Both the position numbers and the translations under genes were made by a program. The notes under the pieces are model-generated. The model saw only the letters and a program-made list of their open reading frames with translations. It was not told where the DNA came from and did no database searches. DNA of 64,000 bases from the NCBI RefSeq assembly GCF_900188275.1, contig NZ_FZNY01000003.1:310001-374000 (forward strand), read 5' to 3'. Of the stretch, positions 1 to 64,000 are shown in pieces. Within the stretch, counting starts at the first letter, position 1, and every line of letters begins with the position of its first letter. The stretch is from Dokdonia pacifica. Its GTDB lineage: Bacteria; Bacteroidota; Bacteroidia; Flavobacteriales; Flavobacteriaceae.

Positions 1-56
1 CACGACCGGAGGGAGAGCGAAGCGTTAAAGCGTATACATCTACTATAATATATATG

Positions 57-92
57 GCGTAGTGTTCTAAAATAGAATGCTACGCTTTTTTT
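57..92 (+). terminator. Rho-independent terminator of a gene left of the window
   Basis: Near-perfect inverted repeat (GCGTAGTGTTCTA at 57-69, TAGAATGCTACGC at 73-85) followed by a run of seven T. It points rightward, so it should end a transcript entering from the left. Bases 1-56 hold no gene I can support. Confidence 0.7.
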
Positions 93-146
93 GTTTATAC
101 AAAATGTTTATTGAATCTGTCTAGATAATGGATAAGAATCCTCTCT

Positions 147-170
147 ATTCTCCCTTTAGGGTTAGGGGGA
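147..170. repeat. Possible fragment of a G-rich flavobacterial intergenic repeat
   Basis: The stretch with CTCCCTTTAGGG followed by TTAGGGGGA resembles the end of the repeat at 61591-61738 (CCCCTTTTGGGG then ATTAGGGGGG). Only two related copies are seen here, so the call is weak. Confidence 0.35.
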
Positions 171-176
171 TTGTTC

Positions 177-184
177 TATATTTG
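177..184 (+). promoter_or_regulatory. Bacteroidota -7 promoter element (TATATTTG)
   Basis: Matches TAnnTTTG and ends four bases before the ATG at 189. Transcription would begin almost at the start codon, giving a nearly leaderless mRNA. It also argues against a TTG start at 171, which would lie upstream of the transcript. No clear -33 TTTG is seen. Confidence 0.55.
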
Positions 185-188
185 CGCC

Positions 189-1190
189 ATGCAATTATCC
201 TATTCATTTATTATTCCTGTATACAATCGCCCTGACGAAATTAAGGAGTTACTTGATAGCTTTGTAAGTCAGGATACCACTTTACCTTATGAGATTGTCA
301 TTATAGAAGATGGGTCATCATTACCTAGTGATTCGGTGATTGCAGCATATACAGATACCTTGAATATCACCTACCTTCCTAAATCAAACTCAGGTCCTGG
401 TCCTTCTAGAAATTATGGAATGGCTCGTGCGGCAGGAAATTATTTTATCATCCTTGATTCAGATTGCATATTACCACCACATTATGTTCGTGTAATGGAT
501 GAAGCATTACGAATGGATTATGTAGATTGTTTTGGAGGTCCAGATGCGGCACATCCTTCATTTTCTGCATTGCAAAAGGCTATCAATTATAGTATGACTT
601 CCTTTTTAACGACAGGTGGAATTCGAGGAGGGAAAAAACAAGTCAATACCTTTCAGCCTCGTAGTTTTAATATGGGGTTATCTAAAAAAGCGTTTGAAGC
701 TAGTGAAGGTTTTGGGAAAATTCATCCAGGAGAAGACCCTGATCTCGTATTACGATTATGGGATAAGGGATTTAAAACACGACTTCTAGCTGATGCTTAT
801 GTATATCATAAACGTCGTATTTCTTGGTCTAAGTTTTATAAACAAGTACATAAGTTTGGGATGGTGCGTCCTATCTTAAATAATTGGCATCCTAGTTCGG
901 CAAAAGTTACGTATTGGTTTCCTACTGTTTTTCTAGCAGGCATCCTCTTTAGTATGTTGATGGCTATTTTTGGGTGGTTATTTTTTATATACGTTGTGAT
1001 AGGATATTTCGTTCTTATAGGTGTGCATGCCATGGTAGTTACTAAAAGCATTCCTATTGGAATCATGGCTATAGCAGCTACAATAGTGCAGTTTTATGGA
1101 TATGGAACGGGGTTTTTAAAATCTACGATTGCCGTACAATGGCTAGGGAAGGAACCACAACAAAAATTCCCTCATTTATTTTTTAAGTAA
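189..1190 (+). CDS. Family 2 glycosyltransferase, membrane-associated
   Basis: This is a GT-A fold glycosyltransferase that probably transfers a sugar from a nucleotide donor during cell-surface glycan synthesis. The N-terminus reads SFIIPVYNRPDEI, the metal-binding DSD motif is at residues 90-92, and a GEDPDL motif near residue 180 fits the family's ED-x-D/E region. The last third holds two or more hydrophobic segments (FLAGILFSMLMAIFGW and following), so it is likely anchored in the inner membrane. ATG 189 is preferred over TTG 171 because the promoter element lies between them. The YbbR-like gene follows after 9 bases, suggesting co-transcription. Donor and acceptor cannot be told from sequence. 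Confidence 0.88.
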   Translation: MQLSYSFIIPVYNRPDEIKELLDSFVSQDTTLPYEIVIIEDGSSLPSDSVIAAYTDTLNITYLPKSNSGPGPSRNYGMARAAGNYFIILDSDCILPPHYVRVMDEALRMDYVDCFGGPDAAHPSFSALQKAINYSMTSFLTTGGIRGGKKQVNTFQPRSFNMGLSKKAFEASEGFGKIHPGEDPDLVLRLWDKGFKTRLLADAYVYHKRRISWSKFYKQVHKFGMVRPILNNWHPSSAKVTYWFPTVFLAGILFSMLMAIFGWLFFIYVVIGYFVLIGVHAMVVTKSIPIGIMAIAATIVQFYGYGTGFLKSTIAVQWLGKEPQQKFPHLFFK

Positions 1191-1199
1191 TTTAGAAGC

Positions 1200-2150
1200 A
1201 TGTCTATTTTGAAAGGAATCACATTTAAAAGAGCTAGCGTAAGAGAATTTTTCTTTTTTCTTTTGCTTACAACAGTATTAGCTGTTCTTATTAAACTTTC
1301 AAAAAATTACACCAAAATATATAGCCTTCCTGTACGTATAGTGAATGTTCCTATAGATAAAGTGGTGAGTAATCTACAACCAGAAGAGCTTGAAGTAACT
1401 ACGAGTCTTTCTGGATTTGCATTGCTTTCTAATCAGTTTTCAGATTTTGAACTTGCTATAGATTTTGATCAATTAGAAAAAACGTCCAATAAAAAATACC
1501 AATATATTCCGGACGGACATCCTTTAGAAATTGCCAATGCTTTTTCAGGAATATCTGAAGTAACTGCTATTAGTCCTAAACAAATTACTATTCAAATAGA
1601 TTCATTAGCAAGTAAAGATGTACCTATTACATCATTACTTACCTCAGAATTTAAAAATGGATATGGTCCTAATGGAACTCCAATACTTACACCTTCTGTA
1701 GTCCGTATAGTGGGGCCTAAGGCATATATAGATACTATTGCTGGCGTACAAACGAAGCCTAAAAACCTAACGGAAGTTTCTGAAAATATAGAAACACAGC
1801 TATCCATAGATTCTTTAGCATTGCATAAAGAAGTAAAATTATCTTCTTATAACGTCACGTATACACAAGCAGTAGCAAAGTTTACAGAAGGTTCTTTTAG
1901 TATTCCTGTGACGTTGATAAACACAGAAGGGACAGATGTAAAGATATTTCCCAAAACTGTAGATGTTTATTTTACAGTACCCATAGATGCGTATGAATCT
2001 ATTACTGCAAATGATTTTGAAGTAGTTTGTGACTTTAGAAATCGTGATTCTGAAGACGATTTTATTGTACTTGATGTCAAAAGAGCTCCAAGACAAGTAA
2101 AAAGTACTCGATTAGCAACCAAGCAAATTAAATATATTGTCGTCAATTAA
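1200..2150 (+). CDS. YbbR-like domain protein
   Basis: A 316-residue protein with one N-terminal membrane segment (FFFFLLLTTVLAVLIKL, about residues 17-33) and a large extracytoplasmic part made of YbbR-like beta repeats (for example the YSLPVRIVNVP and SKDVPITSLLTSEF stretches). In Firmicutes the related CdaR regulates a c-di-AMP cyclase; in Bacteroidota, YbbR proteins commonly sit next to coaE, as here, and their role is unclear. No diadenylate cyclase gene is adjacent in this window, so a CdaR-like role is not supported by context. The domain call is good; the function is unknown. Confidence 0.8.
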   Translation: MSILKGITFKRASVREFFFFLLLTTVLAVLIKLSKNYTKIYSLPVRIVNVPIDKVVSNLQPEELEVTTSLSGFALLSNQFSDFELAIDFDQLEKTSNKKYQYIPDGHPLEIANAFSGISEVTAISPKQITIQIDSLASKDVPITSLLTSEFKNGYGPNGTPILTPSVVRIVGPKAYIDTIAGVQTKPKNLTEVSENIETQLSIDSLALHKEVKLSSYNVTYTQAVAKFTEGSFSIPVTLINTEGTDVKIFPKTVDVYFTVPIDAYESITANDFEVVCDFRNRDSEDDFIVLDVKRAPRQVKSTRLATKQIKYIVVN

Positions 2151-2295
2151 AGACATCTTTGTTTGATCTTTTAAATATTTTTAAGGAATTTTTGATGTAA
2201 AAGTTAAACAAAGTATATTTTTTATGCTTAATTTTAAAAATAGAAAACCTTAGTATTCTTTTAAGGTGATATCTTAAAATTAATTTTAGAGTCGT

Positions 2296-2889
2296 ATGAT
2301 TGTAGGCCTTACTGGCGGTATTGGTAGTGGAAAGACAACCGTAGCTGGTTTTTTTAAAAAGCTAGGGATTCCTGTATATATTGCAGATGAAGAAGCTAAG
2401 CGTCTTATGATGATATCTCCTGAGATTCGTAAAGAGATTATTCAATTATTAGGACAGGACGCTTATACTATAGATGGTCTTAATAGAAAATATATAGCTG
2501 CAAAGGTTTTTAAAGATAAATATCTCTTAGAGCAATTAAATGCTATTGTACACCCTAGAGTAGCTACTCATTTTCAAAATTGGTACAAACAACAAGACAG
2601 TCCTTATGTAATAAAAGAAGCCGCCATACTTTTTGAAAATGGAGGCTATAAAGAATGTGACTTTATGTTATTAGTTACGGCGCCAATGCATATTCGTATT
2701 GAAAGACTTAAAAAACGTGATAATAGCTCTATAGAAGAGATAAAAGATCGTATGAAGGCACAATGGAGTGATGCTAAAAAACAGGCATTAGCAGACTTTT
2801 CTGTAGAAAATATATATATGGATCAAACAAAAGAAAAAGTCTTTCGTATTCATAACCATATCCTACTTAGAATTACTCGTAATTGGTAA
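2296..2889 (+). CDS. coaE: Dephospho-CoA kinase
   Basis: Catalyses the last step of coenzyme A synthesis, ATP-dependent 3'-phosphorylation of dephospho-CoA. The P-loop is clear at residues 4-14 (GLTGGIGSGKT), followed by the CoaE-typical ADEEAKRLM substrate-binding region, HPRV in the middle, and a lid region with RLKKRD. Length (197 residues) is normal. The 145-base gap after the YbbR gene contains a small inverted repeat (CCTTA to TAAGG) and a weak promoter-like TTTG / AATTTTTG pair, so it may have its own transcript. The product acts in the cytoplasm. Confidence 0.95.
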   Translation: MIVGLTGGIGSGKTTVAGFFKKLGIPVYIADEEAKRLMMISPEIRKEIIQLLGQDAYTIDGLNRKYIAAKVFKDKYLLEQLNAIVHPRVATHFQNWYKQQDSPYVIKEAAILFENGGYKECDFMLLVTAPMHIRIERLKKRDNSSIEEIKDRMKAQWSDAKKQALADFSVENIYMDQTKEKVFRIHNHILLRITRNW

Positions 2890-2938
2890 AAGCTGTTAAC
2901 ATTTGGTTAAATGGAAAGCCGGCTAAATGTTAAAATAT

Positions 2939-2946
2939 TACTTTTG
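2939..2946 (+). promoter_or_regulatory. Bacteroidota -7 promoter element (TACTTTTG)
   Basis: Matches TAnnTTTG and ends four bases before the GTG start of the sensor kinase at 2951, so the mRNA should be almost leaderless. It supports the GTG start. No good -33 TTTG was found at the expected spacing. Confidence 0.5.
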
Positions 2947-2950
2947 AGCA

Positions 2951-4519
2951 GTGAATAAAAAACTGTTTTATGCTTTAATAACCCTCATGAGCCTATCACT
3001 GATAGGTATCATATTCGTACAGGGATATTGGATTTTAGATAGCGTTAAGGCAAAAAGAGAACAATTTTCTTTTAGTGCAAAAAGAGCAGTTATTAAAGTA
3101 GCTGAAAAAGTACAAGAAAGGGAGTATGAAGAATATTATTATACTGTTGAGAGATTAATAGATAGTATTGGAGTCCCTGATGATCTGACCCTTGATGAAT
3201 ATTTCTTTATAAATGAAGATCCTATTACGAAAGATGTTTTTTTGTATCGTAATGGAATTTTACAGCAAGACTTTAAATTGTCTGCACCTGCTTTTGATCG
3301 AAACCTAGATAGTGTAGAGTTTAAAAGATATTTTAATCTAAGCTCAAAACAGATACTAAGTAGAGGTTCATTAGATGGAAATCTATCTAGTGAAGGTAAA
3401 ATACAAGAGATTTCTAAGCTTACTGATTTTAGAAAAATAAGCTATGAAAACCTAATAAGTGATGTATTAGATAAAAAACCAATTCACAAACGTGTTTCTG
3501 TTGAAGAAATACAACGCGTGATGACGTTAGAGCTTGTAGAAAGTGATTTAGAAACAGATTTTGAATTTGGAATTTTTGACAATGACCTTTTAACTAGAGT
3601 TCGTTCAGAAAACTTTGATTTTAGAGGCTCTTCTCAATTTTACAAAGCACCTATTTTTTTAGATAATGAAGGAAATACAGGCTATTATTTATATGCTGAA
3701 TTTCCTGGAGAGAAAAAAATAGTGATCTCCTCCCTTATTGGAATGATCGTATTATCTGTCATATTTACACTAATTATTGTAGTTGCTTATTCAAGTGCAT
3801 TACACCAATTAAATAAACAACGTCAAATCTCAGAGATTAAGACCGACTTTATTAATAATATGACACATGAGTTTAAAACACCTATTGCTACAATTAATTT
3901 AGCATTAGATGCTGTAAAAAACCCTAAGATATCTAATAATGCAGAGAAAGTAGCGTACTATCATAAGATGATACGTGATGAGAATAAACGTATGCATGCA
4001 CAGGTTGAAAATGTATTGCGTATCTCAAAATTAGAAAAGAATGAACTAGATATCCGTAAAGAACGTTATAAATTACATGATATCATTGAAGATGCAGTGC
4101 AACACGTATCTCTTATTGTAGAAGATCGTGATGGATATATAGAAATGCATTTAGATGCGCCAAAATCATCAGTTTTGGCAAATGAATCACATTTTACAAA
4201 TGTGATCGTTAATATGTTAGAGAATGCTGTTAAGTATTCTTCAGATCAACCTAAAATAGATGTCTATACAGAAAATGTAAAGAACTTTATTTATATAAAG
4301 ATTAAAGATCAAGGAGATGGAATGTCAAAGGCTGCACAACGCAAAGTCTTTGAAAAATTCTATCGAGAACAGTCCGGAAATATTCACAATGTGAAAGGAC
4401 ACGGTTTAGGATTAGCCTATGCCAGACAAATAGTAGAGGACCATCAAGGAGAAATCTTTGTGGAAAGTGAGAAGGGAAAAGGAAGTACATTCATCATTAA
4501 ATTACCACTAATATCATAA
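2951..4519 (+). CDS. Sensor histidine kinase, RprX-like
   Basis: A 522-residue membrane kinase. A transmembrane helix near residues 6-27 and a second near 257-281 (IVISSLIGMIVLSVIFTLIIVVAY) enclose a sensor domain of about 230 residues. The HisKA motif HEFKTPI has the phospho-accepting His at 306; the ATPase domain shows the N box (ENAVKYSS), DQGDGMS and GHGLGLAYA. Layout and partner resemble RprX/RprY of Bacteroides. The start is GTG 2951, supported by the adjacent promoter element. The regulator follows after 2 bases. The signal sensed is unknown. Confidence 0.92.
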   Translation: MNKKLFYALITLMSLSLIGIIFVQGYWILDSVKAKREQFSFSAKRAVIKVAEKVQEREYEEYYYTVERLIDSIGVPDDLTLDEYFFINEDPITKDVFLYRNGILQQDFKLSAPAFDRNLDSVEFKRYFNLSSKQILSRGSLDGNLSSEGKIQEISKLTDFRKISYENLISDVLDKKPIHKRVSVEEIQRVMTLELVESDLETDFEFGIFDNDLLTRVRSENFDFRGSSQFYKAPIFLDNEGNTGYYLYAEFPGEKKIVISSLIGMIVLSVIFTLIIVVAYSSALHQLNKQRQISEIKTDFINNMTHEFKTPIATINLALDAVKNPKISNNAEKVAYYHKMIRDENKRMHAQVENVLRISKLEKNELDIRKERYKLHDIIEDAVQHVSLIVEDRDGYIEMHLDAPKSSVLANESHFTNVIVNMLENAVKYSSDQPKIDVYTENVKNFIYIKIKDQGDGMSKAAQRKVFEKFYREQSGNIHNVKGHGLGLAYARQIVEDHQGEIFVESEKGKGSTFIIKLPLIS

Positions 4520-4521
4520 TT

Positions 4522-5229
4522 ATGGAAACTGAAAACAAAAAGATTTTACTCGTAGAAGACGATCCAAACTTTGGAACAGTCCTAAAGGATTACCTATCTA
4601 TGAATGATTACGATGTCACTCATGCCAAAAATGGTATGGAAGGCTTCGAAAAATTTAAAAAAGACGATTTTGACCTTTGTATACTAGATGTAATGATGCC
4701 CTATAAAGATGGGTTTACATTAGCAAAAGAAATACGTGAGAAAAACGCCGATGTACCTATTATTTTCTTAACTGCAAAAGCACTAAAAGAAGATGTCCTT
4801 AAAGGATATAAAGTAGGAGCAGACGATTATCTTAATAAGCCTTTTGATAGTGAAGTACTTCTTATGAAGATCAAAGCCATCATACAACGTAAGAGTGTAG
4901 ACTCTATAGCAGATAGTAAACAATTTGAATTTACGATTGGAAACTTCCATTTAAATTCAAAGCTTCGTTTCTTAACCTTTAGAGAAGAAGAGCCTATCAA
5001 GCTTTCACCAAAAGAAAACGAACTTTTACGTATGCTTGCATTACACGAAAATGACTTAATGCCTCGTGAACTTGCACTTACAAAAATATGGAGAGACGAT
5101 AATTACTTTACATCACGTAGTATGGATGTATATATCGCAAAACTTCGTAAGTACCTAAAGAAAGACGATACCGTAGAGATACTAAATATCCACGGAGAAG
5201 GATTTAGATTGGTTGTAAAAGCCCTCTAA
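4522..5229 (+). CDS. OmpR-family response regulator, RprY-like
   Basis: Cytoplasmic transcription factor and evident partner of the upstream kinase. The receiver domain has the acidic pair EDD at residues 12-14, phospho-acceptor Asp56 in CILDVMMP, and KPF near residue 105. The C-terminal winged-helix (OmpR/PhoB) domain shows the usual LSPKENELLRML and YIAKLRKYLKKD segments. The length of 235 residues is typical. It ends 29 bases before a strong bidirectional terminator shared with miaA. Target genes cannot be told from this window. Confidence 0.93.
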   Translation: METENKKILLVEDDPNFGTVLKDYLSMNDYDVTHAKNGMEGFEKFKKDDFDLCILDVMMPYKDGFTLAKEIREKNADVPIIFLTAKALKEDVLKGYKVGADDYLNKPFDSEVLLMKIKAIIQRKSVDSIADSKQFEFTIGNFHLNSKLRFLTFREEEPIKLSPKENELLRMLALHENDLMPRELALTKIWRDDNYFTSRSMDVYIAKLRKYLKKDDTVEILNIHGEGFRLVVKAL

Positions 5230-5258
5230 ATAGATAACGGTATTAGTGAAGAAAGTAT

Positions 5259-5293
5259 GAAAACGTCCTACTCATCATAGGACGTTTTCTTAT
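5259..5293. terminator. Bidirectional terminator between the response regulator and miaA
   Basis: Perfect 12-bp inverted repeat (GAAAACGTCCTA at 5259-5270, TAGGACGTTTTC at 5278-5289) with a 7-base loop. Flanking A and T bases suit both strands. The miaA stop codon (5268-5270) is inside the stem. Confidence 0.8.
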
Positions 5294-6182
5294 GTATAAA
5301 ATCTGCAATTTCTTCAAAAGGAGTTTGATAGTCAAACCAAGTAATCGAAGCGTCTTTTCGATACCAAGTAAGCTGCCTTTTGGCAAATCGGCGTGTATTG
5401 GTTTTAATATTCTCAATAGCCTTCTCTAGAGATACCTTCCCTTCAAAATGCTCAAAAAGCTCTCTATATCCTACAGTTTGTAATGCGTTTAACCGCTTTC
5501 GCGAAAGCAAACCCTGAACCTCTTCTACAAGACCGTTGGCAACCATTATATCTACACGTGTATTAATTCTATCATAGATGACTGTCCTATCTGCCGAAAG
5601 CCCAATTTTAATAGTTTCAAAAGGACGTTTAGGCTTAGGTTTATCAAGAAAAGATGAAAAAGGTTTTCCTGAAGAAAGACATACTTCTAGTGCACGTGTC
5701 ACTCGCTGATGATTTTGAATATCTACACGGTCATAGTATACAGGATCCTTTTCTTTAAGAAGTTGTTGTAAAGCTATGATTCCCTCGGTTTTGTATAGGT
5801 CATTTAATTGTTCTCTTATACCTGGTTGAACATCTGGAAACTGATCTAAACCACGTATTACAGCATCTACATACATGCCTGAACCTCCTACCATAGTCAC
5901 ATAAGGTTGTTTCAAGTGTAATGTATCTATAAGAGACATAGCTTCTCTTTCAAAGTGTCCAACACTATAGGTATCTTCTATAGAAATATGTTGAATACAA
6001 TGATGAGGTGCCGCAGCTAGTTCATCAGGATCAGGTACAGCCGTACCAATATTCATTTCTTTGTAAAATTGACGCGAATCTGCAGATATAATTTCTGTCT
6101 GAAAATGCTGTGCTATTTTAATAGATAATGCCGTTTTTCCTATTGCTGTAGGTCCAACAACTGCAATAAGGTATTTAGTCAT
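5268..6182 (-). CDS. miaA: tRNA dimethylallyltransferase
   Basis: Adds a dimethylallyl group to A37 of tRNAs reading codons that start with U. The P-loop GPTAIGKT is at residues 10-17, the substrate motif ADSRQFYKEMNIGTA follows, and the C-terminal TRRFAKRQLTWYR stretch is typical. I place the start at ATG 6182 (304 residues) rather than further upstream, since MTKYLIAVVGPTAIGKT is the usual family N-terminus. It overlaps the end of the upstream K+ channel gene by 8 bases, suggesting coupled translation. The palindrome repeat at 5495-5508 encodes LSRKR in a non-catalytic stretch. Confidence 0.95.
   Translation of the reverse strand: MTKYLIAVVGPTAIGKTALSIKIAQHFQTEIISADSRQFYKEMNIGTAVPDPDELAAAPHHCIQHISIEDTYSVGHFEREAMSLIDTLHLKQPYVTMVGGSGMYVDAVIRGLDQFPDVQPGIREQLNDLYKTEGIIALQQLLKEKDPVYYDRVDIQNHQRVTRALEVCLSSGKPFSSFLDKPKPKRPFETIKIGLSADRTVIYDRINTRVDIMVANGLVEEVQGLLSRKRLNALQTVGYRELFEHFEGKVSLEKAIENIKTNTRRFAKRQLTWYRKDASITWFDYQTPFEEIADFIHKKTSYDE
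5495..5508. repeat. 14-bp palindrome copy 1 (inside miaA)
   Basis: Exact GCTTTCGCGAAAGC. On the gene strand it is read as LSRKR. Confidence 0.95.
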
Positions 6183-7026
6183 TATGTAAAGAATAACCAC
6201 AGTGATTACAAAACTTTGCATTATCATGATGAGTATCATGGTTGCAATTAGAACAGGACTGTGTATTGGTATGTATATGTTCGTCTTGATTACCCGTATT
6301 GTCTAAAGCCTTTTTTGTATACTCTGCACTTACGATACCTGTAGGTACAGCAATGATACCGTATCCCATAATCATAATAATAGAAGCTAGAAATTGCCCT
6401 AATGGTGTAATGGGATGAATATCTCCATACCCAACCGTGGTAAGGGTTACAATACACCAATAGATACTTACAGGAATATTTCTAAAACCACTTTCTTCTC
6501 CTTCTACTAGATACATAATAGTACCCGAAATAATACAAATAACAAGTACGGTAAATAGAAAGATACTTATTTTAGTGCGACTATCTACAAGTGCTTTTGT
6601 AAGTTTATTAGACTCTCCTATATAACGTGTTACTTTGAGAATCCTGAAAATTCGCAATAAACGAAGTGCTCTTACAGTAAGTAATGCATTAGAACCTACA
6701 ATAAAGAATGACAAGTATAATGGAATGGTAGATAAGAAATCGATAATCCCATAAAAACTAAAAATATACTTACTCGGTTTGTTTACAGTAATGATACGTG
6801 CAAAGTATTCTAAGGTAAAAAAGATGGTGATAATCCATTCACCTGCATAGAAGATATCGTGGTATTTCGCATCCAGACTATCTACACTTTCTAGCATGAC
6901 AAGTACAATACTAGCAAGGATTAAAATAAGAAGGACAACATCAAAGAAACGACCTTGAGATGTATCTGCCTCATAGATTACTTCGTGTAATTTACGTTTC
7001 CAGTTTTTTTTAGTTTGGGTTTCCAA
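6175..7026 (-). CDS. Voltage-gated potassium channel with C-terminal zinc-ribbon-like tail
   Basis: A 283-residue six-helix ion channel. The selectivity filter TTVGYGD is at residues 196-202 between two hydrophobic helices, and an arginine-rich S4 helix (RALRLLRIFRILKVTR, 119-134) indicates voltage sensing. After the last helix there is a hydrophilic tail rich in His with two CxxC pairs (Cys258/261 and Cys273/276), which looks like a zinc ribbon. Established: the filter predicts K+ selectivity. Inferred: the tail may bind metal and modulate gating. The gene ends inside the start of miaA (8-base overlap). No RCK/TrkA_C domain is present. Confidence 0.9.
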   Translation of the reverse strand: METQTKKNWKRKLHEVIYEADTSQGRFFDVVLLILILASIVLVMLESVDSLDAKYHDIFYAGEWIITIFFTLEYFARIITVNKPSKYIFSFYGIIDFLSTIPLYLSFFIVGSNALLTVRALRLLRIFRILKVTRYIGESNKLTKALVDSRTKISIFLFTVLVICIISGTIMYLVEGEESGFRNIPVSIYWCIVTLTTVGYGDIHPITPLGQFLASIIMIMGYGIIAVPTGIVSAEYTKKALDNTGNQDEHIHTNTQSCSNCNHDTHHDNAKFCNHCGYSLHND

Positions 7027-7062
7027 ATAGGATGTTTTAAAGACTATAAAAGTACTAAATAC

Positions 7063-8442
7063 TTAGGAATTGGGAATATTTGATAATGGGATAAGCTTTT
7101 GCACTTTTTTAGTTCGTAAGTAACTTTGTATAATATGCTGCGCATCTCTATTGTTATCCATTTTTGTAATAATAGATTTTAAGATGTCAATATTGTTGAG
7201 TTGGAAGTTCAAATTATAGAAGCCAATTCCTTGAAAAATACCATCTTCTATAAGTACTACAGAGCGTTCGTCTATATCACGTCCTTTATCAATCACAAGC
7301 ATACTTTTGTTTTCATAACTATAGGTATTGATAAAGTTTTGTGCTCTTTTATTATATAATTCAGGAGCTTCTTTATTAATACAGGCACCTTCACACGTCT
7401 TTATAGAATGCCCAAAACAACTGCCTTTAGCATTTGTGAGACCCGTTTTATTTTGACATAAGGTATAGCTATCTGTGATTTTTTCTAAATGCGCTTTTGC
7501 TGAAGCAATAGAACTATAGGTCGTGATACCTTTTTTACGACCATCTGCTTTTTCTGTTTTAAAATTTATATAACCATCTTCATCTTTATAATGGCTAAGT
7601 TGGATTTTATATTTTGTTCTTCGTAATGCTCTATTAAAAATAGGTTTATTACGTTTTATCTCTTCGTTTTCTTTTAATAGTGCGATAAGTTCGCTTCCTG
7701 TTTCTTCATAAGTTACGGCAACAACATCATCTTGTATTTTTTTGCTTTTTCGGTTATCACTAGTAAAATGTTGGGTAAGTCGTTTTTTAATATTCTTACT
7801 CTTTCCTATGTAAATAACTGTACCATTTATATTGTGCATATAGTAAACACCACATACAGAAGGAACTGCTTCTATAATGTCTTTAAGCTTCTTATCCATG
7901 TTTTTTTTAGGAAAAGCGCGTACAGATGCTTGGATAATTTTTTTCTCCGTATCCTTTGCTAAAAGCATTTTGAAAAGCTTGACGGTAGCCATGGCATCTC
8001 CACTTGCTCGATGCCTATCTGTAATTGGAATACCTAGTGCTCTTACTAATTTCCCTAAACTATAGCTTTTATGTCCTGGAAGTAATTCTTGAGAAAGCGC
8101 TACTGTACATAATGTTTTTCGGTCATACGGGTATCCTAATCTATCAAACTCTAAGCTTAGAATCCGATAATCAAATTGCGCATTATGAGCAACAATAATA
8201 CAACCTTCGGTAATTTCTATAATACGTTTTGCAACCTCATAAAACTTGGGAGCGCTACGTAACATTTGATTATTAATTCCGGTAAGATTGACGACAAATG
8301 CTTGAATGGGACGTTCAGGATTTACAAGACTTATAAATTGATCTACTACTGTATGTCCATCAAATTTATATATAGCAATTTCGGTAATACCTTCTTCATT
8401 GTATTTACCTCCTGTAGTCTCTATGTCTAAAATCGCGTACAT
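7063..8442 (-). CDS. DEDDh exonuclease fused to a UvrC-type GIY-YIG nuclease
   Basis: A 459-residue two-nuclease protein. The N-terminal third is a DnaQ-like 3'-5' exonuclease with Asp6 and Glu8 (LDIETTG), HNAQFD with Asp91, and the H...D pair in DRHRASGD (His144, Asp149). After a linker the GIY-YIG domain begins (GVY 198-200, YIG 211-213, then KNIKKRLTQHF), as in UvrC and Cho. The C-terminal about 180 residues resemble the extension seen in Bacteroidota homologues. A role in DNA repair is likely from the domains, but not shown. No helix-hairpin-helix or UvrB-binding region is apparent, so it is not a full UvrC. Confidence 0.9.
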   Translation of the reverse strand: MYAILDIETTGGKYNEEGITEIAIYKFDGHTVVDQFISLVNPERPIQAFVVNLTGINNQMLRSAPKFYEVAKRIIEITEGCIIVAHNAQFDYRILSLEFDRLGYPYDRKTLCTVALSQELLPGHKSYSLGKLVRALGIPITDRHRASGDAMATVKLFKMLLAKDTEKKIIQASVRAFPKKNMDKKLKDIIEAVPSVCGVYYMHNINGTVIYIGKSKNIKKRLTQHFTSDNRKSKKIQDDVVAVTYEETGSELIALLKENEEIKRNKPIFNRALRRTKYKIQLSHYKDEDGYINFKTEKADGRKKGITTYSSIASAKAHLEKITDSYTLCQNKTGLTNAKGSCFGHSIKTCEGACINKEAPELYNKRAQNFINTYSYENKSMLVIDKGRDIDERSVVLIEDGIFQGIGFYNLNFQLNNIDILKSIITKMDNNRDAQHIIQSYLRTKKVQKLIPLSNIPNS

Positions 8443-8578
8443 TCTTAATTCCCAGAAACAAGGGAATTTCTCATCAGTTTTAAATTAATCATCAAAATAG
8501 TATCACACATAGTTGTGTCATGTAAAAGAGTATAAGATACTATTATTTTGCAGATTTTATTACTATAGGTTGTTAATT

Positions 8579-9235
8579 CTATTGATAATTTCTTGCTCCA
8601 AAAATAGCACTTCCCACTCTTACCATTGTACTTCCGTTTTCTATGGCAAGTTGGTAGTCGCCACTCATGCCCATTGATAAAGTATATAGGTTTTTGCTTT
8701 CGCGAAAGCGTACAAATAAACTTTCTAATACTTTAAACTCTGCTGCTACTTGCGTCATATCATCAGTAAAAGATGCCATTCCCATAAGCCCTATAACATT
8801 TACATTAGGATAATTATCCAATTGATTTCCTTCTAAAAAAGCAATTGCTTCGGGAGTAGGCATACCATATTTGGTATCTTCTTGAGCAATTTTTACTTGG
8901 AGTAATACATCTACCGTACGATCTACTAATGCCGCTTGTTTATTAATTTCTTTAAAAAGCTTGAGTCTATCAGCACTATGTATTAGACTCACATATGGAA
9001 TCATAAACTTTACCTTGTTGGTCTGAACATGACCTATCATATGCCATTGGATGTCTTTAGGGAGTTGTTCCCATTTTTCTGACATCTCCTGAATTTTATT
9101 TTCACCAAAAATACGTTGTCCACCATCATACGCTTCTTGAATAGCAGTAATAGGTTTGGTTTTAGATACAGCCACTAGTGTAACTGTGTCTGGGATGTTA
9201 TGTTGAAGTTGTTTAATATTTTCTTTAATACTCAT
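8579..9235 (-). CDS. YggS/PLPBP-family pyridoxal phosphate homeostasis protein
   Basis: A single-domain PLP-binding protein (218 residues) of the YggS family, which helps keep vitamin B6 and amino-acid pools balanced and has no firmly known reaction. The PLP lysine is Lys25 in LVAVSKTKP; further family motifs are GENKIQEMSEKW, WHMIGHVQTNK and LSMGMSGDY. The start at ATG 9235 is chosen because it gives the standard N-terminus; 13 bases separate it from the DUF1015 gene. The palindrome repeat at 8696-8709 is read here as RFRES, the rarest of its three frames. Confidence 0.93.
   Translation of the reverse strand: MSIKENIKQLQHNIPDTVTLVAVSKTKPITAIQEAYDGGQRIFGENKIQEMSEKWEQLPKDIQWHMIGHVQTNKVKFMIPYVSLIHSADRLKLFKEINKQAALVDRTVDVLLQVKIAQEDTKYGMPTPEAIAFLEGNQLDNYPNVNVIGLMGMASFTDDMTQVAAEFKVLESLFVRFRESKNLYTLSMGMSGDYQLAIENGSTMVRVGSAIFGARNYQ
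8696..8709. repeat. 14-bp palindrome copy 2 (inside the yggS-like gene)
   Basis: Exact GCTTTCGCGAAAGC, followed by a further G. Read as RFRES on the gene strand. Confidence 0.95.
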
Positions 9236-9248
9236 ATACTTTCTATCA

Positions 9249-10487
9249 TTAAAACTCATAAATAGTAATGCCACTACGTAATTTAGGTTCTATATAGGTG
9301 CTTTTTGGAGGCATAGTGTATCCGTCGTCTGCAATTTGCTTTAACTCTTCCATAGTAAGCGGAAGCATTCCAAATCCTACAGCGTACTCTCCTTTATCTA
9401 CAGCGCTTTTTACATAAATCATATCCTTCTTTCCTCCAGCATAAGTGATGCGAGCATCATTGCGAAGATCAGATATACCTAATATGGGCTCTAGAATTGT
9501 TTTGTATAAAATCTGAGGGTCAAGTGCTTCAAGGGTGTTTTTGAAATTATAATTGCTTTTTCGTAAATACAGTGAGTAAAATTCTCCATCTAAATACATG
9601 GAGAAATGATGCTTTTTACTTGGAGTGTATGCAGCAACACCTCTATTTTCAATCCTAAACTCAGTATCTAAGGCAATAAGAAATTCTTCTTTGGATAACC
9701 CATTAAGGTCTTTTATAAGTCTATTAAATTCATGAATACGTACGTGTGATTCTGGAATAAAGAAGCTCATAAAATAATTATAGGTAGCTTCTTTATGATA
9801 ATCAGGATCATTTTGCTGATGATCTTTGGCTAGTAAATAAGAAGACGAAGAACGATGATGCCCATCTGCAATGTAGAGCTGTGGCATTTGTTTAAATGCT
9901 TCTTGAATGGTAGCGATACTCTTAGGGTTACTTAATGGCCAAACATAGTGTGTGTCTCTATATGTTGTGGTAAATTCATATTCGGCACGTTCTTGTGTTG
10001 TTTCCTGAATAATGGATGCCACATCAGCATTGTCTGGATAGGTGAGTAGTACTGCTTCTGCATTAAATCCTACAGTATCTAGATATTCTTTAAATAATTC
10101 TTCTCTGTCTTCTAGGGTATCTTCGTGTTTTTTGATAAGGTTGTTTTCATAATCAAATACACTAGCACCTCCTATAAGACCACAAAATTCTTGTCCTTTA
10201 CGGTCAATGATTTTATAGATGTAAAATGATGGTTGTTCTTCTTTAAGAAAAACACCCTCTTCTTTAAATTCTTGATAGCGATTTCGTACTAGTTTAAACG
10301 CTTTTTTACCAGTGATCTCCTTATGGTATTTATAACCAGGATTTACAATATGTAAGAATGAATACGGATTTCTATCCATTCTAAACTTGCGTCCTTTTTT
10401 AGAATAGGTTTCATAAGATCTTGATGCGACAAGACCTACTTTATCTCTAGTAGGACGTACAGCTCGAAATGGAATAATAGTAGGCAA
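9249..10487 (-). CDS. DUF1015 family protein
   Basis: A 412-residue cytoplasmic protein (no signal peptide or helices) of the DUF1015 family, sometimes annotated as SerC-linked or HTH-containing; its activity is not established. Family hallmarks visible are the N-terminal IPFRAVRPTRDKV, NPYSFLHIVNP, and the central YIADGHHRSSSSY stretch, where the DGHHR motif is likely functional. It sits 13 bases upstream of the YggS-like gene and 3 bases downstream of the M23 lipoprotein gene, suggesting one transcript. No serine biosynthesis gene is adjacent. Confidence 0.88.
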   Translation of the reverse strand: MPTIIPFRAVRPTRDKVGLVASRSYETYSKKGRKFRMDRNPYSFLHIVNPGYKYHKEITGKKAFKLVRNRYQEFKEEGVFLKEEQPSFYIYKIIDRKGQEFCGLIGGASVFDYENNLIKKHEDTLEDREELFKEYLDTVGFNAEAVLLTYPDNADVASIIQETTQERAEYEFTTTYRDTHYVWPLSNPKSIATIQEAFKQMPQLYIADGHHRSSSSYLLAKDHQQNDPDYHKEATYNYFMSFFIPESHVRIHEFNRLIKDLNGLSKEEFLIALDTEFRIENRGVAAYTPSKKHHFSMYLDGEFYSLYLRKSNYNFKNTLEALDPQILYKTILEPILGISDLRNDARITYAGGKKDMIYVKSAVDKGEYAVGFGMLPLTMEELKQIADDGYTMPPKSTYIEPKLRSGITIYEF

Positions 10488-10490
10488 AGT

Positions 10491-11126
10491 CTAATGGGTT
10501 TTAATAAATTCTGTTGGGTTTAAATATCCTTTTGATTCAGTGCTATATCCAGCCCCGATATCCATAAAAATACTATCTCTAACTTCTAAATGCAAATGAG
10601 CTAAATAGCTGCCATTAGCAGTACCAATAGTTCCTATTTGCTCTCCTCTTTTGATAAACTGATGTTCTTTTACAAAAATAGAATCACAATGTGCGTAGAT
10701 AGATTCATAATACTTGTTTTTGTAGGAATGTATAATCCTAATCACATTTCCCCAACCTCCATCTATATTTTTTGATGAATAAATATATCCATTTGAAATG
10801 CTATATATAGGATCTCCTAAATCGGAATTACCACCTCCAACACCATTCCAATCTTCACCTAGGTGATCATTTTCTCTAAATTCTTGGGCATTGTAATACC
10901 CTTTATAAGAAGGTTTTCCTACAGGGGAATCAAATTGAATAGATTCAAACTCTTTATGTGTATTAAATAAACTATCTAAAAGTTGTAAGTCACTTTTACT
11001 CTGGGGTGTACTCACAATTTCTTTTTTTGTTGTTTTTTTTGCTTGATGCTTTTTTTCTAGACAACTACTAAGAATACACAACCCTAGTATGAGTATACAA
11101 GCCCGAAAAAAAATAGCATAATACAT
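10491..11126 (-). CDS. M23-family metallopeptidase lipoprotein
   Basis: A predicted lipoprotein with a hydrophobic leader and lipobox ending at Cys22 (ILSSC). The C-terminal domain is LytM-like: zinc ligands His88 and Asp92 in HLGED, and the HLHLEV motif with His177 and His179. Active enzymes of this family cut peptide crosslinks in peptidoglycan. Both halves of the metal site are present, so it is probably active rather than an EnvC-type pseudoenzyme. It lies between the YcxB-like and DUF1015 genes with 3-4 base gaps, so the three are probably co-transcribed. Confidence 0.9.
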   Translation of the reverse strand: MYYAIFFRACILILGLCILSSCLEKKHQAKKTTKKEIVSTPQSKSDLQLLDSLFNTHKEFESIQFDSPVGKPSYKGYYNAQEFRENDHLGEDWNGVGGGNSDLGDPIYSISNGYIYSSKNIDGGWGNVIRIIHSYKNKYYESIYAHCDSIFVKEHQFIKRGEQIGTIGTANGSYLAHLHLEVRDSIFMDIGAGYSTESKGYLNPTEFIKTH

Positions 11127-11130
11127 ACAG

Positions 11131-11607
11131 TTATGAGATAATATTCTGGTTTATAATTTTTTCAAAAAACTCGCGATCTTCGGTTGTTTTAAATGCAACT
11201 TTTGGAATATAACTGAAATTATTTTGTGATAAATATAAAAGATATTCATCTTCTGTTTGTGTCATTTTTACAAAGGTAGCCACACTCACTTTTGTCTCAT
11301 TATCTGCAATATCTTTAAAGTGTAAAAAAGAATTGTCAACCGTTAAGACACTTTCAACAAAATAGCTAGCATTTCCTTTAGCATATACCCATCTATAGAT
11401 TTTATAAATATTTAGCGGGATGTATATAATTGCAAAAACAACAGCAAAACGAGAAAAATTACCTTCAGAAAATTTTGGAACATATAAAATTAGAATCGTA
11501 GCCATTAAGACTGAGATGTACCATTTTCGTTTAAAAAATAGTTTTACCAAAAGGTTAAAGTATCTTTTCTTTTCTAAGCGATATGGATGTGTTGTTATTT
11601 GTTGCAT
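11131..11607 (-). CDS. YcxB-like membrane protein
   Basis: A 158-residue protein with two adjacent hydrophobic helices near residues 32-67 and a C-terminal soluble part. The segment VSVATFVKMTQTEDEYLLYLSQNNFSYIPKVAFKTTEDREFF matches the pattern of the YcxB-like domain, in which a lipid-facing PH-like fold is suspected. Function is unknown. It precedes the M23 lipoprotein gene by 4 bases. Confidence rests on the domain pattern only. Confidence 0.65.
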   Translation of the reverse strand: MQQITTHPYRLEKKRYFNLLVKLFFKRKWYISVLMATILILYVPKFSEGNFSRFAVVFAIIYIPLNIYKIYRWVYAKGNASYFVESVLTVDNSFLHFKDIADNETKVSVATFVKMTQTEDEYLLYLSQNNFSYIPKVAFKTTEDREFFEKIINQNIIS

Positions 11608-11629
11608 AATGTTCCTTGAAGGCTATTAC

Positions 11630-12211
11630 TTATAAAGCGGTATTATTAATAATAGCTAATGTTTCATTAACAAAGTCGGTTTTAGAAAGCACATAATTTC
11701 CTCTATCATTTTTAAATTTAGCAGCAGATGAAATTTTTAATTTCTCATATGCTTTTGCTCTTTCTACATGCGCGTTAAGGTAATCTCTGAAGTCAACTTG
11801 TTGCCACATATAATTATCTTTGGGACACATATGTATATGATAAATTTGTTCTTTTTTACCTTCTAGATTATAGCCTTTCCCAAAAGACATATAAGCATCT
11901 ATGCCGTCTCTTTTGGGTACTTCAAAATAGACATACCCAAGAGACTTAAAACTATGTATGATTTGTTCACCAAAAAGGTGTTCTTTAGAAACCTCGATGA
12001 TAATATCTATATATGGTTTTGCTTTTATAGCAGGAATGGAAGTACTTCCAAAATGCTCAATTCTTAAGATGGTTTTTCTACCTAATGCATTTATAATACG
12101 TTTTTCTTCCTGCTCATAAATACGCTTCCATTTAGGATTGTGGTCTTCAAGAGTTACAGGAAATAATGTATTCCAATCATCTTTTGTTAAGTCATATACA
12201 CTCTTTTTCAT
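11630..12211 (-). CDS. GrpB-family (UPF0157) nucleotidyltransferase-fold protein
   Basis: A 193-residue cytoplasmic protein of the GrpB/UPF0157 family, which shares the nucleotidyltransferase fold. Visible hallmarks are VTLEDHNPKWKRIYEQEEKRI at the N-terminus and IEHFGSTSIPAIKAKPYIDIIIEV, where GSTS and the DxD-like IDI region form the presumed nucleotide site. In some relatives a GrpB domain is fused to CoaE, but here it stands alone. The start at ATG 12211 overlaps the TAA of the upstream lipoprotein gene by one base. The reaction is unknown. Confidence 0.82.
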   Translation of the reverse strand: MKKSVYDLTKDDWNTLFPVTLEDHNPKWKRIYEQEEKRIINALGRKTILRIEHFGSTSIPAIKAKPYIDIIIEVSKEHLFGEQIIHSFKSLGYVYFEVPKRDGIDAYMSFGKGYNLEGKKEQIYHIHMCPKDNYMWQQVDFRDYLNAHVERAKAYEKLKISSAAKFKNDRGNYVLSKTDFVNETLAIINNTAL

Positions 12212-12693
12212 TAGATGATAGATTTGATACACCGTATTCCCAGTATAGAAATATCTTCTTGATCACTATCTATTTGGACCGTAGTATCATCAATTACTTT
12301 AAAATTGCCTTCTTGACCTGTAGTTATAGTAAAAATAGTAGTTGCTTTTACTTGTTGATCTTCAAATTTTAATACAATCCAATTCTCATTTTTTGTCCAA
12401 GTACCAGAGAGTGTTGTTGTTTTATACTCTCCTTCTGGTGTTTTAGATAATGGCGCTTGATAATAAATAAAAGTACCTTCTTTTTTTATAGTCAAATTAA
12501 TATCTGTGATCTCGTTAAGTACGTTTCTATATACAATTGCAAGAAAATTTGCAGATGCATTAGCGACAGTTTCCTTACTTTCTAGTACTTCTTGCTTATT
12601 TTCTTCTTGGTCAGTTTGTTTTTTTTCTTGACAAGAAAAAAAGAAAATAACAGCTAACAGTATAATATATATGTAATTTCCTTTAAAACTCAT
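12211..12693 (-). CDS. Hypothetical lipoprotein
   Basis: I do not recognise the family. The start at ATG 12693 gives a short leader with a hydrophobic core (YIYIILLAVIFFF) and a lipobox ending FFSC, then a Glu/Lys-rich linker and a domain of about 110 residues with alternating short strands (TFIYYQAPLS, TTLSGTWTKNENWIVLKF). The pattern resembles small lipocalin-like or META-like lipoproteins, but this is a guess. It lies 13 bases downstream of hbd and is coupled to the GrpB-like gene by a TAATG-type overlap. Confidence 0.7.
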   Translation of the reverse strand: MSFKGNYIYIILLAVIFFFSCQEKKQTDQEENKQEVLESKETVANASANFLAIVYRNVLNEITDINLTIKKEGTFIYYQAPLSKTPEGEYKTTTLSGTWTKNENWIVLKFEDQQVKATTIFTITTGQEGNFKVIDDTTVQIDSDQEDISILGIRCIKSII

Positions 12694-12706
12694 TTTTGAT
12701 ATAATT

Positions 12707-13594
12707 TTAAGCAAACATTTTGGCTACGTTCTCAGCTTTACGGCTTTCAGAATAGTCATAAAACCCTTCTCCAGATTTCACACCTAATTTACCAGCACGT
12801 ACCATATTAACAAGAAGTGGGCAAGGAGCATACTTTGGATTTTTAAATCCATCATGCATTACTTCAAGTATAGAAAGGCATACATCTAACCCTATAAAAT
12901 CAGCAAGTTGTAATGGCCCCATTGGGTGTGCCATTCCTAGTTTCATTACAGTATCAATCTCATAAACACCAGCAACACCGTTATATAATGTCTCTATAGC
13001 CTCATTAATCATAGGCATTAAAATGCGATTAGCTACAAAACCAGGATAATCATTCACCTCTACAGGAACTTTGCCTAAATTTTTAGACATCTCCATAATG
13101 GTAGCAGTAACCTCATCACTGGTATTATATCCACGTATAATTTCTACCAATTTCATAATAGGTACTGGATTCATAAAATGCATTCCAATAACTAGCTCTG
13201 GGCGTTTAGTGACCGCTGCAATTTGAGTAATAGAAATAGAAGATGTATTGGTAGCTAGAATTGTATCTTCTCCAGTAGCAGCATCTAAATCTTTAAATAT
13301 TTTAAGTTTTAGATCTACATTTTCTGTAGCAGCTTCTACAACAAGACCTGCATATTCTACACCTTCTTCTAGATTTGTAAACGTAGTAATATTATCAAGT
13401 GTAGCTTGTTTTTGGGCTTCTGTGATTCGCTCTTTAGCTAACTGACGGTCTAAATTTTTTGTAATAGTAGCTACCCCTCTATCTAAAGACGCTTGTGAGA
13501 TGTCTATCAATTGTACTTTGTATCCACTTTGTGCAAATGTATGGGCAATTCCATTACCCATAGTTCCCGCACCTATTACTGCTATATTTTTCAT
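12707..13594 (-). CDS. hbd: 3-hydroxybutyryl-CoA dehydrogenase
   Basis: A 295-residue short 3-hydroxyacyl-CoA dehydrogenase that interconverts 3-hydroxyacyl-CoA and 3-ketoacyl-CoA with NAD(P). The Rossmann GxGxxG is at residues 8-13 (GAGTMG), and the catalytic-region segment GMHFMNPVP and the NDYPGFVANRILMPMINEA stretch are typical. There is no fused enoyl-CoA hydratase, so it is the stand-alone type used in beta-oxidation or butyrate-type metabolism. An 8-bp hairpin (13612-13631) precedes the start. No thiolase or hydratase gene is near. Confidence 0.93.
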   Translation of the reverse strand: MKNIAVIGAGTMGNGIAHTFAQSGYKVQLIDISQASLDRGVATITKNLDRQLAKERITEAQKQATLDNITTFTNLEEGVEYAGLVVEAATENVDLKLKIFKDLDAATGEDTILATNTSSISITQIAAVTKRPELVIGMHFMNPVPIMKLVEIIRGYNTSDEVTATIMEMSKNLGKVPVEVNDYPGFVANRILMPMINEAIETLYNGVAGVYEIDTVMKLGMAHPMGPLQLADFIGLDVCLSILEVMHDGFKNPKYAPCPLLVNMVRAGKLGVKSGEGFYDYSESRKAENVAKMFA

Positions 13595-13611
13595 ACTGTT
13601 CTATAATTTTC

Positions 13612-13631
13612 ATTTCCACAAAGGTGGAAAT
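13612..13631. other. Perfect hairpin in the leader of hbd
   Basis: ATTTCCAC at 13612-13619 and GTGGAAAT at 13624-13631 with loop AAAG, lying 18 bases upstream of hbd. There is no T-tract on the minus strand, so it is not an obvious terminator; it may be a leader structure or protein site. A degenerate GCTTTCGC half-site follows near 13651. Confidence 0.5.
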
Positions 13632-13712
13632 CTTATTTAATTCTATATACGCTTTCGCACTTCGGCTATGCTCAGTATAAACTCCAGCAAAAACCTATTT
13701 ACATATTATTAA

Positions 13713-14378
13713 TTAGTTCTGTTCTATTAATTTTATTCCATGCCATGGGCAGTAGTCCCAATTTCCATTTAACTGCTCTTGATCTTCGGGGCATACTTTT
13801 TTGGCTACCATGGATTGTAAAGGAAGACGATAGATAAAATCAACGTCATTTACTTTTACATAGAGTTTCCCTGTATTGTATGGAGAGATAGCTGTCGTGC
13901 CGTCTTCCAACTCATTTTTAAACACATAAAATATCATTTGTTCCCCTAATTGCCCAGCCATACCTGCAAGTGTTGGTCTAAAAACATCTATAAGCTCTTT
14001 AATATCTGTAGGAATTTCTTCTTCAGGTAAAGGCAATAAAATCTCATTGTTATGTATAATTGTAATGGTGGCATCACGTTTTTTAAAACCACTAAAGGGA
14101 CTTATATCTGAATTAACCACAGAGAAAAGGGAATATCCTACTAGTTTGGTTTCAATATCAGTAATGATTTCTTCTCCTATATCTGGAGAATCTGTAAGTG
14201 CAATTCTCCAGTATTCACTAGGAATCCACCAAACTTGTTTGATATTGGACTCTTGTTTTTTTGTGATGATTAAATCCTTAGCCATATCAATAAGCTCCAC
14301 CTTTTCTGCTTTATTTTGTGCAGATACAGTGGTAGCAGTGAGTATTAAAATAGCAACGACTAGTCTAAATATATACAT
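13713..14378 (-). CDS. Hypothetical exported protein
   Basis: Not recognised. The 221-residue product starts with a clear signal peptide (MYIFRLVVAILILTATTVSA, cut before QNKAEK). The mature part contains the odd PSEYWRIALTDSPDIGEEIITDIE stretch and ends with a Cys-containing tail, KVCPEDQ followed about 12 residues later by DYCPWHG, which could form a disulfide or bind metal. It lies 10 bases downstream of the Gfo/Idh/MocA gene, so the two are probably co-transcribed, but their roles are not obviously linked. Confidence 0.7.
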   Translation of the reverse strand: MYIFRLVVAILILTATTVSAQNKAEKVELIDMAKDLIITKKQESNIKQVWWIPSEYWRIALTDSPDIGEEIITDIETKLVGYSLFSVVNSDISPFSGFKKRDATITIIHNNEILLPLPEEEIPTDIKELIDVFRPTLAGMAGQLGEQMIFYVFKNELEDGTTAISPYNTGKLYVKVNDVDFIYRLPLQSMVAKKVCPEDQEQLNGNWDYCPWHGIKLIEQN

Positions 14379-14388
14379 TATTTGTTTT

Positions 14389-15348
14389 TTAGAAATTGGC
14401 GATCACCATTTTTGCAACACGTAATGCTTCGGTACCAGCTTCTAATGATACAATAGGAGTGGTGTTGGTTTTTATTGCTTTCGCGAAAGCGTCCAACTCA
14501 TCAAGAATTGCATTGTTAGATGGAACATCTGGATTGTCAAAATATATTTGTTTTTTAATGCCTTCTGCATTTTGTAAAATCATAGCAAAATCATCGGGTT
14601 GTTCTGGTGCATCTTTCATTTTTACAACCTCAACTTTCTTTTCTAAAAAGTCAACAGAGATATAGGCATCTTTCTGGAAGAAACGTGCTTTACGCATATT
14701 TTTAAGAGAGATACGACTTGCCGTAAGGTTTGCCACACATCCGTTTTCAAATTCAATACGAGCATTAGCAATATCGGGTGTTTCACTAATCACAGAAACG
14801 CCACTAGCCGATACATTTTTTACAGGACTTTGAACAACACTCAAGATAGCATCTATATCATGAATCATAAGATCTAGTACAACAGGAACATCTGTTCCTC
14901 TAGGATTAAACTCTGCAAGTCTATGAGCTTCTATAAACATAGGAGTTTGTATAGAATCATTTACAGACATGAATGCAGGATTGAAACGCTCTACATGGCC
15001 TACTTGTCCTAATACATTGTGTTTTTGGGCTAGATCAAGTAATTCTTCTGCTTCTTCTATAGTATTTGTAATGGGTTTTTCTATAAATAAGTGCTTTCCA
15101 GCTGTAATCACTTTTTTAGCACATTCATAATGAAATGTAGTAGGTGTGACTACATCTACCATATCACAGGCGTCTATGAGGCTTTCCATAGTATCAAATG
15201 GGGTATACCCAAATTCATCGGCAATGGCTTTACGTACTTCAGGAGAAGCATCATAAAAACCAATAAGCTCATAATTTTCAGATTGTTGTAAAAGGCGTAA
15301 GTGTATTTTACCTAGGTGTCCAGCACCTAATACTCCAGCTTTAAGCAT
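14389..15348 (-). CDS. Gfo/Idh/MocA-family oxidoreductase
   Basis: A 319-residue NAD(P)-dependent dehydrogenase. The N-terminal Rossmann domain starts GVLGAGHLGKIHLRLL; the family EKP motif (FIEKPITNTIEEA) follows, and GHVERFNPAF begins the substrate domain. Members oxidise or reduce sugars, sugar nucleotides or inositols; substrate cannot be assigned here. The palindrome repeat at 14477-14490 encodes AFAKA near the C-terminus (DELDAFAKAIKTN). A promoter-like TATTTTTG on the minus strand lies 17 bases upstream of the ATG. Confidence 0.88.
   Translation of the reverse strand: MLKAGVLGAGHLGKIHLRLLQQSENYELIGFYDASPEVRKAIADEFGYTPFDTMESLIDACDMVDVVTPTTFHYECAKKVITAGKHLFIEKPITNTIEEAEELLDLAQKHNVLGQVGHVERFNPAFMSVNDSIQTPMFIEAHRLAEFNPRGTDVPVVLDLMIHDIDAILSVVQSPVKNVSASGVSVISETPDIANARIEFENGCVANLTASRISLKNMRKARFFQKDAYISVDFLEKKVEVVKMKDAPEQPDDFAMILQNAEGIKKQIYFDNPDVPSNNAILDELDAFAKAIKTNTTPIVSLEAGTEALRVAKMVIANF
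14477..14490. repeat. 14-bp palindrome copy 3 (inside the Gfo/Idh/MocA gene)
   Basis: Exact GCTTTCGCGAAAGC, followed by G. Read as AFAKA. Confidence 0.95.
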
Positions 15349-15364
15349 AGGGTTTATTTTTACA

Positions 15365-15372
15365 CAAAAATA
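15365..15372 (-). promoter_or_regulatory. Bacteroidota -7 promoter element (TATTTTTG)
   Basis: On the minus strand this matches TAnnTTTG and ends 17 bases before the start of the Gfo/Idh/MocA gene. Confidence 0.5.
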
Positions 15373-15473
15373 AGGTTATTTCAGGGATTTTTTTTAAGAA
15401 TTTCATATAGAAAAAAGATGTTAATTAATCTAGGATGAGTTTTCTTTGAAAGCTCAATTAAAGCTGTATTTTT

Positions 15474-16121
15474 ATGCCAATGAAGGATACAACTCGTCAT
15501 CAAGGAAAACGTAGACAACTTGTAGAAATTGTCAAGAAAAAAGGGGTTGCTAATAAAGCAGTGCTTGACGCTATAGGAAAGATACCACGACACTTTTTTA
15601 TGGATAGTAGTTTTGAAGATCATGCCTATCAAGACAAAGCCTTTCCTATTGCTGCAGATCAAACCATATCACAACCTTATACTGTCGCTTTTCAAAGTGA
15701 ATTACTTCAAGTAAAGCGAGGTGATCAAGTCTTAGAAATAGGAACAGGAAGTGGGTATCAAACAGCAGTTTTATGTGAACTAGGTGCTAAAGTATACTCT
15801 ATAGAACGGCAACAGGAGTTATTCAAAAAGACAAAGCTCTTTTTATCTAAACTAGGGTATCGCCCTAAGTTTTTAAGTTTTGGCGATGGTTATAAAGGAC
15901 TACCAGAATATGCACCTTTTGATAGTATTATTGTAACAGCCGGAGCTCCTTATGTGCCAAAACCATTATTGAGTCAGCTTAAGATAGGAGGAAGACTTGT
16001 AATACCCGTGGGAGATGATCCTCAGGTAATGACGCTATTTGTACGCGTAGAGGCGACTAAATTTGAGAAAAAAGAATTTGGAGAGTTTCGATTTGTACCT
16101 TTGCTAGAAGATAAGAATTAA
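15474..16121 (+). CDS. pcm: Protein-L-isoaspartate O-methyltransferase
   Basis: Methylates L-isoaspartyl residues in aged proteins with SAM, which starts their repair. A 215-residue single-domain protein with FPIAADQTISQPYTVAFQSELL (substrate region), SAM motif I VLEIGTGSGYQTAVL, and the C-terminal GGRLVIPVG. Length is normal. ATG 15474 is used; ATG 15480 two codons in is equally possible. It begins a plus-strand group with recR (3 bases on) and a glycosyltransferase (4 bases after recR). Confidence 0.95.
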   Translation: MPMKDTTRHQGKRRQLVEIVKKKGVANKAVLDAIGKIPRHFFMDSSFEDHAYQDKAFPIAADQTISQPYTVAFQSELLQVKRGDQVLEIGTGSGYQTAVLCELGAKVYSIERQQELFKKTKLFLSKLGYRPKFLSFGDGYKGLPEYAPFDSIIVTAGAPYVPKPLLSQLKIGGRLVIPVGDDPQVMTLFVRVEATKFEKKEFGEFRFVPLLEDKN

Positions 16122-16124
16122 GAT

Positions 16125-16742
16125 ATGGAATTTTCTTCAAAACTTCTCGAAAATGCAGTCTATGAAATGTCACAGTTGCCTGGCGTAGGAAAGCGTACGG
16201 CATTGCGATTGGTATTGCATTTATTGCGACAGCCTGAAACGCAAACACACCATTTGGCTGAAGCATTGCTTACCATGCGAGATACCATTAAGTTTTGCAA
16301 GAAATGTCATAATATTTCAGATGTTGAGTTATGTGAGATTTGTGCAAATCCAAATCGTGATGCATCTTTAGTTTGTGTAGTTGAAGATATACGAGATGTG
16401 ATGGCTATAGAAAATACGAGTCAGTACAAAGGATTATACCATGTATTAGGAGGGAAAATCAGTCCGTTGGATGGTATAGGACCTCAAGAACTTAATATTT
16501 ACTCGCTTATAGATAAAGTAAAAGAAGGTGAAGTCAAAGAGATTATTTTTGCACTTAGTTCTACTATGGAGGGAGATACCACCAACTTCTATATCTATAA
16601 ACAAGTAGAAGCCTATAACATACAAACCTCTACAATTGCCCGTGGAATTTCTGTAGGAGACGAATTGGAATATGCAGATGAGGTGACACTAGGACGTAGT
16701 ATATTGCATCGTATTCCATTTGAATCTTCATTAAAGAATTAA
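16125..16742 (+). CDS. recR: Recombination protein RecR
   Basis: Recombination mediator that works with RecO and RecF to load RecA at gaps. The helix-hairpin-helix region [17 protein letters not shown] is at residues 18-34, the zinc finger has Cys58, 61, 70 and 73 (FCKKCH...CEIC), and the Toprim domain follows ([39 protein letters not shown]). Length of 205 residues is standard. It is placed between pcm and a glycosyltransferase with very short gaps. Confidence 0.96.
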
Positions 16743-16746
16743 TTAT

Positions 16747-17853
16747 TTGAAACAACTTTCAGTCGTCATAGTAAATTATAATGTGCGTCACTTTCTAGAG
16801 CTATGCTTAAAAAGTGTTCAAGCAGCTATACAGACTCTTGACGCAGAAATTATCGTGGTAGATAATGCTTCGGCTGATGATAGTTGTGAGATGGTCAGAA
16901 CACTATTTCCTGAAGTCGTTTTGATTGCCAATAAAGATAATGTAGGGTTTTCTACGGCTAATAATCAGGGAGTCGCTATTGCAAAAGGCGAGTATGTATG
17001 TATTCTTAACCCAGATACCTTTGTGACGGAAGAGACGTTTGTAAAACTTTTTGATTTTGCTACTAAGACTCCTCAAATGGGGGCAGTGGGTACTCGACTT
17101 ATTGATGGAACAGGGCGGTTTTTACCAGAGAGTAAACGTAATTTACCTACGCCAAAGGTGGCTTTTCAGAAGATATTTGGAAGTGGTAACTCCTATTATG
17201 TAGAGGAGCTTAGTCCCACCGAAATAGGTGCCGCAACGGTTCTAGTAGGGGCATTTATGTTTTTAAAACGTAAGGTATATCAAGAAGTTGGAGGTTTTGA
17301 CGAGCAGTATTTTATGTATGGTGAAGATATTGATTTGTCATATACTATTGAAAAAGCGGGATATCAAAACTATTATTTTGGCGCAACAACAGTATTGCAT
17401 TATAAAGGAGAGAGTACTTCAAAAGATGCGGTATATCGTAAGCGATTTTATGGGGCTATGCGTATTTTTTATCACAAGCATTTCAAGAATAATCCATTGG
17501 AAGCTTTTGGTGTAAAAATAGGGTTGTGGCTAGCTACGCTTTCGCGAAAGCGTATACAGGAAAATCAAACTCCACCGCCCACAGCATATGCAATTGCCAC
17601 AGAAAATGATATGCTTGGACAAAAAATTTCTGAAGTTTTACAAGCAGATGTTCAGAAAGTAACAAATATGGAAACATTACAGAAAGGCACTGAAATTTTT
17701 CTGGATGTAGAATCCTTATCATACATAGGTTGTATGACATTGATTTCAGAATCAGTTGATAAGCAACTTACATTTAAGATTATTCCTAAAAATGCTACCT
17801 TTGCGATAGGGAGTAATAGTAGGGAAGGACGCGGAGAAGTACTCCACTTTTAA
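16747..17853 (+). CDS. Family 2 glycosyltransferase with an extra C-terminal domain
   Basis: A rhamnosyltransferase-like GT2 enzyme: LSVVIVNYNVRHFLELCL at the N-terminus, VVDNASADDS, and the metal site NPD at 88-90; YFMYGEDIDLSYTIEKAGY is the acceptor-side motif. The GT domain ends near residue 260. A palindrome repeat (17535-17554) then reads LSRKR, and a further 100 residues form a separate domain (ATENDMLGQKISEVL, TEIFLDVESLSYIGCM, IGSNSREGRGEVLHF) that I do not recognise. The start is TTG 16747, four bases after recR; no nearby ATG fits. Substrate is unknown. Confidence 0.85.
   Translation: MKQLSVVIVNYNVRHFLELCLKSVQAAIQTLDAEIIVVDNASADDSCEMVRTLFPEVVLIANKDNVGFSTANNQGVAIAKGEYVCILNPDTFVTEETFVKLFDFATKTPQMGAVGTRLIDGTGRFLPESKRNLPTPKVAFQKIFGSGNSYYVEELSPTEIGAATVLVGAFMFLKRKVYQEVGGFDEQYFMYGEDIDLSYTIEKAGYQNYYFGATTVLHYKGESTSKDAVYRKRFYGAMRIFYHKHFKNNPLEAFGVKIGLWLATLSRKRIQENQTPPPTAYAIATENDMLGQKISEVLQADVQKVTNMETLQKGTEIFLDVESLSYIGCMTLISESVDKQLTFKIIPKNATFAIGSNSREGRGEVLHF
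17535..17554. repeat. 20-bp palindrome copy 4 (inside a glycosyltransferase gene)
   Basis: Full TACGCTTTCGCGAAAGCGTA, core at 17538-17551. Read as LSRKR. It sits at the boundary between the GT2 domain and the extra C-terminal domain. Confidence 0.95.
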
Positions 17854-17899
17854 CGATATAATATTATGAATTTCTTAATATGAAGTTCGTTAAAAATAG

Positions 17900-17907
17900 T
17901 ATTTTTG
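17900..17907 (+). promoter_or_regulatory. Bacteroidota -7 promoter element (TATTTTTG)
   Basis: Matches TAnnTTTG, 36 bases upstream of the E2 gene start at 17944, which therefore has its own promoter and a leader of about 30 bases. Confidence 0.55.
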
Positions 17908-17943
17908 CATAAATTTTAATAAAAACACCTTTTACATAAGAAA

Positions 17944-19257
17944 ATGGCAAAATTTGAACTTAAACTACCAAAGATGGGAGAGAGTGTTGCAGAAGCAACC
18001 TTAACCTCTTGGCTTAAAGAAGTAGGCGATACCATAGAAGCAGACGAAGCGGTACTTGAAATTGCTACAGATAAGGTAGACAGTGAAGTCCCAAGTGAGG
18101 TAGATGGAGTTCTTGTAGAGAAGCTTTTTAATATAGATGATGTCGTTCAAGTAGGACAAACCATTGCAATTATAGAAACTGACGGCGATGCTGTTTCTGA
18201 TGCTGCTCCAGCTGCTGTAGTAGAAACACCTGCGGTAGAAAAAGCAGTAGCGGCTGTAGAAAAAACAATTGCTGTAGCAAAAGATACGGTTGCTCCTGTA
18301 GTGAGTTCTGGAGATCGTTTTTATTCTCCATTAGTGAAGAATATGGCAAAAGCCGAAGGAATTTCACAAGCAGAACTTGATGGAATTGCTGGAACAGGAA
18401 AAGATGGACGTGTTACTAAAAATGATATGCTTGCTTATATCGATACACGTGGTACACAGGTACAAGCACCGGCTCCTGTTGCATCTCAAAAAACTGCAGC
18501 ACCAGTTGCAAAAACAAAGGCAACACCAAGTCCGGTAAGTGTAAATGGAGAAGATGAGATTATAGAAATGACACGTATGGGGAAACTAATTTCCCATCAT
18601 ATGGTAGCTTCTGTGCAGACTAGCGCGCATGTGCAGTCATTTATTGAGGCAGATGTCACAAACATATGGAACTGGCGTAAGAAAGTAAAAGGAGCTTTTG
18701 AACAACGAGAAGGAGAGAAACTTACGTTTACACCTATCTTTATGGAAGCTGTAGCTAAAGCAATACGTGATTTCCCAATGATTAATATCTCTGTAGATGG
18801 GGATCGTATTATCAAACGTAAGAATATAAATCTAGGAATGGCTGCTGCACTTGCAGATGGAAATTTGATTGTTCCTGTGATTAAAAATGCAGATCAACTT
18901 AACCTTGTTGGAATGACAAAGGCAGTAAATGATCTCGCAACACGCTCTCGTGGCGGAAAATTAAAACCAGATGATACACAGGGAGGAACTTATACAGTAA
19001 CCAATGTAGGTACTTTTGGAAGTATTATGGGAACTCCGATTATTAATCAACCTCAAGTGGCGATACTTGCTTTAGGAGCAATACGTAAAGTTCCAGCAGT
19101 TATTGAAACACCTGATGGTGATTTTATAGGAATTCGTATGAAAATGTTCTTATCACACTCATATGATCACCGTGTGGTAAATGGAGCTTTAGGAGGACAA
19201 TTTGTAAAACGTGTTGCTGAGTATTTAGAAGCATGGGATATGAATAGAGAAATCTAA
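17944..19257 (+). CDS. Lipoyl-dependent 2-oxo acid dehydrogenase E2 component
   Basis: The acyltransferase core of a 2-oxo acid dehydrogenase complex (437 residues). In order: a lipoyl domain with the lipoylated Lys44 (EIATDKVDSEVP), an Ala/Pro/Val-rich flexible linker (about 85-115), an E3/E1-binding domain (SPLVKNMAKAEGISQAELDGIAGTGKDGRVTKNDML), a second linker, and the catalytic domain ending SHSYDHRVVNG with active-site His409. Family features do not settle pyruvate, 2-oxoglutarate or branched-chain specificity; the single lipoyl domain and ATDKVDSEVPSE fit a branched-chain or generic type. No E1 or E3 gene is adjacent. Confidence 0.93.
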   Translation: MAKFELKLPKMGESVAEATLTSWLKEVGDTIEADEAVLEIATDKVDSEVPSEVDGVLVEKLFNIDDVVQVGQTIAIIETDGDAVSDAAPAAVVETPAVEKAVAAVEKTIAVAKDTVAPVVSSGDRFYSPLVKNMAKAEGISQAELDGIAGTGKDGRVTKNDMLAYIDTRGTQVQAPAPVASQKTAAPVAKTKATPSPVSVNGEDEIIEMTRMGKLISHHMVASVQTSAHVQSFIEADVTNIWNWRKKVKGAFEQREGEKLTFTPIFMEAVAKAIRDFPMINISVDGDRIIKRKNINLGMAAALADGNLIVPVIKNADQLNLVGMTKAVNDLATRSRGGKLKPDDTQGGTYTVTNVGTFGSIMGTPIINQPQVAILALGAIRKVPAVIETPDGDFIGIRMKMFLSHSYDHRVVNGALGGQFVKRVAEYLEAWDMNREI

Positions 19258-19280
19258 TATCAAGCATATAAAAACAAAAA

Positions 19281-19310
19281 AGCCTCATTTAAAAAATGAG
19301 GCTTTTTTTA
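19281..19310. terminator. Bidirectional terminator
   Basis: Inverted repeat AGCCTCATTT / AAAATGAGGCT followed by seven T, with a run of A on the left side. It should end both the E2 transcript and the minus-strand gene at 19326-19940. Confidence 0.88.
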
Positions 19311-19325
19311 TGGGGTACATTGCGG

Positions 19326-19940
19326 CTATTCAATTTCTTTGAGTTTATCCATTAATTGCTCATAAGTTTCTATATCTACAAATATTTTGCCTCCTAGATT
19401 TACAATAGGAGTTGTAAGTGATTCCAGAGGTGTAGCAGAGTTTGCTAATGATTTAGAGAGATACTCCTGCATTTTAGGTTGATCACTTAGTTTTTCTGTT
19501 TTGAAAAGATAAATGCTCTCTCCTAAATTAGCGATTAGTGTATCACAAGTCGTGCACTTTTCAGTAAGGTATATAAGAATAGGGCGTTTTGCCTCTATTT
19601 TAATCAGTTCAAATGGCCTTTTAAGTGCTCTTCGTGATAAACTGTCATTTACCACAAGTTCATATTCATAATGAGGTGTTTTTCCACGCTCGATAATGAG
19701 GCTTTTAATATTTACTTTAGAAGTAGCTGGAATACGTGTTAATCTTGGCTTGGCTTTACTTTGTCTAAAACCTGTACCAGTAACAGTAATCATAACATCG
19801 AGGTCTTTTTCGTTCTCATTTACAGCATACAGGAATAACCTATTTGCTTTTTGCTCATCTATAATTTTAATAGGACGATCTTGTGCTTGTAGTACAAACG
19901 TAAAGAGTAACAGTACAATGAAGGGTAGTTTTTTTAGCAT
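19326..19940 (-). CDS. Exported glutaredoxin-like protein, paralogue A
   Basis: A 204-residue protein with a signal peptide (MLKKLPFIVLLLFTFVLQAQ), an N-terminal beta-rich region of about 95 residues (NRLFLYAVNENEKDLDVMITVTGTGFR, IPATSKVNIKSLII), and a C-terminal thioredoxin-fold segment with ILIYLTEKCTTCDTLI (CxxC) and TPIVNLGGKIFVDIETYEQLM. It clearly shares this architecture with the gene at 21281-21913. A CxxC in the cell envelope suggests thiol-disulfide or metal chemistry, but this is inference. The two paralogues bracket two other minus-strand genes. Confidence 0.72.
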   Translation of the reverse strand: MLKKLPFIVLLLFTFVLQAQDRPIKIIDEQKANRLFLYAVNENEKDLDVMITVTGTGFRQSKAKPRLTRIPATSKVNIKSLIIERGKTPHYEYELVVNDSLSRRALKRPFELIKIEAKRPILIYLTEKCTTCDTLIANLGESIYLFKTEKLSDQPKMQEYLSKSLANSATPLESLTTPIVNLGGKIFVDIETYEQLMDKLKEIE

Positions 19941-19989
19941 ATTGTCATAGGATTTATAATGGTATAACGCTAAAAAAAGACATTCCGTA

Positions 19990-20009
19990 TACGCTTTCGC
20001 GAAAGCGTA
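19990..20009. repeat. 20-bp palindrome copy 5 (intergenic)
   Basis: Full TACGCTTTCGCGAAAGCGTA, core 19993-20006, between the start of the gene at 19326-19940 and the stop of the gene at 20022-20537. No T-tract follows on either strand. Confidence 0.95.
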
Positions 20010-20021
20010 AAAAGAAAACTG

Positions 20022-20537
20022 TTAAAAGGTAATTTCTGAAGTAGGAGAGAGGAGGTCTTCAAAGTTTTTGGTCCAAACACCATTTACTAGCTTTTCCCCA
20101 TATTCATTAAAAAGCCCTTCTGGTGTTCTCTGAAACGTAAGCCGGTAATCATCTCCAATCGTACAAATGAGTTTTCCATCTACTATTTTAGCTGTAAAAG
20201 GACGCACTCCTTTTTGTCTAAACGCATAGTAATAGTACTGTTTTTCTTCTACATTATAATAAATAATGGTATGTAAACTCAATACGGGTTTGCCATCTCT
20301 TACAGATCTGTGTTTTAAGACAAGCAGTTCTCCATCTAAATCATAACGTACTTTAGAAAGCACATCATACGGCTTGTTTTGATCTTTTGGATAAGAGGTT
20401 CCAGTTCCTTTCCAATCTCCGATCATAAAAGAAAGTTTTGCCATGGCAGTTTGCTCTTCGGTTTGGGCAAAAGAGATTTGAGTCACTAAAAAGGTGCAAA
20501 AAAATATAAAAATGAAAGAAGGTTTTAATGTATTCAT
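20022..20537 (-). CDS. Exported DUF1579-like/lipocalin-like protein
   Basis: A 171-residue protein with a signal peptide (FIFIFFCTFLVTQISFAQ) and a small beta-barrel-like domain. The MAKLSFMIGDWKGTGTSYP segment, a GxW start after a short helix, is the hallmark of DUF1579 and THAP4-like barrels; YYYYAFRQKG and DDYRLTFQRTPEGLF follow the same strand pattern. Ligand and role are unknown. It is 8 bases downstream of the membrane protein gene at 20546-21154, so they probably share a transcript. Confidence 0.65.
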   Translation of the reverse strand: MNTLKPSFIFIFFCTFLVTQISFAQTEEQTAMAKLSFMIGDWKGTGTSYPKDQNKPYDVLSKVRYDLDGELLVLKHRSVRDGKPVLSLHTIIYYNVEEKQYYYYAFRQKGVRPFTAKIVDGKLICTIGDDYRLTFQRTPEGLFNEYGEKLVNGVWTKNFEDLLSPTSEITF

Positions 20538-20545
20538 GACGATTA

Positions 20546-21154
20546 TTATACTTGTTTAATATGCTGTTTAGTCTTATAAAGAACCCAAATAAAATAGATA
20601 AATGGTATAGATAGTAAAAGGATAATGTATAGTGCCCATCTAGCGCTTAAATCTATATACATGTTTGATTCAGTTAATTCAAAGATACTATTGATAAGAA
20701 TAAGAGTATATGGAATGAAAGTAAGATAAATTATTAGTGATTGAGCTGTTTTCCATCTATTTCTATTTTCAAAATCTTCTGCATGATCGGTAAGTATAAA
20801 CATTGCTTTGCAAAACGCTATCGCACCATAGATAACAAAGAGTTGCAAAAACATATTAAGTATTATAAACCAACTAGGTTGTGGGAAAACAAAAAAATCA
20901 AGCGCCCCAAAGTATATTGATATACTTGCCGCATAAAGTGCTGTTTTTAAATAGCTATAATATTGTTGTGATGTACTAGTTGTGTTAAGAAGTAAATATC
21001 TTACACCTACAAATATAAGACTGGCTCCCAAAAAATCATTTATAAGATCTAGATTAAGCCCTTTTCCATTAGTAGCATTTGAGATATTAACATCTATGAT
21101 AATGCAAATTGACCCAACTAATATATAGTTGAAATGCCTTGTAAGTATATTCAT
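20546..21154 (-). CDS. Hypothetical multi-pass membrane protein
   Basis: Not recognised. The 202-residue product has about six hydrophobic helices (for example YILVGSICIIIDV, FLGASLIFVGVRYLLL, WFIILNMFLQLFVIYGAIAF, SLIIYLTFIPYTLILINSIF, WALYIILLLSIPFIYFIWVLY) and a short charged loop (TDHAEDFENRNRW). No catalytic or transport motif is visible. It is likely co-transcribed with the DUF1579-like gene that follows. Confidence 0.65.
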   Translation of the reverse strand: MNILTRHFNYILVGSICIIIDVNISNATNGKGLNLDLINDFLGASLIFVGVRYLLLNTTSTSQQYYSYLKTALYAASISIYFGALDFFVFPQPSWFIILNMFLQLFVIYGAIAFCKAMFILTDHAEDFENRNRWKTAQSLIIYLTFIPYTLILINSIFELTESNMYIDLSARWALYIILLLSIPFIYFIWVLYKTKQHIKQV

Positions 21155-21259
21155 GTACGATTTAAAGAATTGTTTTTTTTGAAAAGATACTATTATTACT
21201 AAAATTATAAACCTGTAGAGTACAACTTTATGATTTATAATTGAATAGATGCTAAGTGC

Positions 21260-21273
21260 GCTTTCGCGAAAGC
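21260..21273. repeat. 14-bp palindrome copy 6 (intergenic)
   Basis: Exact GCTTTCGCGAAAGC, followed by GTATAC. It lies 7 bases past the stop codon of the gene at 21281-21913. Confidence 0.95.
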
Positions 21274-21280
21274 GTATACC

Positions 21281-21913
21281 TTAATCAATTTTCTTCCAAT
21301 CAAAATTCTGAATAAAGTGTTCCATATTAATGATATCAAAATACATCTTTTCCTGATGCATTAAAACGGGTAGCTTGATAAGTTCACGACCAGAAACAGA
21401 ATCTTTTAAATGTTTCCACATCAGATTAAAAACGGCACTATTCTTTTTAATGTCTAGTGTACGGTGTTTAATTCTATTATATCTCAAATATTTCGTAAGA
21501 TACGTACACTTCTCACAATCATTTTCTACAAAAACAGTGAGTTGTTCAGGATTTACAGGTAATAAATTAACATGTTCTTTTTGCCCTTCGCCTTTTCGTT
21601 TTTTGATAGTTTGTAGTTGCTCCTCGAATGTAAAAATCTTTGTATAGCTAGGTGTCGCCCCTTTTAATGGAATCAAAATCATCATGACTACTTTACTGTT
21701 GGGAGGTATTTTTTTTATAATAGGCCTATCGGCACTACGTCTAAAACCTTCTCCTTTTACCATAAGGAACGCTTCTTGCTCAATATCGGTATTATTCTGA
21801 GCATAGAGTGTCCAACGTTTAGCTTGTTTATCTTCTATAAGCTCTACAGCGGGTGTTTGCGCGATGAGATATACTGGAAATAGGAGAATAAATAGCTGTA
21901 AAAAAAGCTTCAT
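21281..21913 (-). CDS. Exported glutaredoxin-like protein, paralogue B
   Basis: A 210-residue protein with a signal peptide (MKLFLQLFILLFPVYLIAQ), a beta-rich region (KRWTLYAQNNTDIEQEAFLMVKGEGFRRSADRP, IPPNSKVVMMIL) and a thioredoxin-fold segment with LTVFVENDCEKCTYLTKYLR (CxxC) and LPVLMHQEKMYFDIINMEHF. The order and the GFR..A.P and PP(A)(T/N)SKV motifs match the gene at 19326-19940, so they are paralogues. A near-consensus minus-strand promoter (TATCTTGC, about 21940) precedes it. The function, presumably envelope redox, is not shown. Confidence 0.72.
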   Translation of the reverse strand: MKLFLQLFILLFPVYLIAQTPAVELIEDKQAKRWTLYAQNNTDIEQEAFLMVKGEGFRRSADRPIIKKIPPNSKVVMMILIPLKGATPSYTKIFTFEEQLQTIKKRKGEGQKEHVNLLPVNPEQLTVFVENDCEKCTYLTKYLRYNRIKHRTLDIKKNSAVFNLMWKHLKDSVSGRELIKLPVLMHQEKMYFDIINMEHFIQNFDWKKID

Positions 21914-22000
21914 AGGGAATACATTTCAATAATAAAGCTGCAAGATACATATTCTGATATTTTTAGCCATTTCTAGGGCGGAGGATAGCTTTTCAAATTG

Positions 22001-22008
22001 TATTTTTG
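22001..22008 (+). promoter_or_regulatory. Bacteroidota -7 promoter element (TATTTTTG)
   Basis: Matches TAnnTTTG; the last base overlaps a possible GTG start at 22008, so translation must begin downstream, at ATG 22026. Confidence 0.55.
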
Positions 22009-22025
22009 TGTTTCAATATAACTTT

Positions 22026-22802
22026 ATGAAGCTTAATATAAGTAGACCTATTTGCTTCTTCGATTTGGAGACTACTGGAATTCAGGTAGCAAAGGATAGA
22101 ATCGTAGAAATATCCATATTAAAAGTATTTCCAGACGGAAGAGAAGAAGAATATACACAACGTATCAATCCAACGATTCCTATTCCTCCAGCCACTACAG
22201 CAGTGCACGGAATAAGTGATGCCGATATAGCCGATGCACCCGTTTTTGCAGAAAAAGCAGTAGAAATTCATAATATGATTAAAGATTCAGATCTTGCTGG
22301 CTTTAATTCTAATCGTTTTGATATTCCATTATTAGCAGAAGAATTATTGCGATGTGATATCGATTTTGATATGAAAAACAGAAATGCGATTGATGTACAG
22401 AATATTTTTCATAAGATGGAACAACGTACATTGGTAGCTGCTTATAAATTTTATTGTGATAAAGATCTAACTAATGCACATAGTGCAGCAGCAGATACAA
22501 TGGCTACTTATGAAGTTTTAAAATCTCAACTAGATCGCTATGATGAGTTAGAGAATAATATGAAATCATTAGCCGAATTTAGTACCCGTAAGAAATCGGC
22601 AGATTTTGCAGGTTTTATAGGATATAATGATAAAGGAGCCGAAATCTTTACTTTTGGAAAACATAAAGGAAAATTGGTAGAAGCCGTATTAGAGAATGAA
22701 CCAGGTTATTATGGCTGGATTCAAAATGCAGATTTTCCATTGTATACCAAAAAAGTATTAACTGCTATAAAACTTAGAGGTTTTAACACGAAATTATTTT
22801 AA
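22026..22802 (+). CDS. DnaQ-like 3'-5' exonuclease
   Basis: A 258-residue DEDDh exonuclease resembling DNA polymerase III epsilon. The active site is visible as Asp13 and Glu15 (FFDLETTG), GFNSNRFDIPLLAEEL, and the H-x4-D pair in NAHSAAADTMATYEVL. The C-terminal 60 residues carry FTFGKHKGKLVEAVLENEPGYYGWI, a motif frequent after exonuclease domains in Bacteroidota. It could be the proofreading subunit or a repair nuclease; the sequence does not decide. It heads a tight plus-strand group with the FAH, Hpt and cinA genes. Confidence 0.9.
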   Translation: MKLNISRPICFFDLETTGIQVAKDRIVEISILKVFPDGREEEYTQRINPTIPIPPATTAVHGISDADIADAPVFAEKAVEIHNMIKDSDLAGFNSNRFDIPLLAEELLRCDIDFDMKNRNAIDVQNIFHKMEQRTLVAAYKFYCDKDLTNAHSAAADTMATYEVLKSQLDRYDELENNMKSLAEFSTRKKSADFAGFIGYNDKGAEIFTFGKHKGKLVEAVLENEPGYYGWIQNADFPLYTKKVLTAIKLRGFNTKLF

Positions 22803-22814
22803 AGTCTAGATGCT

Positions 22815-23426
22815 ATGAAGCTCATTTGTATCGGTAGAAATTATGCCAAACATATAGAAGAACTTGCTAATGAAAGACCAGATCACCCTGTTGTTTTTCT
22901 AAAACCAGACTCTTCCATTCTTTTAAAACAACATCCTTTTGTAATTCCTGAATTTTCAAAAGATGTGCATCATGAGGTAGAAATTCTTGTAAAAATTAAG
23001 AAAATAGGGAAGTATATCGATAAAAAATTTGCACACACCTATTATGATGAAATAGGACTAGGAATAGACTTTACAGCACGTGACTTACAATCGAGTCTCA
23101 AGGCAAAAGGATTGCCTTGGGAAAAGGCTAAAGCCTTTGATGGTGCTGCTGTGATAGGAAAATGGATTTCAAAAAATACTTTTGAAAATGTAGATAATAT
23201 TTCCTTTACATTAGAAAAAAATGGGGCTATTGTTCAAGATGGAAACACGGCACATATGCTCTGGAAAATAGACGAATTAATAAGTTATGTGTCTCAATAC
23301 TTTACTCTTAAGATTGGAGATGTTATATTTACAGGCACGCCAGCTGGTGTTGGACCCGTTGCTATAAATGATAAATTAAAAGGATTTATAGGAGATACTG
23401 AGATGTTTTCTATCAATGTAAAATAG
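22815..23426 (+). CDS. Fumarylacetoacetate hydrolase family protein
   Basis: A 203-residue enzyme of the FAH superfamily, which includes acylpyruvases, oxaloacetate decarboxylases and 2-hydroxyhepta-dienedioate isomerases. Motifs: MKLICIGRNYAKHIEEL at the N-terminus, the metal-binding HHEVEILVKI pair, GLGIDFTARDLQ, and the C-terminal GDVIFTGTPAGVGPV. The short length fits the FAHD1/YcgM-like group, for which acylpyruvate hydrolysis or oxaloacetate decarboxylation is known. It lies 12 bases after the exonuclease and 2 bases before the Hpt gene. Confidence 0.88.
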   Translation: MKLICIGRNYAKHIEELANERPDHPVVFLKPDSSILLKQHPFVIPEFSKDVHHEVEILVKIKKIGKYIDKKFAHTYYDEIGLGIDFTARDLQSSLKAKGLPWEKAKAFDGAAVIGKWISKNTFENVDNISFTLEKNGAIVQDGNTAHMLWKIDELISYVSQYFTLKIGDVIFTGTPAGVGPVAINDKLKGFIGDTEMFSINVK

Positions 23427-23428
23427 CT

Positions 23429-23770
23429 ATGATAAAAAATTATAACCTAGAAAAAGTAAGAGAGATTGCTGGAGGTGATGATAGCTTTGTGAGTGTGATT
23501 GTAGAAACTTTCTTGCAAGAAATCCCGCCAGATATGCAATCTATGCAAACGGCGATAGAAAATGATAATCATAAAATGGCATATCAATTTGCTCATAAAA
23601 TGAAACCCAATATTGATATGTTTGGGATTGATTTACTTAAGCAAATTGCGGCCATGGAGAAATGGGCAGATTCTAATAAGCCTACTTCAGCAATACAAGA
23701 ACAGCTAGATCAAATTATTTCTACACTAACGATTGTTTTAGAAGAATTGAAAGAAGATTTTAACTTCTAG
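23429..23770 (+). CDS. Stand-alone histidine phosphotransfer (Hpt) protein
   Basis: A 113-residue four-helix Hpt domain with the phosphorylatable His56 in AYQFAHKMKPNIDMFG, and IETFLQEIPPDMQSMQTAIE-like helices around it. Such proteins pass phosphate between a hybrid kinase and a response regulator. No hybrid kinase lies nearby, so its partners must be elsewhere. It starts 2 bases after the FAH gene and ends 5 bases before cinA, implying one transcript without an obvious functional link. Confidence 0.85.
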   Translation: MIKNYNLEKVREIAGGDDSFVSVIVETFLQEIPPDMQSMQTAIENDNHKMAYQFAHKMKPNIDMFGIDLLKQIAAMEKWADSNKPTSAIQEQLDQIISTLTIVLEELKEDFNF

Positions 23771-23775
23771 TCTTT

Positions 23776-25023
23776 ATGAAAGCACATATCATTACAATAG
23801 GCGATGAGATTCTTATCGGTCAGATTGTAGATACGAATTCTGCCTATATTTCAAAGGCTCTTAACGCTATTGGAGTTGCTGTATATCAAATAAGTTCTAT
23901 ACAAGATGATAAGGACCATATTCTGGAAAGTTTTGCTTTCGCGAAAGCAAACTCAGATATCATTATCATTACAGGAGGGTTAGGTCCTACCAAAGATGAT
24001 GTAACCAAAAGCACTTTTTGTGAATATTTTGACGACAAACTTGTTTTTAATCAGGAAGTACTGGATCACGTAACACACTTATTTAAGAAATACGTTAAAA
24101 AACCATTATTAGATGCAAATAAAACACAAGCATTAGTTCCTTCTAAAGCGACAATTTTAAAAAATCATTTTGGGACAGCACCAGGAATGTGGATGGAACA
24201 AGATGGAAAAGTCTTTATCTCTATGCCAGGGGTGCCTCATGAGATGAAAGGATTAATGGAGCATGAAGTGTTACCTAGATTAAAAGAACAGTTTCACCTT
24301 CCTTATATACTTCATAAAACGTTACTTACCTACGGGATGGGCGAAAGTGCCATTGCACAACGTATAGAAACTTTTGAAGACGAATTACCCCAAGATATTA
24401 AACTAGCTTATTTACCTTCATTGGGGCGTGTACGTATACGTTTATCTACTTCAGGAGCTCTTAAAGAACCTGTAGATGCAGCTATGGATATACAATTGCA
24501 AAAACTTCTCCCGCTTATTGAAGATGTTTTTGTTGGATATGAAGAAAATGGACCTTTAGAAGTGCTGATAGGAGAAAAATTAACTGCTCAAGGAAAAACA
24601 CTTTCTATTGCAGAGAGTTGTACTGGAGGAAGTGTTGTACAACGTTTTACTTCAAATGCAGGCGCTTCTGGGTATTTAATAGGAAGTGCTGTCACTTATG
24701 CAACAGATTCTAAAGTGAAGGTCTTAGGAGTTGATAAGAAGTTAATAGATGACAATTCTGTTGTTAGTGCACAAGTAGCCGAAGCAATGGCTGTACAAAT
24801 ACAAAAAATGTATCATACTGATTATGCCATTGCCACCACAGGAAATGCAGGACCTACAAAAGGAGACTCTAATGTAGCCGTAGGAACAGTTTATATTGGA
24901 ATTGCTACTCCAAAAGGAAGTACAGCGCATTATTTTATGATGGGAAACCATAGAAAAAGAGTCATAGAAAAGACTGTAAACAAGGCATTAGAGCTATTAC
25001 ATGAAGAAATTTCAAAAAACTAG
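23776..25023 (+). CDS. cinA: CinA-family protein
   Basis: A 415-residue protein with an N-terminal MoaB/MogA-like domain (ITIGDEILIGQIVDTNSAYI, TGGLGPTKDDVT) and a C-terminal CinA domain (AESCTGGSVVQRFTSNAGASGYLIGS, ATTGNAGPTKGDSNVAVGTVYIG). Family members have NMN deamidase activity in the C-terminal domain and ADP-ribose pyrophosphatase activity in the N-terminal one, and are linked with competence in Gram-positives. The palindrome repeat at 23935-23948 encodes Ala54 to Ala58 (AFAKA). Confidence 0.93.
   Translation: MKAHIITIGDEILIGQIVDTNSAYISKALNAIGVAVYQISSIQDDKDHILESFAFAKANSDIIIITGGLGPTKDDVTKSTFCEYFDDKLVFNQEVLDHVTHLFKKYVKKPLLDANKTQALVPSKATILKNHFGTAPGMWMEQDGKVFISMPGVPHEMKGLMEHEVLPRLKEQFHLPYILHKTLLTYGMGESAIAQRIETFEDELPQDIKLAYLPSLGRVRIRLSTSGALKEPVDAAMDIQLQKLLPLIEDVFVGYEENGPLEVLIGEKLTAQGKTLSIAESCTGGSVVQRFTSNAGASGYLIGSAVTYATDSKVKVLGVDKKLIDDNSVVSAQVAEAMAVQIQKMYHTDYAIATTGNAGPTKGDSNVAVGTVYIGIATPKGSTAHYFMMGNHRKRVIEKTVNKALELLHEEISKN
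23935..23948. repeat. 14-bp palindrome copy 7 (inside cinA)
   Basis: Exact GCTTTCGCGAAAGC. Read as AFAKA, residues 54-58. Confidence 0.95.
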
Positions 25024-25031
25024 TAATTTGT

Positions 25032-25063
25032 TTTGGTGTAGCTGTAGATTTTATGTAAATTTG
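25032..25063 (+). promoter_or_regulatory. Canonical Bacteroidota promoter for the rpmB operon
   Basis: A -33 TTTG at 25032-25035, a 20-base spacer, and a -7 TAAATTTG at 25056-25063. This is the best full match to the Bacteroidota consensus in the window. It lies 37 bases before rpmB. Confidence 0.8.
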
Positions 25064-25100
25064 CACCCTGTTTTGAAATAACAAAATAAAGTTTATTAAG

Positions 25101-25337
25101 ATGTCAAGAGTTTGTGAGCTTACAGGAAAAAAAGCAATGGTAGGAAACAACGTTTCTCACGCCATGAATAAGACAAAGCGTAAATTTAACGCTAACCTTG
25201 TAAAAAAGCGTTTTTACATTCCTGAAGAGGATAAGTGGATTACACTAAAAGTGTCTACGTCTGCTTTAAAAAATATTAACAAGAAAGGAATCTCAGCAGT
25301 GCTTAAAGAAGCGCGTGCCAAAGGATTCATAAAATAA
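25101..25337 (+). CDS. rpmB: 50S ribosomal protein L28
   Basis: A 78-residue ribosomal protein. The N-terminus SRVCELTGKKAMVGNNVSHAMNKTKRKFNANL is diagnostic for bL28, and the length is normal for Bacteroidota. It heads the rpmB-rpmG-DUF4295 operon with a strong promoter just upstream and a strong terminator after the third gene. Confidence 0.97.
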   Translation: MSRVCELTGKKAMVGNNVSHAMNKTKRKFNANLVKKRFYIPEEDKWITLKVSTSALKNINKKGISAVLKEARAKGFIK

Positions 25338-25357
25338 TCCCATAAAGAGTAACAGAA

Positions 25358-25540
25358 ATGGCCAAAAAAGGGAACAGAGTACAGGTAATCTTAGAGTGTA
25401 CAGAGCATAAAGCTACTGGGCAGCCAGGAACATCAAGATACATTACAACAAAGAATAAAAAGAATACGCCAGATCGTATGGAATTAAAGAAATTTAATCC
25501 AGTTCTTAAGCGTATGACCGTTCATAAAGAAATTAAATAA
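25358..25540 (+). CDS. rpmG: 50S ribosomal protein L33
   Basis: A 60-residue bL33 protein ([18 protein letters not shown], then [25 protein letters not shown]). The zinc-binding Cys pairs of the C+ form are absent apart from one Cys, so this is a zinc-independent (C-) type. Twenty bases separate it from rpmB. Confidence 0.96.
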
Positions 25541-25549
25541 TATAGAGAC

Positions 25550-25702
25550 ATGGCAAAGAAATCAGTAGCATCGTTACAGACAGGATCAAAGCGTTTGACA
25601 AAAGCTATCAAAATGGTGAAATCTCCAAAATCAGGAGCTTACACTTTTGTTGAGTCAGTTATGTCACCAGATAGAGTAAATGATTTCTTAGCAAAGAAAT
25701 AA
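25550..25702 (+). CDS. DUF4295 family small ribosome-associated protein (bL38)
   Basis: A 50-residue basic protein beginning MAKKSVASLQTGSKRLTKAI and ending SPDRVNDFLAKK. It is the DUF4295 family protein found after rpmG throughout Bacteroidota. From memory, cryo-EM of the Flavobacterium johnsoniae ribosome assigned this family as a lineage-specific large-subunit protein, bL38; I could not check this. It starts 9 bases after rpmG and is followed by a terminator. In many relatives ftsY comes next, but here it does not. Confidence 0.9.
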   Translation: MAKKSVASLQTGSKRLTKAIKMVKSPKSGAYTFVESVMSPDRVNDFLAKK

Positions 25703-25723
25703 GGTTTACTTACTAATGATATC

Positions 25724-25755
25724 AAAACCCGTCTTCATTTGAAGACGGGTTTTTT
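25724..25755 (+). terminator. Terminator of the rpmB-rpmG-DUF4295 operon
   Basis: Perfect 13-bp stem (AAAACCCGTCTTC and GAAGACGGGTTTT) with a 4-base loop followed by T residues. Confidence 0.92.
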
Positions 25756-25823
25756 GTGTTACTTTACATTCATAATTAAAATGAATATCATGAATCATTT
25801 AATTTTAATATATAAAGGGACAG

Positions 25824-25847
25824 TGTTTTAAGTATGTACTTAAAACA
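25824..25847. promoter_or_regulatory. 24-bp perfect palindrome, candidate operator
   Basis: Arms TGTTTTAAGTA (25824-25834) and TACTTAAAACA (25837-25847) flank a 2-base centre. It ends 7 bases before the GTG start of a small gene. There is no T-tract after it and the 2-base loop is poor for an RNA hairpin, so a dimeric DNA-binding protein is a better guess. Confidence 0.6.
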
Positions 25848-25854
25848 TTGAACA

Positions 25855-26076
25855 GTGAAAAATTATAAGAAATTAAAAGAAGCTTTTGGGTTAAATGAAT
25901 ATGGTTTAATTGATTTTCCTAAGAAAATATCCAATATTAAAATTTCAAGAATTGTAAATCATGAGAAAATGGGAGGGTGCTCTTATTGCTTTCCTCATGG
26001 ATATGAAACCGTAAATGCTACGGTAGGTAAAAATACGAGATCTTGGAAAAATAATAGATTAAAACAGTGGAAGTAA
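25855..26076 (+). CDS. Small protein with a CSYCFPHG motif
   Basis: A 73-residue protein with no family I can name, although the C-terminal half (GGCSYCFPHGYETVNATVGK then NTRSWKNNRLKQWK) looks conserved in type: a CxxC followed by FPHG and a basic, Trp-rich tail. The start is GTG 25855; no in-frame ATG fits. A 24-bp palindrome lies just upstream and a strong terminator just downstream, so it is a self-contained transcription unit. The CxxC-x2-H arrangement could bind zinc. No signal peptide or helix is evident. Confidence 0.65.
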   Translation: MKNYKKLKEAFGLNEYGLIDFPKKISNIKISRIVNHEKMGGCSYCFPHGYETVNATVGKNTRSWKNNRLKQWK

Positions 26077-26091
26077 AAGCTTTTGAGAAAA

Positions 26092-26122
26092 ATAAAACGT
26101 CGTTTTTACGACGTTTTATTTA
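26092..26122 (+). terminator. Terminator after the small CSYCFPHG gene
   Basis: Perfect 11-bp stem (ATAAAACGTCG and CGACGTTTTAT) with loop TTTTTA, then T-rich sequence. Confidence 0.85.
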
Positions 26123-26148
26123 TAATTTTTAATAGCTCATAACTCTTC

Positions 26149-26156
26149 TATATTTG
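26149..26156 (+). promoter_or_regulatory. Bacteroidota -7 promoter element (TATATTTG)
   Basis: Matches TAnnTTTG and lies 81 bases upstream of the small gene at 26237. Confidence 0.5.
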
Positions 26157-26236
26157 TGAAACAAGTACACGTTCAATCACAAGAAACGCCAAAAGTGATT
26201 TTTGAATGAAGCGATACTTCGCACTAAAAATCCAAA

Positions 26237-26596
26237 ATGAATAGAAATATCATAAGACAAGTTGTGGACATTCAAACTCAAGCTGAAAGATTGATTTCTC
26301 AGAAAGCTGAGGAAACTGATATTGAGTTATTCTCACAGTATAATAGAGAGTTGAAATCCTTTTTAATTTCAAATATTAAAGATGAATTTGTTCTAAATTA
26401 TGTAAAGAAAATTCCTGATTTGGATATGATGGAATTAGATAAAGGAAATAGTTTTTTTGAGAAATTAATTGGATTGTTAAGTAACGGATATTCTAATGAT
26501 AGAATGAGAAATGATAGAGCGCTAGATTTAATACGTGAAATAAAGAATAAATATGCTTCTGCTGAGTTTATGATTAAAAATTATTTTAATGAATGA
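26237..26596 (+). CDS. Hypothetical 119-residue protein
   Basis: Not recognised. The product is hydrophilic and probably all-helical (RQVVDIQTQAERLISQKAEETDIELFSQYNRELKSFL; DLIREIKNKYASAEFMIKNYF) with no signal peptide or membrane helix. It has its own promoter-like TATATTTG and an 80-base leader. Codon use is plainer and more AT-rich than the neighbours, which could hint at recent arrival, but that is only an impression. Confidence 0.6.
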   Translation: MNRNIIRQVVDIQTQAERLISQKAEETDIELFSQYNRELKSFLISNIKDEFVLNYVKKIPDLDMMELDKGNSFFEKLIGLLSNGYSNDRMRNDRALDLIREIKNKYASAEFMIKNYFNE

Positions 26597-26671
26597 ATAT
26601 CAACTTTTAAATTTATACTGTATTATATAATATAGTAAGACACTATTTATTTAGTAAAAGAATAATAATAC

Positions 26672-27160
26672 TTAATCTCTAGTCCACTCCACAGTATCAC
26701 CTATTTCAATCACCCACTCTTCAGAGAGGCCTCCGTTAATTTCTAGTACATACTTAGCTGGTACTTGAGATGATAAACTTGTTAAGTCCAATGGTTTTGC
26801 ATTCTCAGCAAAAGATACTACTTTCTTATTACTATCTATAAAAATGAGATCTAATGGAATCAATGTATTTTTCATATAGAAGTTTTGAATACGCTCTACA
26901 TCTTGTATAAATAGCATTCCTTGAAGTGGCTTCATACTAGAACGATGCATTAATCCAGTTTCTCGCTCATAATCATCTTCTGCAAATTCAACAGCTATTG
27001 TTTTAATAGGAGTGCCATTAGCCTTGGTTAACGTAAGTGTTCCTTCTTTTGTAAAAACAAATTCAGTTTCTGTAATTACTTTTTCTTCTTTGGTTTCTTT
27101 ACAATTGGTTATTGTTATAGAAACAAAAATGACAAGAACTATTTTTAGAAGTGATTTCAT
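26672..27160 (-). CDS. DUF192 family lipoprotein
   Basis: A 162-residue predicted lipoprotein: hydrophobic leader, then a Cys at the end of ITITNC, then Lys/Glu-rich linker. The domain has the DUF192 signature ETGLMHRSSMKPLQGMLFI, FYMKNTLIPLDLIFIDSNKKVV and AKYVLEINGGLSEEWVIEIGDTV. Its function is unknown. Its ATG overlaps the TAA of lgt by one base, so it is translationally coupled to the enzyme that would lipidate it. Confidence 0.88.
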   Translation of the reverse strand: MKSLLKIVLVIFVSITITNCKETKEEKVITETEFVFTKEGTLTLTKANGTPIKTIAVEFAEDDYERETGLMHRSSMKPLQGMLFIQDVERIQNFYMKNTLIPLDLIFIDSNKKVVSFAENAKPLDLTSLSSQVPAKYVLEINGGLSEEWVIEIGDTVEWTRD

Positions 27161-28083
27161 TAGATAGCTTCTTTTTTAGTAAGTGCGTTATACACTAAGT
27201 AAAGTCCAATAAGGATAAACGGAATACTTAGTAGTTGTCCAGTGTTTAAAAACCACTCTTCACGGCCTTCTACTTGTACCTCTTTAAATCTTTCTACAAT
27301 AATCCTAACGCCCATTAATAATAATAAGAAAGCTCCTAATAATAAGCCTGGCTTTTTTCGAGCTTCCGTTTTCCAATATAAAAACATCAAAATGAAAAAT
27401 ACTAATAAGTATCCAGTAGCTTCCATTAATTGTCCTGGATAGCGATATGGTAATTCAGAAATAATAGATGAAAATTGAGGGTCGTCTGTAAGTGCTTGAT
27501 ATGCTTTTTGTGGATTTTGAATTTTAGTTAACGATACCGCTTTTCCTTTTGAAATTTCATGTTGGATAAATTTAATACCTATAGCACTATCTGTTGAGTG
27601 ACCTATCATTTCTGAGTTAAAGAAATTCCCTAACCTCACAAACATAGCTCCTATACCTGAAACAACCGCAAGTCTGTCAAGTATCCATAACCAACTTTTC
27701 TTAAGTACTTTTTTATTGTAATAGTACATAGAGACTAAAACTCCTACCACAGCACCATGACTAGCTAAGCCTCTAAAGCCTGTAAACTCAAAACCATTTT
27801 GTGTACTTATAGGAAGTAATACAGCAAGCGGGTCTTCCCATATGAGTTCTGTTTGATAAAAAATAACATGACCTAATCGCATTCCTAAAACAATTGCGAT
27901 AACAGTATAAATGAATAGGCTATCTAATTTTTCTTTTTTGATACCTTCTCTTTTAAAAATAGGTTTCATTAAATAGAAACATGATGCAAATGTTACTACA
28001 AACATGAGACTATAAAAATGAATAGTAATAAAGCCAAGGTCTATTCCAGAAACTGGATTCCAAGTAAATTTAAGTGCGGTCAT
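27160..28083 (-). CDS. lgt: Prolipoprotein diacylglyceryl transferase
   Basis: Inner-membrane enzyme that transfers diacylglycerol from phosphatidylglycerol to the lipobox Cys of prolipoproteins. The 307 residues form about seven helices. The conserved ASHGAVVGVL (catalytic-region His) and the Lgt signature VRLGNFFNSEMIG are present, as is RYPGQLMEA near the C-terminus. The many lipoproteins in this window are expected substrates. Its stop overlaps the start of the DUF192 gene by one base. Confidence 0.96.
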   Translation of the reverse strand: MTALKFTWNPVSGIDLGFITIHFYSLMFVVTFASCFYLMKPIFKREGIKKEKLDSLFIYTVIAIVLGMRLGHVIFYQTELIWEDPLAVLLPISTQNGFEFTGFRGLASHGAVVGVLVSMYYYNKKVLKKSWLWILDRLAVVSGIGAMFVRLGNFFNSEMIGHSTDSAIGIKFIQHEISKGKAVSLTKIQNPQKAYQALTDDPQFSSIISELPYRYPGQLMEATGYLLVFFILMFLYWKTEARKKPGLLLGAFLLLLMGVRIIVERFKEVQVEGREEWFLNTGQLLSIPFILIGLYLVYNALTKKEAI

Positions 28084-28155
28084 AGTATTCTTAACGTAGC
28101 GTTATTGTATGGGTAAAGATAACAAAGTCCGTTTGCGTTCTTGTTATTGTTATGT

Positions 28156-28407
28156 TTATTTTTTGATTTCTTCTTTTGGAGGTACAGGGTCATATCCTTG
28201 TCCACCCCATGGGTGGCAAGAAAAAATACGCTTTATAGACAAACTACTCCCTTTAATCAGTCCATGGGTTTGCAATGCTTCCTTTGTATAATGAGAGCAC
28301 GTGGGGGTATATCTACAGGTAGAAGGTGTCCAAGAGGAGATAAACTTCTGATAAAACCAAATGATTCCTAAAAAAGGTGCAACAGCTATTTTTTTTAGCG
28401 TACTCAT
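28156..28407 (-). CDS. yidD: Membrane protein insertion efficiency factor YidD
   Basis: An 83-residue YidD protein that assists YidC-dependent membrane protein insertion. The diagnostic [29 protein letters not shown] and [12 protein letters not shown] motifs are complete. It begins directly after the cysS stop codon (28408). In many bacteria yidD sits with rnpA and yidC, so its place here behind cysS is a Bacteroidota-type arrangement. Confidence 0.95.
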
Positions 28408-29892
28408 TTATTGTACGGTAAATGTAGTGCCCTCGCGACCATCTTTCAGCTGAATTCCTAATGCTAATAATTCATCTCGTATTTTGTCACTGGTAGCAAA
28501 GTCTTTATTCTCACGTGCTTCTTTACGAAGTTTGATTAATAATTCTACAGCACCAGAGAGTTTGGAGTCGTCCGCTTTCGCGAAAGCGTCCCCATCTTCA
28601 AGACCCAATACATCAAAAACAAAAGCTTCCATTGTATGTACTAACAACTTTAGATCGTCTGCCGTAATGCTAGCCTTTGCATCTTTAATCAAGTGTATTT
28701 GCTTAACACCTTCAAAAAGCTGTGCAATCAGAATAGGACTATTGAAATCATCATTCATAGCATCATAACATGACTGTTTCCACGTTTCCACATTCATACT
28801 ACTAGAGGTATCTGTAGGCAATGACTTCATGATTTTCATGGCTTCCATAAGACGATTAAAGCCTTTTTCACTAGCAATTAATGCATCATTACTAAAGTCA
28901 AGAATGCTTCTATAGTTTGCTTGTAATACAAAGAAACGAGCAGCACTTGGTGCAAATCCTTTACTTAAATGCGGACTGTCACCCGTAAATATTTCACCAG
29001 GATTGATACTATTACCGGTGCTTTTTGCCATTTTCTGCCCATTTAGCGTAAGCATATTGGCATGCATCCAGTAACGTACAGGTACGGTACCTATGGCCGC
29101 TTCGTTTTGAGCTATCTCACATTCGTGATGTGGGAATTTTAAGTCCATACCACCTCCGTGAATATCAAACTGATCACCTAAATATTTTGTACTCATCGCA
29201 GTACATTCTAAATGCCACCCTGGGAATCCATCTCCCCAAGGGCTAGGCCATCTCATAATATGTTCTGGTCCTGCTTTTTTCCAAAGGGCAAAATCTTGCG
29301 GATTTTCTTTTTCATCCTGAGCGTTTAGTGCACGCGTATTTGCAATCATATCTTCTAACTTACGACCGCTTAGTTTTCCATATTCATGATCCTTATTAAA
29401 GGTTACAACATCAAAATAAACCGAACCATTCTTTTCATAGGCATATCCATTTTCTATGATCTTTTTTATGATTTCAATTTGCTCAATGATATGTCCAGTA
29501 GCAGTAGGCTCTATACTTGGTGGAAGGAAATTAAAAGTATTTAAGATATTATGGAAGTCAACGGTATATTGTTGTACCACTTCCATAGGTTCTATTTTTT
29601 CAAGACGGGCTTTTTTAGCAATTTTGTCTTCTCCTTGATCTCCATCGTCTGTAAGGTGTCCTGCATCTGTGATATTACGTACATAACGTACTTTATACCC
29701 TAAGTGTTTAAGGTATCTAAAAATCATGTCAAAGCTCATGAATGTACGTACATTCCCTAAATGAACATTGCTATATACGGTAGGACCACAAACATACATT
29801 CCAACATGTCCTTCAAGAAGGGGTATAAAATCTTCCTTTTTCCCAGTGAGAGAATTGTATATTTTTAATTGTTGTTCTTTGTATAATGCCAT
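28408..29892 (-). CDS. cysS: Cysteinyl-tRNA synthetase
   Basis: Class I synthetase of 494 residues charging tRNA-Cys. Visible are [19 protein letters not shown] (HIGH-type motif and zinc Cys), the zinc-site segment [21 protein letters not shown], and the KMSKS-type KMAKSTGN. The C-terminal region carries the palindrome repeat at 28574-28587, encoding AFAKA in [11 protein letters not shown], at a point where synthetase length varies. A promoter-like TATCTTCG lies 36 bases upstream on the minus strand. Confidence 0.97.
28574..28587. repeat. 14-bp palindrome copy 8 (inside cysS)
   Basis: Exact GCTTTCGCGAAAGC, followed by G. Read as AFAKA. Confidence 0.95.
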
Positions 29893-29927
29893 TTTTTGGG
29901 CTTTTTAAATGATTGTAATATTGATAA

Positions 29928-29935
29928 CGAAGATA
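29928..29935 (-). promoter_or_regulatory. Promoter-like element upstream of cysS (TATCTTCG)
   Basis: On the minus strand it matches TAnnTTTG at seven of eight bases and lies 35 bases before the cysS ATG. Confidence 0.45.
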
Positions 29936-29955
29936 GTATGCTTTCTGTCAAAATC

Positions 29956-29985
29956 AAAAGCGATAACAGGTTGGTTATCGCTTTT
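29956..29985 (-). terminator. Terminator of folE
   Basis: Perfect 12-bp stem (AAAAGCGATAAC and GTTATCGCTTTT) with a 6-base loop, placed between the folE stop and the cysS promoter; runs of T or A border it on both strands. Confidence 0.8.
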
Positions 29986-30005
29986 TTAAAGATTTATGTG
30001 AATTA

Positions 30006-30025
30006 TACGCTTTCGCGAAAGCGTA
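30006..30025. repeat. 20-bp palindrome copy 9 (abuts folE stop)
   Basis: Full TACGCTTTCGCGAAAGCGTA, core 30009-30022. It lies directly against the folE stop codon (30026-30028) and 21 bases before the folE terminator stem. Confidence 0.95.
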
Positions 30026-30721
30026 TTAAAAATCAGTATCTAATTTGATATAATCTAAGAATTCTCTACGAGTAGCTATTTCTTTAAACTTTCCTCCAAA
30101 TTCACTAGTGACTGTACTGCTTTCTATATCACGGATACCACGACTATTAACACATAGATGCTTAGCATCTATAACACAGGCTACATCTTTTGTTCCAAGT
30201 GCTTCTTGAAGTTCTTGAACAATTTGCATTGTAAGACGTTCCTGTACTTGTGGACGTTTAGCATAATAGTCTACAATACGGTTCATCTTAGAAAGACCCA
30301 CGACAGTTCCATTAGATATATACGCTACGTGTGCTCTTCCTACAATAGGTAAAAGGTGATGCTCGCACGTAGAGTATACTACAATGTTTTTTTCTACTAG
30401 CATTTCTCCATACTTGTAGTTGTTATCAAACGTAGAGGCTTTGGGTTTACGATCTGGATGTAAACCACCAAAGATTTCGTTTACAAACATCTTTGCTACA
30501 CGTGTAGGAGTTCCTTTTAAACTATCGTCTGTCATATCAAGGCCTAATGTTTCCATGATATGTGCTACATCTTTTTTGATGCTGGCTATTTTTTCAATAT
30601 CGCTTAATTCAAAAGCATCATCTCGTAAAGGAGTAATAGCGCTTGAACCTATATGATCATTCCCCATAGCTTCAATTTGCTCTTGGTAGCGATCTGTGTT
30701 TTTTTCTATTTCTGTCTTCAT
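30026..30721 (-). CDS. folE: GTP cyclohydrolase I
   Basis: Converts GTP to 7,8-dihydroneopterin triphosphate, the first step of folate (and queuosine precursor) synthesis. The zinc ligands are seen in YSTCEHHLLPIVGRAHVAYI and KHLCVNSRG; VGLSKMNRIVDYYAKRPQVQERLT is the other family signature. ATG 30721 is given; ATG 30727 is equally possible. A promoter element TATCTTTG lies about 100 bases upstream. The palindrome repeat abuts its stop. Confidence 0.96.
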   Translation of the reverse strand: MKTEIEKNTDRYQEQIEAMGNDHIGSSAITPLRDDAFELSDIEKIASIKKDVAHIMETLGLDMTDDSLKGTPTRVAKMFVNEIFGGLHPDRKPKASTFDNNYKYGEMLVEKNIVVYSTCEHHLLPIVGRAHVAYISNGTVVGLSKMNRIVDYYAKRPQVQERLTMQIVQELQEALGTKDVACVIDAKHLCVNSRGIRDIESSTVTSEFGGKFKEIATRREFLDYIKLDTDF

Positions 30722-30823
30722 TTGCATGTCATTTCTTCCCTAAGTATATATGTATGTATAAACTATGTTAGAAATATTTTTATTGTTATCCTACTATCTG
30801 TCGTAACAGATGGAATAGGCTTG

Positions 30824-30831
30824 CAAAGATA
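30824..30831 (-). promoter_or_regulatory. Bacteroidota -7 promoter element upstream of folE (TATCTTTG)
   Basis: Exact TAnnTTTG on the minus strand, about 100 bases from the folE start. Confidence 0.6.
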
Positions 30832-30854
30832 GGTATTATAGTTATTATAGCTAA

Positions 30855-31553
30855 TTATTTTATTGTTGCTAGGTAGCGAGCAACGATATCTCTATAGCTT
30901 CTGCTTATGGGAATAGCAGTACGTCCAATAGTAATATGCTCACTTGTGAAACTGTCAATTTTTGAGATATTTATGATAAATGAACGATGGGTACGCATAA
31001 AGCGTTGTTCGGGTAACTTTTCTATAACGGTAGTAATAGTTTCTCTCGTGATTAGGACTTCCTGTGCGGTATGTATCTTTATATAGTCACCACAACTTTC
31101 TGTATATAGCAATTCATCAAAATTTACCTTTACCATCTTACGATCACATCTAAAAAACGTAAAATCATGCGATGGTTGTTGCTGTGTTACTGATTGTTCT
31201 TCAATAAATTTATGTACAGCCTTCATCAAACGCTCTAACGAGATAGGCTTTAATAGGTAATCTACTGCTTGTAGATCAAAACCATCTACAGCATATTCTC
31301 TGTATGCCGTTGTAAAAATCACTTTACTTTTTCCTTGTATGGCATTTGCAAACATAAGCCCAGTGACTTCGGGCATATTGATATCTAAAAAAACAAGATC
31401 TACAGATTGTTTACTCAATACTGAAAAAGCCTCTGAAGCATTTTTACAGCTAGCGATCACTTCTATAGTATCTATTTTATCAAGATGTGTCGCAAGAATA
31501 TCTCTTGCGGTGGGTTCATCATCTACGAGTATGGCCGTATATGTCTTGTTCAT
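30855..31553 (-). CDS. LytTR-family response regulator
   Basis: A 232-residue transcription factor with a receiver domain (VDDE at 10-13, phospho-acceptor Asp57 in VFLDINMP) and a C-terminal LytTR DNA-binding domain (DFTFFRCDRKMVKVNFDELLYTESCGDYIKIHT, LPEQRFMRTHRSFIINISKI). Such regulators in Bacteroidota usually pair with a LytS-type kinase; here the kinase gene is directly upstream and overlaps by four bases (ATGA). Targets are unknown. Confidence 0.92.
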   Translation of the reverse strand: MNKTYTAILVDDEPTARDILATHLDKIDTIEVIASCKNASEAFSVLSKQSVDLVFLDINMPEVTGLMFANAIQGKSKVIFTTAYREYAVDGFDLQAVDYLLKPISLERLMKAVHKFIEEQSVTQQQPSHDFTFFRCDRKMVKVNFDELLYTESCGDYIKIHTAQEVLITRETITTVIEKLPEQRFMRTHRSFIINISKIDSFTSEHITIGRTAIPISRSYRDIVARYLATIK

Positions 31554-32602
31554 GATTCTAATTGTATCTCTAGTTGTACTTGGTAATAATGCTCTTTATA
31601 TATCGTGCTAAGTTGGTAAGCATCAGGATATATACTTTCTAATCTTTTCCTAGTATTTTCAAGACCAATACCATGATTTTCGGAAGAACTATTATTTACG
31701 ATAGCTGTATTTTGAATGGTGAAAAACAATTGCTTTGCTGTTGTTTTCAAATGAATATCAATGGTTAAAAAACCATCAATAGGCGTACCATGTTTAAAAG
31801 CATTTTCTACAAAAGCTATAAATAGCATAGGAGGGATGCTAATTTCCTTTTCAATTTCTTTAGTAAAGGTTACACGTAATGTATCTCTAAAACGGACACG
31901 CTCTAAACCAATATAAGATTCTATGTGTTTTATTTCTTCGGTTAAAGGAACTTCCGGTTTTTCAATTTGATTAAGAATGTAATCTAATAAGTTAGAGAGT
32001 TTAAGAATAAGATCTGGTGTTTCTTTAGAACCTTTAAGTGCAAAACCATATACTGTGTTTAACGTATTAAAAAGAAAATGAGGGTGTATTTGTTGCTTAA
32101 GGAAATAAAGCTCTTTTTGTTTTAATACCAGTTTCCCTTCTAATAGTTTATTTTCCAATTCCTTATTAAGACTTGCTGTTTTGTGATTATACCTTAATAA
32201 CTGTACAAAACACACAACACTTACCACCAGATAGACTAGTATTAATACAAAGATGACATTACGCGAGAGTAATGGCATTTCTTTAATCTTAAAATTAGAA
32301 AGAAAGACAAGGTTTACAAACGTAATAATGAGTATTAGATATACAGAACACACAAAAGTGTAAACTAGGTATAAACTGAACTTTAGATACTTTTTAGTGA
32401 TGAGGTATTTGGGAATGAGTACGTAGGATATAAAATACGTGATAGCAATAGTCACTGGCAATAAGCTGGTAGAAAACCAAAAAACAAACTTCTCGTTGTT
32501 AGATCCATAGCTAAAGAAGTAGCTATAAAATAGCCAGACCCCTATCCATAATAAAAGGTGTAATGGGGTAAATTTTAATTCCTTTAGTAGCGTTTTCAGC
32601 AT
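31550..32602 (-). CDS. LytS/YehU-type sensor histidine kinase
   Basis: A 350-residue membrane kinase with four hydrophobic helices in the first 135 residues (LLLWIGVWLFYSYFF, LLPVTIAITYFISYVLI, SLYLVYTFVCSVYLILIITF, VIFVLILVYLVVSVVCFV), a coiled-coil linker, and the His_kinase domain with QIHPHFLFNTLN (phospho-acceptor probably His175). The ATPase part shows AFVENAFKHG and GIGLENTRKRL. No large sensor domain exists, so the signal may be sensed in or near the membrane. It is coupled to the LytTR regulator by a 4-base overlap. Confidence 0.92.
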   Translation of the reverse strand: MLKTLLKELKFTPLHLLLWIGVWLFYSYFFSYGSNNEKFVFWFSTSLLPVTIAITYFISYVLIPKYLITKKYLKFSLYLVYTFVCSVYLILIITFVNLVFLSNFKIKEMPLLSRNVIFVLILVYLVVSVVCFVQLLRYNHKTASLNKELENKLLEGKLVLKQKELYFLKQQIHPHFLFNTLNTVYGFALKGSKETPDLILKLSNLLDYILNQIEKPEVPLTEEIKHIESYIGLERVRFRDTLRVTFTKEIEKEISIPPMLFIAFVENAFKHGTPIDGFLTIDIHLKTTAKQLFFTIQNTAIVNNSSSENHGIGLENTRKRLESIYPDAYQLSTIYKEHYYQVQLEIQLES

Positions 32603-32750
32603 CCTACAAAGGTGTATAAAATCTTTTAACTATACAGATTTTTGAGACAGATTACTGGTTTTATGCTATAAATAACGTATCAACGGGTAATCATGTCATT
32701 ACAAAGTTGATAATAGTTAAAACCCGTGGAAAAAAGGGTATTGGTCGCAT

Positions 32751-32770
32751 TACGCTTTCGCGAAAGCGTA
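32751..32770. repeat. 20-bp palindrome copy 10 (in a promoter region)
   Basis: Full TACGCTTTCGCGAAAGCGTA, core 32754-32767. It occupies the -33 region of the promoter element at 32778-32785. Confidence 0.95.
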
Positions 32771-32777
32771 TAAAAGA

Positions 32778-32785
32778 TACATTTG
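32778..32785 (+). promoter_or_regulatory. Bacteroidota -7 promoter element (TACATTTG)
   Basis: Exact TAnnTTTG, 30 bases before ATG 32816. It overlaps and so excludes a TTG start at 32783. The usual -33 position is filled by the palindrome repeat. Confidence 0.55.
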
Positions 32786-32815
32786 ACGTATCAATCAATA
32801 ATAAGATCTCTTCAT

Positions 32816-33850
32816 ATGAAAAAAATAACCCTTCTTTTTTTATTTAGTTTTTGTACGCTCATCGCACAAACAGAAAAATATGATCAATTAGATGCCATTT
32901 TCAAAACACTAGAAACAACAGGAAATGGAATGGGCGGAATTTCTATCTATCAGGATGGGAAGGAAGTATATCAAAATGCTTTTGGATATGCTAACATAGA
33001 AAAGAAAATTAAGTCAACAGCAACTACAAAATATCGTATAGGGTCTGTTACAAAAATGTATACATCCACCATTATCATACAACTCATAGAAGAAGGAAAA
33101 CTAGAGTTAGACACGCCTTTGAGTACGTTTTTTCCAAAACTTCCTAATGCTACAATGATTACAGTTAAGAACCTTTTAAAACATCAAAGCGGATTATTTA
33201 ATATTACCGAGGATGATAATTTTGCTACTTGGATGTTCCAACCTCAATCAAGAATTAAAATGCTAGATCGGATGGTGAAGAATGGAGTTATTTTTGAACC
33301 TGGCACCGATACATCATACTGTAACACCAATTATATTTTGCTAGGGTATATCGCAGAAGAAATAACAGGAAAAAGTTTTTATGATATCGTACAGCATATG
33401 ATTGTAGCCCCTTTACAATTAAAACGCACCTATGTTGGTACAGATCGTCCAAAGGGTGATCAAGAAGCTGTGTCACATCAACGTGTTGAAAATCAATGGG
33501 AGGTAGTTAGTGAGTATACAGAGATGAGTGCTCCAGGTGGTGCAGGGGCTATTGTGAGTACGCCATTAGAAGTAAATAAGTTTACCAATGCTTTGTATAC
33601 AGATAAGCTTATGTCTCAAGCTTTTTATCAACAAATGACAGATGTGAGTACAGGAATGGGAATGGGACTAGGAGGAATGCCTATTATGGGAATGCAAGCG
33701 TATGGAATGAGTGGTCAAATAGATGGCTTTAAATCATTAGCTATTTTTTTTCCAGAACAGAAAATCTCTATGACACTTGTGAGTAACGCATATGAATCTT
33801 CTTTACAAGAAATCATGATGCAGGTTTTACAGGTGTTTTTTAAAAATTAA
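32816..33850 (+). CDS. Exported serine hydrolase, beta-lactamase/AmpC-like
   Basis: A 344-residue class C beta-lactamase-fold protein with a signal peptide (MKKITLLFLFSFCTLIAQ). The SxxK motif is Ser77-Lys80 (GSVTK), the YxN motif is in TSYCNTNYILLGY, and the usual HQSGLF loop (LLKHQSGLFN) is present. Members are penicillin-binding-like peptidases, esterases or D-aminopeptidases; true beta-lactamase activity is unlikely to be inferable. Start ATG 32816 fits the signal peptide and the promoter. The ExbB-like gene follows after 30 bases. Confidence 0.88.
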   Translation: MKKITLLFLFSFCTLIAQTEKYDQLDAIFKTLETTGNGMGGISIYQDGKEVYQNAFGYANIEKKIKSTATTKYRIGSVTKMYTSTIIIQLIEEGKLELDTPLSTFFPKLPNATMITVKNLLKHQSGLFNITEDDNFATWMFQPQSRIKMLDRMVKNGVIFEPGTDTSYCNTNYILLGYIAEEITGKSFYDIVQHMIVAPLQLKRTYVGTDRPKGDQEAVSHQRVENQWEVVSEYTEMSAPGGAGAIVSTPLEVNKFTNALYTDKLMSQAFYQQMTDVSTGMGMGLGGMPIMGMQAYGMSGQIDGFKSLAIFFPEQKISMTLVSNAYESSLQEIMMQVLQVFFKN

Positions 33851-33880
33851 TTATTAGTAACTTTAAATTTTAATAGAATT

Positions 33881-34258
33881 ATGTCACAATTAATAGATCG
33901 TATACAAGAAGGTGGACCTGTATTTATGATACCCCTAGTATTAATTATTAGTATCATTGTTGTTTTATTTATAATAGCACTACTTGGTAAGAAGAAATTA
34001 ATGCACGTGTATCAGTTGATAGCACATTTGAGTCTTTTTGGAATGATATGGGGTTTTTTAGGATCAACATTGGGCTTAATATCTGCCTTTGATGCGATAG
34101 AGTCTGTTGGTGAAGTATCACAACCTATGTTTTCAGGAGGTCTCAAAGTAGCTTTGTTAACAACAGTTTTTGGATTGATTACGTTCTTGATTGGAAGAAT
34201 TTCTATGTTAGTATTGACTATAAAATCTCAAATGAGTACTCCGGTAGACGCATCTTAA
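33881..34258 (+). CDS. Short MotA/TolQ/ExbB-like membrane protein
   Basis: A 125-residue protein with three hydrophobic helices (MIPLVLIISIIVVLFIIALL, LSLFGMIWGFLGSTLGLI, GLKVALLTTVFGLITFLIG). The GFLGSTLGLISAFDAIESVGEVSQPMFSGGLKVALLTTVFGL stretch matches the conserved core of the MotA/TolQ/ExbB proton-channel family. It is roughly half the usual size, and no ExbD/TolR-type partner is adjacent. It may be a minimal channel subunit with a partner elsewhere. It ends just before a bidirectional terminator. Confidence 0.78.
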   Translation: MSQLIDRIQEGGPVFMIPLVLIISIIVVLFIIALLGKKKLMHVYQLIAHLSLFGMIWGFLGSTLGLISAFDAIESVGEVSQPMFSGGLKVALLTTVFGLITFLIGRISMLVLTIKSQMSTPVDAS

Positions 34259-34270
34259 TATGACTTATAA

Positions 34271-34310
34271 TTAAAAAATCCCTTTTCAATGTTGAAAAAG
34301 GATTTTTTAA
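34271..34310. terminator. Bidirectional terminator
   Basis: Long inverted repeat, TTAAAAAATCCCTTTTCAA against TTGAAAAAGGATTTTTTAA, between the convergent ExbB-like and lptB genes, with A/T runs on both sides. Confidence 0.88.
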
Positions 34311-34323
34311 TTGTCAATTGAAG

Positions 34324-35064
34324 TTAATCAAATATTTTTTTCTTTCTGAGTTCAAAGTTCTGACCGAGATACACTTTACGTACCATTTCATCGGCGGCGA
34401 GTTCTTCTGGAACTCCATGTTTTAAGATACTTCCCTCAAACATTAGATAGGTTCTATCAGTAATAGCCAAGGTTTCTTGTACATTGTGATCTGTGATAAG
34501 AATACCAATATTCTTATCTTTTAATTGGGCAACAATACGTTGTATATCTTCTACTGCAACAGGATCTACTCCTGCAAAAGGTTCATCTAGTAGTATAAAA
34601 TTTGGTGAGGTAGCTAGTGCACGTGCAATCTCTGTACGACGACGTTCACCTCCAGAGAGTAAATCTCCTCTGTTTTTACGAATATGACCAAGACTAAACT
34701 CTTCTATGAGTTCTTCCATCTTATGAAGCTGTTCTTTTTTAGAAAGCTTAGTTAATTGTAATACACTTAGAATATTATCTTCAATACTTAGTTTTCTAAA
34801 TACAGAAGCCTCTTGTGCGAGATATCCAATACCGTTTTGTGCACGTTTGTACATAGGGTATTTTGTAATCTCTTGATTGTCTAAATAAATGGTTCCTCCA
34901 TTAGGTTTGACCAAACCAACAATCATATAGAAAGAAGTTGTTTTTCCGGCACCATTTGGCCCTAGAAGACCTACAATTTCTCCTTGATTTACTTCTACAG
35001 AAATGCCTTTTACGACCTTTCGGCCTTTATAGGATTTCATTAGATTTTGTGCACTTAACTTCAT
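34324..35064 (-). CDS. lptB: LPS export ABC transporter ATP-binding protein
   Basis: The cytoplasmic ATPase that powers LPS extraction from the inner membrane through LptFG. Walker [10 protein letters not shown] is at 35-43, the Q-loop region is [21 protein letters not shown], the signature is [16 protein letters not shown], and Walker B is [13 protein letters not shown]. The pattern ASVFRKLS and the [12 protein letters not shown] segment are LptB-specific. Length of 246 residues is normal. It sits on the same strand as the KdsD-like gene, both serving LPS. Confidence 0.95.
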
Positions 35065-35140
35065 AGATCGTAAAGATACGTGTTTCGTTGGATTTGCAAT
35101 AAAGGGATGATATACTTTAGGAATGTATTAACGCTACGAT

Positions 35141-35491
35141 TTATGCTTTTTGTGTTTCTAACTCATGCCAAAACTCTCTCGCTCTTCGTAGATGAGGTAT
35201 CACAATAGTACCGCCTACAAGGGTGGCAATACTCATAGTCTCCATCATTTCTTCTGTAGTTACCCCTTCTTTATGGGCTGTTTCAAGGTGGTATTTAATA
35301 CAATCATCACAACGCAATACTGCAGAGGCAACGAGTCCTAAAAGTTCTTTAGTTTTTACATCAAGAGCACCAGCAGCATAGGTATTGGTGTCTAAATTGT
35401 AAATACGCTTAATGACCTTATTATTATCACCAAGGATCATCTCATTCATACGAGTGCGATACTCATTAAATTCTTCTATTTGCTTACTCAT
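35141..35491 (-). CDS. Carboxymuconolactone decarboxylase/AhpD-like protein
   Basis: A 116-residue all-helical protein of the CMD family. The AhpD-like redox motif is present as Cys61-x2-Cys64 and His68 (LRCDDCIKYHLETAHKEG), so a peroxidase-reductase or related thiol role is more likely than lactone decarboxylation. Neighbours are lptB and tatC; the gap to tatC is 59 bases. The substrate is unknown. Confidence 0.87.
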   Translation of the reverse strand: MSKQIEEFNEYRTRMNEMILGDNNKVIKRIYNLDTNTYAAGALDVKTKELLGLVASAVLRCDDCIKYHLETAHKEGVTTEEMMETMSIATLVGGTIVIPHLRRAREFWHELETQKA

Positions 35492-35550
35492 AACTTTATT
35501 TTTCGTACCCTCATTGGAGGGAATCTTATCATATTATATTCACATCAAGT

Positions 35551-36396
35551 TTATGATGCTTGTTGTTTTTTTAATCTTTTTGCTTCTCTTTTTAAAACGA
35601 TACGACTTATTACAATACTCACTTCGTATAAAATTAATACAGGTACCGCAACAATCACTTGTGTTGAGATATCTGGAGGTGTGATAATAGCAGAGAGAAT
35701 AAGTACAATAACGAGTGCATACTTTCGATTCTTTTTTAAGAACTCGGGAGTGACTAATCCTATTTTGGTAAGGAAGTACATAATAATAGGAAGTTCAAAT
35801 ATAATACCTGCTGCTAATATTGATGCTCTCATTAATCCAACGTAAGAATCAATATCAAATTCATTTTGAATTACATCTGCAACTTTGAAACCAGATAAAA
35901 AATTGATAGATAAGGGCGCAATCACATAGTATCCAAAAAATGCACCTATAAAGAATAATAATGAGGCAATTATGATAAATCCTTTTGAACTTTTACGTTC
36001 ATTATCATACAATCCGGGAGAAATAAATTTCCAAAACTCATATAATATATATGGAAAACCTACAACTACACCAGTTGTAATAGAGGTCCAGATAGCTGTA
36101 TTAAATTGGGCACCTACTTTACGACTTTGGATAATAAAATCTAAATCCCCTTCTCCTATACATCCCTTTTCCATACCTACTAAGTTGGAGATTCGACAAA
36201 GAATATCATAAGAAACAAATTCAGGATATGAAGGTCCAAGAATGATTACTTCGAATAAAAAATCTATAAAAATAAAAGCTACGGTACCAATAATCACAAC
36301 AGCGAGTGTAGATCTTATAAGGTGCCAGCGTAATTCTTCTAGGTGATCCAAGAATGACATTTCTGCCTCTTGTTTTTTTGTGTTTTTGGCTGCCAT
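35551..36396 (-). CDS. tatC: Twin-arginine translocase subunit TatC
   Basis: The receptor subunit of the Tat pathway, which exports folded proteins. The 281 residues begin with the typical MSFLDHLEELRWHLIRS stretch, followed by six hydrophobic helices and the conserved FKFISPGLYDNERK-type loop (here EFWKFISPGLYDNERKSS). It carries a longer first periplasmic loop (residues about 65-105) with two Cys (LCRISN, KGCIGEG), common in Bacteroidota. No tatA is adjacent. The start overlaps the stop of the isomerase gene by one base. Confidence 0.95.
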   Translation of the reverse strand: MAAKNTKKQEAEMSFLDHLEELRWHLIRSTLAVVIIGTVAFIFIDFLFEVIILGPSYPEFVSYDILCRISNLVGMEKGCIGEGDLDFIIQSRKVGAQFNTAIWTSITTGVVVGFPYILYEFWKFISPGLYDNERKSSKGFIIIASLLFFIGAFFGYYVIAPLSINFLSGFKVADVIQNEFDIDSYVGLMRASILAAGIIFELPIIMYFLTKIGLVTPEFLKKNRKYALVIVLILSAIITPPDISTQVIVAVPVLILYEVSIVISRIVLKREAKRLKKQQAS

Positions 36397-37361
36397 TAAA
36401 TAATTCCTTCTTTTATTAAATCATGTATATGCACTACACCACTATAGACTCCTTGATGCGTAGCAAGTAATTGGCTAATGCCATTTTCTTCTAAGATACG
36501 TTTTGCAGTAACTGCCATGGCGTCATTATCAATAGTTTTAGGAGATGCGCTCATGATATCTTTTGCAGTGAGCCCTTCTAGGGTGTCATTTTTTGAGAGC
36601 ATTCTTCGTAAGTCTCCATCAGTAATAATTCCAATAATTTTTTGATCTTCAACCACAGCGGTAACGCCTAATCGTTTTGCAGAGATTTCTACAATAACTT
36701 CTTTGATACTAGCCTCTGGAGATACAGATGGTTTTTCGTGTATTTGAGTCAGGTCACTTACACGTAAATATAGTTTTTTACCTAAGGCGCCTCCAGGATG
36801 ATATTTAGCAAAATCTTTATCAGAAAAACCTTTTAAATCCAATAAAGCTACCGCTACAGCATCACCTACAACGAGTTGAGCAGTAGTACTTGTAGTAGGC
36901 GCTAAGTTATTAGGACATGCTTCTACGGATACTTGTGCGTGTAAAACAAAATTGGCTTGAGTGCCTAAAAAAGAATCTTTGTTGGAAGTAATAGCAATAA
37001 GCGGGTTATTAGTCTTCTTGATGAGCGGTACTAATACTTTAATTTCTGGAGTATTTCCACTTTTAGAAATACAAATCACAACATCATCTTTTTGTACGGT
37101 ACCTAAATCTCCGTGTATGGCATCGGCGGCATGCATGAATATAGCAGGGGTTCCCGTACTATTAAGTGTTGCCACAATTTTTTGTGCGATAATGGCACTT
37201 TTTCCGATTCCTGTAATGATCACCCGTCCTACTGAGTTATAAATTACTTCTACAGCTTGTGCAAATTCTTCATCTATGAGTGTGTGAAGATGAGCAATGG
37301 CTTCTTGTTCTATAGCTATGGTTTTCTGGGCGCTAGCAATTATCTGCTGTAATATGTTCAA
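36396..37361 (-). CDS. kdsD: KpsF/GutQ-type sugar-phosphate isomerase
   Basis: D-arabinose 5-phosphate isomerase, which makes the precursor of KDO for LPS. A SIS domain is visible (VIITGIGKSAIIAQKIVATLNSTGTPAIFMHAADAIHGDLG, VICISKSGNTPE) followed by two CBS domains (about 205-320; GVTAVVEDQKIIGIITDGDLRRML). The length of 321 residues is typical. The start is TTG 37361, since an in-frame stop lies 2 codons upstream and no good ATG follows; a minus-strand promoter TACCTTTG is 57 bases upstream. It is coupled to tatC. Confidence 0.92.
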   Translation of the reverse strand: MNILQQIIASAQKTIAIEQEAIAHLHTLIDEEFAQAVEVIYNSVGRVIITGIGKSAIIAQKIVATLNSTGTPAIFMHAADAIHGDLGTVQKDDVVICISKSGNTPEIKVLVPLIKKTNNPLIAITSNKDSFLGTQANFVLHAQVSVEACPNNLAPTTSTTAQLVVGDAVAVALLDLKGFSDKDFAKYHPGGALGKKLYLRVSDLTQIHEKPSVSPEASIKEVIVEISAKRLGVTAVVEDQKIIGIITDGDLRRMLSKNDTLEGLTAKDIMSASPKTIDNDAMAVTAKRILEENGISQLLATHQGVYSGVVHIHDLIKEGII

Positions 37362-37417
37362 AATTTAGTTTTTATTAGGTTTGTATACCGTAAGGAATTC
37401 ACTATATTTATGTAATA

Positions 37418-37425
37418 CAAAGGTA
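37418..37425 (-). promoter_or_regulatory. Bacteroidota -7 promoter element (TACCTTTG)
   Basis: Exact TAnnTTTG on the minus strand, 57 bases before the TTG start of the isomerase gene. Confidence 0.6.
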
Positions 37426-37446
37426 TGCAAAAATGCACAAGAATAA

Positions 37447-39642
37447 ATGAATACTGGGCAATTAGACTTACACGCTGCACTTAAAAAATATTTTGGTTTT
37501 GGGCAGTTCAAAGGACTTCAAGAAGAAGTTATAAAAAGTATTGTTGGAGGAGATCATACATTTGTGATTATGCCCACAGGCGGCGGAAAATCACTATGTT
37601 ATCAATTACCAGCACTGCTTAAAGGAGGTACAGCAATTGTGGTTTCGCCATTAATTGCGTTAATGAAAAATCAAGTAGATGCACTGCGGGGAATCTCCCA
37701 AGAAGAAGGAATTGCACATGTACTGAACTCTTCATTAACCAAAGGAGAGATTAAAACAGTAAAAGAAGATATTTCTCGAGGTGTCACAAAACTCTTATAT
37801 GTGGCTCCAGAATCACTTACTAAAGAAGAAAATGCAGAGTTTTTAAGATCTGTTCCTATTTCTTTTTTAGCTATAGATGAAGCACATTGTATTTCAGAAT
37901 GGGGACATGATTTTAGACCAGAATATCGTAACCTCCGTAATATTATAAAACGTATAGGTGATAATATTCCTATTATAGCTGTAACTGCTACGGCAACTCC
38001 TAAAGTTCAAGAAGATATTCTCAAAAATTTAGGAATTACAAATGCCAACACATTTAAAGCTTCTTTTAATAGACCCAACTTATATTATGAAATTCGTCCT
38101 AAAACCAAGGATGTAGATGGAGATATTATTCGGTTTGTAAAACAAAATGAAGGTAAGAGCGGTATTGTGTATTGTCTTTCGCGAAAGCGAGTTGAAGAAT
38201 TAGCACAAACCTTACAAGTAAATGGCCTTAAAGCGGTTCCTTATCATGCGGGACTCGATGCAAAAACACGTGCAAAACATCAAGATATGTTTTTGATGGA
38301 AGATGCAGATGTTGTAGTTGCTACCATTGCTTTTGGGATGGGAATTGATAAACCAGATGTGCGTTTTGTAATTCATCACGATATTCCTAAGAGTATTGAG
38401 AGTTATTATCAAGAAACTGGACGTGCAGGACGTGATGGAGGAGAAGGTCACTGTCTAGCTTTTTATGCCTATAAAGATATTGAGAAACTCGAAAAGTTTA
38501 TGAGTGGAAAACCTGTTGCAGAACAGGAAATTGGACATGCATTGCTTCAAGAGGTCGTCGCTTATGCAGAGACAAGTATGTCTAGACGTAAATTTATCTT
38601 GCATTACTTTGGAGAAGAGTTTGACAATGAAACTGGAGAAGGAGGAATGCTAGATGACAATATGCGTCACCCTAAAAAGAAACATGAAGCCAAAGATGAA
38701 TTGGTTAAAATACTCAAAGTAGTACGGGATACTAATCAAATCTATAAGAGTAAAGAATTGGTCTTTACAATGTTAGGTAAAGAAAATGCAATTATTACGT
38801 CTCATAAAACACATCAGCAACCTTTCTTTGGTTGTGGTAGTGAACGTGAAAAAACCTATTGGCATGCCTTATTACGCCAAGCCTTGGTTGCGGGCTATAT
38901 ATCAAAAGATATAGAAACTTATGGTGTTATAAAAATTACTGATAAAGGACTAGCTTTTATAGATGCTCCTTCATCATTTATGATGACAGATGATCATATA
39001 TATGACGAAAGCGCAAGTAATCAAATAGTTTCAGGTGCTAAAGGAGGAGGAGCCGATAAAGTGCTTGTTGAAATGCTAAAAGATCTTCGTAAAAAAGTAT
39101 CTAAAAAACTCAATGTACCTCCATATATTGTTTTTCAAGATCCATCTATAAATGATATGGCTATAAAATACCCTATGACTATAGAAGAACTTTCTTCTGT
39201 GCATGGTGTAGGAGATGGGAAGGCTAAAAAATATGGAAAGGACTTTGTTGCACTCATAGATACATACGTAAAAGAAAATGATATTTTACGACCCGATGAT
39301 CTTATTGTAAAAAGCACTGGAGCTAATAGTGGTCTAAAACTATACATCATCCAAAATGTAGACCGTAAGTTGCCACTTGATGATATAGCATCTGCCAAAG
39401 GTAAAGAGATGCCTGAGTTCATTAAAGAAATGGAAGCTATTGTTTACAGCGGAACAAAACTTAATATCTCTTATTGGATTGATGATATTCTAGATGAAGA
39501 TCAGCAGGAAGAACTTCATGAATATTTTATGGAGGCAGAAACCGATGGTATAGAAGCTGCTCTTGAAGAGTTTGATGGCGATTATGATGACGAAGAATTA
39601 CGTCTTTATCGTATCAAGTTTATCAGTGAGGTGGCTAATTAA
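37447..39642 (+). CDS. recQ: ATP-dependent DNA helicase RecQ
   Basis: A 731-residue 3'-5' helicase for recombination and replication repair. Motif I is MPTGGGKSLCYQLPAL (TGGGKS at 44-49), motif II is AIDEAHCISEWGHDFRPEY, motif VI is YYQETGRAGRDGGEGHCLAFY. A zinc/winged-helix (RQC) region and an HRDC domain (VPPYIVFQDPSINDMAIKYPMTIEELSSVHGVGDGKAKKYG) follow; the last about 100 residues are an acidic extension. An imperfect palindrome copy at 38176-38189 codes LSRKR at CLSRKRVEEL, which is a conserved helicase segment, so it may be a chance match. Confidence 0.95.
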   Translation: MNTGQLDLHAALKKYFGFGQFKGLQEEVIKSIVGGDHTFVIMPTGGGKSLCYQLPALLKGGTAIVVSPLIALMKNQVDALRGISQEEGIAHVLNSSLTKGEIKTVKEDISRGVTKLLYVAPESLTKEENAEFLRSVPISFLAIDEAHCISEWGHDFRPEYRNLRNIIKRIGDNIPIIAVTATATPKVQEDILKNLGITNANTFKASFNRPNLYYEIRPKTKDVDGDIIRFVKQNEGKSGIVYCLSRKRVEELAQTLQVNGLKAVPYHAGLDAKTRAKHQDMFLMEDADVVVATIAFGMGIDKPDVRFVIHHDIPKSIESYYQETGRAGRDGGEGHCLAFYAYKDIEKLEKFMSGKPVAEQEIGHALLQEVVAYAETSMSRRKFILHYFGEEFDNETGEGGMLDDNMRHPKKKHEAKDELVKILKVVRDTNQIYKSKELVFTMLGKENAIITSHKTHQQPFFGCGSEREKTYWHALLRQALVAGYISKDIETYGVIKITDKGLAFIDAPSSFMMTDDHIYDESASNQIVSGAKGGGADKVLVEMLKDLRKKVSKKLNVPPYIVFQDPSINDMAIKYPMTIEELSSVHGVGDGKAKKYGKDFVALIDTYVKENDILRPDDLIVKSTGANSGLKLYIIQNVDRKLPLDDIASAKGKEMPEFIKEMEAIVYSGTKLNISYWIDDILDEDQQEELHEYFMEAETDGIEAALEEFDGDYDDEELRLYRIKFISEVAN
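38176..38189. repeat. Imperfect palindrome copy (inside recQ)
   Basis: CTTTCGCGAAAG is intact and the right flank continues CGA, but the left flank is T instead of G. Read as LSRKR in a helicase motif where such residues are common, so its membership is uncertain. Confidence 0.6.
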
Positions 39643-39737
39643 TTGTATTGCTTTTTATATATATGCTTTCAAAGAGCATAGCGATGCACAACTTTATACT
39701 GAGTTTTATCGAAGTACAAAAGCGTACATTGAAGCAT

Positions 39738-39777
39738 AAAAAAATCAGGCAAACATACTATGTATGATTACCTGATC
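39738..39777 (-). terminator. Terminator of the DUF6249-like gene
   Basis: On the minus strand an imperfect stem (ATCAGG outer arms, CATAC/GTATG inner arms) is followed by seven T. Confidence 0.65.
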
Positions 39778-39799
39778 TTACAAGCAATGTGTTATACAA

Positions 39800-40138
39800 T
39801 TACTTTACTAATTTCCTTGTTAAGAAGAATCCTGCCAGTAAGCCTGTTCCAGCCATTAAGAATATGATTCCTGGATATAGAGCATCGTTATATCCTACAG
39901 TTTCTTGAAGCATTAATGCGATTAGAATTCCTGTTCCTATACCCATTAATAGTAACGCTATATTCAGTACAAGAATTTTCCAAATAGGTGGTGTTTCTCT
40001 TGATTGCTTAAAGATTCCAGCATCCATTCCTTTTTCTATAAGTGCCAAACGCTCTTTGTTACGTGTAGAATAATGTAGGTATGCGATCCCGAAAATTGAT
40101 CCAAAAATGCATAAGAATATGATAATTTCTCCTCCCAT
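39800..40138 (-). CDS. DUF6249-like membrane protein
   Basis: A 112-residue protein with three hydrophobic helices (IIIFLCIFGSIFGIAYL, ILVLNIALLLMGIGTGILIALML, LYPGIIFLMAGTGLLAGFFL). The cytoplasmic loop RNKERLALIEKGMDAGIF is the recognised mark of this family, which in Bacteroidota is often found near ECF sigma factor genes; an ECF sigma gene lies about 2 kb away here. Function is unknown. It has its own terminator. Confidence 0.75.
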   Translation of the reverse strand: MGGEIIIFLCIFGSIFGIAYLHYSTRNKERLALIEKGMDAGIFKQSRETPPIWKILVLNIALLLMGIGTGILIALMLQETVGYNDALYPGIIFLMAGTGLLAGFFLTRKLVK

Positions 40139-40230
40139 AATAGTCGATTTTTAATTGATTACAAATTATTTATTTGCCCATATGACGAAAGGTTTTTTAA
40201 AACGGTTACAGAATTTATAAAGTTTTTTTT

Positions 40231-40242
40231 GCTTTCGCGAAA
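40231..40242. repeat. Truncated palindrome copy (intergenic)
   Basis: GCTTTCGCGAAA is present but the right arm ends in ATT instead of GC. It is between the DUF6249-like and VOC genes. Confidence 0.6.
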
Positions 40243-40280
40243 ATTAACTCAGAAATCAAAGCAATGTAATACAGACATTT

Positions 40281-40712
40281 TTAGTTCTGGACGTAATTAC
40301 TATACTTATTTCTTTCTTCAGGAACTTCACTGAGATACTGTACAAATTCAAACTGATTTCCATCTGCATCTGCAAAATAATCTCTAATTCTAAATTCCTC
40401 TACTTGCTTCGGATAATCTCGTTGATACCCATTATTTAAAAGATTAGTAGCAATGTCTTCTACATTGGGTACAACAAATGCTAAATGATTGATACCAATT
40501 TTCTCATAGTTGTTTTCAGCTTTGATATGATTTTCTGTTGCTTGATTAATGGCAACATATGTATAATCATCTCCCAGATGTACCCATTCTCTAACATCGT
40601 TACCGCCTCCTCGTATTTTAAAATGAGGAAAAGCAATTTGGAAAAATTGTATGGCTTCTTGTAAGTTACTTACGGTAATGTTAGCGTGTTCTAAATATAT
40701 ATGCTGTGTCAT
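40281..40712 (-). CDS. VOC-superfamily (glyoxalase/bleomycin-resistance-like) protein
   Basis: A 143-residue protein with two beta-alpha-beta-beta-beta repeats: LEHANITVSNLQEAIQFFQIAFP starts the first and NHLAFVVPNVEDIATNLLNNGY the second, ending in YFADADGNQFEFVQYL. Metal ligands at the usual positions would be His in LEHAN, His in INHLAF and Glu in FEFVQ. The substrate is unknown. It stands alone with a 117-base gap upstream. Confidence 0.82.
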   Translation of the reverse strand: MTQHIYLEHANITVSNLQEAIQFFQIAFPHFKIRGGGNDVREWVHLGDDYTYVAINQATENHIKAENNYEKIGINHLAFVVPNVEDIATNLLNNGYQRDYPKQVEEFRIRDYFADADGNQFEFVQYLSEVPEERNKYSNYVQN

Positions 40713-40829
40713 AAATAAAAGTGTTTATTAGTTATGACAAATATCTACAGAGAAAATGATGTGTAAAACGAACTTATGTACAGAAAGATACCTGTACGAT
40801 AGTACAGGTGGAAAGAAATTTAGTAGAAA

Positions 40830-41762
40830 TTAAATACTAAAAAGCCCTCTTTTTAAACCAATATCTACTGCTTCGGTACGATTAGTAGCATTGAGTTTGG
40901 ATAGTATGGCAGTAATATGAAACTTAACCGTTCGCTCTGTGATGAATAATTGTGTCCCAATTTGCTCATTAGTAAGTCCCTTTTTTATGAGAGTGAGTAC
41001 TTGTAACTCTCGTTTTGTAATAGGCATTTCGGGGTAATTAAACTCATGAAGTGTTTTACCAGTTTGCTCAAGGGTTTCAGTTTCCTTAAGAAGTGTTTTT
41101 AATTGATGCTGTAAGTCTGTTGCTTTGTTAAGAGCCTCTTGTATTTTACTTTTTTCACTCTTTACACTTTCAAGAGATGAAATAATAGCTTCTATCTTTG
41201 GAAATAGTACTGCTTCAGAGATTTTACTCAAGGTTGTTCCTGATGTTACATCTTTAGAAGGTTGCTGTAAACGCGCGCGTTGTATGGCTGTTCCCACCAA
41301 TTCACTAATCGTATTAAGAATAGTCAATTCTTTTTCAGTAAGTTGTCGTGTTTCTTTACTTAGTAAGTTGATGAGTCCTACTTTTTGATCATTAATAATG
41401 ATAGGAATAGTAGCATGAAACTTTAAATCATTAGTGCCTGAGCTGATATCTTTTAATCTTGAACAAGCAATTTCACTAATGTTTACTGCTTGATTAATAT
41501 CGTCAGATAGGTATTGTTTTATACAGTAACACCAACCCGATAAGCGTTCGGGGAAATTACTTAGTGCAGGTGGTAAATTATGAGACACTGCTAAATACAC
41601 CGATTCGTTATCTGGTTCAGTAAGCCAAATCCAACCCGTTTCTATACCCAGAATCTCAGCTGTTTTTTCTAAAGATTTACGAAGTGCCGCATGCAAAGAA
41701 AATTCTTTGTTGAGGTGACTTGCGATTTCATATAGATGAGAAAAGTAATCCTTATCGTTCAT
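40830..41762 (-). CDS. GAF-domain LuxR/NarL-type transcription regulator
   Basis: A 310-residue regulator. The first about 160 residues form a GAF domain (LEKTAEILGIETGWIWLTEP, FHATIPIIINDQKVGLINLLS), a coiled-coil linker runs to residue 240, and the C-terminus is a LuxR helix-turn-helix (ITKRELQVLTLIKKGLTNEQIGTQLFITERTVKFHITAILSKL). The GAF domain may bind a small ligand or sense redox through its Cys residues (WCYCIKQ, ACSRLK). It is divergent from the ECF sigma gene across a 209-base region. Confidence 0.88.
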   Translation of the reverse strand: MNDKDYFSHLYEIASHLNKEFSLHAALRKSLEKTAEILGIETGWIWLTEPDNESVYLAVSHNLPPALSNFPERLSGWCYCIKQYLSDDINQAVNISEIACSRLKDISSGTNDLKFHATIPIIINDQKVGLINLLSKETRQLTEKELTILNTISELVGTAIQRARLQQPSKDVTSGTTLSKISEAVLFPKIEAIISSLESVKSEKSKIQEALNKATDLQHQLKTLLKETETLEQTGKTLHEFNYPEMPITKRELQVLTLIKKGLTNEQIGTQLFITERTVKFHITAILSKLNATNRTEAVDIGLKRGLFSI

Positions 41763-41959
41763 TATTTGGCATTAACTATTAATAAATGCATGTAGCTTTC
41801 GTTATGTGCAATCTACATATAAAACTAGTGATTAATTATATATTTCAATAAGATCATTTATAAATCTAGACACTGTTTTTCTGCCTACGAAGAGGTCTCA
41901 TATCTTTTTTTGTAACTTTTCTAACAATTCCTGTAACCATATGATACTTTAAGCAGTCT

Positions 41960-41967
41960 TACGTTTG
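41960..41967 (+). promoter_or_regulatory. Bacteroidota -7 promoter element (TACGTTTG)
   Basis: Exact TAnnTTTG ending four bases before the sigma factor ATG at 41972, so the mRNA would be leaderless or nearly so. Confidence 0.6.
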
Positions 41968-41971
41968 TACA

Positions 41972-42556
41972 ATGACCCATCAAGATGACCATATCTATAT
42001 AACCAAGACGTTGGAAGGCGAGGTGAATGCCTTTGCTATGCTCATAGATCGTTATAAGCATATGGTCTATACGCTGAGTTTGCGTATGATGAAAACCACC
42101 GAAGAAGCCGAAGAGGTTTCGCAAGATGTATTCTTAAAGGCATTCCAGAAATTGGATAGTTATAAAGGAACGTCTAAATTTAGTACGTGGTTGTATAGTA
42201 TTACGTATCATAAATGTCTGGATTCGCTTTCGCGAAAGCGGAAACAGCCCACTCATTATGCTGCCGAAATACAAGAAGAGATTACCGAAGAAAAAACAGC
42301 AAGTATTCTCGAAGCCATTGAAGCCAATGAATTACGAGGACAACTAGAACAATGTATTCAGCAATTGCGAGAAGAAGATGCTTTTTTAGTTACTTTGTAT
42401 TATCTTGAAGAGCAAACGCTAGAGGAAATTGCTACGGTAACGGGAATGACAAAAAATAATGTAAAAGTGAAGCTTTTTCGAAGTAGAAAGAAATTATATA
42501 CAATTATGGCCTCACATTTACCTAAAGAATTAGTAGCGCGTTATGAAAGAAAATGA
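41972..42556 (+). CDS. ECF-type RNA polymerase sigma factor
   Basis: A 194-residue sigma-70 family protein of the extracytoplasmic-function type. Region 2 is seen in FAMLIDRYKHMVYTLSLRMMKTTEEAEEVSQDVFLKAFQKLDSYKGTSKFSTWLYSITYHKCLD and region 4 in LPEEDAFLVTLYYLEEQTLEEIATVTGMTKNNVKVKLFRSRKKL. The palindrome repeat (42226-42239) is read as LSRKR at the start of the variable linker between the regions. The next gene overlaps by 14 bases and probably encodes a membrane partner. The sensed signal is unknown. Confidence 0.9.
   Translation: MTHQDDHIYITKTLEGEVNAFAMLIDRYKHMVYTLSLRMMKTTEEAEEVSQDVFLKAFQKLDSYKGTSKFSTWLYSITYHKCLDSLSRKRKQPTHYAAEIQEEITEEKTASILEAIEANELRGQLEQCIQQLREEDAFLVTLYYLEEQTLEEIATVTGMTKNNVKVKLFRSRKKLYTIMASHLPKELVARYERK
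42226..42239. repeat. 14-bp palindrome copy 11 (inside the sigma factor gene)
   Basis: Exact GCTTTCGCGAAAGC, with C before and G after. Read as LSRKR in the linker between sigma regions 2 and 4. Confidence 0.95.
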
Positions 42557-42965
42557 AGAAAAATTAATAGATCAAGTTGTGTCTAAAGCGGTACAAAAAG
42601 TTTCTGTAAAATCACCATCTCATGATTTTACAAAAACACTTATGCATACCATTAAAACAGCACAAGCTTCTCAAACTACTATTGTATATCAACCCCTTAT
42701 TTCAAAACGAATCTGGAGCCTTCTCGCTGTTGTTTTTGCCCTTTTAATTGGGTTTGTAGGGATACGTAATATAGAACTGACGACTGTTTCTGAAGTGGTA
42801 CAAAAAGTATCTGATAAATTGCCTTCTTTCGATGTACCTACCTGGGAACTATTTAGTTTTGATACTTCTGTTGAAACCACAAGTCCCTTTGTGTATGGGG
42901 CTATTATACTAGCAGGTTTCTTGTTTTTAGAAATTGTGATTTTAAAACGAAAGTATAAATGGTAG
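42543..42965 (+). CDS. Putative membrane partner of the sigma factor
   Basis: A 140-residue protein overlapping the sigma factor gene by 14 bases. A cytoplasmic N-terminus of about 55 residues (LIDQVVSKAVQKVSVKSPSHDFTKTLMHTIKTAQ), a membrane helix (IWSLLAVVFALLIGFVGI), a periplasmic stretch and a second helix (VYGAIILAGFLFLEIVIL) suit an anti-sigma factor, though no zinc-type HxxxCxxC motif is present. The role is inferred from place and topology only. Confidence 0.68.
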   Translation: MKENEEKLIDQVVSKAVQKVSVKSPSHDFTKTLMHTIKTAQASQTTIVYQPLISKRIWSLLAVVFALLIGFVGIRNIELTTVSEVVQKVSDKLPSFDVPTWELFSFDTSVETTSPFVYGAIILAGFLFLEIVILKRKYKW

Positions 42966-43008
42966 TATGCACGCCGTCTTGAAATAGAAGTGTTGCCTAA
43001 TGCTATGA

Positions 43009-43614
43009 TTATCTGTTTTTAATATAAAGCCTTATTCTATAGGTTGGTGTTATCGTAACAATGCCACTTTTTTTATACATATTTGATACCACAATATACA
43101 GTTCAATTTCTGTATGTTCATTTGGATACCATTTATTATTTTTTCTTAGTCCTCCGGGTTGATCGGCTAGTGTTGTATCAGATAAGTTACCTCTTGACTT
43201 TGGAGTTCCATAAAGTGTCGTAAGTTCTTTTTCTAAATCTTTATATTTTTGGATGAGTGCTTTCTGAAATTCTTCCGATTGTTTTTCACCTTCTTCTAAT
43301 TCTTTTGAATTCTTAGGATCCCACTCATAAAGAACTTTAGACATTAAAGAATCTTTTTCTTTAAAATGTAAATAAGTAACTAAACCTGGAAGTATGTTTC
43401 CTTTTCTTTTAAATGTAATAGGTTGTGCATTACCACTCAAAGAAATATATTTTGTTGTATTTGGCATTTGCACACTACCTAGTTGTTCTTCCATTTGAAT
43501 ATATGCATCCAGTGAAGTATTCTGAATATCAAATTGATATTCCTGCCCATATATTATAGCTCCAATAAATAAAAACCCAAGGATCTGTATATTTTTTAAT
43601 AATGTATGATGCAT
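43009..43614 (-). CDS. Hypothetical exported protein
   Basis: Not recognised. A 201-residue product with an N-terminal hydrophobic leader (LLKNIQILGFLFIGAIIYGQ) and a mature region that contains a charged helical stretch (KNSKELEEGEKQSEEFQKALIQKYKDLEKELTTLYGTP) and a C-terminal strand-rich part (TEIELYIVVSNMYKKSGIVTITPTYRIRLYI). It is 15 bases downstream of the exported gene at 43630-44739, so they likely form a pair. Confidence 0.68.
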   Translation of the reverse strand: MHHTLLKNIQILGFLFIGAIIYGQEYQFDIQNTSLDAYIQMEEQLGSVQMPNTTKYISLSGNAQPITFKRKGNILPGLVTYLHFKEKDSLMSKVLYEWDPKNSKELEEGEKQSEEFQKALIQKYKDLEKELTTLYGTPKSRGNLSDTTLADQPGGLRKNNKWYPNEHTEIELYIVVSNMYKKSGIVTITPTYRIRLYIKNR

Positions 43615-43629
43615 TGTATTTTTAATTTC

Positions 43630-44739
43630 TTAGTAATAAATAATAGCTAACTCCGTAGACTTATCTAACACTTTTTTGCCATTGCGTAGAATATACGATG
43701 CAATATACGTAGGATTGTGATAGGTATCATAGGTGTATTCAAAGAGAAGGTCTCTGTGAATAGTGATCTCTTTCTGGAAACTATAATCATCTCGTGATAC
43801 ATATATATTCTTTTTAGCATCATTTTCATAAGATACGTTATACACGATATTATTTTTCTGAGAATCTGCTTTTGTATACGATGTTATCCTGTCTTTACTG
43901 TCATATGACACTGAAAATGTTGTTTCGATGTACATGCCTTCTACTGTTTCGTTTTCTTGTAACTTCCATTTTTTAGGATGTTTTTTAAGTTGTTTATATG
44001 TCAAAAAACAGCGATCTGAAACTGTAGTCGCATTTTTAAAACGCCCTTGTTGATCATATGTGTAGGTGCTTTTATAAGTATCTATAAGATCACTTTCTAT
44101 AGTAAACTCATGCTGTAGTAATGTATGTAATTGTCCCAACTTTGTATACGTTGCTTCTCCGTATCCATAAATACTAAATTCAGAAAAATAAATTACAGAT
44201 TCGTCTACAAACCCTTCGTCATCCATTTCTAGTGCGCCTTCAGATTTGTAATGTGTACGAGTAGATAATTTGTCATTCTTATAAGTGTATACAATACTAT
44301 CCATCATCCCTCCAGCAATGTCATAAGCCATATAATTGGTGAGTTTTCCTTTTTTGTAGATATAGGTATAGAAATCTTCTTCCTTGATAATTGTGTCATT
44401 TTTTATAATAGGAAGTAGTTCGCTATTTAGATTTTCTACAGTAATATCATCAAAGACATTATCTGTGGTATATTTTGTGATTTTTCTATCGGTATTTATT
44501 AGGTAATAATAATTCTCTGTATACGTCTGGTCACTATCGGGCGATGTATGTTGTGTAAATGTGCGATTTACTTCGCGTACTGAACCTTCTAGAAATAGAG
44601 GGTTTGTCACTTTGTCTTCTTCTAATAGGGTATAAAAATCATTTTGAGGTGTAGGGAAATCTGGTAGTGTTCTGCTTTGAGCATTTATTGATACTATGCA
44701 GATAAGTAAAAGTAAAGAAGTGTATACCTGTTTATACAT
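43630..44739 (-). CDS. Hypothetical exported protein with YD-like strand repeats
   Basis: A 369-residue protein; ATG 44739 gives a clean signal peptide (MYKQVYTSLLLLICIVSINAQ), unlike the longer upstream alternative. The mature part is rich in repeated Tyr-containing strands separated by turns (TENYYYLINTDRKITKYTTD, YTYDQQGRFKNATTV, VSYDSKDRITSYTKA, YTYDTYHNPTYIASYI), loosely resembling RHS/YD repeats and typical of Bacteroidota surface or periplasmic proteins. No catalytic motif is seen. Confidence 0.68.
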   Translation of the reverse strand: MYKQVYTSLLLLICIVSINAQSRTLPDFPTPQNDFYTLLEEDKVTNPLFLEGSVREVNRTFTQHTSPDSDQTYTENYYYLINTDRKITKYTTDNVFDDITVENLNSELLPIIKNDTIIKEEDFYTYIYKKGKLTNYMAYDIAGGMMDSIVYTYKNDKLSTRTHYKSEGALEMDDEGFVDESVIYFSEFSIYGYGEATYTKLGQLHTLLQHEFTIESDLIDTYKSTYTYDQQGRFKNATTVSDRCFLTYKQLKKHPKKWKLQENETVEGMYIETTFSVSYDSKDRITSYTKADSQKNNIVYNVSYENDAKKNIYVSRDDYSFQKEITIHRDLLFEYTYDTYHNPTYIASYILRNGKKVLDKSTELAIIYY

Positions 44740-44998
44740 ATAGTGGTTACGTGAGTTAGTGTAGCAATATAACGGTAAAATGGTATAATTATGATACTGG
44801 ATATAGGGTATAAAAAAAGCGCCCACCCTTCCCCTAGGCAAGCACTTATTTTTCTGATCGTAAAAAATTAATTAACTAACTCTTAATCTTTAGAGCTGAA
44901 AGATGCGTAAATGATAGATGACATCATTACGGGTTTCCGTAAAAAATAGTAGAAATAAATTTGTATACAGATATCGGGTATATTTTAAGCAAGAATAT

Positions 44999-46147
44999 TT
45001 ATTCTAACCTCTTAAAAAAGAAAGGGCTGTAATCCGGTATGAGTTGAGGATGTGCAATAGCAATAATATCCTTTAAGATAATATCGGGTCGTAAAGGGCC
45101 TAATTCAAAATATAATAACCCTCCATTTTCTCCTATTTTATTTGTGTAGGTATAAACGTTATTGTTGTTATATGCATCAAAGAGCGCATAATTTTTACTA
45201 TTTGCATGCATCTGTGCTTTGTTTTTAAAACTACCTGCACCTATCCATAAAGGGGCATGTTGTGCTTTTACCAAAACACTTTCGAAATTTAATTGTAGAC
45301 TCCCTGTATTTGGTGTGTCTTTCCATAAATAATCAGTGTTGGCGTCTTCTAAGTATTTCGCTACAAAACTCTTCCCACCAGGGATGTTCCAAGTATCTTT
45401 AAAAGGCGAACCAGAAAATACAATGGGCTTTTCTATAACGTGAGATGCAATTTGTTTTGCTGCTAAATAATCTCTCTCTACTTGTTTGAAAATTTCGTGA
45501 GCCTCTGTTTCTTTATCAAAAAAAGTAGCAATAAACTTTATCCATTCTGCACGTCCTAATGGATGTTGCTCTGTCCATGCGCCATCTAAAATAACAGGAA
45601 TCCCAAATTGAGCAATTTTGTCTAAGGTCTCATTATTGCCATTTACCGAAAAACCAATGACTAGTTCCGGAGCTAACTCTAAAAGGAGTTCCATATTAAT
45701 ATCAATGCTACTGTTGAGGTTTTTAATTTCTCCCTTATCGATACGAGCTCTTGTTTTTTCTGAAGAAATATAGTCAGGATTAGGAAATCCTACTAATAAA
45801 TCATCAACACCCAAATACTCTAAAGAAGGAATATTTGTTGTAGACATGGCGACCATTTTTTTAATAGGAAGTTCTACAATAACAGTATTTTCATCTTGTT
45901 GATCATAAGTGCTTATATCTTGTGTTAAGATATAGGTAAACGTTTCTTCACTATCTGGCCAAGCAGAAGTAACTTTTATTTCTTTATAGTTTGTATAGTG
46001 TGTGATAGAAAACCCTTTTGCATAATCTATTTGTTCAATTCTTTTCTCTTGAATTGATACTTGTGAAGGTGTATCGCTTTTTTTTTGAATCTCTTTACAA
46101 GAAGTACTTATGAATACTAAAGAAAGACATATAAAGAGAAATCGCAT
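44999..46147 (-). CDS. ABC transporter substrate-binding lipoprotein, BtuF-like
   Basis: A 382-residue predicted lipoprotein (lipobox ending at Cys17, ISTSC) with a helical-backbone metal-chelate-binding fold: SLEYLGVDDLLVGFPNPDYI starts the first lobe, LLLELAPELVIGFSV is typical of BtuF/FhuD-type proteins, and PVILDGAWTEQHPLGRAEWIKFIATFF follows. Given the cob genes and btuB nearby, it probably binds corrinoids. No permease or ATPase gene is adjacent, so BtuCD must be elsewhere. No riboswitch-like sequence was found in the 163 bases upstream. Confidence 0.85.
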   Translation of the reverse strand: MRFLFICLSLVFISTSCKEIQKKSDTPSQVSIQEKRIEQIDYAKGFSITHYTNYKEIKVTSAWPDSEETFTYILTQDISTYDQQDENTVIVELPIKKMVAMSTTNIPSLEYLGVDDLLVGFPNPDYISSEKTRARIDKGEIKNLNSSIDINMELLLELAPELVIGFSVNGNNETLDKIAQFGIPVILDGAWTEQHPLGRAEWIKFIATFFDKETEAHEIFKQVERDYLAAKQIASHVIEKPIVFSGSPFKDTWNIPGGKSFVAKYLEDANTDYLWKDTPNTGSLQLNFESVLVKAQHAPLWIGAGSFKNKAQMHANSKNYALFDAYNNNNVYTYTNKIGENGGLLYFELGPLRPDIILKDIIAIAHPQLIPDYSPFFFKRLE

Positions 46148-46310
46148 AGATGAAAATTTAAGAAACCAAAATTCGTTATTTTTTTTGTATCCCCATCTAT
46201 AGAAGGGTATTTTTGATGCAGAAGTGATTTAGCTTTTTTGATTCAAGTGAAAAATAGGAATTTTTATAGCCAATAGGAAAAGTCTAAATTACTTCTTTAA
46301 AATAAAGTCA

Positions 46311-46958
46311 ATGAAATTTTTATGTTCGTGGAGTGGTGGTAAGGATAGTTGTTATGCTTTGTATAAAGCGCAACAATTAGGATATACGCCTACAGTATTA
46401 CTTAATGTGATGAATGAACATGGAGATAGATCCCGCTCTCATGGAATCCCTAAAGAAATTCTAATGGCACAAGCTGAAGCTATTGGAATACCTATTCATT
46501 TTTTTAATAGTACGTGGGCAGATTATGAAGTAAACTATATCAAACATTTAAAAGATCTTGTAAAAACGTATAGCGTATCCCATGCTGTTTTTGGAGATAT
46601 TGATATAGCCTCGCATCGTGCTTGGGAAGAGAAAGTATCTCATGCTGCTTCTATAGAAGCAATTTTGCCTTTATGGCAAGGAGATCGGAAAGCGTTGGTT
46701 CTTGCAATGATTAAAGATGGAGTAGAAGCTATGATTGTTTCCTGTAATCAAACTTTAGGACCTGACTTTTTAGGAAGAACTATTGATAGTAAACTTCTGG
46801 AAGAACTAGAAGCCATAGGGGTAGATGCTTGTGGTGAAAATGGAGAGTATCATACACTAGTCGTAAATGCTCCATTTTTTAAAAACCGATTGAATATTCA
46901 AATGGTTGGAAAAGCCACTTCGAGTAATTATAATTTTGCAGAGTTACAATTGGAATAA
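46311..46958 (+). CDS. Dph6-like PP-loop ATPase (diphthine-ammonia ligase family)
   Basis: A 215-residue ATP-pyrophosphatase with the PP-loop SGGKDS at residues 8-13 and family segments SHAVFGDIDIASHRAWEEKV, LPLWQGDRKALV, SCNQTLGPDFLGR and DACGENGEYHTLV. The eukaryotic and archaeal relatives amidate diphthine on EF2, a modification bacteria lack, so the substrate here must differ. It is placed between the BtuF-like gene and the cobC-cobS-cobT-cobU group, suggesting a link to corrinoid metabolism, possibly amide formation. That is inference from position. Confidence 0.82.
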   Translation: MKFLCSWSGGKDSCYALYKAQQLGYTPTVLLNVMNEHGDRSRSHGIPKEILMAQAEAIGIPIHFFNSTWADYEVNYIKHLKDLVKTYSVSHAVFGDIDIASHRAWEEKVSHAASIEAILPLWQGDRKALVLAMIKDGVEAMIVSCNQTLGPDFLGRTIDSKLLEELEAIGVDACGENGEYHTLVVNAPFFKNRLNIQMVGKATSSNYNFAELQLE

Positions 46959-47001
46959 TTTTTCAGCTCTCTTTTTGCTATTTTATATAAACAATTAAAG
47001 C

Positions 47002-47075
47002 GTCACTCTGAACTTGTTTCAGAGTCTCACGAATTCGTATCTCCTTTTGAGATGCTGAAACAAGTTTAGCATGAC
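47002..47075. repeat. Flavobacterial inverted-repeat element
   Basis: Two 28-base arms in opposite orientation (first with AACTTGTTTCAG, second with CTGAAACAAGTT), matching at most positions, separated by 18 bases. This type of intergenic element is, from memory, common in Flavobacteriia. It lies between the Dph6-like gene and cobC. Confidence 0.75.
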
Positions 47076-47112
47076 TACTATAGCATCATTTTAGATACAA
47101 AACATCTATACT

Positions 47113-47679
47113 TTAAGAAATAGGAATCTTAGTAATCACTTTGATATCGTTGTCTTCTTTTTTAAGATGAATCACATCTCCGTATTGAATCTTAATACGG
47201 AATGATTTTTCTAAAGGAATTTTCAGAAGTTTAGCAAGCAGTGACCGTATAGGACCTGCATGTGTTACAATAATGACAGGTTGTGCAAGTTCTGATTGGA
47301 TTAATTCTTCAAAAAAAGAATACACGCGTGTGGTCAAATCAATATAGGACTCTCCATTTGGAACGCGCACGTTTACAAAATCATTCATCCAAGGTTCTAT
47401 ATCTTTCTGCGGAATATCATTCCAAGGCATGAGTTCCCAATCTCCAAAATTTAATTCTAAGAGCCTATTGTCATAGGTAATAGGGCTTTTATACGCTTTC
47501 GCGAAAGCGGAACAACGTTGTAAAGGACTGGAAATAATGTGATAATCTCCTTTTGGAATGGTATCTAAAATCACTTGAAATTCTTCTGGGTAGCTACTTA
47601 TAAGTTCCAAATCACTTTGTCCATAACAAATGCCTTTGTCTATATGGGGAGTGGTATGACGTACTATATATATGTCCAT
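47113..47679 (-). CDS. cobC: Alpha-ribazole phosphatase, histidine phosphatase family
   Basis: A 188-residue histidine phosphatase, likely removing the 5'-phosphate of alpha-ribazole phosphate or cobalamin phosphate in lower-loop assembly. The RHG-type motif is IVRHTTPH near the N-terminus, with SPLQRCSAFAKAY and THAGPIRSLL later. ATG 47679 is the start that gives the family N-terminus; it overlaps cobS by 16 bases. The palindrome repeat (47492-47509) reads AFAKA right after the conserved LQRC. The assignment to CobC rests mainly on neighbours. Confidence 0.85.
   Translation of the reverse strand: MDIYIVRHTTPHIDKGICYGQSDLELISSYPEEFQVILDTIPKGDYHIISSPLQRCSAFAKAYKSPITYDNRLLELNFGDWELMPWNDIPQKDIEPWMNDFVNVRVPNGESYIDLTTRVYSFFEELIQSELAQPVIIVTHAGPIRSLLAKLLKIPLEKSFRIKIQYGDVIHLKKEDNDIKVITKIPIS
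47492..47509. repeat. Extended palindrome copy 12 (inside cobC)
   Basis: TACGCTTTCGCGAAAGCG with core 47495-47508; last two bases of the 20-bp form are changed. Read as AFAKA. Confidence 0.95.
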
Positions 47680-48425
47680 AAGGCGATGAGGCTTATATAA
47701 AAAATGACTTCTGATAGTTGTTGCACAGCGCCTGCGCAATCACCCGTTTGACCACCGAGCCATTTAGTGAATTTAGCACCTAGATACATTTTAGAAAGAT
47801 ACATAGGAATGATAACCAAGAGTACGAAAGGAGATTTAAAAAATAACAGAGGAATCATCCCTATAAGACCACTCACAATTATAATATCGATACCAATATT
47901 TTTTGCAGCAGGCTTCGCTTTGCTATCTTCTGTCTCTCTTACATATGGATGTGTATAGAGTAGGGTAGTAGCAATAAATCGACTTAGACTATGACCAGAA
48001 ATAATAGTCAATGGGATATAGTGTACAGGAACTTCACGTAATGCTGAAAATTTGATCGCTAATAAGAGTCCAATTCCAATAACGCCATAGGTTCCTAATG
48101 TAGAGTCTTTCATAATAAGAAGGATCTTCTCTTTGGTCCACCCACCGCCTAAACCATCACATACATCTGCAAAACCATCTTCGTGAAATGCGCCTGTGGT
48201 ATAGATAGAACTTGCCATACTGAGTAACAATGCAATTTCTAATGGCAAAATAAAGGAAGCACCATAAAATACTAAGGCTGCAATACTACCTACCAAGATG
48301 CCTACTAAAGAAAAATACCGCGAACTCTTCTTAAGATAGGTAGGATTATGGTCTACCCACTTAGGACACGGAATGCGTGTAAAGAACATTAAGGCTGTAA
48401 AAAAAATATGAATCTCTTTCTTCAT
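47664..48425 (-). CDS. cobS: Adenosylcobinamide-GDP ribazoletransferase
   Basis: Inner-membrane cobalamin synthase, joining adenosylcobinamide-GDP with alpha-ribazole (or its phosphate). The 253 residues carry the N-terminal FFTALMFFTRIPCP motif, AFHEDGFADVCDGLGGGWTKEKILLIMKDSTLGTYGVIG (the family's acidic signature) and several hydrophobic helices. It ends 16 bases inside cobC and begins right after the cobT stop, so cobT, cobS and cobC are translationally coupled. Confidence 0.95.
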   Translation of the reverse strand: MKKEIHIFFTALMFFTRIPCPKWVDHNPTYLKKSSRYFSLVGILVGSIAALVFYGASFILPLEIALLLSMASSIYTTGAFHEDGFADVCDGLGGGWTKEKILLIMKDSTLGTYGVIGIGLLLAIKFSALREVPVHYIPLTIISGHSLSRFIATTLLYTHPYVRETEDSKAKPAAKNIGIDIIIVSGLIGMIPLLFFKSPFVLLVIIPMYLSKMYLGAKFTKWLGGQTGDCAGAVQQLSEVIFYISLIALWTYI

Positions 48426-49460
48426 TTATGGGGTTGTTTCTCCGCTTATACCAGCACTTTCAAAGCTAGCCATTTCTTGTAAGAAATTAACAGATGCTCT
48501 CAATATAGGTATTGCTAATGCCGCTCCTGTTCCTTCTCCTAATCGAAGTCCTAGTGATAGTATAGGTTGCACCTTTAGAAAATCTAACATTTTGATATGC
48601 CCTTGCTCATTTGAGGTATGCGCAAATAAGCAGTAATCTAATACATTTGGTTGCATTGCATGTGCAGCCAATAAAGCAGCAGTCACAATAAATCCGTCTA
48701 TCACAATAGTCATTTTTAATTCGGCAGCTTTTAGAATAGCAGCAGTAATCATGGCGATTTCAAATCCTCCAAAAGTCGCAAGCGCTTCGGTAGGATTTTG
48801 AATGTTGTATGTCTGATAAACTTCTGATAGAATACGTTGTTTTTTAGAAATCCCATTTTGGTCGAGACCAGTTCCAGACCCTACACATGTTGCAATAGGA
48901 ATTTGTGTGAAATAGCTCATTAATAAGGAAGCCGATGAGGTATTTCCAATGCCCATTTCTCCAAATCCTATTGTATTTACCCCTTCTTTATGCAAATCAG
49001 TTACAATGGTTTCAGCATGCTGGAAAGCGGTTTTGAGTTCTTCTAGCGTCATTGCTGGAACATGCTGATAGTTTTTGGTGCCCATAGCTACTTTAGCATG
49101 TGTGATAGCTATGTCTTTATCAAATGTATGATTTACACCCGCATCTACTACTTTGAGATGGATATCATTTGTTGTGCTCAACACATTAATAGCAGCGCCT
49201 CCTTGTACAAAATTATACACCATTTGCGAGGTCACTTCTTGCGGAAATGGATTTACTTCTCCTTTGGAAGCAATACCGTGATCTCCTGCAAAAACAACGA
49301 TGGTAGGCCTTGTAATTACGGGAGTTTCTGTTTGTTGTATACAGCCGATTTGGAAAGCAATTTTTTCCAACATTCCTAACGCCCCAACGGGTTTTGTTTT
49401 TAAATCTATTTTATGTTGAAGTCTTGCTTCTAATTCGCTGTTTTTTGTGGTTGTAATCAT
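48426..49460 (-). CDS. cobT: Nicotinate-nucleotide-dimethylbenzimidazole phosphoribosyltransferase
   Basis: Activates the lower-ligand base to its alpha-riboside phosphate. The 344-residue protein shows the typical IDLKTKPVGALGMLEKIA start, FAGDHGIASKGEVNPFPQEVTSQMVYNFVQGGAAINVL, GFGEMGIGNTSSASLL, and the active-site region LGLRLGEGTGAALAIPIL with the catalytic Glu. It lies 15 bases downstream of cobU and abuts cobS. This gene plus cobU, cobS and cobC makes the nucleotide-loop set complete. Confidence 0.96.
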   Translation of the reverse strand: MITTTKNSELEARLQHKIDLKTKPVGALGMLEKIAFQIGCIQQTETPVITRPTIVVFAGDHGIASKGEVNPFPQEVTSQMVYNFVQGGAAINVLSTTNDIHLKVVDAGVNHTFDKDIAITHAKVAMGTKNYQHVPAMTLEELKTAFQHAETIVTDLHKEGVNTIGFGEMGIGNTSSASLLMSYFTQIPIATCVGSGTGLDQNGISKKQRILSEVYQTYNIQNPTEALATFGGFEIAMITAAILKAAELKMTIVIDGFIVTAALLAAHAMQPNVLDYCLFAHTSNEQGHIKMLDFLKVQPILSLGLRLGEGTGAALAIPILRASVNFLQEMASFESAGISGETTP

Positions 49461-49475
49461 GTTTTTTTGTAGGAT

Positions 49476-49979
49476 TTATTTAAGAGTCATAGGAATTCCC
49501 GAGACCATAAATGTAGCTTTATCTGCCCGTTTTGCAATGTGCTGATTGACCCAACCTTGCAGTTCTGTAAATTTCCTACCCACCTCTGTTTGTGCATGCA
49601 CACCCATTCCTATTTCGTTAGAAATGATAATAATAGTAGCATCTATGTTTGCTAGTTTGTCGAATTCCGCTTTCGCGAAAGCTAAACATTGCTGGATATC
49701 GTTTTTTGTATCAACAAAGTAATTGGTAAGCCATAAGGTCACACAATCTATCACCACGACATCATTTGTAGAAACGACAGTAGAAATATTTTTTTCTTCC
49801 TCTATAGACGTCCAACGTTCATCTCTGTCGGCTTTATGTCTATCAATACGTTCGGTATGATCACCACCCCAATTGCGGGAGGTTGCGATGTATATAGGAG
49901 TATCAGATAAAGAAGTCGCTAATGCCTGTGCATAACTACTTTTTCCTGAACGTTCACCACCAGTAATGTAATAGATCAT
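49476..49979 (-). CDS. cobU: Adenosylcobinamide kinase / guanylyltransferase
   Basis: A 167-residue bifunctional enzyme that phosphorylates adenosylcobinamide and attaches GMP. The P-loop is GGERSGKSS (residues 7-15), followed by YIATSRNWGGDHTERIDRHKADRDERWTSIEE with the guanylylated-His region, and VVIDCVTLWLTN. The palindrome repeat at 49669-49682 codes AFAKA in CLAFAKAEFDKL. It heads the cobU-cobT-cobS-cobC group, divergent from btuB; the riboswitch lies on the other strand and should not control it. Confidence 0.95.
   Translation of the reverse strand: MIYYITGGERSGKSSYAQALATSLSDTPIYIATSRNWGGDHTERIDRHKADRDERWTSIEEEKNISTVVSTNDVVVIDCVTLWLTNYFVDTKNDIQQCLAFAKAEFDKLANIDATIIIISNEIGMGVHAQTEVGRKFTELQGWVNQHIAKRADKATFMVSGIPMTLK
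49669..49682. repeat. 14-bp palindrome copy 13 (inside cobU)
   Basis: Exact GCTTTCGCGAAAGC. Read as AFAKA. Confidence 0.95.
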
Positions 49980-50069
49980 AGATTATATTTTTCGGAATAT
50001 ATGAATGCAAAGATTATATTTTTTTGAACTAATAGTAAAGAAAATGCGCATTGATTATAAAAATGATAG

Positions 50070-50077
50070 TATCTTCG
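50070..50077 (+). promoter_or_regulatory. Promoter-like element of the riboswitch-btuB unit (TATCTTCG)
   Basis: Seven of eight bases match TAnnTTTG. An ATTG lies 16 bases upstream as a possible -33 element. Transcription would start near 50082, just ahead of the riboswitch. Confidence 0.5.
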
Positions 50078-50090
50078 CGCCGAATTTTGG

Positions 50091-50305
50091 TTTGATTTTG
50101 TTGTTTGCAAACAGAATCAATTAAAAGGGAATCTGGTGCAATAGTAACTATTAAATCCAGAACTGTTCCCGCAACTGTAATTCTTTGCTAATGAAAATTA
50201 GCACCGTTTAGGATGTTATTAACTACAAAACCACTGGCACTTGCTGGGAAGGTATAATAACATAAGATAAGTCAGGAGACCTGCCATATTCAGCAAAGTA
50301 AGTCA
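50091..50305 (+). ncRNA. Cobalamin (AdoCbl-type) riboswitch
   Basis: The leader shows the conserved parts of a cobalamin riboswitch in order: AAAAGGGAATCTGGTGC, CCAGAACTGTTCCCGCAACTG, AATTAGCACCG, AAACCACTGGCACT...GGGAAGGT, and the B12 box AAGTCAGGAGACCTGCCA (50269-50286). A hairpin precedes it at 50091-50121. It lies upstream of btuB and should turn btuB off when cobalamin is plentiful. End positions are approximate. Confidence 0.93.
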
Positions 50306-50327
50306 AACTTTCGGGATAAAAGTTTAC

Positions 50328-50345
50328 GTATAATAGTGATTATAC
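50328..50345 (+). promoter_or_regulatory. Hairpin between riboswitch and btuB
   Basis: Perfect GTATAAT (50328-50334) / ATTATAC (50339-50345) hairpin, loop AGTG, ending 24 bases before the ATG. No T-tract follows, so it could act on translation as an expression platform. Confidence 0.5.
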
Positions 50346-50369
50346 TATTCTCGATTTTAATTAAAAAAA

Positions 50370-52262
50370 ATGAACAAAAAAACAAATGCATTTGTAGCAT
50401 TAGGTATGTTTTTTTCTGTGTGTACTATGGCACAAGAAACGCAACAACCTACTGTAGAAACATTGGACGAAGTGGTATTAACAGATTCGCGTTTTGCATT
50501 AAAACGTGAAAACTCTGGAAAAACAGTCATTACAATTTCTAAAGAAGAAATTGAAAAAAACCAAGGCCGTTCTGTCGCTGAATTAATCAATACAAAATCT
50601 GGTATTGAAGTAAATGGTAGTAGAAGTAACGCAGGACAAAACTTAGGTGTTTTTGTACGTGGAGGTAGAAACCGTCAAGTATTGGTGATTATAGATGGGG
50701 TTCAGGTTTCTGATCCATCTCAAATTAATGGCGAATATGATTTACGCCTATTATCTTTAGGAAACATCGAAAAGATTGAAGTAATCAAAGGTGCTGCAAG
50801 TACACTGTATGGAAGTGGAGCTGCCGCTGCTGTAATTAATATTACAACGAAGGATGCGAGTGATAAAGCAGTACATGTTGTCATCAATTCTAGTGTGGGA
50901 ACCAATCAATCTCAAGATGACCAGGATTACAGATTGTCAGATTTTAATAATAGCGTGAATGTAAACGGAACGTTAGATAAGTTCACTTATAAAGCAGGGT
51001 TTAATCAGCAATTTACCGACGGACTTTCAGCAGCACTAGTAGAAGAAGGAGAAGCAGAAAGAGATGCATTTTCTAAAAAGAGTTTTGATCTAAATCTTGG
51101 ATACCAATTTACAGATGCTTTCTCTATAAATATTTTTGGGAATGTAACTGATATTAATTCAGATTTTGACGGTGGTGCCTTTTTTGACAGCCCAGGAAAT
51201 GAATTTAATAGTGATCAGTACAGAGTAGGGGTTTCTTCTACATATAAGTACAATAAAGGAAGCGTACATTTAAACGCATCGTATAGCACATTTGATAGAG
51301 CGTTTATCTCTGATTTTCCATTCTTTGCAGAAGGTGAGAATTTGATTTTAGATGTATATAATAAATATAAAATCAACAATTCTTTCTACACGATTGTAGG
51401 TTTGAACGTCATTGATAATCAAGCTACTTTTGAAGGAAATGCACAAGATGAAAACCCAGATTTTAATATCATAGACCCGTATGCCAATGTGGTGTATGTA
51501 TCAGATTTTGGTTTAAATATCAATGCTGGTGCTCGTCTGAATAATCATAGTGAGTATGGTTCTAATTTTACATACAATATCAATCCTTCATATACATACA
51601 AGTTTGGAGAAGGAAGCTATGTAAAGCCATTTGGATCGTATAGTACATCATTTATAGCGCCTTCTTTAAATCAATTATTTGGAAACTTCGGACCTAATCC
51701 TGAATTAGACCCAGAAGAAAACTTAACCATAGAAGGAGGAGTTGAAGTAAAACTAGGAAAGAATTTTAGAGCTAGTGCTTTATATTTTGACAGAGAAGAA
51801 ACAGATGTGATTCAATTTGACTTTGAAGCTGGGTATTTTAATAGTGAAGAAGTGGTCAATACGAGCGGTATTGAAGTAGAAGTAAATGCTACACCCGTAA
51901 AGAACCTATCATTAACTGCTAACTATACGTATATAGATAATGAAAATAATGCGGTGTTGATTCCAGAAAGCAAAGCCAACTTTACCGTAGGATATGATTT
52001 CTCTCCAAGAACATTTGCTTCTGTAGCCTATCAATATACAGATGATAGATTGGCTAATGACTTTAGAGAGTTTCCAGCAACAGAAGTTACACTAGAAAGC
52101 TTCAGTCTTGTAAACCTTGCTTTTGGACATACTTTAAAAAATGAAAAATGGCGATTCTTATTAAGTGTAGATAATCTATTAAATGAAGATTATCAAGACG
52201 TTTTCGGATTTACATCAAGAGGTGCCAACGTAAAACTAGGAGTAACACTAAATCTTTTATAA
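50370..52262 (+). CDS. btuB: TonB-dependent vitamin B12 receptor
   Basis: A 630-residue outer-membrane receptor. A short signal peptide (AFVALGMFFSVCTMAQ) is followed by a TonB-box-like ETLDEVVLTDSR, a plug domain (SVAELINTKSGIEVNGSRSNAGQNLGVFVRGGRNRQVLVIIDGVQVSDPS, IEVIKGAASTLYGSGAAAAVINI), and a 22-stranded-type barrel ending in a terminal strand (GANVKLGVTLNLL). Substrate is assigned from the cobalamin riboswitch upstream and the neighbouring salvage genes. A strong terminator follows. Confidence 0.94.
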   Translation: MNKKTNAFVALGMFFSVCTMAQETQQPTVETLDEVVLTDSRFALKRENSGKTVITISKEEIEKNQGRSVAELINTKSGIEVNGSRSNAGQNLGVFVRGGRNRQVLVIIDGVQVSDPSQINGEYDLRLLSLGNIEKIEVIKGAASTLYGSGAAAAVINITTKDASDKAVHVVINSSVGTNQSQDDQDYRLSDFNNSVNVNGTLDKFTYKAGFNQQFTDGLSAALVEEGEAERDAFSKKSFDLNLGYQFTDAFSINIFGNVTDINSDFDGGAFFDSPGNEFNSDQYRVGVSSTYKYNKGSVHLNASYSTFDRAFISDFPFFAEGENLILDVYNKYKINNSFYTIVGLNVIDNQATFEGNAQDENPDFNIIDPYANVVYVSDFGLNINAGARLNNHSEYGSNFTYNINPSYTYKFGEGSYVKPFGSYSTSFIAPSLNQLFGNFGPNPELDPEENLTIEGGVEVKLGKNFRASALYFDREETDVIQFDFEAGYFNSEEVVNTSGIEVEVNATPVKNLSLTANYTYIDNENNAVLIPESKANFTVGYDFSPRTFASVAYQYTDDRLANDFREFPATEVTLESFSLVNLAFGHTLKNEKWRFLLSVDNLLNEDYQDVFGFTSRGANVKLGVTLNLL

Positions 52263-52324
52263 GAAGAGCTCTTAGTTGAATTAAGCAGATGCTATATTCC
52301 TTTATAAGATATAGCATATCACTA

Positions 52325-52358
52325 AAAAGCCCTTATCTATTTGGATAAGGGCTTTTAC
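52325..52358 (+). terminator. Terminator of btuB
   Basis: Perfect 13-bp stem (AAAAGCCCTTATC and GATAAGGGCTTTT) with a 6-base loop. Confidence 0.88.
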
Positions 52359-52440
52359 AATTGTGTATATTGATTTCATTTCATCAATATAGTACTACTA
52401 CTTAGGGGAATGTTTTAAAATTTTAACTCTTCCTTTTTTT

Positions 52441-52454
52441 GCTTTCGCGAAAGC
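52441..52454. repeat. 14-bp palindrome copy 14 (intergenic)
   Basis: Exact GCTTTCGCGAAAGC, followed by GTATAT, between the btuB terminator and the GlsB-like gene. Confidence 0.95.
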
Positions 52455-52495
52455 GTATATATCAAATAGAAACGTGGCGAAAATTTTATGAGCAG

Positions 52496-52744
52496 TTATT
52501 TCTTTTTGAAGATCAGATTAAATAAGAATAAAATCACGATAGCACCTATGGCACCAGTGAGTATGGCTCCTATCCAACCAGTCCCGAGATTTATGCCAAG
52601 CTTTCTTAAAATCCACGAACCGACAAAACTACCAATAATACCTACAATAATATTTCCGATAATACCTAGCCCACTACCTCTGTACAATTTACTGCCTAGC
52701 CAACCAGCTAAAGCACCAATAATAAGTGTTGCAATGATTCCCAT
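52496..52744 (-). CDS. GlsB/YeaQ/YmgE-family stress membrane protein
   Basis: An 82-residue, glycine-rich three-helix membrane protein (MGIIATLIIGALAGWLGSKLYRGSGLGIIGNIIVGIIGSFVGSWIL). The pattern is that of the transglycosylase-associated/YmgE family, induced by stress in several bacteria; a molecular role is not established. It stands alone, 57 bases before the end of the hydrolase-OsmC gene. Confidence 0.9.
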   Translation of the reverse strand: MGIIATLIIGALAGWLGSKLYRGSGLGIIGNIIVGIIGSFVGSWILRKLGINLGTGWIGAILTGAIGAIVILFLFNLIFKKK

Positions 52745-52800
52745 ATGATGATTTTTTAGTTATTAGTATCCTACAATGTAATGGATTTTTTTGAGAATAC

Positions 52801-54018
52801 TTATTCCAACCTACTAATCACCTGCGTCTCATTATGTAATGTTTTATGTACAGGGCACTTATCTGCAATTTGCATAATCCTTGCTTTTTGTTTGTCATCT
52901 AATCCATCGGCGGTAAGTTTGACCACACGTGTGAAGGTGTCAATTTTTGCCGTAGCATCATCAGGACACGATTGACAATCTTCAGGATACGATTTAGAAT
53001 AACTCGTATGTACCTCTACATTATCTATTTTCCATCCTTTACGTCTCGCATACATTTGTATGGTCATGGCTGTACACGCCGAGAGGGATCCCGCTAAAAG
53101 CTCATAGGGTGTAGGCCCATAATCATTTCCTCCAATACTAGGCGGCTCATCTGCTTTCATATAATGATTTCCGAGCTTCAGTTCGGTGGTGTATTTATCT
53201 TCGTCATCTAGACTTGCCACTACTTGGTAGGTTGTACTTATTGTATCATTTTCTACAGCCGGAATATATCGAGCGGCCCATCCAGCGATTACTTTCCCTA
53301 CATAAGAGGCATTTTTCTTATCAATTAATAAATGCTCCGAGCCATCTAAGGTCACAAAACTTTTTGGGTGATGTGCCGCATGGTAAATCTCTTCTGCATT
53401 TTTAATAGATACGGTAGCATCTTGCGGTGAATGTAAAATCAATAAGGCTTTATTGAGTTTGCGCGCTGCATCTGTACAAGAACACGCTTCTAGATCATCT
53501 ATAAATTGTTTCTTGAATGTAAAATCACGACCCGCAAGCGTTACATTGGCTTGCCCTTCTTGTCTAATAACTTCAAGTCGACTGCCTAATTGTTTTTGCA
53601 CATGCTGCGGATTACTAGGCGCTCCTATCGTAGCCACTGCAAGTACACTCTCTATTTGGCCACCTGCAAAAATAGCAGCAGCACCTCCTAAGGAATGTCC
53701 TACTAAAAGCGAAGGCGCTTTGTATTCTTTGGTAAGAAATTCGGCAGCACTGATGAGGTCGGTGACATTAGTAGAAAAGTTAGTGTCGGCAAAATCACCT
53801 TCACTTCTTCCTAATCCCATAAAGTCAAAGCGTAATACCCCAAAACCTTCAGACGCTAGCGCACGACTTACATTTCGAACAGCACTAAAATCTTTACTAC
53901 AGGTAAAACAATGGGCAAAAATGGCAAAATTATGAGGATCTTGATTTGCAGGAAGATCCAATCGAGCAGATAGAGACTTCCCTTCTGCGTTTATGAATGT
54001 TAATTTACGTGATTTCAT
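52801..54018 (-). CDS. Alpha/beta hydrolase fused to an OsmC-like peroxide reductase
   Basis: A 405-residue two-domain protein. The N-terminal alpha/beta hydrolase has the nucleophile Ser109 in VGHSLGG and the catalytic His in DGSEHLLIDKK. The C-terminal OsmC/Ohr-type domain has the peroxidatic Cys315 (GSLSACTAMT) and resolving Cys388 (ADKCPVHKTL), and an unusual extra CxxC pair (Cys348/Cys351, PEDCQSCPDD). This fusion is known in Bacteroidota and Proteobacteria; it may release fatty-acyl or thiol groups and then reduce a peroxide, but substrates are unknown. Confidence 0.92.
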   Translation of the reverse strand: MKSRKLTFINAEGKSLSARLDLPANQDPHNFAIFAHCFTCSKDFSAVRNVSRALASEGFGVLRFDFMGLGRSEGDFADTNFSTNVTDLISAAEFLTKEYKAPSLLVGHSLGGAAAIFAGGQIESVLAVATIGAPSNPQHVQKQLGSRLEVIRQEGQANVTLAGRDFTFKKQFIDDLEACSCTDAARKLNKALLILHSPQDATVSIKNAEEIYHAAHHPKSFVTLDGSEHLLIDKKNASYVGKVIAGWAARYIPAVENDTISTTYQVVASLDDEDKYTTELKLGNHYMKADEPPSIGGNDYGPTPYELLAGSLSACTAMTIQMYARRKGWKIDNVEVHTSYSKSYPEDCQSCPDDATAKIDTFTRVVKLTADGLDDKQKARIMQIADKCPVHKTLHNETQVISRLE

Positions 54019-54532
54019 GAAGCTGATTTGTTTTGATGTCTAGCTAAGTCGGTTTTCAAAAAAATACCTAACGAATTTTGATGCGTTAAGGTACAAATAT
54101 TCCCATTTTCAAGTATCGTTTTTTTTCGCTTTAAGCAAAAATATAAATAGCGAAACCCTACTTTATATAGATCTAAATTCTCTACCTTCTGTTATGTATG
54201 AATCCTGAATTACGGATCTATTTCTCTTTTTACAAGTTTTATTAGCGTACCTTTCATCGTGTATTATGTACTTATTGATATTAATTATCTCTTTGCTTCA
54301 CTTTTGCAAAAAGCTAAGGCTCACTTTTAAGTCTTTATTTCTACTCATAAAACGTCAGTAAACAGACTAATGACTGATTTCTGAAAAGTATCTATTAGTG
54401 ATTTTAACGATACGTTTTGCCGCTATCATTACGTTGCAATTCGTTTTAATGCAAAAGAATATGACTTTATTTAGTACCGATGTTCATTCCATTTTTGTAC
54501 CCAAAAAAATACAGGTATACCTACTTTTTATA
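54019..54532. other. Gene-free AT-rich region with a decayed repeat
   Basis: About 510 bases with no supportable gene. It contains TTTTTTCGCTTTAAGC at 54121-54136, which matches part of the structured repeat at 62790-62955 and may be a decayed copy. No terminator is evident for the neighbouring gene. Confidence 0.5.
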
Positions 54533-54660
54533 GATGGGCGTGCCCTTTATCCTGAATTATATTCAGAATAAAGATCGGGCTTTCCGATACAATTCCTCGC
54601 ACTTCTCCCGATCACAATCGGGATCAGGCTGCGGGATTTCCACTGCAATCCCTCACGCAA
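54533..54660 (+). repeat. Structured repeat upstream of the methyltransferase gene
   Basis: G/C-richer than its surroundings, with several hairpins in a row: GGGCGTGCCC, CCCGAT/ATCGGG with loop CACA (54607-54622), and GGGATT/AATCCC (54633-54652). From memory this GGGCGTGCCC...TCGGGCTTTCC...CAATCCCTCACGC type occurs widely in Flavobacteriia intergenic regions; it may be the Flavo-1 motif, which I cannot verify. It is open in the frame of the next gene, which misleads start prediction. Confidence 0.65.
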
Positions 54661-54680
54661 TACCTAATAAAGATGATATT

Positions 54681-55757
54681 ATGAGTACAGAAATACGAGT
54701 AAACAGACCAACTCCTATTACGAGTAAAAAACACATAATCCTATTTGATAATAAGACCGATGTTATACAAACTATCAAAACCTTAGAAGCAGGAAAATCT
54801 ATAGTCATATCAGATTTCTATAGCAATGGCTTAGTAGTACTCAAAGCATTAAAAAATTATCTTAATAAAAAACTACCTAACACATCATTTCAAGAACAAC
54901 GTACGTTTCGATCTACGTATCATAAGTTATCTAATCGTATTCTCATTGAAATTGAAGATCATAAAGTAGCCTTAAAGAAAGCACCTTCTATTGGTTGGCT
55001 GAAAAAGTTATATCCAGAAATATCTGATTTTGTATTATCCTTTCCTCAAGTACAAGGACTCAACAGTTCGTGGCAATGGTATACTAATGGAATTTCGATA
55101 CCTGTATTACGCAATAAAATACATCCCTATTATGGTACTTATTTTCCAACACGTTTTGATCATCTTACTCTTTTTGACAACTGGTTAAAACGCTATGAAG
55201 GTCCTAAAAAAACAGCTATAGATGTGGGGATAGGAAGTGGGATTCTCTCTTTTCAGCTTCTAAAATATGGATTTCAAAAAGTGTATGGAACAGATATAAA
55301 CCCCAATGCCATTGTTGGATTAGCAGTGTTTATGGGAGACACCAAACTATCACGTAAAATAGCATTAGATTATGCCCCTCTTTTTGGACGCTATGATTCC
55401 CCAACAGAACTCATTATTTTCAATCCACCATGGTTACCTAAATCAAATCAAGAAGATTATGTTGATGCTGCCATTTATTATGATGAGCACTTATTTCCTA
55501 ATTTTTTCGCGGAAGCAAAACAACGATTATTACCAGAAGGACAGATTGTAATTTTATTCTCAAACTTATTTCAAATTACAAACTTTAAAACAATACACCC
55601 TATTGAAAAAGAACTTTCTGAAGGTGGGAGATTTCAATTAAAACGCTGTTTTAAGAAACGTGTAAAAGAAGCCTCTAGTTTGACAAAGCGAGATCAGAAT
55701 TGGCGTGGCTCTGAAGAAGTCGAACTTTGGGTATTAATACATAAGGTGAGTTTGTGA
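54681..55757 (+). CDS. SAM-dependent methyltransferase with NPPW motif
   Basis: A 358-residue protein. The first about 170 residues form a domain I do not recognise; then the class I methyltransferase core appears with AIDVGIGSGILSFQLL (motif I), YGTDINPNAI (acidic motif II) and LIIFNPPWLP (NPPW), a motif of N-methyltransferases acting on adenine, cytosine, or glutamine amides. ATG 54681 is chosen: upstream sequence in frame is the repeat at 54533-54660. Its target (rRNA, protein or small molecule) is unknown. Confidence 0.82.
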   Translation: MSTEIRVNRPTPITSKKHIILFDNKTDVIQTIKTLEAGKSIVISDFYSNGLVVLKALKNYLNKKLPNTSFQEQRTFRSTYHKLSNRILIEIEDHKVALKKAPSIGWLKKLYPEISDFVLSFPQVQGLNSSWQWYTNGISIPVLRNKIHPYYGTYFPTRFDHLTLFDNWLKRYEGPKKTAIDVGIGSGILSFQLLKYGFQKVYGTDINPNAIVGLAVFMGDTKLSRKIALDYAPLFGRYDSPTELIIFNPPWLPKSNQEDYVDAAIYYDEHLFPNFFAEAKQRLLPEGQIVILFSNLFQITNFKTIHPIEKELSEGGRFQLKRCFKKRVKEASSLTKRDQNWRGSEEVELWVLIHKVSL

Positions 55758-55825
55758 GTCTATAAGTTGATGTGTTTAAAAGTTTATAATAACCAATAGC
55801 TATTTGCTATACATTCATCATAGGG

Positions 55826-56986
55826 CTACTCTTCTAGAGGGTGTACAGCAACGGCTATTTTTGAGTCGGCAGTTCCATAATAAAGGAACCAGCTATTATT
55901 AAATGTAACCAACCCTTCTACAAAACACACTTCATTGACTTCTCCAATTTTTTCATATTCCTTATCAGGATAAATAAAATAGGAAGGCGTTCTGTCTATT
56001 AATTGATACGGATGATCTTTGTCAAAAAGTGCTTGACCGGCTGCGTAGGTGAATTTAGGGATAGCGGGATCATTAAAATTTGCAGCATTACTTCCATTAT
56101 AGATTAGTAAGATTCCTTCTTCTTTATAGATCGCAAATGGACCAGGTTCTACCAATCGGCTATCAAAGTAACCGCTTCTAGGGTGTAATACGGTGATCAT
56201 TTTCTTGTTTTCTTCATTGATAGCCACCTCCCAATGAATCAGATCTTCTGAGGTAGCCATAAACAAATTAGTATCTCCAAAGTACATCCAGTATTTTCCA
56301 TCTATCTTTTTAGCGATATTTTTAGTTCCTACCACTTCTACGACAATCGCTCCAGATTTTGACCAAAGGTCTTTGTAGATCTCTTGATGTAACACAAGTC
56401 CGTGTTTTGTCCAGTTGATTAAATCTTTAGAAGAAGCAATCGCTAGTCGGGCTGTTTTTCCGTTATAGGCAGTATAGGTCATAATATAAGTTCCATCAGC
56501 ACTTTCAATGATTCTTGGATCCTCAACGCCATCAAAATAACAGCTTTTACAATCTTCTATGAGTGGCGCTCCATTTAGTTTTCTATAATTCCACTCATAC
56601 GGTTGCATCGCATCTTTATCTGGATAAAACACAGGAGTTGCTCGCTTGGTAAAATGAAGCCCGTCGTCACTAATTGCAAGACCTATACGAGACGTTCCCA
56701 TTGAATCTTGGGCTCTATAAAATAAATACACCTGATTGTCTTTGATAATAGCAGACGGGTTGAGTACGTTTCGTTCTTCCCAATTACGTTGCTCTTTTGT
56801 AATAGGACATTCAAAGTGTAGGCGGGGTGTTGGTTTTAAAATAGGATTGATACTATCCACTTTCGTGAAATCAGTAAATGCCCAATGCGCTGCTTTTTTA
56901 GGTACTTCAAGAGTTTCTAACGATTCATTCTTACATCCATAAAAAGCCAGGATAAGTAGGATGATCAAATACATAGGTTTTCTCAT
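55826..56986 (-). CDS. GH130-like glycoside phosphorylase/hydrolase lipoprotein
   Basis: A 386-residue predicted lipoprotein (LAFYGC lipobox) with a five-bladed propeller of the GH130 type: RNVLNPSAIIKDNQVYLFYRAQD, FDGVEDPRIIESADGTYIMTYTAYNG, PGPFAIYKEEGILLIYNGSN, and the final YYGTADSKIAVAVHPLEE. GH130 members phosphorolyse or hydrolyse beta-mannosides. The lipoprotein form suggests cell-surface use. It lacks a SusCD-type locus around it. Confidence 0.85.
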   Translation of the reverse strand: MRKPMYLIILLILAFYGCKNESLETLEVPKKAAHWAFTDFTKVDSINPILKPTPRLHFECPITKEQRNWEERNVLNPSAIIKDNQVYLFYRAQDSMGTSRIGLAISDDGLHFTKRATPVFYPDKDAMQPYEWNYRKLNGAPLIEDCKSCYFDGVEDPRIIESADGTYIMTYTAYNGKTARLAIASSKDLINWTKHGLVLHQEIYKDLWSKSGAIVVEVVGTKNIAKKIDGKYWMYFGDTNLFMATSEDLIHWEVAINEENKKMITVLHPRSGYFDSRLVEPGPFAIYKEEGILLIYNGSNAANFNDPAIPKFTYAAGQALFDKDHPYQLIDRTPSYFIYPDKEYEKIGEVNEVCFVEGLVTFNNSWFLYYGTADSKIAVAVHPLEE

Positions 56987-57073
56987 AGGAGTATTTATGG
57001 GTTGTCATATGAATTGAATTATCTCCAAGATACGGTTATTAAAACTTAGGTCAAGATTCCCATTTCTATATCG

Positions 57074-57081
57074 TATTTTTG
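57074..57081 (+). promoter_or_regulatory. Bacteroidota -7 promoter element (TATTTTTG)
   Basis: Exact TAnnTTTG 20 bases before the DUF418 gene start. Confidence 0.55.
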
Positions 57082-57101
57082 AGCTACTTTCAAAGAGATT
57101 T

Positions 57102-58313
57102 ATGACACACCCGTCTACCGAAAAGATAGCACCTGTTTCTTATAGAATTGTTATCCTTGATGTCCTTAGAGGTTTTGCGCTCCTAGGTATATTTGTGGTC
57201 AATATTGAAATTATGAATTGTGTCTTTATGAATCAAGATGCATTTTCTGCACAATGGACTTCATCTATAGATACACTCGCCGTTCGACTCCAACAGCTTT
57301 TCTTTTATGGAAAATTCTTCCCGATATTTTCTTTGTTATTTGGGGTAGGCATTAGTATTCAATTGGTAAGCTTAAAGCGAAAAGGAATACCGATGTCCTT
57401 CTTTTTTCGCCGAATGGGCGCGTTATTTTTGTTTGGTGTCGCACATATTCTCTTTTTATGGTCTGGTGATGTTATACATATCTATGCCTTTCTAGGACTC
57501 TGTACATTGTTACTAGTACAACTGAAACCTAAACAGCTTATCATTATTGCGCTGGTGATCTTCTTATTTCCATTCTATGGATCATTATTTGAATGGATCA
57601 CCGCTGCCTTAGGATACCAACCTGAGGTCTATTTAAAAAGCTATACTCCAGAAACGATCGAGACTACTATTCGAGAAGGCTCCTATGTGGATGGGATGCA
57701 GTTACGCATGCAAGAATACAAAAGCAATTTAGCCGTTTTATTTGTCTCCTTAATGCCTATTGCATTTACGATGTTCATCTTAGGATTAACGATAGGGAAG
57801 AAGGGATGGTTACAAGACATTCCTAGAGGGATACAACGTATCAAAAAACCAGTATTATGGATCGCTGTACTTTCTAATGTATATAGAGTAATTTTCCTAT
57901 TCTTTTTATGGGAAACTGAAATCTGGAAAGTCCCATTTTGGCGAACGTTGTTTATTTATGGTATGCAGATAAGCGATACGCTGATGGCATTATTTCTTGT
58001 GTGGTTGGTCGTATATGCATTTCAATACGCATTTTGGAAAAAGCTATTGAGTCCTTTACAATATGCAGGCCGTATGGCATTGACCAATTATTTACTACAA
58101 AGTTTTATCGGATTATTGATATTCTCTTCTGTAGGATTGCAATGGTATCAAACCTTATCACCTATACAGACTATGGGTGTCGCTATGGGTGTTTTTATAG
58201 TACAGGTGTTACTGAGTAAGCTTTGGCTGTCATTCTTCCAATTTGGTCCTTTAGAATGGATTTGGCGATGTATTTCGTACTGGAAAGTATTAGAGATTCG
58301 GAAGAAGGGCTAA
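57102..58313 (+). CDS. DUF418-domain (YeiB-like) membrane protein
   Basis: A 403-residue protein with about nine membrane helices. The N-terminal ILDVLRGFALLGIFVVNIEIM is the conserved opening of the DUF1624/DUF418 families, and the C-terminal half has QYAGRMALTNYLLQSFIGLLIF and WLSFFQFGPLEWIWRCISY, which are DUF418 hallmarks. Related proteins include acyltransferase-like membrane enzymes, but no reaction is established. It has its own promoter and is followed after 6 bases by a convergent VOC gene. Confidence 0.9.
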   Translation: MTHPSTEKIAPVSYRIVILDVLRGFALLGIFVVNIEIMNCVFMNQDAFSAQWTSSIDTLAVRLQQLFFYGKFFPIFSLLFGVGISIQLVSLKRKGIPMSFFFRRMGALFLFGVAHILFLWSGDVIHIYAFLGLCTLLLVQLKPKQLIIIALVIFLFPFYGSLFEWITAALGYQPEVYLKSYTPETIETTIREGSYVDGMQLRMQEYKSNLAVLFVSLMPIAFTMFILGLTIGKKGWLQDIPRGIQRIKKPVLWIAVLSNVYRVIFLFFLWETEIWKVPFWRTLFIYGMQISDTLMALFLVWLVVYAFQYAFWKKLLSPLQYAGRMALTNYLLQSFIGLLIFSSVGLQWYQTLSPIQTMGVAMGVFIVQVLLSKLWLSFFQFGPLEWIWRCISYWKVLEIRKKG

Positions 58314-58319
58314 TATTAT

Positions 58320-58706
58320 TTATAGAGTATCATCATTTACTTCAATCCAATATCCATTTGGGTCTTGAAAATATACCTGCTTGATTCCATCGTCTCTTAC
58401 GTAATCTTTGTTTGGGGTATTTTTCCAATCAGAGTACTCCATGTTTAATGCTATTAGATGTGTGATAAATGCATCAATATCTGATGTGGCTACTGCAAAA
58501 TGAACTGCCTTATTCGTTTTTATTTCGGCATTTGGACGCGGAATCAAGTGAAGTTGTTTTCCTTCGCCAAGGGATAACCACCTCGTTTTTGAATCTGAAG
58601 CTGTATTCTTAATTTCTTCAAGTTGTAATACCTTTTGATAAAATGCCATAGATACATCGACATCTTTAACCGAAAGTGCGATATGATTGAATGAAAACGA
58701 AATCAT
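58320..58706 (-). CDS. VOC-superfamily (glyoxalase-like) protein
   Basis: A 128-residue protein: FNHIALSVKDVDVSMAFYQKVLQLEEI begins the first module, HFAVATSDIDAFITHLIALNMEYSDW the second, and VYFQDPNGYWIEVNDDTL is the typical ending with the metal-binding Glu. His in FNHIAL, His in HFAV and Glu in YWIEV match usual ligands. Probably a dioxygenase, lyase or resistance-type protein; the substrate is unknown. Confidence 0.87.
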   Translation of the reverse strand: MISFSFNHIALSVKDVDVSMAFYQKVLQLEEIKNTASDSKTRWLSLGEGKQLHLIPRPNAEIKTNKAVHFAVATSDIDAFITHLIALNMEYSDWKNTPNKDYVRDDGIKQVYFQDPNGYWIEVNDDTL

Positions 58707-58798
58707 TTAGTAAGATTGGTTTTGAGTTTAAAAGTAACAGTTGTGAGTAGTTGTAACAAACGAGCGTTACCAGAGATAGTAAGTTGTCATAAAAATAC

Positions 58799-59362
58799 TT
58801 AATCTACATAAACTTCTCTTGTATAGATAAGTATGTTTTTTGATATTATTTCATTAATTCTGTCTTCAGTTATTCCTTCATTATTTTTTTTGAATAATTT
58901 ATAAATTGGATTTACATCTTCAGATAGAATGAAGTATTCATATTGTTCCTTTTTGAAACTTTGTAGATCATCAAAGTTCATTTCTCTTTTTTGTATAAAA
59001 TCTCCATTATTAATTTCTAAAAATTCAAATTTTCCGTCTTTTGGTTCTTCGTCCCATTCACCTCTGTAGTCATCTATTCTTATCAATCCAGAATACCATT
59101 CAAATTTGTTATTGTTTGGGAATAATTCTTTTATAATTTTTAAATTCAGTTTAGTGTCTTCAAACATTTCAAGTTTGTCAACTAATAGCTGATCATCTTT
59201 AATTTCAAATGTTGCGATATATCCTCTCCACAAAGCGGTACATGTTACTTTCGATTCTGGTTTTTTTTCAGGATGTTCTCTAAAATACCCTTCTAAAAGC
59301 TCTTCGTTCAAGTAATAATCTTCTCCCGAATAAATGAGTCTATCTCTAATTTGTCTTGTCAT
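58799..59362 (-). CDS. Hypothetical 187-residue protein
   Basis: Not recognised by domain. It is soluble, acidic and without signal peptide. The start TRQIRDRLIYSGEDYYLNEELLEGYFREHPEKKP, CTALWRGYIATFEIKDDQLLVDKLEMFED and WYSGLIRIDDYRGEWDEEPKDGKFEFLEI look like a compact beta-rich domain found as a hypothetical protein in other Bacteroidota, as far as I recall. It lies 48 bases downstream of the AraC-type gene; a link is not evident. Confidence 0.65.
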   Translation of the reverse strand: MTRQIRDRLIYSGEDYYLNEELLEGYFREHPEKKPESKVTCTALWRGYIATFEIKDDQLLVDKLEMFEDTKLNLKIIKELFPNNNKFEWYSGLIRIDDYRGEWDEEPKDGKFEFLEINNGDFIQKREMNFDDLQSFKKEQYEYFILSEDVNPIYKLFKKNNEGITEDRINEIISKNILIYTREVYVD

Positions 59363-59410
59363 TTCTTAAATTGGATACAACATGTTAGCTACTGATTTTT
59401 GTATATTCTA

Positions 59411-60325
59411 TTATAATTTTCTGATAGGAACACATATGTCAACTTTAAAAGTTCCATTTTCAGGTTCTTCAGGGTATAATTCGAAACAAGCTCTGTCGTC
59501 TGGTTGATATCCACTTGTCGGAAACCATTTTTCAATAAGCCAATCCCAAGCCTTTTGAAATTCATCGGCTTTGACTGTGAATCTGGCAACAACATATTTT
59601 CCTTTTTCAAGAACCATTTTTCCGATTTCGCCGTCCACTTTGGTGTTTTCAGGTGCTGTTAGACAAACACTTGTCCTTAATTTGCTTTTATCGGCAACGT
59701 TCACGTCATCGTGGTAAACTATGGCAGTTTGGAAGTCTCCATTATCTAATATTCCTTTTGGACCAGCCCAAGCGAATAGTTTGCTAAACAGTCTTTCAAA
59801 TAATTTAACGTCTCCTTGATAGGGGCCGATGTGTCTTACATAAATTACAGGTATGTTTGGTAAGTCTTTTATTTCAATACTTTCGTTATTTTTCATATCT
59901 ACCTTCCATTTAATTGATTTCGTTTGATTACAAATATAAACGGAAGGTGTTTCAATGTTTTTATCCTGAGTGCTATTTACTTTATTCAAATTGCTATTTT
60001 TCTTTTTGAATGAAGTCGCTGATTCATTAAAATGAGATTTGAAATTCTTTGAAAATACTGGTAAACTTTTAAATCCGCATTTAAGAGCAATACTAGAAAT
60101 CGAATCGTTTCTGTTACTCAAAAGTGATGCTGCTTTTTCCAATCGGAGACGAAGAATCAATTTAAATGGTGTCTCTCCTGTTATGTCTTGAAATATTCTA
60201 CTGAAATGAAATTTAGAAAAGTTGGAAATCTTTGCTAATTCGTCCAATGAAAAATCATTGTCCAAATTTCTCTCAATATGGTCAATTACTTTATTGATTC
60301 GATATTTGTATTCATTGTCAATCAT
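59411..60325 (-). CDS. AraC-family regulator with a GyrI-like ligand domain
   Basis: A 304-residue transcription regulator. The N-terminal about 100 residues hold two AraC helix-turn-helix units (LDELAKISNFSKFHFSRIFQDITGETPFKLILRLRLEKAASLL, ISSIALKCGFKSLPVFSKNFKSHF); after a linker (105-140) comes a GyrI/SOUL-type domain (IPVIYVRHIGPYQGDVKLFERLFSKLFAWA, WDWLIEKWFPTSGYQPDDRACFELYPEEPENGTFKVDICVPI). The layout is that of Rob/SoxS-like multidrug sensors. Ligand unknown. Confidence 0.92.
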   Translation of the reverse strand: MIDNEYKYRINKVIDHIERNLDNDFSLDELAKISNFSKFHFSRIFQDITGETPFKLILRLRLEKAASLLSNRNDSISSIALKCGFKSLPVFSKNFKSHFNESATSFKKKNSNLNKVNSTQDKNIETPSVYICNQTKSIKWKVDMKNNESIEIKDLPNIPVIYVRHIGPYQGDVKLFERLFSKLFAWAGPKGILDNGDFQTAIVYHDDVNVADKSKLRTSVCLTAPENTKVDGEIGKMVLEKGKYVVARFTVKADEFQKAWDWLIEKWFPTSGYQPDDRACFELYPEEPENGTFKVDICVPIRKL

Positions 60326-60743
60326 TGGGTTCGTTCCAACTTGCAGCTAACGATTGTTTATGCAAACCTAACTGAATTTTGAGGGTTTAGCAACTATATT
60401 ATATATAAGCACTTTTTGTGATTAGTAGCGATAACCGCTTCTTATGTTGTATATGCCAATTGTTTTAATAGTTTTAAATCTAAACCAAATTTGATGTAAA
60501 TAGTTTGCAGTTTTCCACAATTGATAAAAAAGACTCGAGATCACTACACGTCCATGACGTATATTCTCTTTTAGTCATTTCGACAGAGCGAGGTATGAGC
60601 GACGAGAAATCGCATCACATTGAGTTAGATGTGTGATCTCTCCTTTCGTCGAGATAACTCAAAATTATTAAGCTCTAAGACACAAGATCCAGGACGAATT
60701 ACTTTAGTCTTGATTCCTGGTTCTTTCCAGTCTAGACTCTCTT
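60326..60743. other. Gene-free region with two repeat-like stretches
   Basis: No gene is supported. It holds the inverted repeat at 60573-60659, and near 60680-60725 an AAGATCCAGGA / TTCCTGGTTCTT pairing, possibly the terminator or another intergenic repeat before mtnN's end. Confidence 0.5.
60573..60659. repeat. Flavobacterial inverted-repeat element
   Basis: Left part AGTCATTTCGACAGAGCGAG, GAGAAATCGCATCACAT; right part ATGTGTGATCTCTCC, TTTCGTCGAGATAACT. The two parts are imperfect inverted copies. From memory this CATTTCGAC...GAGAAATC type is frequent between genes in Flavobacteriia. Confidence 0.72.
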
Positions 60744-61484
60744 CTATTGTAGATAATTTTTAAAAATTTCGAATGCATATTTACTAGCGATTTGCGTTAC
60801 AAAAAGCGGGAAATCTATAGGAGCCTCACTATTGGCTTTATCCGAAATAATACGAATGATAGAAAAGGGAACCTCATATTCATAACACACTTGTGCCACA
60901 GCAGCTCCTTCCATTTCTGCGCATACTACAGATTCTAAATGGGTTGTTATAAATTGTACTTGTGATGCTTTGCTTATAAATTGGTCTCCACTTGCAATGT
61001 CGCCTATCACCACTTTAGGATTCATAATATCCAGGCTTCTCGCTTCCTTTTCTGAAATCACATTCGTATACGTATCAATGAATTGTTGACATGCATTTGT
61101 GAGTTGTTCTCTTTTTTCGGGATGTGTGTCAAAAAAGGTTTTATGTAAAAGCGGAATTTCAAATAGACCATATAAAGGCGAGGCATTCATATCATGTTGC
61201 ACGAGTTGTTTTCCAATCACAATATCACCAATATTCATATCTGGATGGATACCTCCAGCAACGCCTGTAAAGATGAGTTCGTTTACATCAAAATCATTGA
61301 TCAATTGAGTGGCTGTTGTTGCCGAAGCAACTTTTCCCCAACGGGAAAATACCAATACCGCTTCTTTTCCAAAAAGGGTCCCTTTATAGTACGTTCGTTT
61401 TCCTTTTGTGTACTCTTCTGTATGTTCTAAATGGTTCAGCAATGCTTGAATCTCTTCTTGCATGGCACTCATAATTCCGATCAT
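60744..61484 (-). CDS. mtnN: 5'-methylthioadenosine/S-adenosylhomocysteine nucleosidase
   Basis: Cleaves adenine from MTA and SAH, detoxifying them and feeding methionine salvage. The 246 residues show MIGIMSAMQEEIQALL, FTGVAGGIHPDMNIGDIVIG, and the active-site region SVVCAEMEGAAVAQVCYEYEVPFSIIRIISDKA with the catalytic Asp (SDKA) and AEMEGA motif. Length and motifs fit the family, though the protein is slightly longer than E. coli MtnN. Confidence 0.93.
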   Translation of the reverse strand: MIGIMSAMQEEIQALLNHLEHTEEYTKGKRTYYKGTLFGKEAVLVFSRWGKVASATTATQLINDFDVNELIFTGVAGGIHPDMNIGDIVIGKQLVQHDMNASPLYGLFEIPLLHKTFFDTHPEKREQLTNACQQFIDTYTNVISEKEARSLDIMNPKVVIGDIASGDQFISKASQVQFITTHLESVVCAEMEGAAVAQVCYEYEVPFSIIRIISDKANSEAPIDFPLFVTQIASKYAFEIFKNYLQ

Positions 61485-61590
61485 TCTTTGCTTTTATACG
61501 TGTGGAATAACAAATGTAGCCTTTTTCACTCTTTTGTTATTGGGTTATAGTAAAGCCGATAGATGCGTTGCGATAAGAAGTTTGGTAGTC

Positions 61591-61738
61591 TCCCCTCCGT
61601 CTGAATCTCGTGCCTCGATTCATCCACCTCCCCTCGTTAAGGGGAGGAGCCTTCTTGTTTTTATACGAGATACTATTCTTGTTTTCTTTTGTATTTAGTG
61701 TTTTAAGTTTGAGTTCCCCTTTTGGGGATTAGGGGGGC
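61591..61738. repeat. GC-richer intergenic repeat element
   Basis: Contains CCCCTCCGTCTGAATCTCG, a hairpin from CCTCCCC TTAAGGGGAGG (around 61630-61650), and a GTTCCCCTTTTGGGGATTAGGGGGG end just past the PD40 stop. Such elements are common in flavobacterial genomes from memory. Confidence 0.6.
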
Positions 61739-62632
61739 TTACTTACCTCGTAACTCCTCAATTACCTCGGTACTTACCCAATAGATATCTTGGTTACTTG
61801 TATAAAAGAAATACTTACCGTCTTTAGAAACAAAAGGACAAAGCTCGTGACCTTCTGTATTAATGGTAGTTCCCATATTAATAGATTTTGTCCATGATCC
61901 ATCTGGGTTTTTGAAACTAATGTAGAGATCACCTCTTCCTAATCCTTCAGAGCGTGTGGCGCAGAAAATCACATACTTCTCATTAGGATCAACAAAGACA
62001 TCAGCTTCATAGCTAGTGGTATTAATGGATGGTCCTAACTTTATGGCTTCTTGGAATTCTCCATTCTTAGATTCGGAAGTATAAATATCAAAGTGATTCT
62101 GGTTTTTATTGGATGAAAAATACATGGTACCTTCCTTTGTAAAGGAGATATAATATTCTTCAGAAGGTGAGTTAATATTTGGTCCAGCATTGATGGGTTC
62201 TGACCAACTATTGCCTTGTCTCTCTACATACCAGATATCATGATCTTCTTTGGCTCCTGAACCGTCTAGTGCTTTTTGAGAAATAAAATATAAGCGTTGT
62301 TCATCTGGAGATAAAAAAGGATCATTAAATCCATATTTTGGGTTTGATAAAATGGTTATAGGTGTTGTCCATGTGTTTCCTTTAAGTTCTGAATAACATA
62401 TGACGGTTCGTCCTCCTAGCTGTACTCCGTAAAAAAACTGCGTAGCATCTTTATTAAAAACAGATCCAAACTCATACTCGCCTTTTTTTGAAATGATTTC
62501 AGGAGCAAATATTTTGGGTTGTACTGTTGGCGGTTTTTGTCCCAAATAGGTGAACGCAGGATTTACTTGTTGAGCGTAAGCCATAAACGGAATACATAAC
62601 GAGCATAAAAAACAACAAAGGAATAGACGCAT
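61739..62632 (-). CDS. Exported PD40/TolB-like beta-propeller protein
   Basis: A 297-residue exported protein (signal peptide RLFLCCFLCSLCIPFMAYAQ) made of PD40-type repeats. Each blade has a pattern such as FNDPFLSPDEQRLYFISQ, EYYISFTKEGTMYFSSNKNQNHFDIYTS, EADVFVDPNEKYVIFCATRSEGLGRGDLYIS, HELCPFVSKDGKYFFYTSNQDIYWV. Five or six blades are visible. Similar proteins bind peptidoglycan or glycans or act as scaffolds; no catalytic domain is present. Confidence 0.87.
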   Translation of the reverse strand: MRLFLCCFLCSLCIPFMAYAQQVNPAFTYLGQKPPTVQPKIFAPEIISKKGEYEFGSVFNKDATQFFYGVQLGGRTVICYSELKGNTWTTPITILSNPKYGFNDPFLSPDEQRLYFISQKALDGSGAKEDHDIWYVERQGNSWSEPINAGPNINSPSEEYYISFTKEGTMYFSSNKNQNHFDIYTSESKNGEFQEAIKLGPSINTTSYEADVFVDPNEKYVIFCATRSEGLGRGDLYISFKNPDGSWTKSINMGTTINTEGHELCPFVSKDGKYFFYTSNQDIYWVSTEVIEELRGK

Positions 62633-63007
62633 AAGTTTTAAGATTGATTGATATGATACTAACGTATGTATGTGTTATTTAGTTGTGTTAGCGAAATATA
62701 ATAATATGATTTCTATGTAAATAATTAGTTATTTCTTAGTGTGATTTTGTTTTAAAACAACATGATTTATTTAAAATTAGCAATTTTGTTCATTTTCTTT
62801 GCTTGTCCAAAGAAAACGGAACCAAAAGAAAAGACACCTTTTCTTAGGTATTTTTTCGCTTTAAGCGAAAAACCACAAGAACTTCCCTAAATTTTTTCCA
62901 TGGTTTCAAAAATTTTTAACGGGAATTCCTTTCTATACTGAAGAAAAGGGGAGAAAAATCTGAGAACTTACGTCGAACTTATATTAAATAATAATACGCG
63001 CTAATTT
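62633..63007. other. Gene-free region containing a structured repeat
   Basis: No gene is supported. Most of it is occupied by the repeat at 62790-62955; the rest, including 62640-62780, is plain AT-rich sequence. Confidence 0.5.
62790..62955. repeat. Structured intergenic repeat with multiple hairpins
   Basis: Consecutive hairpins: TTTTCTTTG / CAAAGAAAA (loop CTTGTC), AAGAAAAG / CTTTTCTT (loop ACAC), and the perfect TTTTTCGCTT / AAGCGAAAAA (62852-62872, one-base centre). This CATTTTCTTTGCTTGTCC type is, from memory, a repeat seen in many Bacteroidota genomes. A decayed relative of its last hairpin is at 54121. Confidence 0.65.
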
Positions 63008-64000
63008 CTAATTTACCAATGCGGGAATAATATAGTCCTTTAAAATCTCTCTGGGTTGATTGCCTTTACGGTTTCTGAAATTCCCTGAAGTGATCACTAC
63101 CACCGATTCTAGCGCTGGAAGAATAAAAATAAATTGTCCGCCAGCGCCTCTTGCTTCAATTGCTTCATAGGCTTTTCCATTGACTTCATAAGTGTCATGC
63201 CACCATAGATATCCATACAAGTTTTTATCATTGTAGTCTTGTAATCGTAAGTATTTACCAAAAGAGGCTTCCACCCATTTTTCAGAGATAATTTGTTGTC
63301 CTTTCCATTTCCCTTTATTTTGGTATAGTTGTCCAAATTTGAGCAAATCTCGCGATGTTAATAGCATGCCTCCTCCAAAATAAGGAGTGATTTTAGAATC
63401 ATCTGTCTGATTGATATAATTAGTGATGCCTAAAGGGGCAAATAGCTTTTCGTCCATATAGGTTTCAAGAGGAATGTCTAAATGCTCATTTAAACAAACA
63501 CCCAGTAAAAACGGATTGGCAGAACCATAATCTGCATAGGTACCTGGTTCTTTGACCATAGGAGCTTCTAATACGGTCTTTAACCAATTATTAGAAAAAC
63601 GCGGATCTTGATAATTGTTTTCTGATGCCTGATTATTGACATCCAATCCTGAACTCATGGTGAGTAAGTCTTTTAGGGTTATGTTCGCTTTTTGAGGATC
63701 TTTTGTGTATTGATAGGTTTCAGGAAGAAAGTCATATAATTTTTCATCAACACTTTTTATAATGTTTTCATCGATCGCAATTCCAATAATTGCAGAGGAT
63801 ATACTTTTGGATGCCGATCTCAAGTCGTGTGGTATATGGGCGTTAAATCCATCAAAATAGGTTTCAAATACGAGCTTATTTTCCTTGGCGATAAGGATAC
63901 TATGGGTATTGACTAACTTTTGAGCTTCAACATCAGTTATTAATCGTGTTAATTCACTTTTATTGATTCCCAACGCATCTATATTGGTTGTTTCCCAACC
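63008..64000 (-). CDS. Serine hydrolase, beta-lactamase/AmpC-like (5' end outside window)
   Basis: The reading frame stays open to the window edge (GWETTNIDALGINKSELTRL precedes the inner Met/Leu start candidates), so the N-terminus is missing. The SxxK motif is SASKS (RSASKSISSAIIG), the YxN-like motif is YADYGSANPFLLG, and HPDLRSASK and LLTMSSGLDVNN are typical of class C-type esterases and peptidases. It ends normally at 63008. It resembles the hydrolase at 32816-33850 only at family level. Substrate is unknown. Confidence 0.86.
   Translation of the reverse strand, partial: GWETTNIDALGINKSELTRLITDVEAQKLVNTHSILIAKENKLVFETYFDGFNAHIPHDLRSASKSISSAIIGIAIDENIIKSVDEKLYDFLPETYQYTKDPQKANITLKDLLTMSSGLDVNNQASENNYQDPRFSNNWLKTVLEAPMVKEPGTYADYGSANPFLLGVCLNEHLDIPLETYMDEKLFAPLGITNYINQTDDSKITPYFGGGMLLTSRDLLKFGQLYQNKGKWKGQQIISEKWVEASFGKYLRLQDYNDKNLYGYLWWHDTYEVNGKAYEAIEARGAGGQFIFILPALESVVVITSGNFRNRKGNQPREILKDYIIPALVN

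Follow-up and report, generated by a model that had tools for sequence, protein, structure and literature searches.

The B12 locus of Dokdonia pacifica holds a gene, here called DUF71a, for a PP-loop protein that in Bacteroidota is probably not a maker of cobyric acid for CbiB. A B12 role of some kind is very likely for this protein. As the best explanation overall, we tentatively propose that it is a PP-loop enzyme of corrinoid uptake and salvage which forms an amide on an imported corrinoid. The gene was analysed within a window of 64,000 nucleotides (contig NZ_FZNY01000003.1, positions 310,001 to 374,000), and the coordinates given below are those of the window unless a locus is named.

The DUF71a gene and its B12 locus

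DUF71a is an exact open reading frame with an ATG start on the forward strand (46311-46958), encoding a protein of 215 residues that we assign, from the reading frame, its profile match and an AlphaFold2 model, to the PP-loop (N-type ATP pyrophosphatase) proteins. The sole Pfam family detected is PF01902 (Diphthami_syn_2), matched at 1.4e-45 with 155.9 bits against a cut-off of 23.2; with this E-value and a nearly full-length alignment, covering residues 1-212 of 215 and profile positions 1-214 of 219, the match is not due to chance. The SGGKDS PP-loop motif, already pointed out in a first-pass annotation of the window, is present at residues 8-13 (46332-46349, forward strand). The PP-loop pattern occurs in 96 of 111 sequences, and 13 of the 15 that miss it have a variant. 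A second motif, CGENGEYH, located by alignment with Dph6, spans residues 174-181 (46830-46853, forward strand); its C174 and H181 are invariant in the 16 rows of an alignment (A1) built from a whole-protein search.

The same annotation had placed the gene between a BtuF-like gene and cobC, which reading frames and profile matches (PF01497, TIGR03162) bear out. The BtuF-like periplasmic binding protein is encoded on the reverse strand (44999-46147; PF01497, 9.7e-24) and is a neighbour kept in five relatives (L033-L037). It is divergent from DUF71a, with 163 bp between the two genes (46148-46310). On the other side lie, all on the reverse strand, genes for the alpha-ribazole phosphatase CobC (convergent with DUF71a; 47113-47739, likely ATG start at 47679; TIGR03162, 164.1 bits against 162.9), the adenosylcobinamide-GDP ribazoletransferase CobS (47664-48425; PF02654, 1.7e-51; NF001277 above cut-off), CobT (48426-49460; PF02277, 6.7e-121; TIGR03160 above cut-off) and the cobinamide kinase/guanylyltransferase CobU (49476-49979; PF02283, 2.2e-51; NF004469 just under its cut-off, 151.2 against 161). 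A cobalamin riboswitch on the forward strand (50071-50302; RF00174, 93.7 bits, E 5.3e-22), the sole one detected in the window, lies 5' of a gene for a BtuB-like TonB-dependent receptor (50370-52262, forward strand; PF07715, and TIGR01779 as best match at 1.1e-63, under the equivalog cut-off).

DUF71a is oriented opposite to both of its neighbours and therefore forms an operon with neither in this genome. A riboswitch immediately upstream of DUF71a was rejected, since searches of the 163-bp gap gave no match at the gathering threshold and none to a cobalamin riboswitch even when E was allowed to reach 10. Genes for BtuC and BtuD are absent after the window btuF (43009-46147), and a tblastn search of the 64-kb window with the BtuC of L033 was negative, unlike the situation in the five family relatives (L033-L037), in all of which btuC-btuD follow btuF. 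An imperfect palindrome (47008-47069), in which CTGAACTTGTTTCAGAGTCTCA is paired with its reverse complement at 3 mismatches, sits in the gap where DUF71a and cobC converge; a search allowing up to 3 mismatches found no further copy in the window.

Relation to Dph6 and to the DUF71-B12 subgroup

The AlphaFold2 model of DUF71a (mean pLDDT 97.1) has as its nearest solved folds the archaeal Dph6-group proteins PH1257 and PF0828. Foldseek aligned the model with eight Dph6-group chains at E 5.9e-17 to 1.3e-13; VIA gave Z of 25.1 to 27.6 for chains of this group (27.6 and 26.4 over 202-204 residues for PH1257, 2d13, and PF0828, 3rk1/3rjz/3rk0) and 12.8 for argininosuccinate synthase, the next family. 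Fold, PP-loop and the C-terminal motif region are shared with Dph6, an enzyme of eukaryotes and archaea, but the Dph6 equivalog TIGR03679 scores 108.1 bits against a cut-off of 197.3, and H181 aligns with E188 of PF0828, the residue put forward as the catalytic Glu of Dph6. The initial description as Dph6-like is therefore apt for the fold and not for family membership, and a true Dph6 was rejected on the low TIGR03679 score and the change of the catalytic-Glu motif to His. In a tree with two closely related partial Dph6 chains, the two stand apart on a long branch (2.2 changes per column, support 100), and this branch, made of two partial chains only, joins the bacterial DUF71 proteins at a node with support 21. 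The bacterial gene is commonly annotated as diphthine-ammonia ligase, a label that is misleading for bacteria. Diphthamide and its pathway (Dph2, Dph5) are absent from bacteria, as stated in the main text of PMC3541065.

In that main text, de Crecy-Lagard et al. (2012) divided DUF71 into Dph6 and DUF71-B12. Members of the latter adjoin B12 transport genes in 75 of 102 cases and cbiB in 18 of 102, and have ENGEF/YH in place of EGGE/DxE, the replacement of the Dph6 Glu by His being taken by the authors as a sign of a changed reaction. In bacteria, they report, the subgroup is strictly anti-correlated with CbiZ, and genomes with CbiB carry, with few exceptions, either CbiZ or DUF71-B12, the reverse not being claimed there. 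A pseudo-B12 amidohydrolase, or another route of pseudo-B12 salvage, was proposed, and further experiments were asked for (PMC3541065). The paper mentions bacteria that carry more than one DUF71 homologue, and the words tandem, paralog and riboswitch are absent from its main text. The open-licence literature yielded citations of the DUF71-B12 prediction and no experimental test of it; a subscription paper could exist.

The window protein belongs to the DUF71-B12 subgroup. It has PF01902, the ENGE[FY]H signature (ENGEYH, residues 176-181) and a chromosomal position among B12 transport and salvage genes, with BtuF and cob neighbours, and PF01955 (CbiZ) gave no match at E 0.001 in either the protein or its genome. 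It differs from the subgroup, as presented in the 2012 main text, in that no CbiB was found in its genome or in those B12-linked relatives among the Bacteroidota that were tested, and in that Bacteroidota B12 loci often hold two paralogous clades, a and b. Membership stands despite the absent CbiB, because CbiB is a correlate and not a defining feature. The ENGE[FY]H motif was rejected as a B12 marker, since it is also present in loci without B12 genes. The B12 link of DUF71a is supported, but has been in print since 2012 on much the same reasoning (main text of PMC3541065). CbiZ (PMC3541065) and CbiR, a TIM-barrel phosphodiesterase of pfam01261 (PMC7733943), have a known or proposed action on cobamides taken up by the cell, a property that the window protein may share; it differs from both in showing PF01902 alone.

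DUF71 in the family of the window genome

Among 120 genomes of the family, one per genus, with types assigned by identity to the window protein, a-type DUF71 (67-100% identity) occurs in six and b-type (30-39%) in 49; any DUF71 match was obtained in 51 of the 120, with a fragment only in G106. CobS is present in all six a-type genomes versus nine of the other 114, an association for which Fisher values overstate independence because the six genomes represent one clade. CbiB was detected in six of the 120, including two of the six a-type genomes. Two genomes with CbiB (G013, G063) have no DUF71 match; the CbiZ search of this survey covered the window genome only, hence not these two.

The block cobU-cobT-cobS-cobC / DUF71a / btuF-btuC-btuD is kept in all five same-family relatives examined (L033-L037), and in every one of them DUF71a runs on the opposite strand. 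In one of them (L036, genome G054) the cobS of the B12 locus is fragmented, with stops (8843-9505), and a second, open CobS lies elsewhere in the genome, about 23 kb from CbiB. For the b-type, 17 of about 49 neighbourhoods were examined, the best-scoring plus some others. In G041 the gene lies close to btuF, and in G053 and G099 close to both btuF and btuB; no CobS, CbiB or CobT was found in these three genomes. TonB-dependent receptor and lipoprotein pairs near DUF71b or btuF (L042 9134-11992, L043 5402-8341, L053 14899-17850) resemble, by eye, the way BtuB and BtuG are arranged in gut Bacteroides. In five family genomes, one of them that of the window, the b-type paralogue follows an AroQ-like gene and is without B12 neighbours (L002 1492-2223; L038-L041, L047); the AroQ label was given by eye to the copy of the window genome and by phmmer to that copy elsewhere.

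Gene neighbourhoods across phyla

A GTDB scan extended the comparison. The best 80 of 586 confirmed loci were kept and 79 counted, L063 being dropped before counting as the same region as L062. CGENGE[FY]H was one of the two scan patterns, so that conservation of the motif in L053-L132 is partly by construction. B12 context was called by phmmer with Bacteroidota reference proteins within four listed genes, and divergent B12 genes will therefore have been missed in loci called as lacking it. Within this best 80 of 586, B12 genes lie at most four genes from DUF71 in 15 of 20 Bacteroidota loci and in 20 of 59 non-Bacteroidota loci (including L120, of unstated phylum), with none detected in the remaining 39. 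Six of these 20 calls depend on a BtuC match alone (L080, L100, L102, L109, L118, L132) and one on BtuB alone (L119), and all seven single-transporter matches may be other importers; in L109, CobC and CbiB are also present, somewhat further away.

The gene orders in Bacteroidota vary. Three Flavobacterium loci (L065, L067, L070) have the same-strand run cobU-DUF71a-cobT-cobS-cobC. Roseivirga thermotolerans (L071) has btuF-btuC-btuD-btuB-DUF71a-DUF71b behind a riboswitch (4603-4801), the genes being spaced at -20 to 17 bp, in Reichenbachiella (L072) a riboswitch leads btuB-DUF71a-cobU-T-S-C-DUF71b, and in an Urechidicola MAG (L068) one leads btuB-DUF71b-DUF71a-btuF. Cobalamin riboswitches were detected in five of seven and seven of seven B12-context loci in the two sets searched, versus none of eight loci without B12 context; the two misses (L060, L066) are short contigs or start within the gene run. 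The first-pass annotation had named co-occurrence with B12 genes and with these riboswitches as a check on its idea, which a lack of B12 genes beside the gene in relatives would have refuted; both are observed, the former for example in five of five family loci, though not in every lineage, as Chitinophagaceae show.

The two paralogues separate in a further tree, made by a quick method: 26 a-type Bacteroidota rows fall on one side of a branch with support 100, and 29 b-type rows, four of them from other phyla, on one side of another with support 100. Counting the window, there are 21 a-type B12 loci, and 11 of them contain both types within one stretch (L033, L035, L036, L053, L054, L060, L066, L068, L071, L072, L073), and they are directly adjacent in L066, L068 and L071.

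Chitinophagaceae members of the same clade lie outside B12 loci in five of five cases (L058, L059, L061, L062, L064), and no CbiB, CbiZ, CobS or CobT was found in these five genomes. An RNase H-like ORF (by eye) directly 5' of DUF71a in at least four of the five (L058, L059, L061, L062) is a second constant context there. Copies in Pseudomonadota and Bacillota are likewise often without B12 neighbours, with detection biased to Bacteroidota genes. A function unrelated to B12, with the position in B12 loci incidental in some lineages, would account for these many copies, for the b-type genes beside the AroQ-like gene and for the lack of riboswitches in the eight loci without B12 context. We consider it improbable in view of the several different btu/cob gene orders across several phyla and the 75 of 102 cases that adjoin B12 transport genes in the 2012 main text (PMC3541065); moreover, the negative calls rest on Bacteroidota references.

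CbiB, CbiZ, CobS and CobT in genomes with DUF71

The published mechanism was examined in 50 genomes drawn from the 79 loci, namely all 35 with B12 context (15 Bacteroidota and 20 others) together with 15 of the 44 in which none was called. MAGs of unstated completeness are numerous in this set, so absences in them weigh less. CbiZ was found in none of the 35 B12-linked genomes. CbiB was found in none of the 15 Bacteroidota and in 13 of the 20 others, one of these by a weak match; the search is sensitive to Bacteroidota CbiB, which it detected in the six family genomes and in a Bacteroides control. CobS is present in 12 of the 15 Bacteroidota and 17 of the 20 others, and neither CobS nor CobT was found in three of the 15 (L066, L068, L071), among which Roseivirga thermotolerans (L071) is the sole isolate. 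The 15 genomes without B12 context include eight with CbiB and three with CbiZ (Psychrobacillus, Sporosarcina, Jeotgalibacillus).

These results agree with the published anti-correlation with CbiZ and not with a CbiB-dependent role in Bacteroidota. According to the published model, DUF71-B12 replaces CbiZ and cuts adenosylpseudocobalamin, and the resulting adenosylcobyric acid is turned into cobalamin by CbiB and CobU/T/S, or else DUF71-B12 serves another form of pseudo-B12 salvage. The strict anti-correlation (main text of PMC3541065), the lack of CbiZ in the 35 genomes and the CbiB of 13 of the 20 non-Bacteroidota are as this model would have it, and a hydrolytic reaction could draw on the conserved Cys and His close to the motif. 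We nevertheless judge it unlikely: CbiB was not found in the window genome, in four of six a-type family genomes or in any of the 15 B12-linked Bacteroidota, three of which have no CobS or CobT either, and a plain hydrolase would presumably have no need of a retained PP-loop. With no CbiB found, cobyric acid would lead nowhere in these Bacteroidota, nor in G041, G053 and G099, although a CbiB substitute of unrecognised kind would save the model. Remodelling via cobyric acid and CbiB is unlikely in the window genome, where neither CbiB nor CbiZ was found. In the import-only genomes, lower-ligand remodelling by known enzymes would be impossible because no CobS or CobT was found. At least some DUF71-B12 members, being kept in such genomes, probably act directly on imported corrinoids.

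An enzyme that substitutes for CbiB, using ATP to couple cobyric acid with aminopropanol or aminopropanol phosphate in a CbiB-less salvage route, would suit the amide-ligase-type fold, the lack of CbiB in the Bacteroidota tested and the position between cobU and cobT in Flavobacterium. However, DUF71 co-occurs with CbiB in 13 of the 20 non-Bacteroidota B12-linked genomes and is present without CobS and CobT, where the known route could not complete cobinamide, and we consider this explanation improbable.

Handling of intact imported cobalamin free of any amide chemistry, such as decyanation, release from the importer or an aid to adenosylation, would be consistent with the runs that contain btu genes alone and in which CobS and CobT were not found (L066, L068 and L071, the latter two riboswitch-led). 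We think such a role quite unlikely. A B12-binding domain is encoded in 118 of the 120 family genomes and a PduO-type adenosyltransferase (PF01923) in 114, the window genome included, versus DUF71 in 51, and DUF71 is therefore accessory and not required for B12 use. Replacement of the adenosyltransferase was rejected, as PF01923 is already present in those 114 genomes.

Proposed function of DUF71a

We hypothesize that DUF71a, putatively cytoplasmic, would adenylate a carboxylate of an imported corrinoid with ATP, and that an amide would then be formed at that carboxylate in the manner of Dph6, on another substrate. ATP use, the carboxylate target and the amide step are all deduced, and ATP-dependent amide formation by DUF71a is accordingly a tentative assignment, somewhat less likely than not; the retained PP-loop and the predicted fold would agree with it. 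The most economical substrate would be a corrinoid that has lost a side-chain amide, because neither CbiB nor CobS would be needed for its repair. What would fit the import-only genomes is that damaged corrinoids are re-amidated after import; taken alone, this repair version is rather doubtful. We know of no described pathway with a corrinoid repair step, and the matches listed in a search for literature on deamidated cobalamins contained nothing useful.

DUF71a and DUF71b are adjacent in btu runs without CbiB, CbiZ, CobS and CobT (L066, L068, L071), two of the three riboswitch-led (L068, L071). On account of this adjacency we speculate that the Bacteroidota pair may, with ATP, repair or tailor corrinoids that are imported and otherwise intact, for instance by putting back side-chain amides, a reading still more doubtful than repair as such. 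The pair might form a heteromer or catalyse two steps, and would act apart from cobyric-acid salvage and lower-ligand assembly. Several observations count against DUF71a as an amide-forming enzyme of corrinoid salvage: the same subfamily occurs outside B12 loci in Chitinophagaceae and elsewhere, 39 of the 59 non-Bacteroidota loci gave no B12 neighbour with the reference proteins used, the window gene has no riboswitch of its own, its btuF is without btuC and btuD, and the Dph6 Glu is replaced by His.

The CbiB-less and import-only settings described here add to the 2012 prediction; they narrow the possibilities and name test organisms. Genomes without a recognisable CbiB, some of them also without recognisable lower-ligand assembly, weaken the leading mechanism for those lineages and are simpler organisms in which to test the remaining ideas. 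If imported B12 is indeed repaired or tailored by these proteins, this would be a new step in the use of B12 by dependent, non-producing bacteria that scavenge it.
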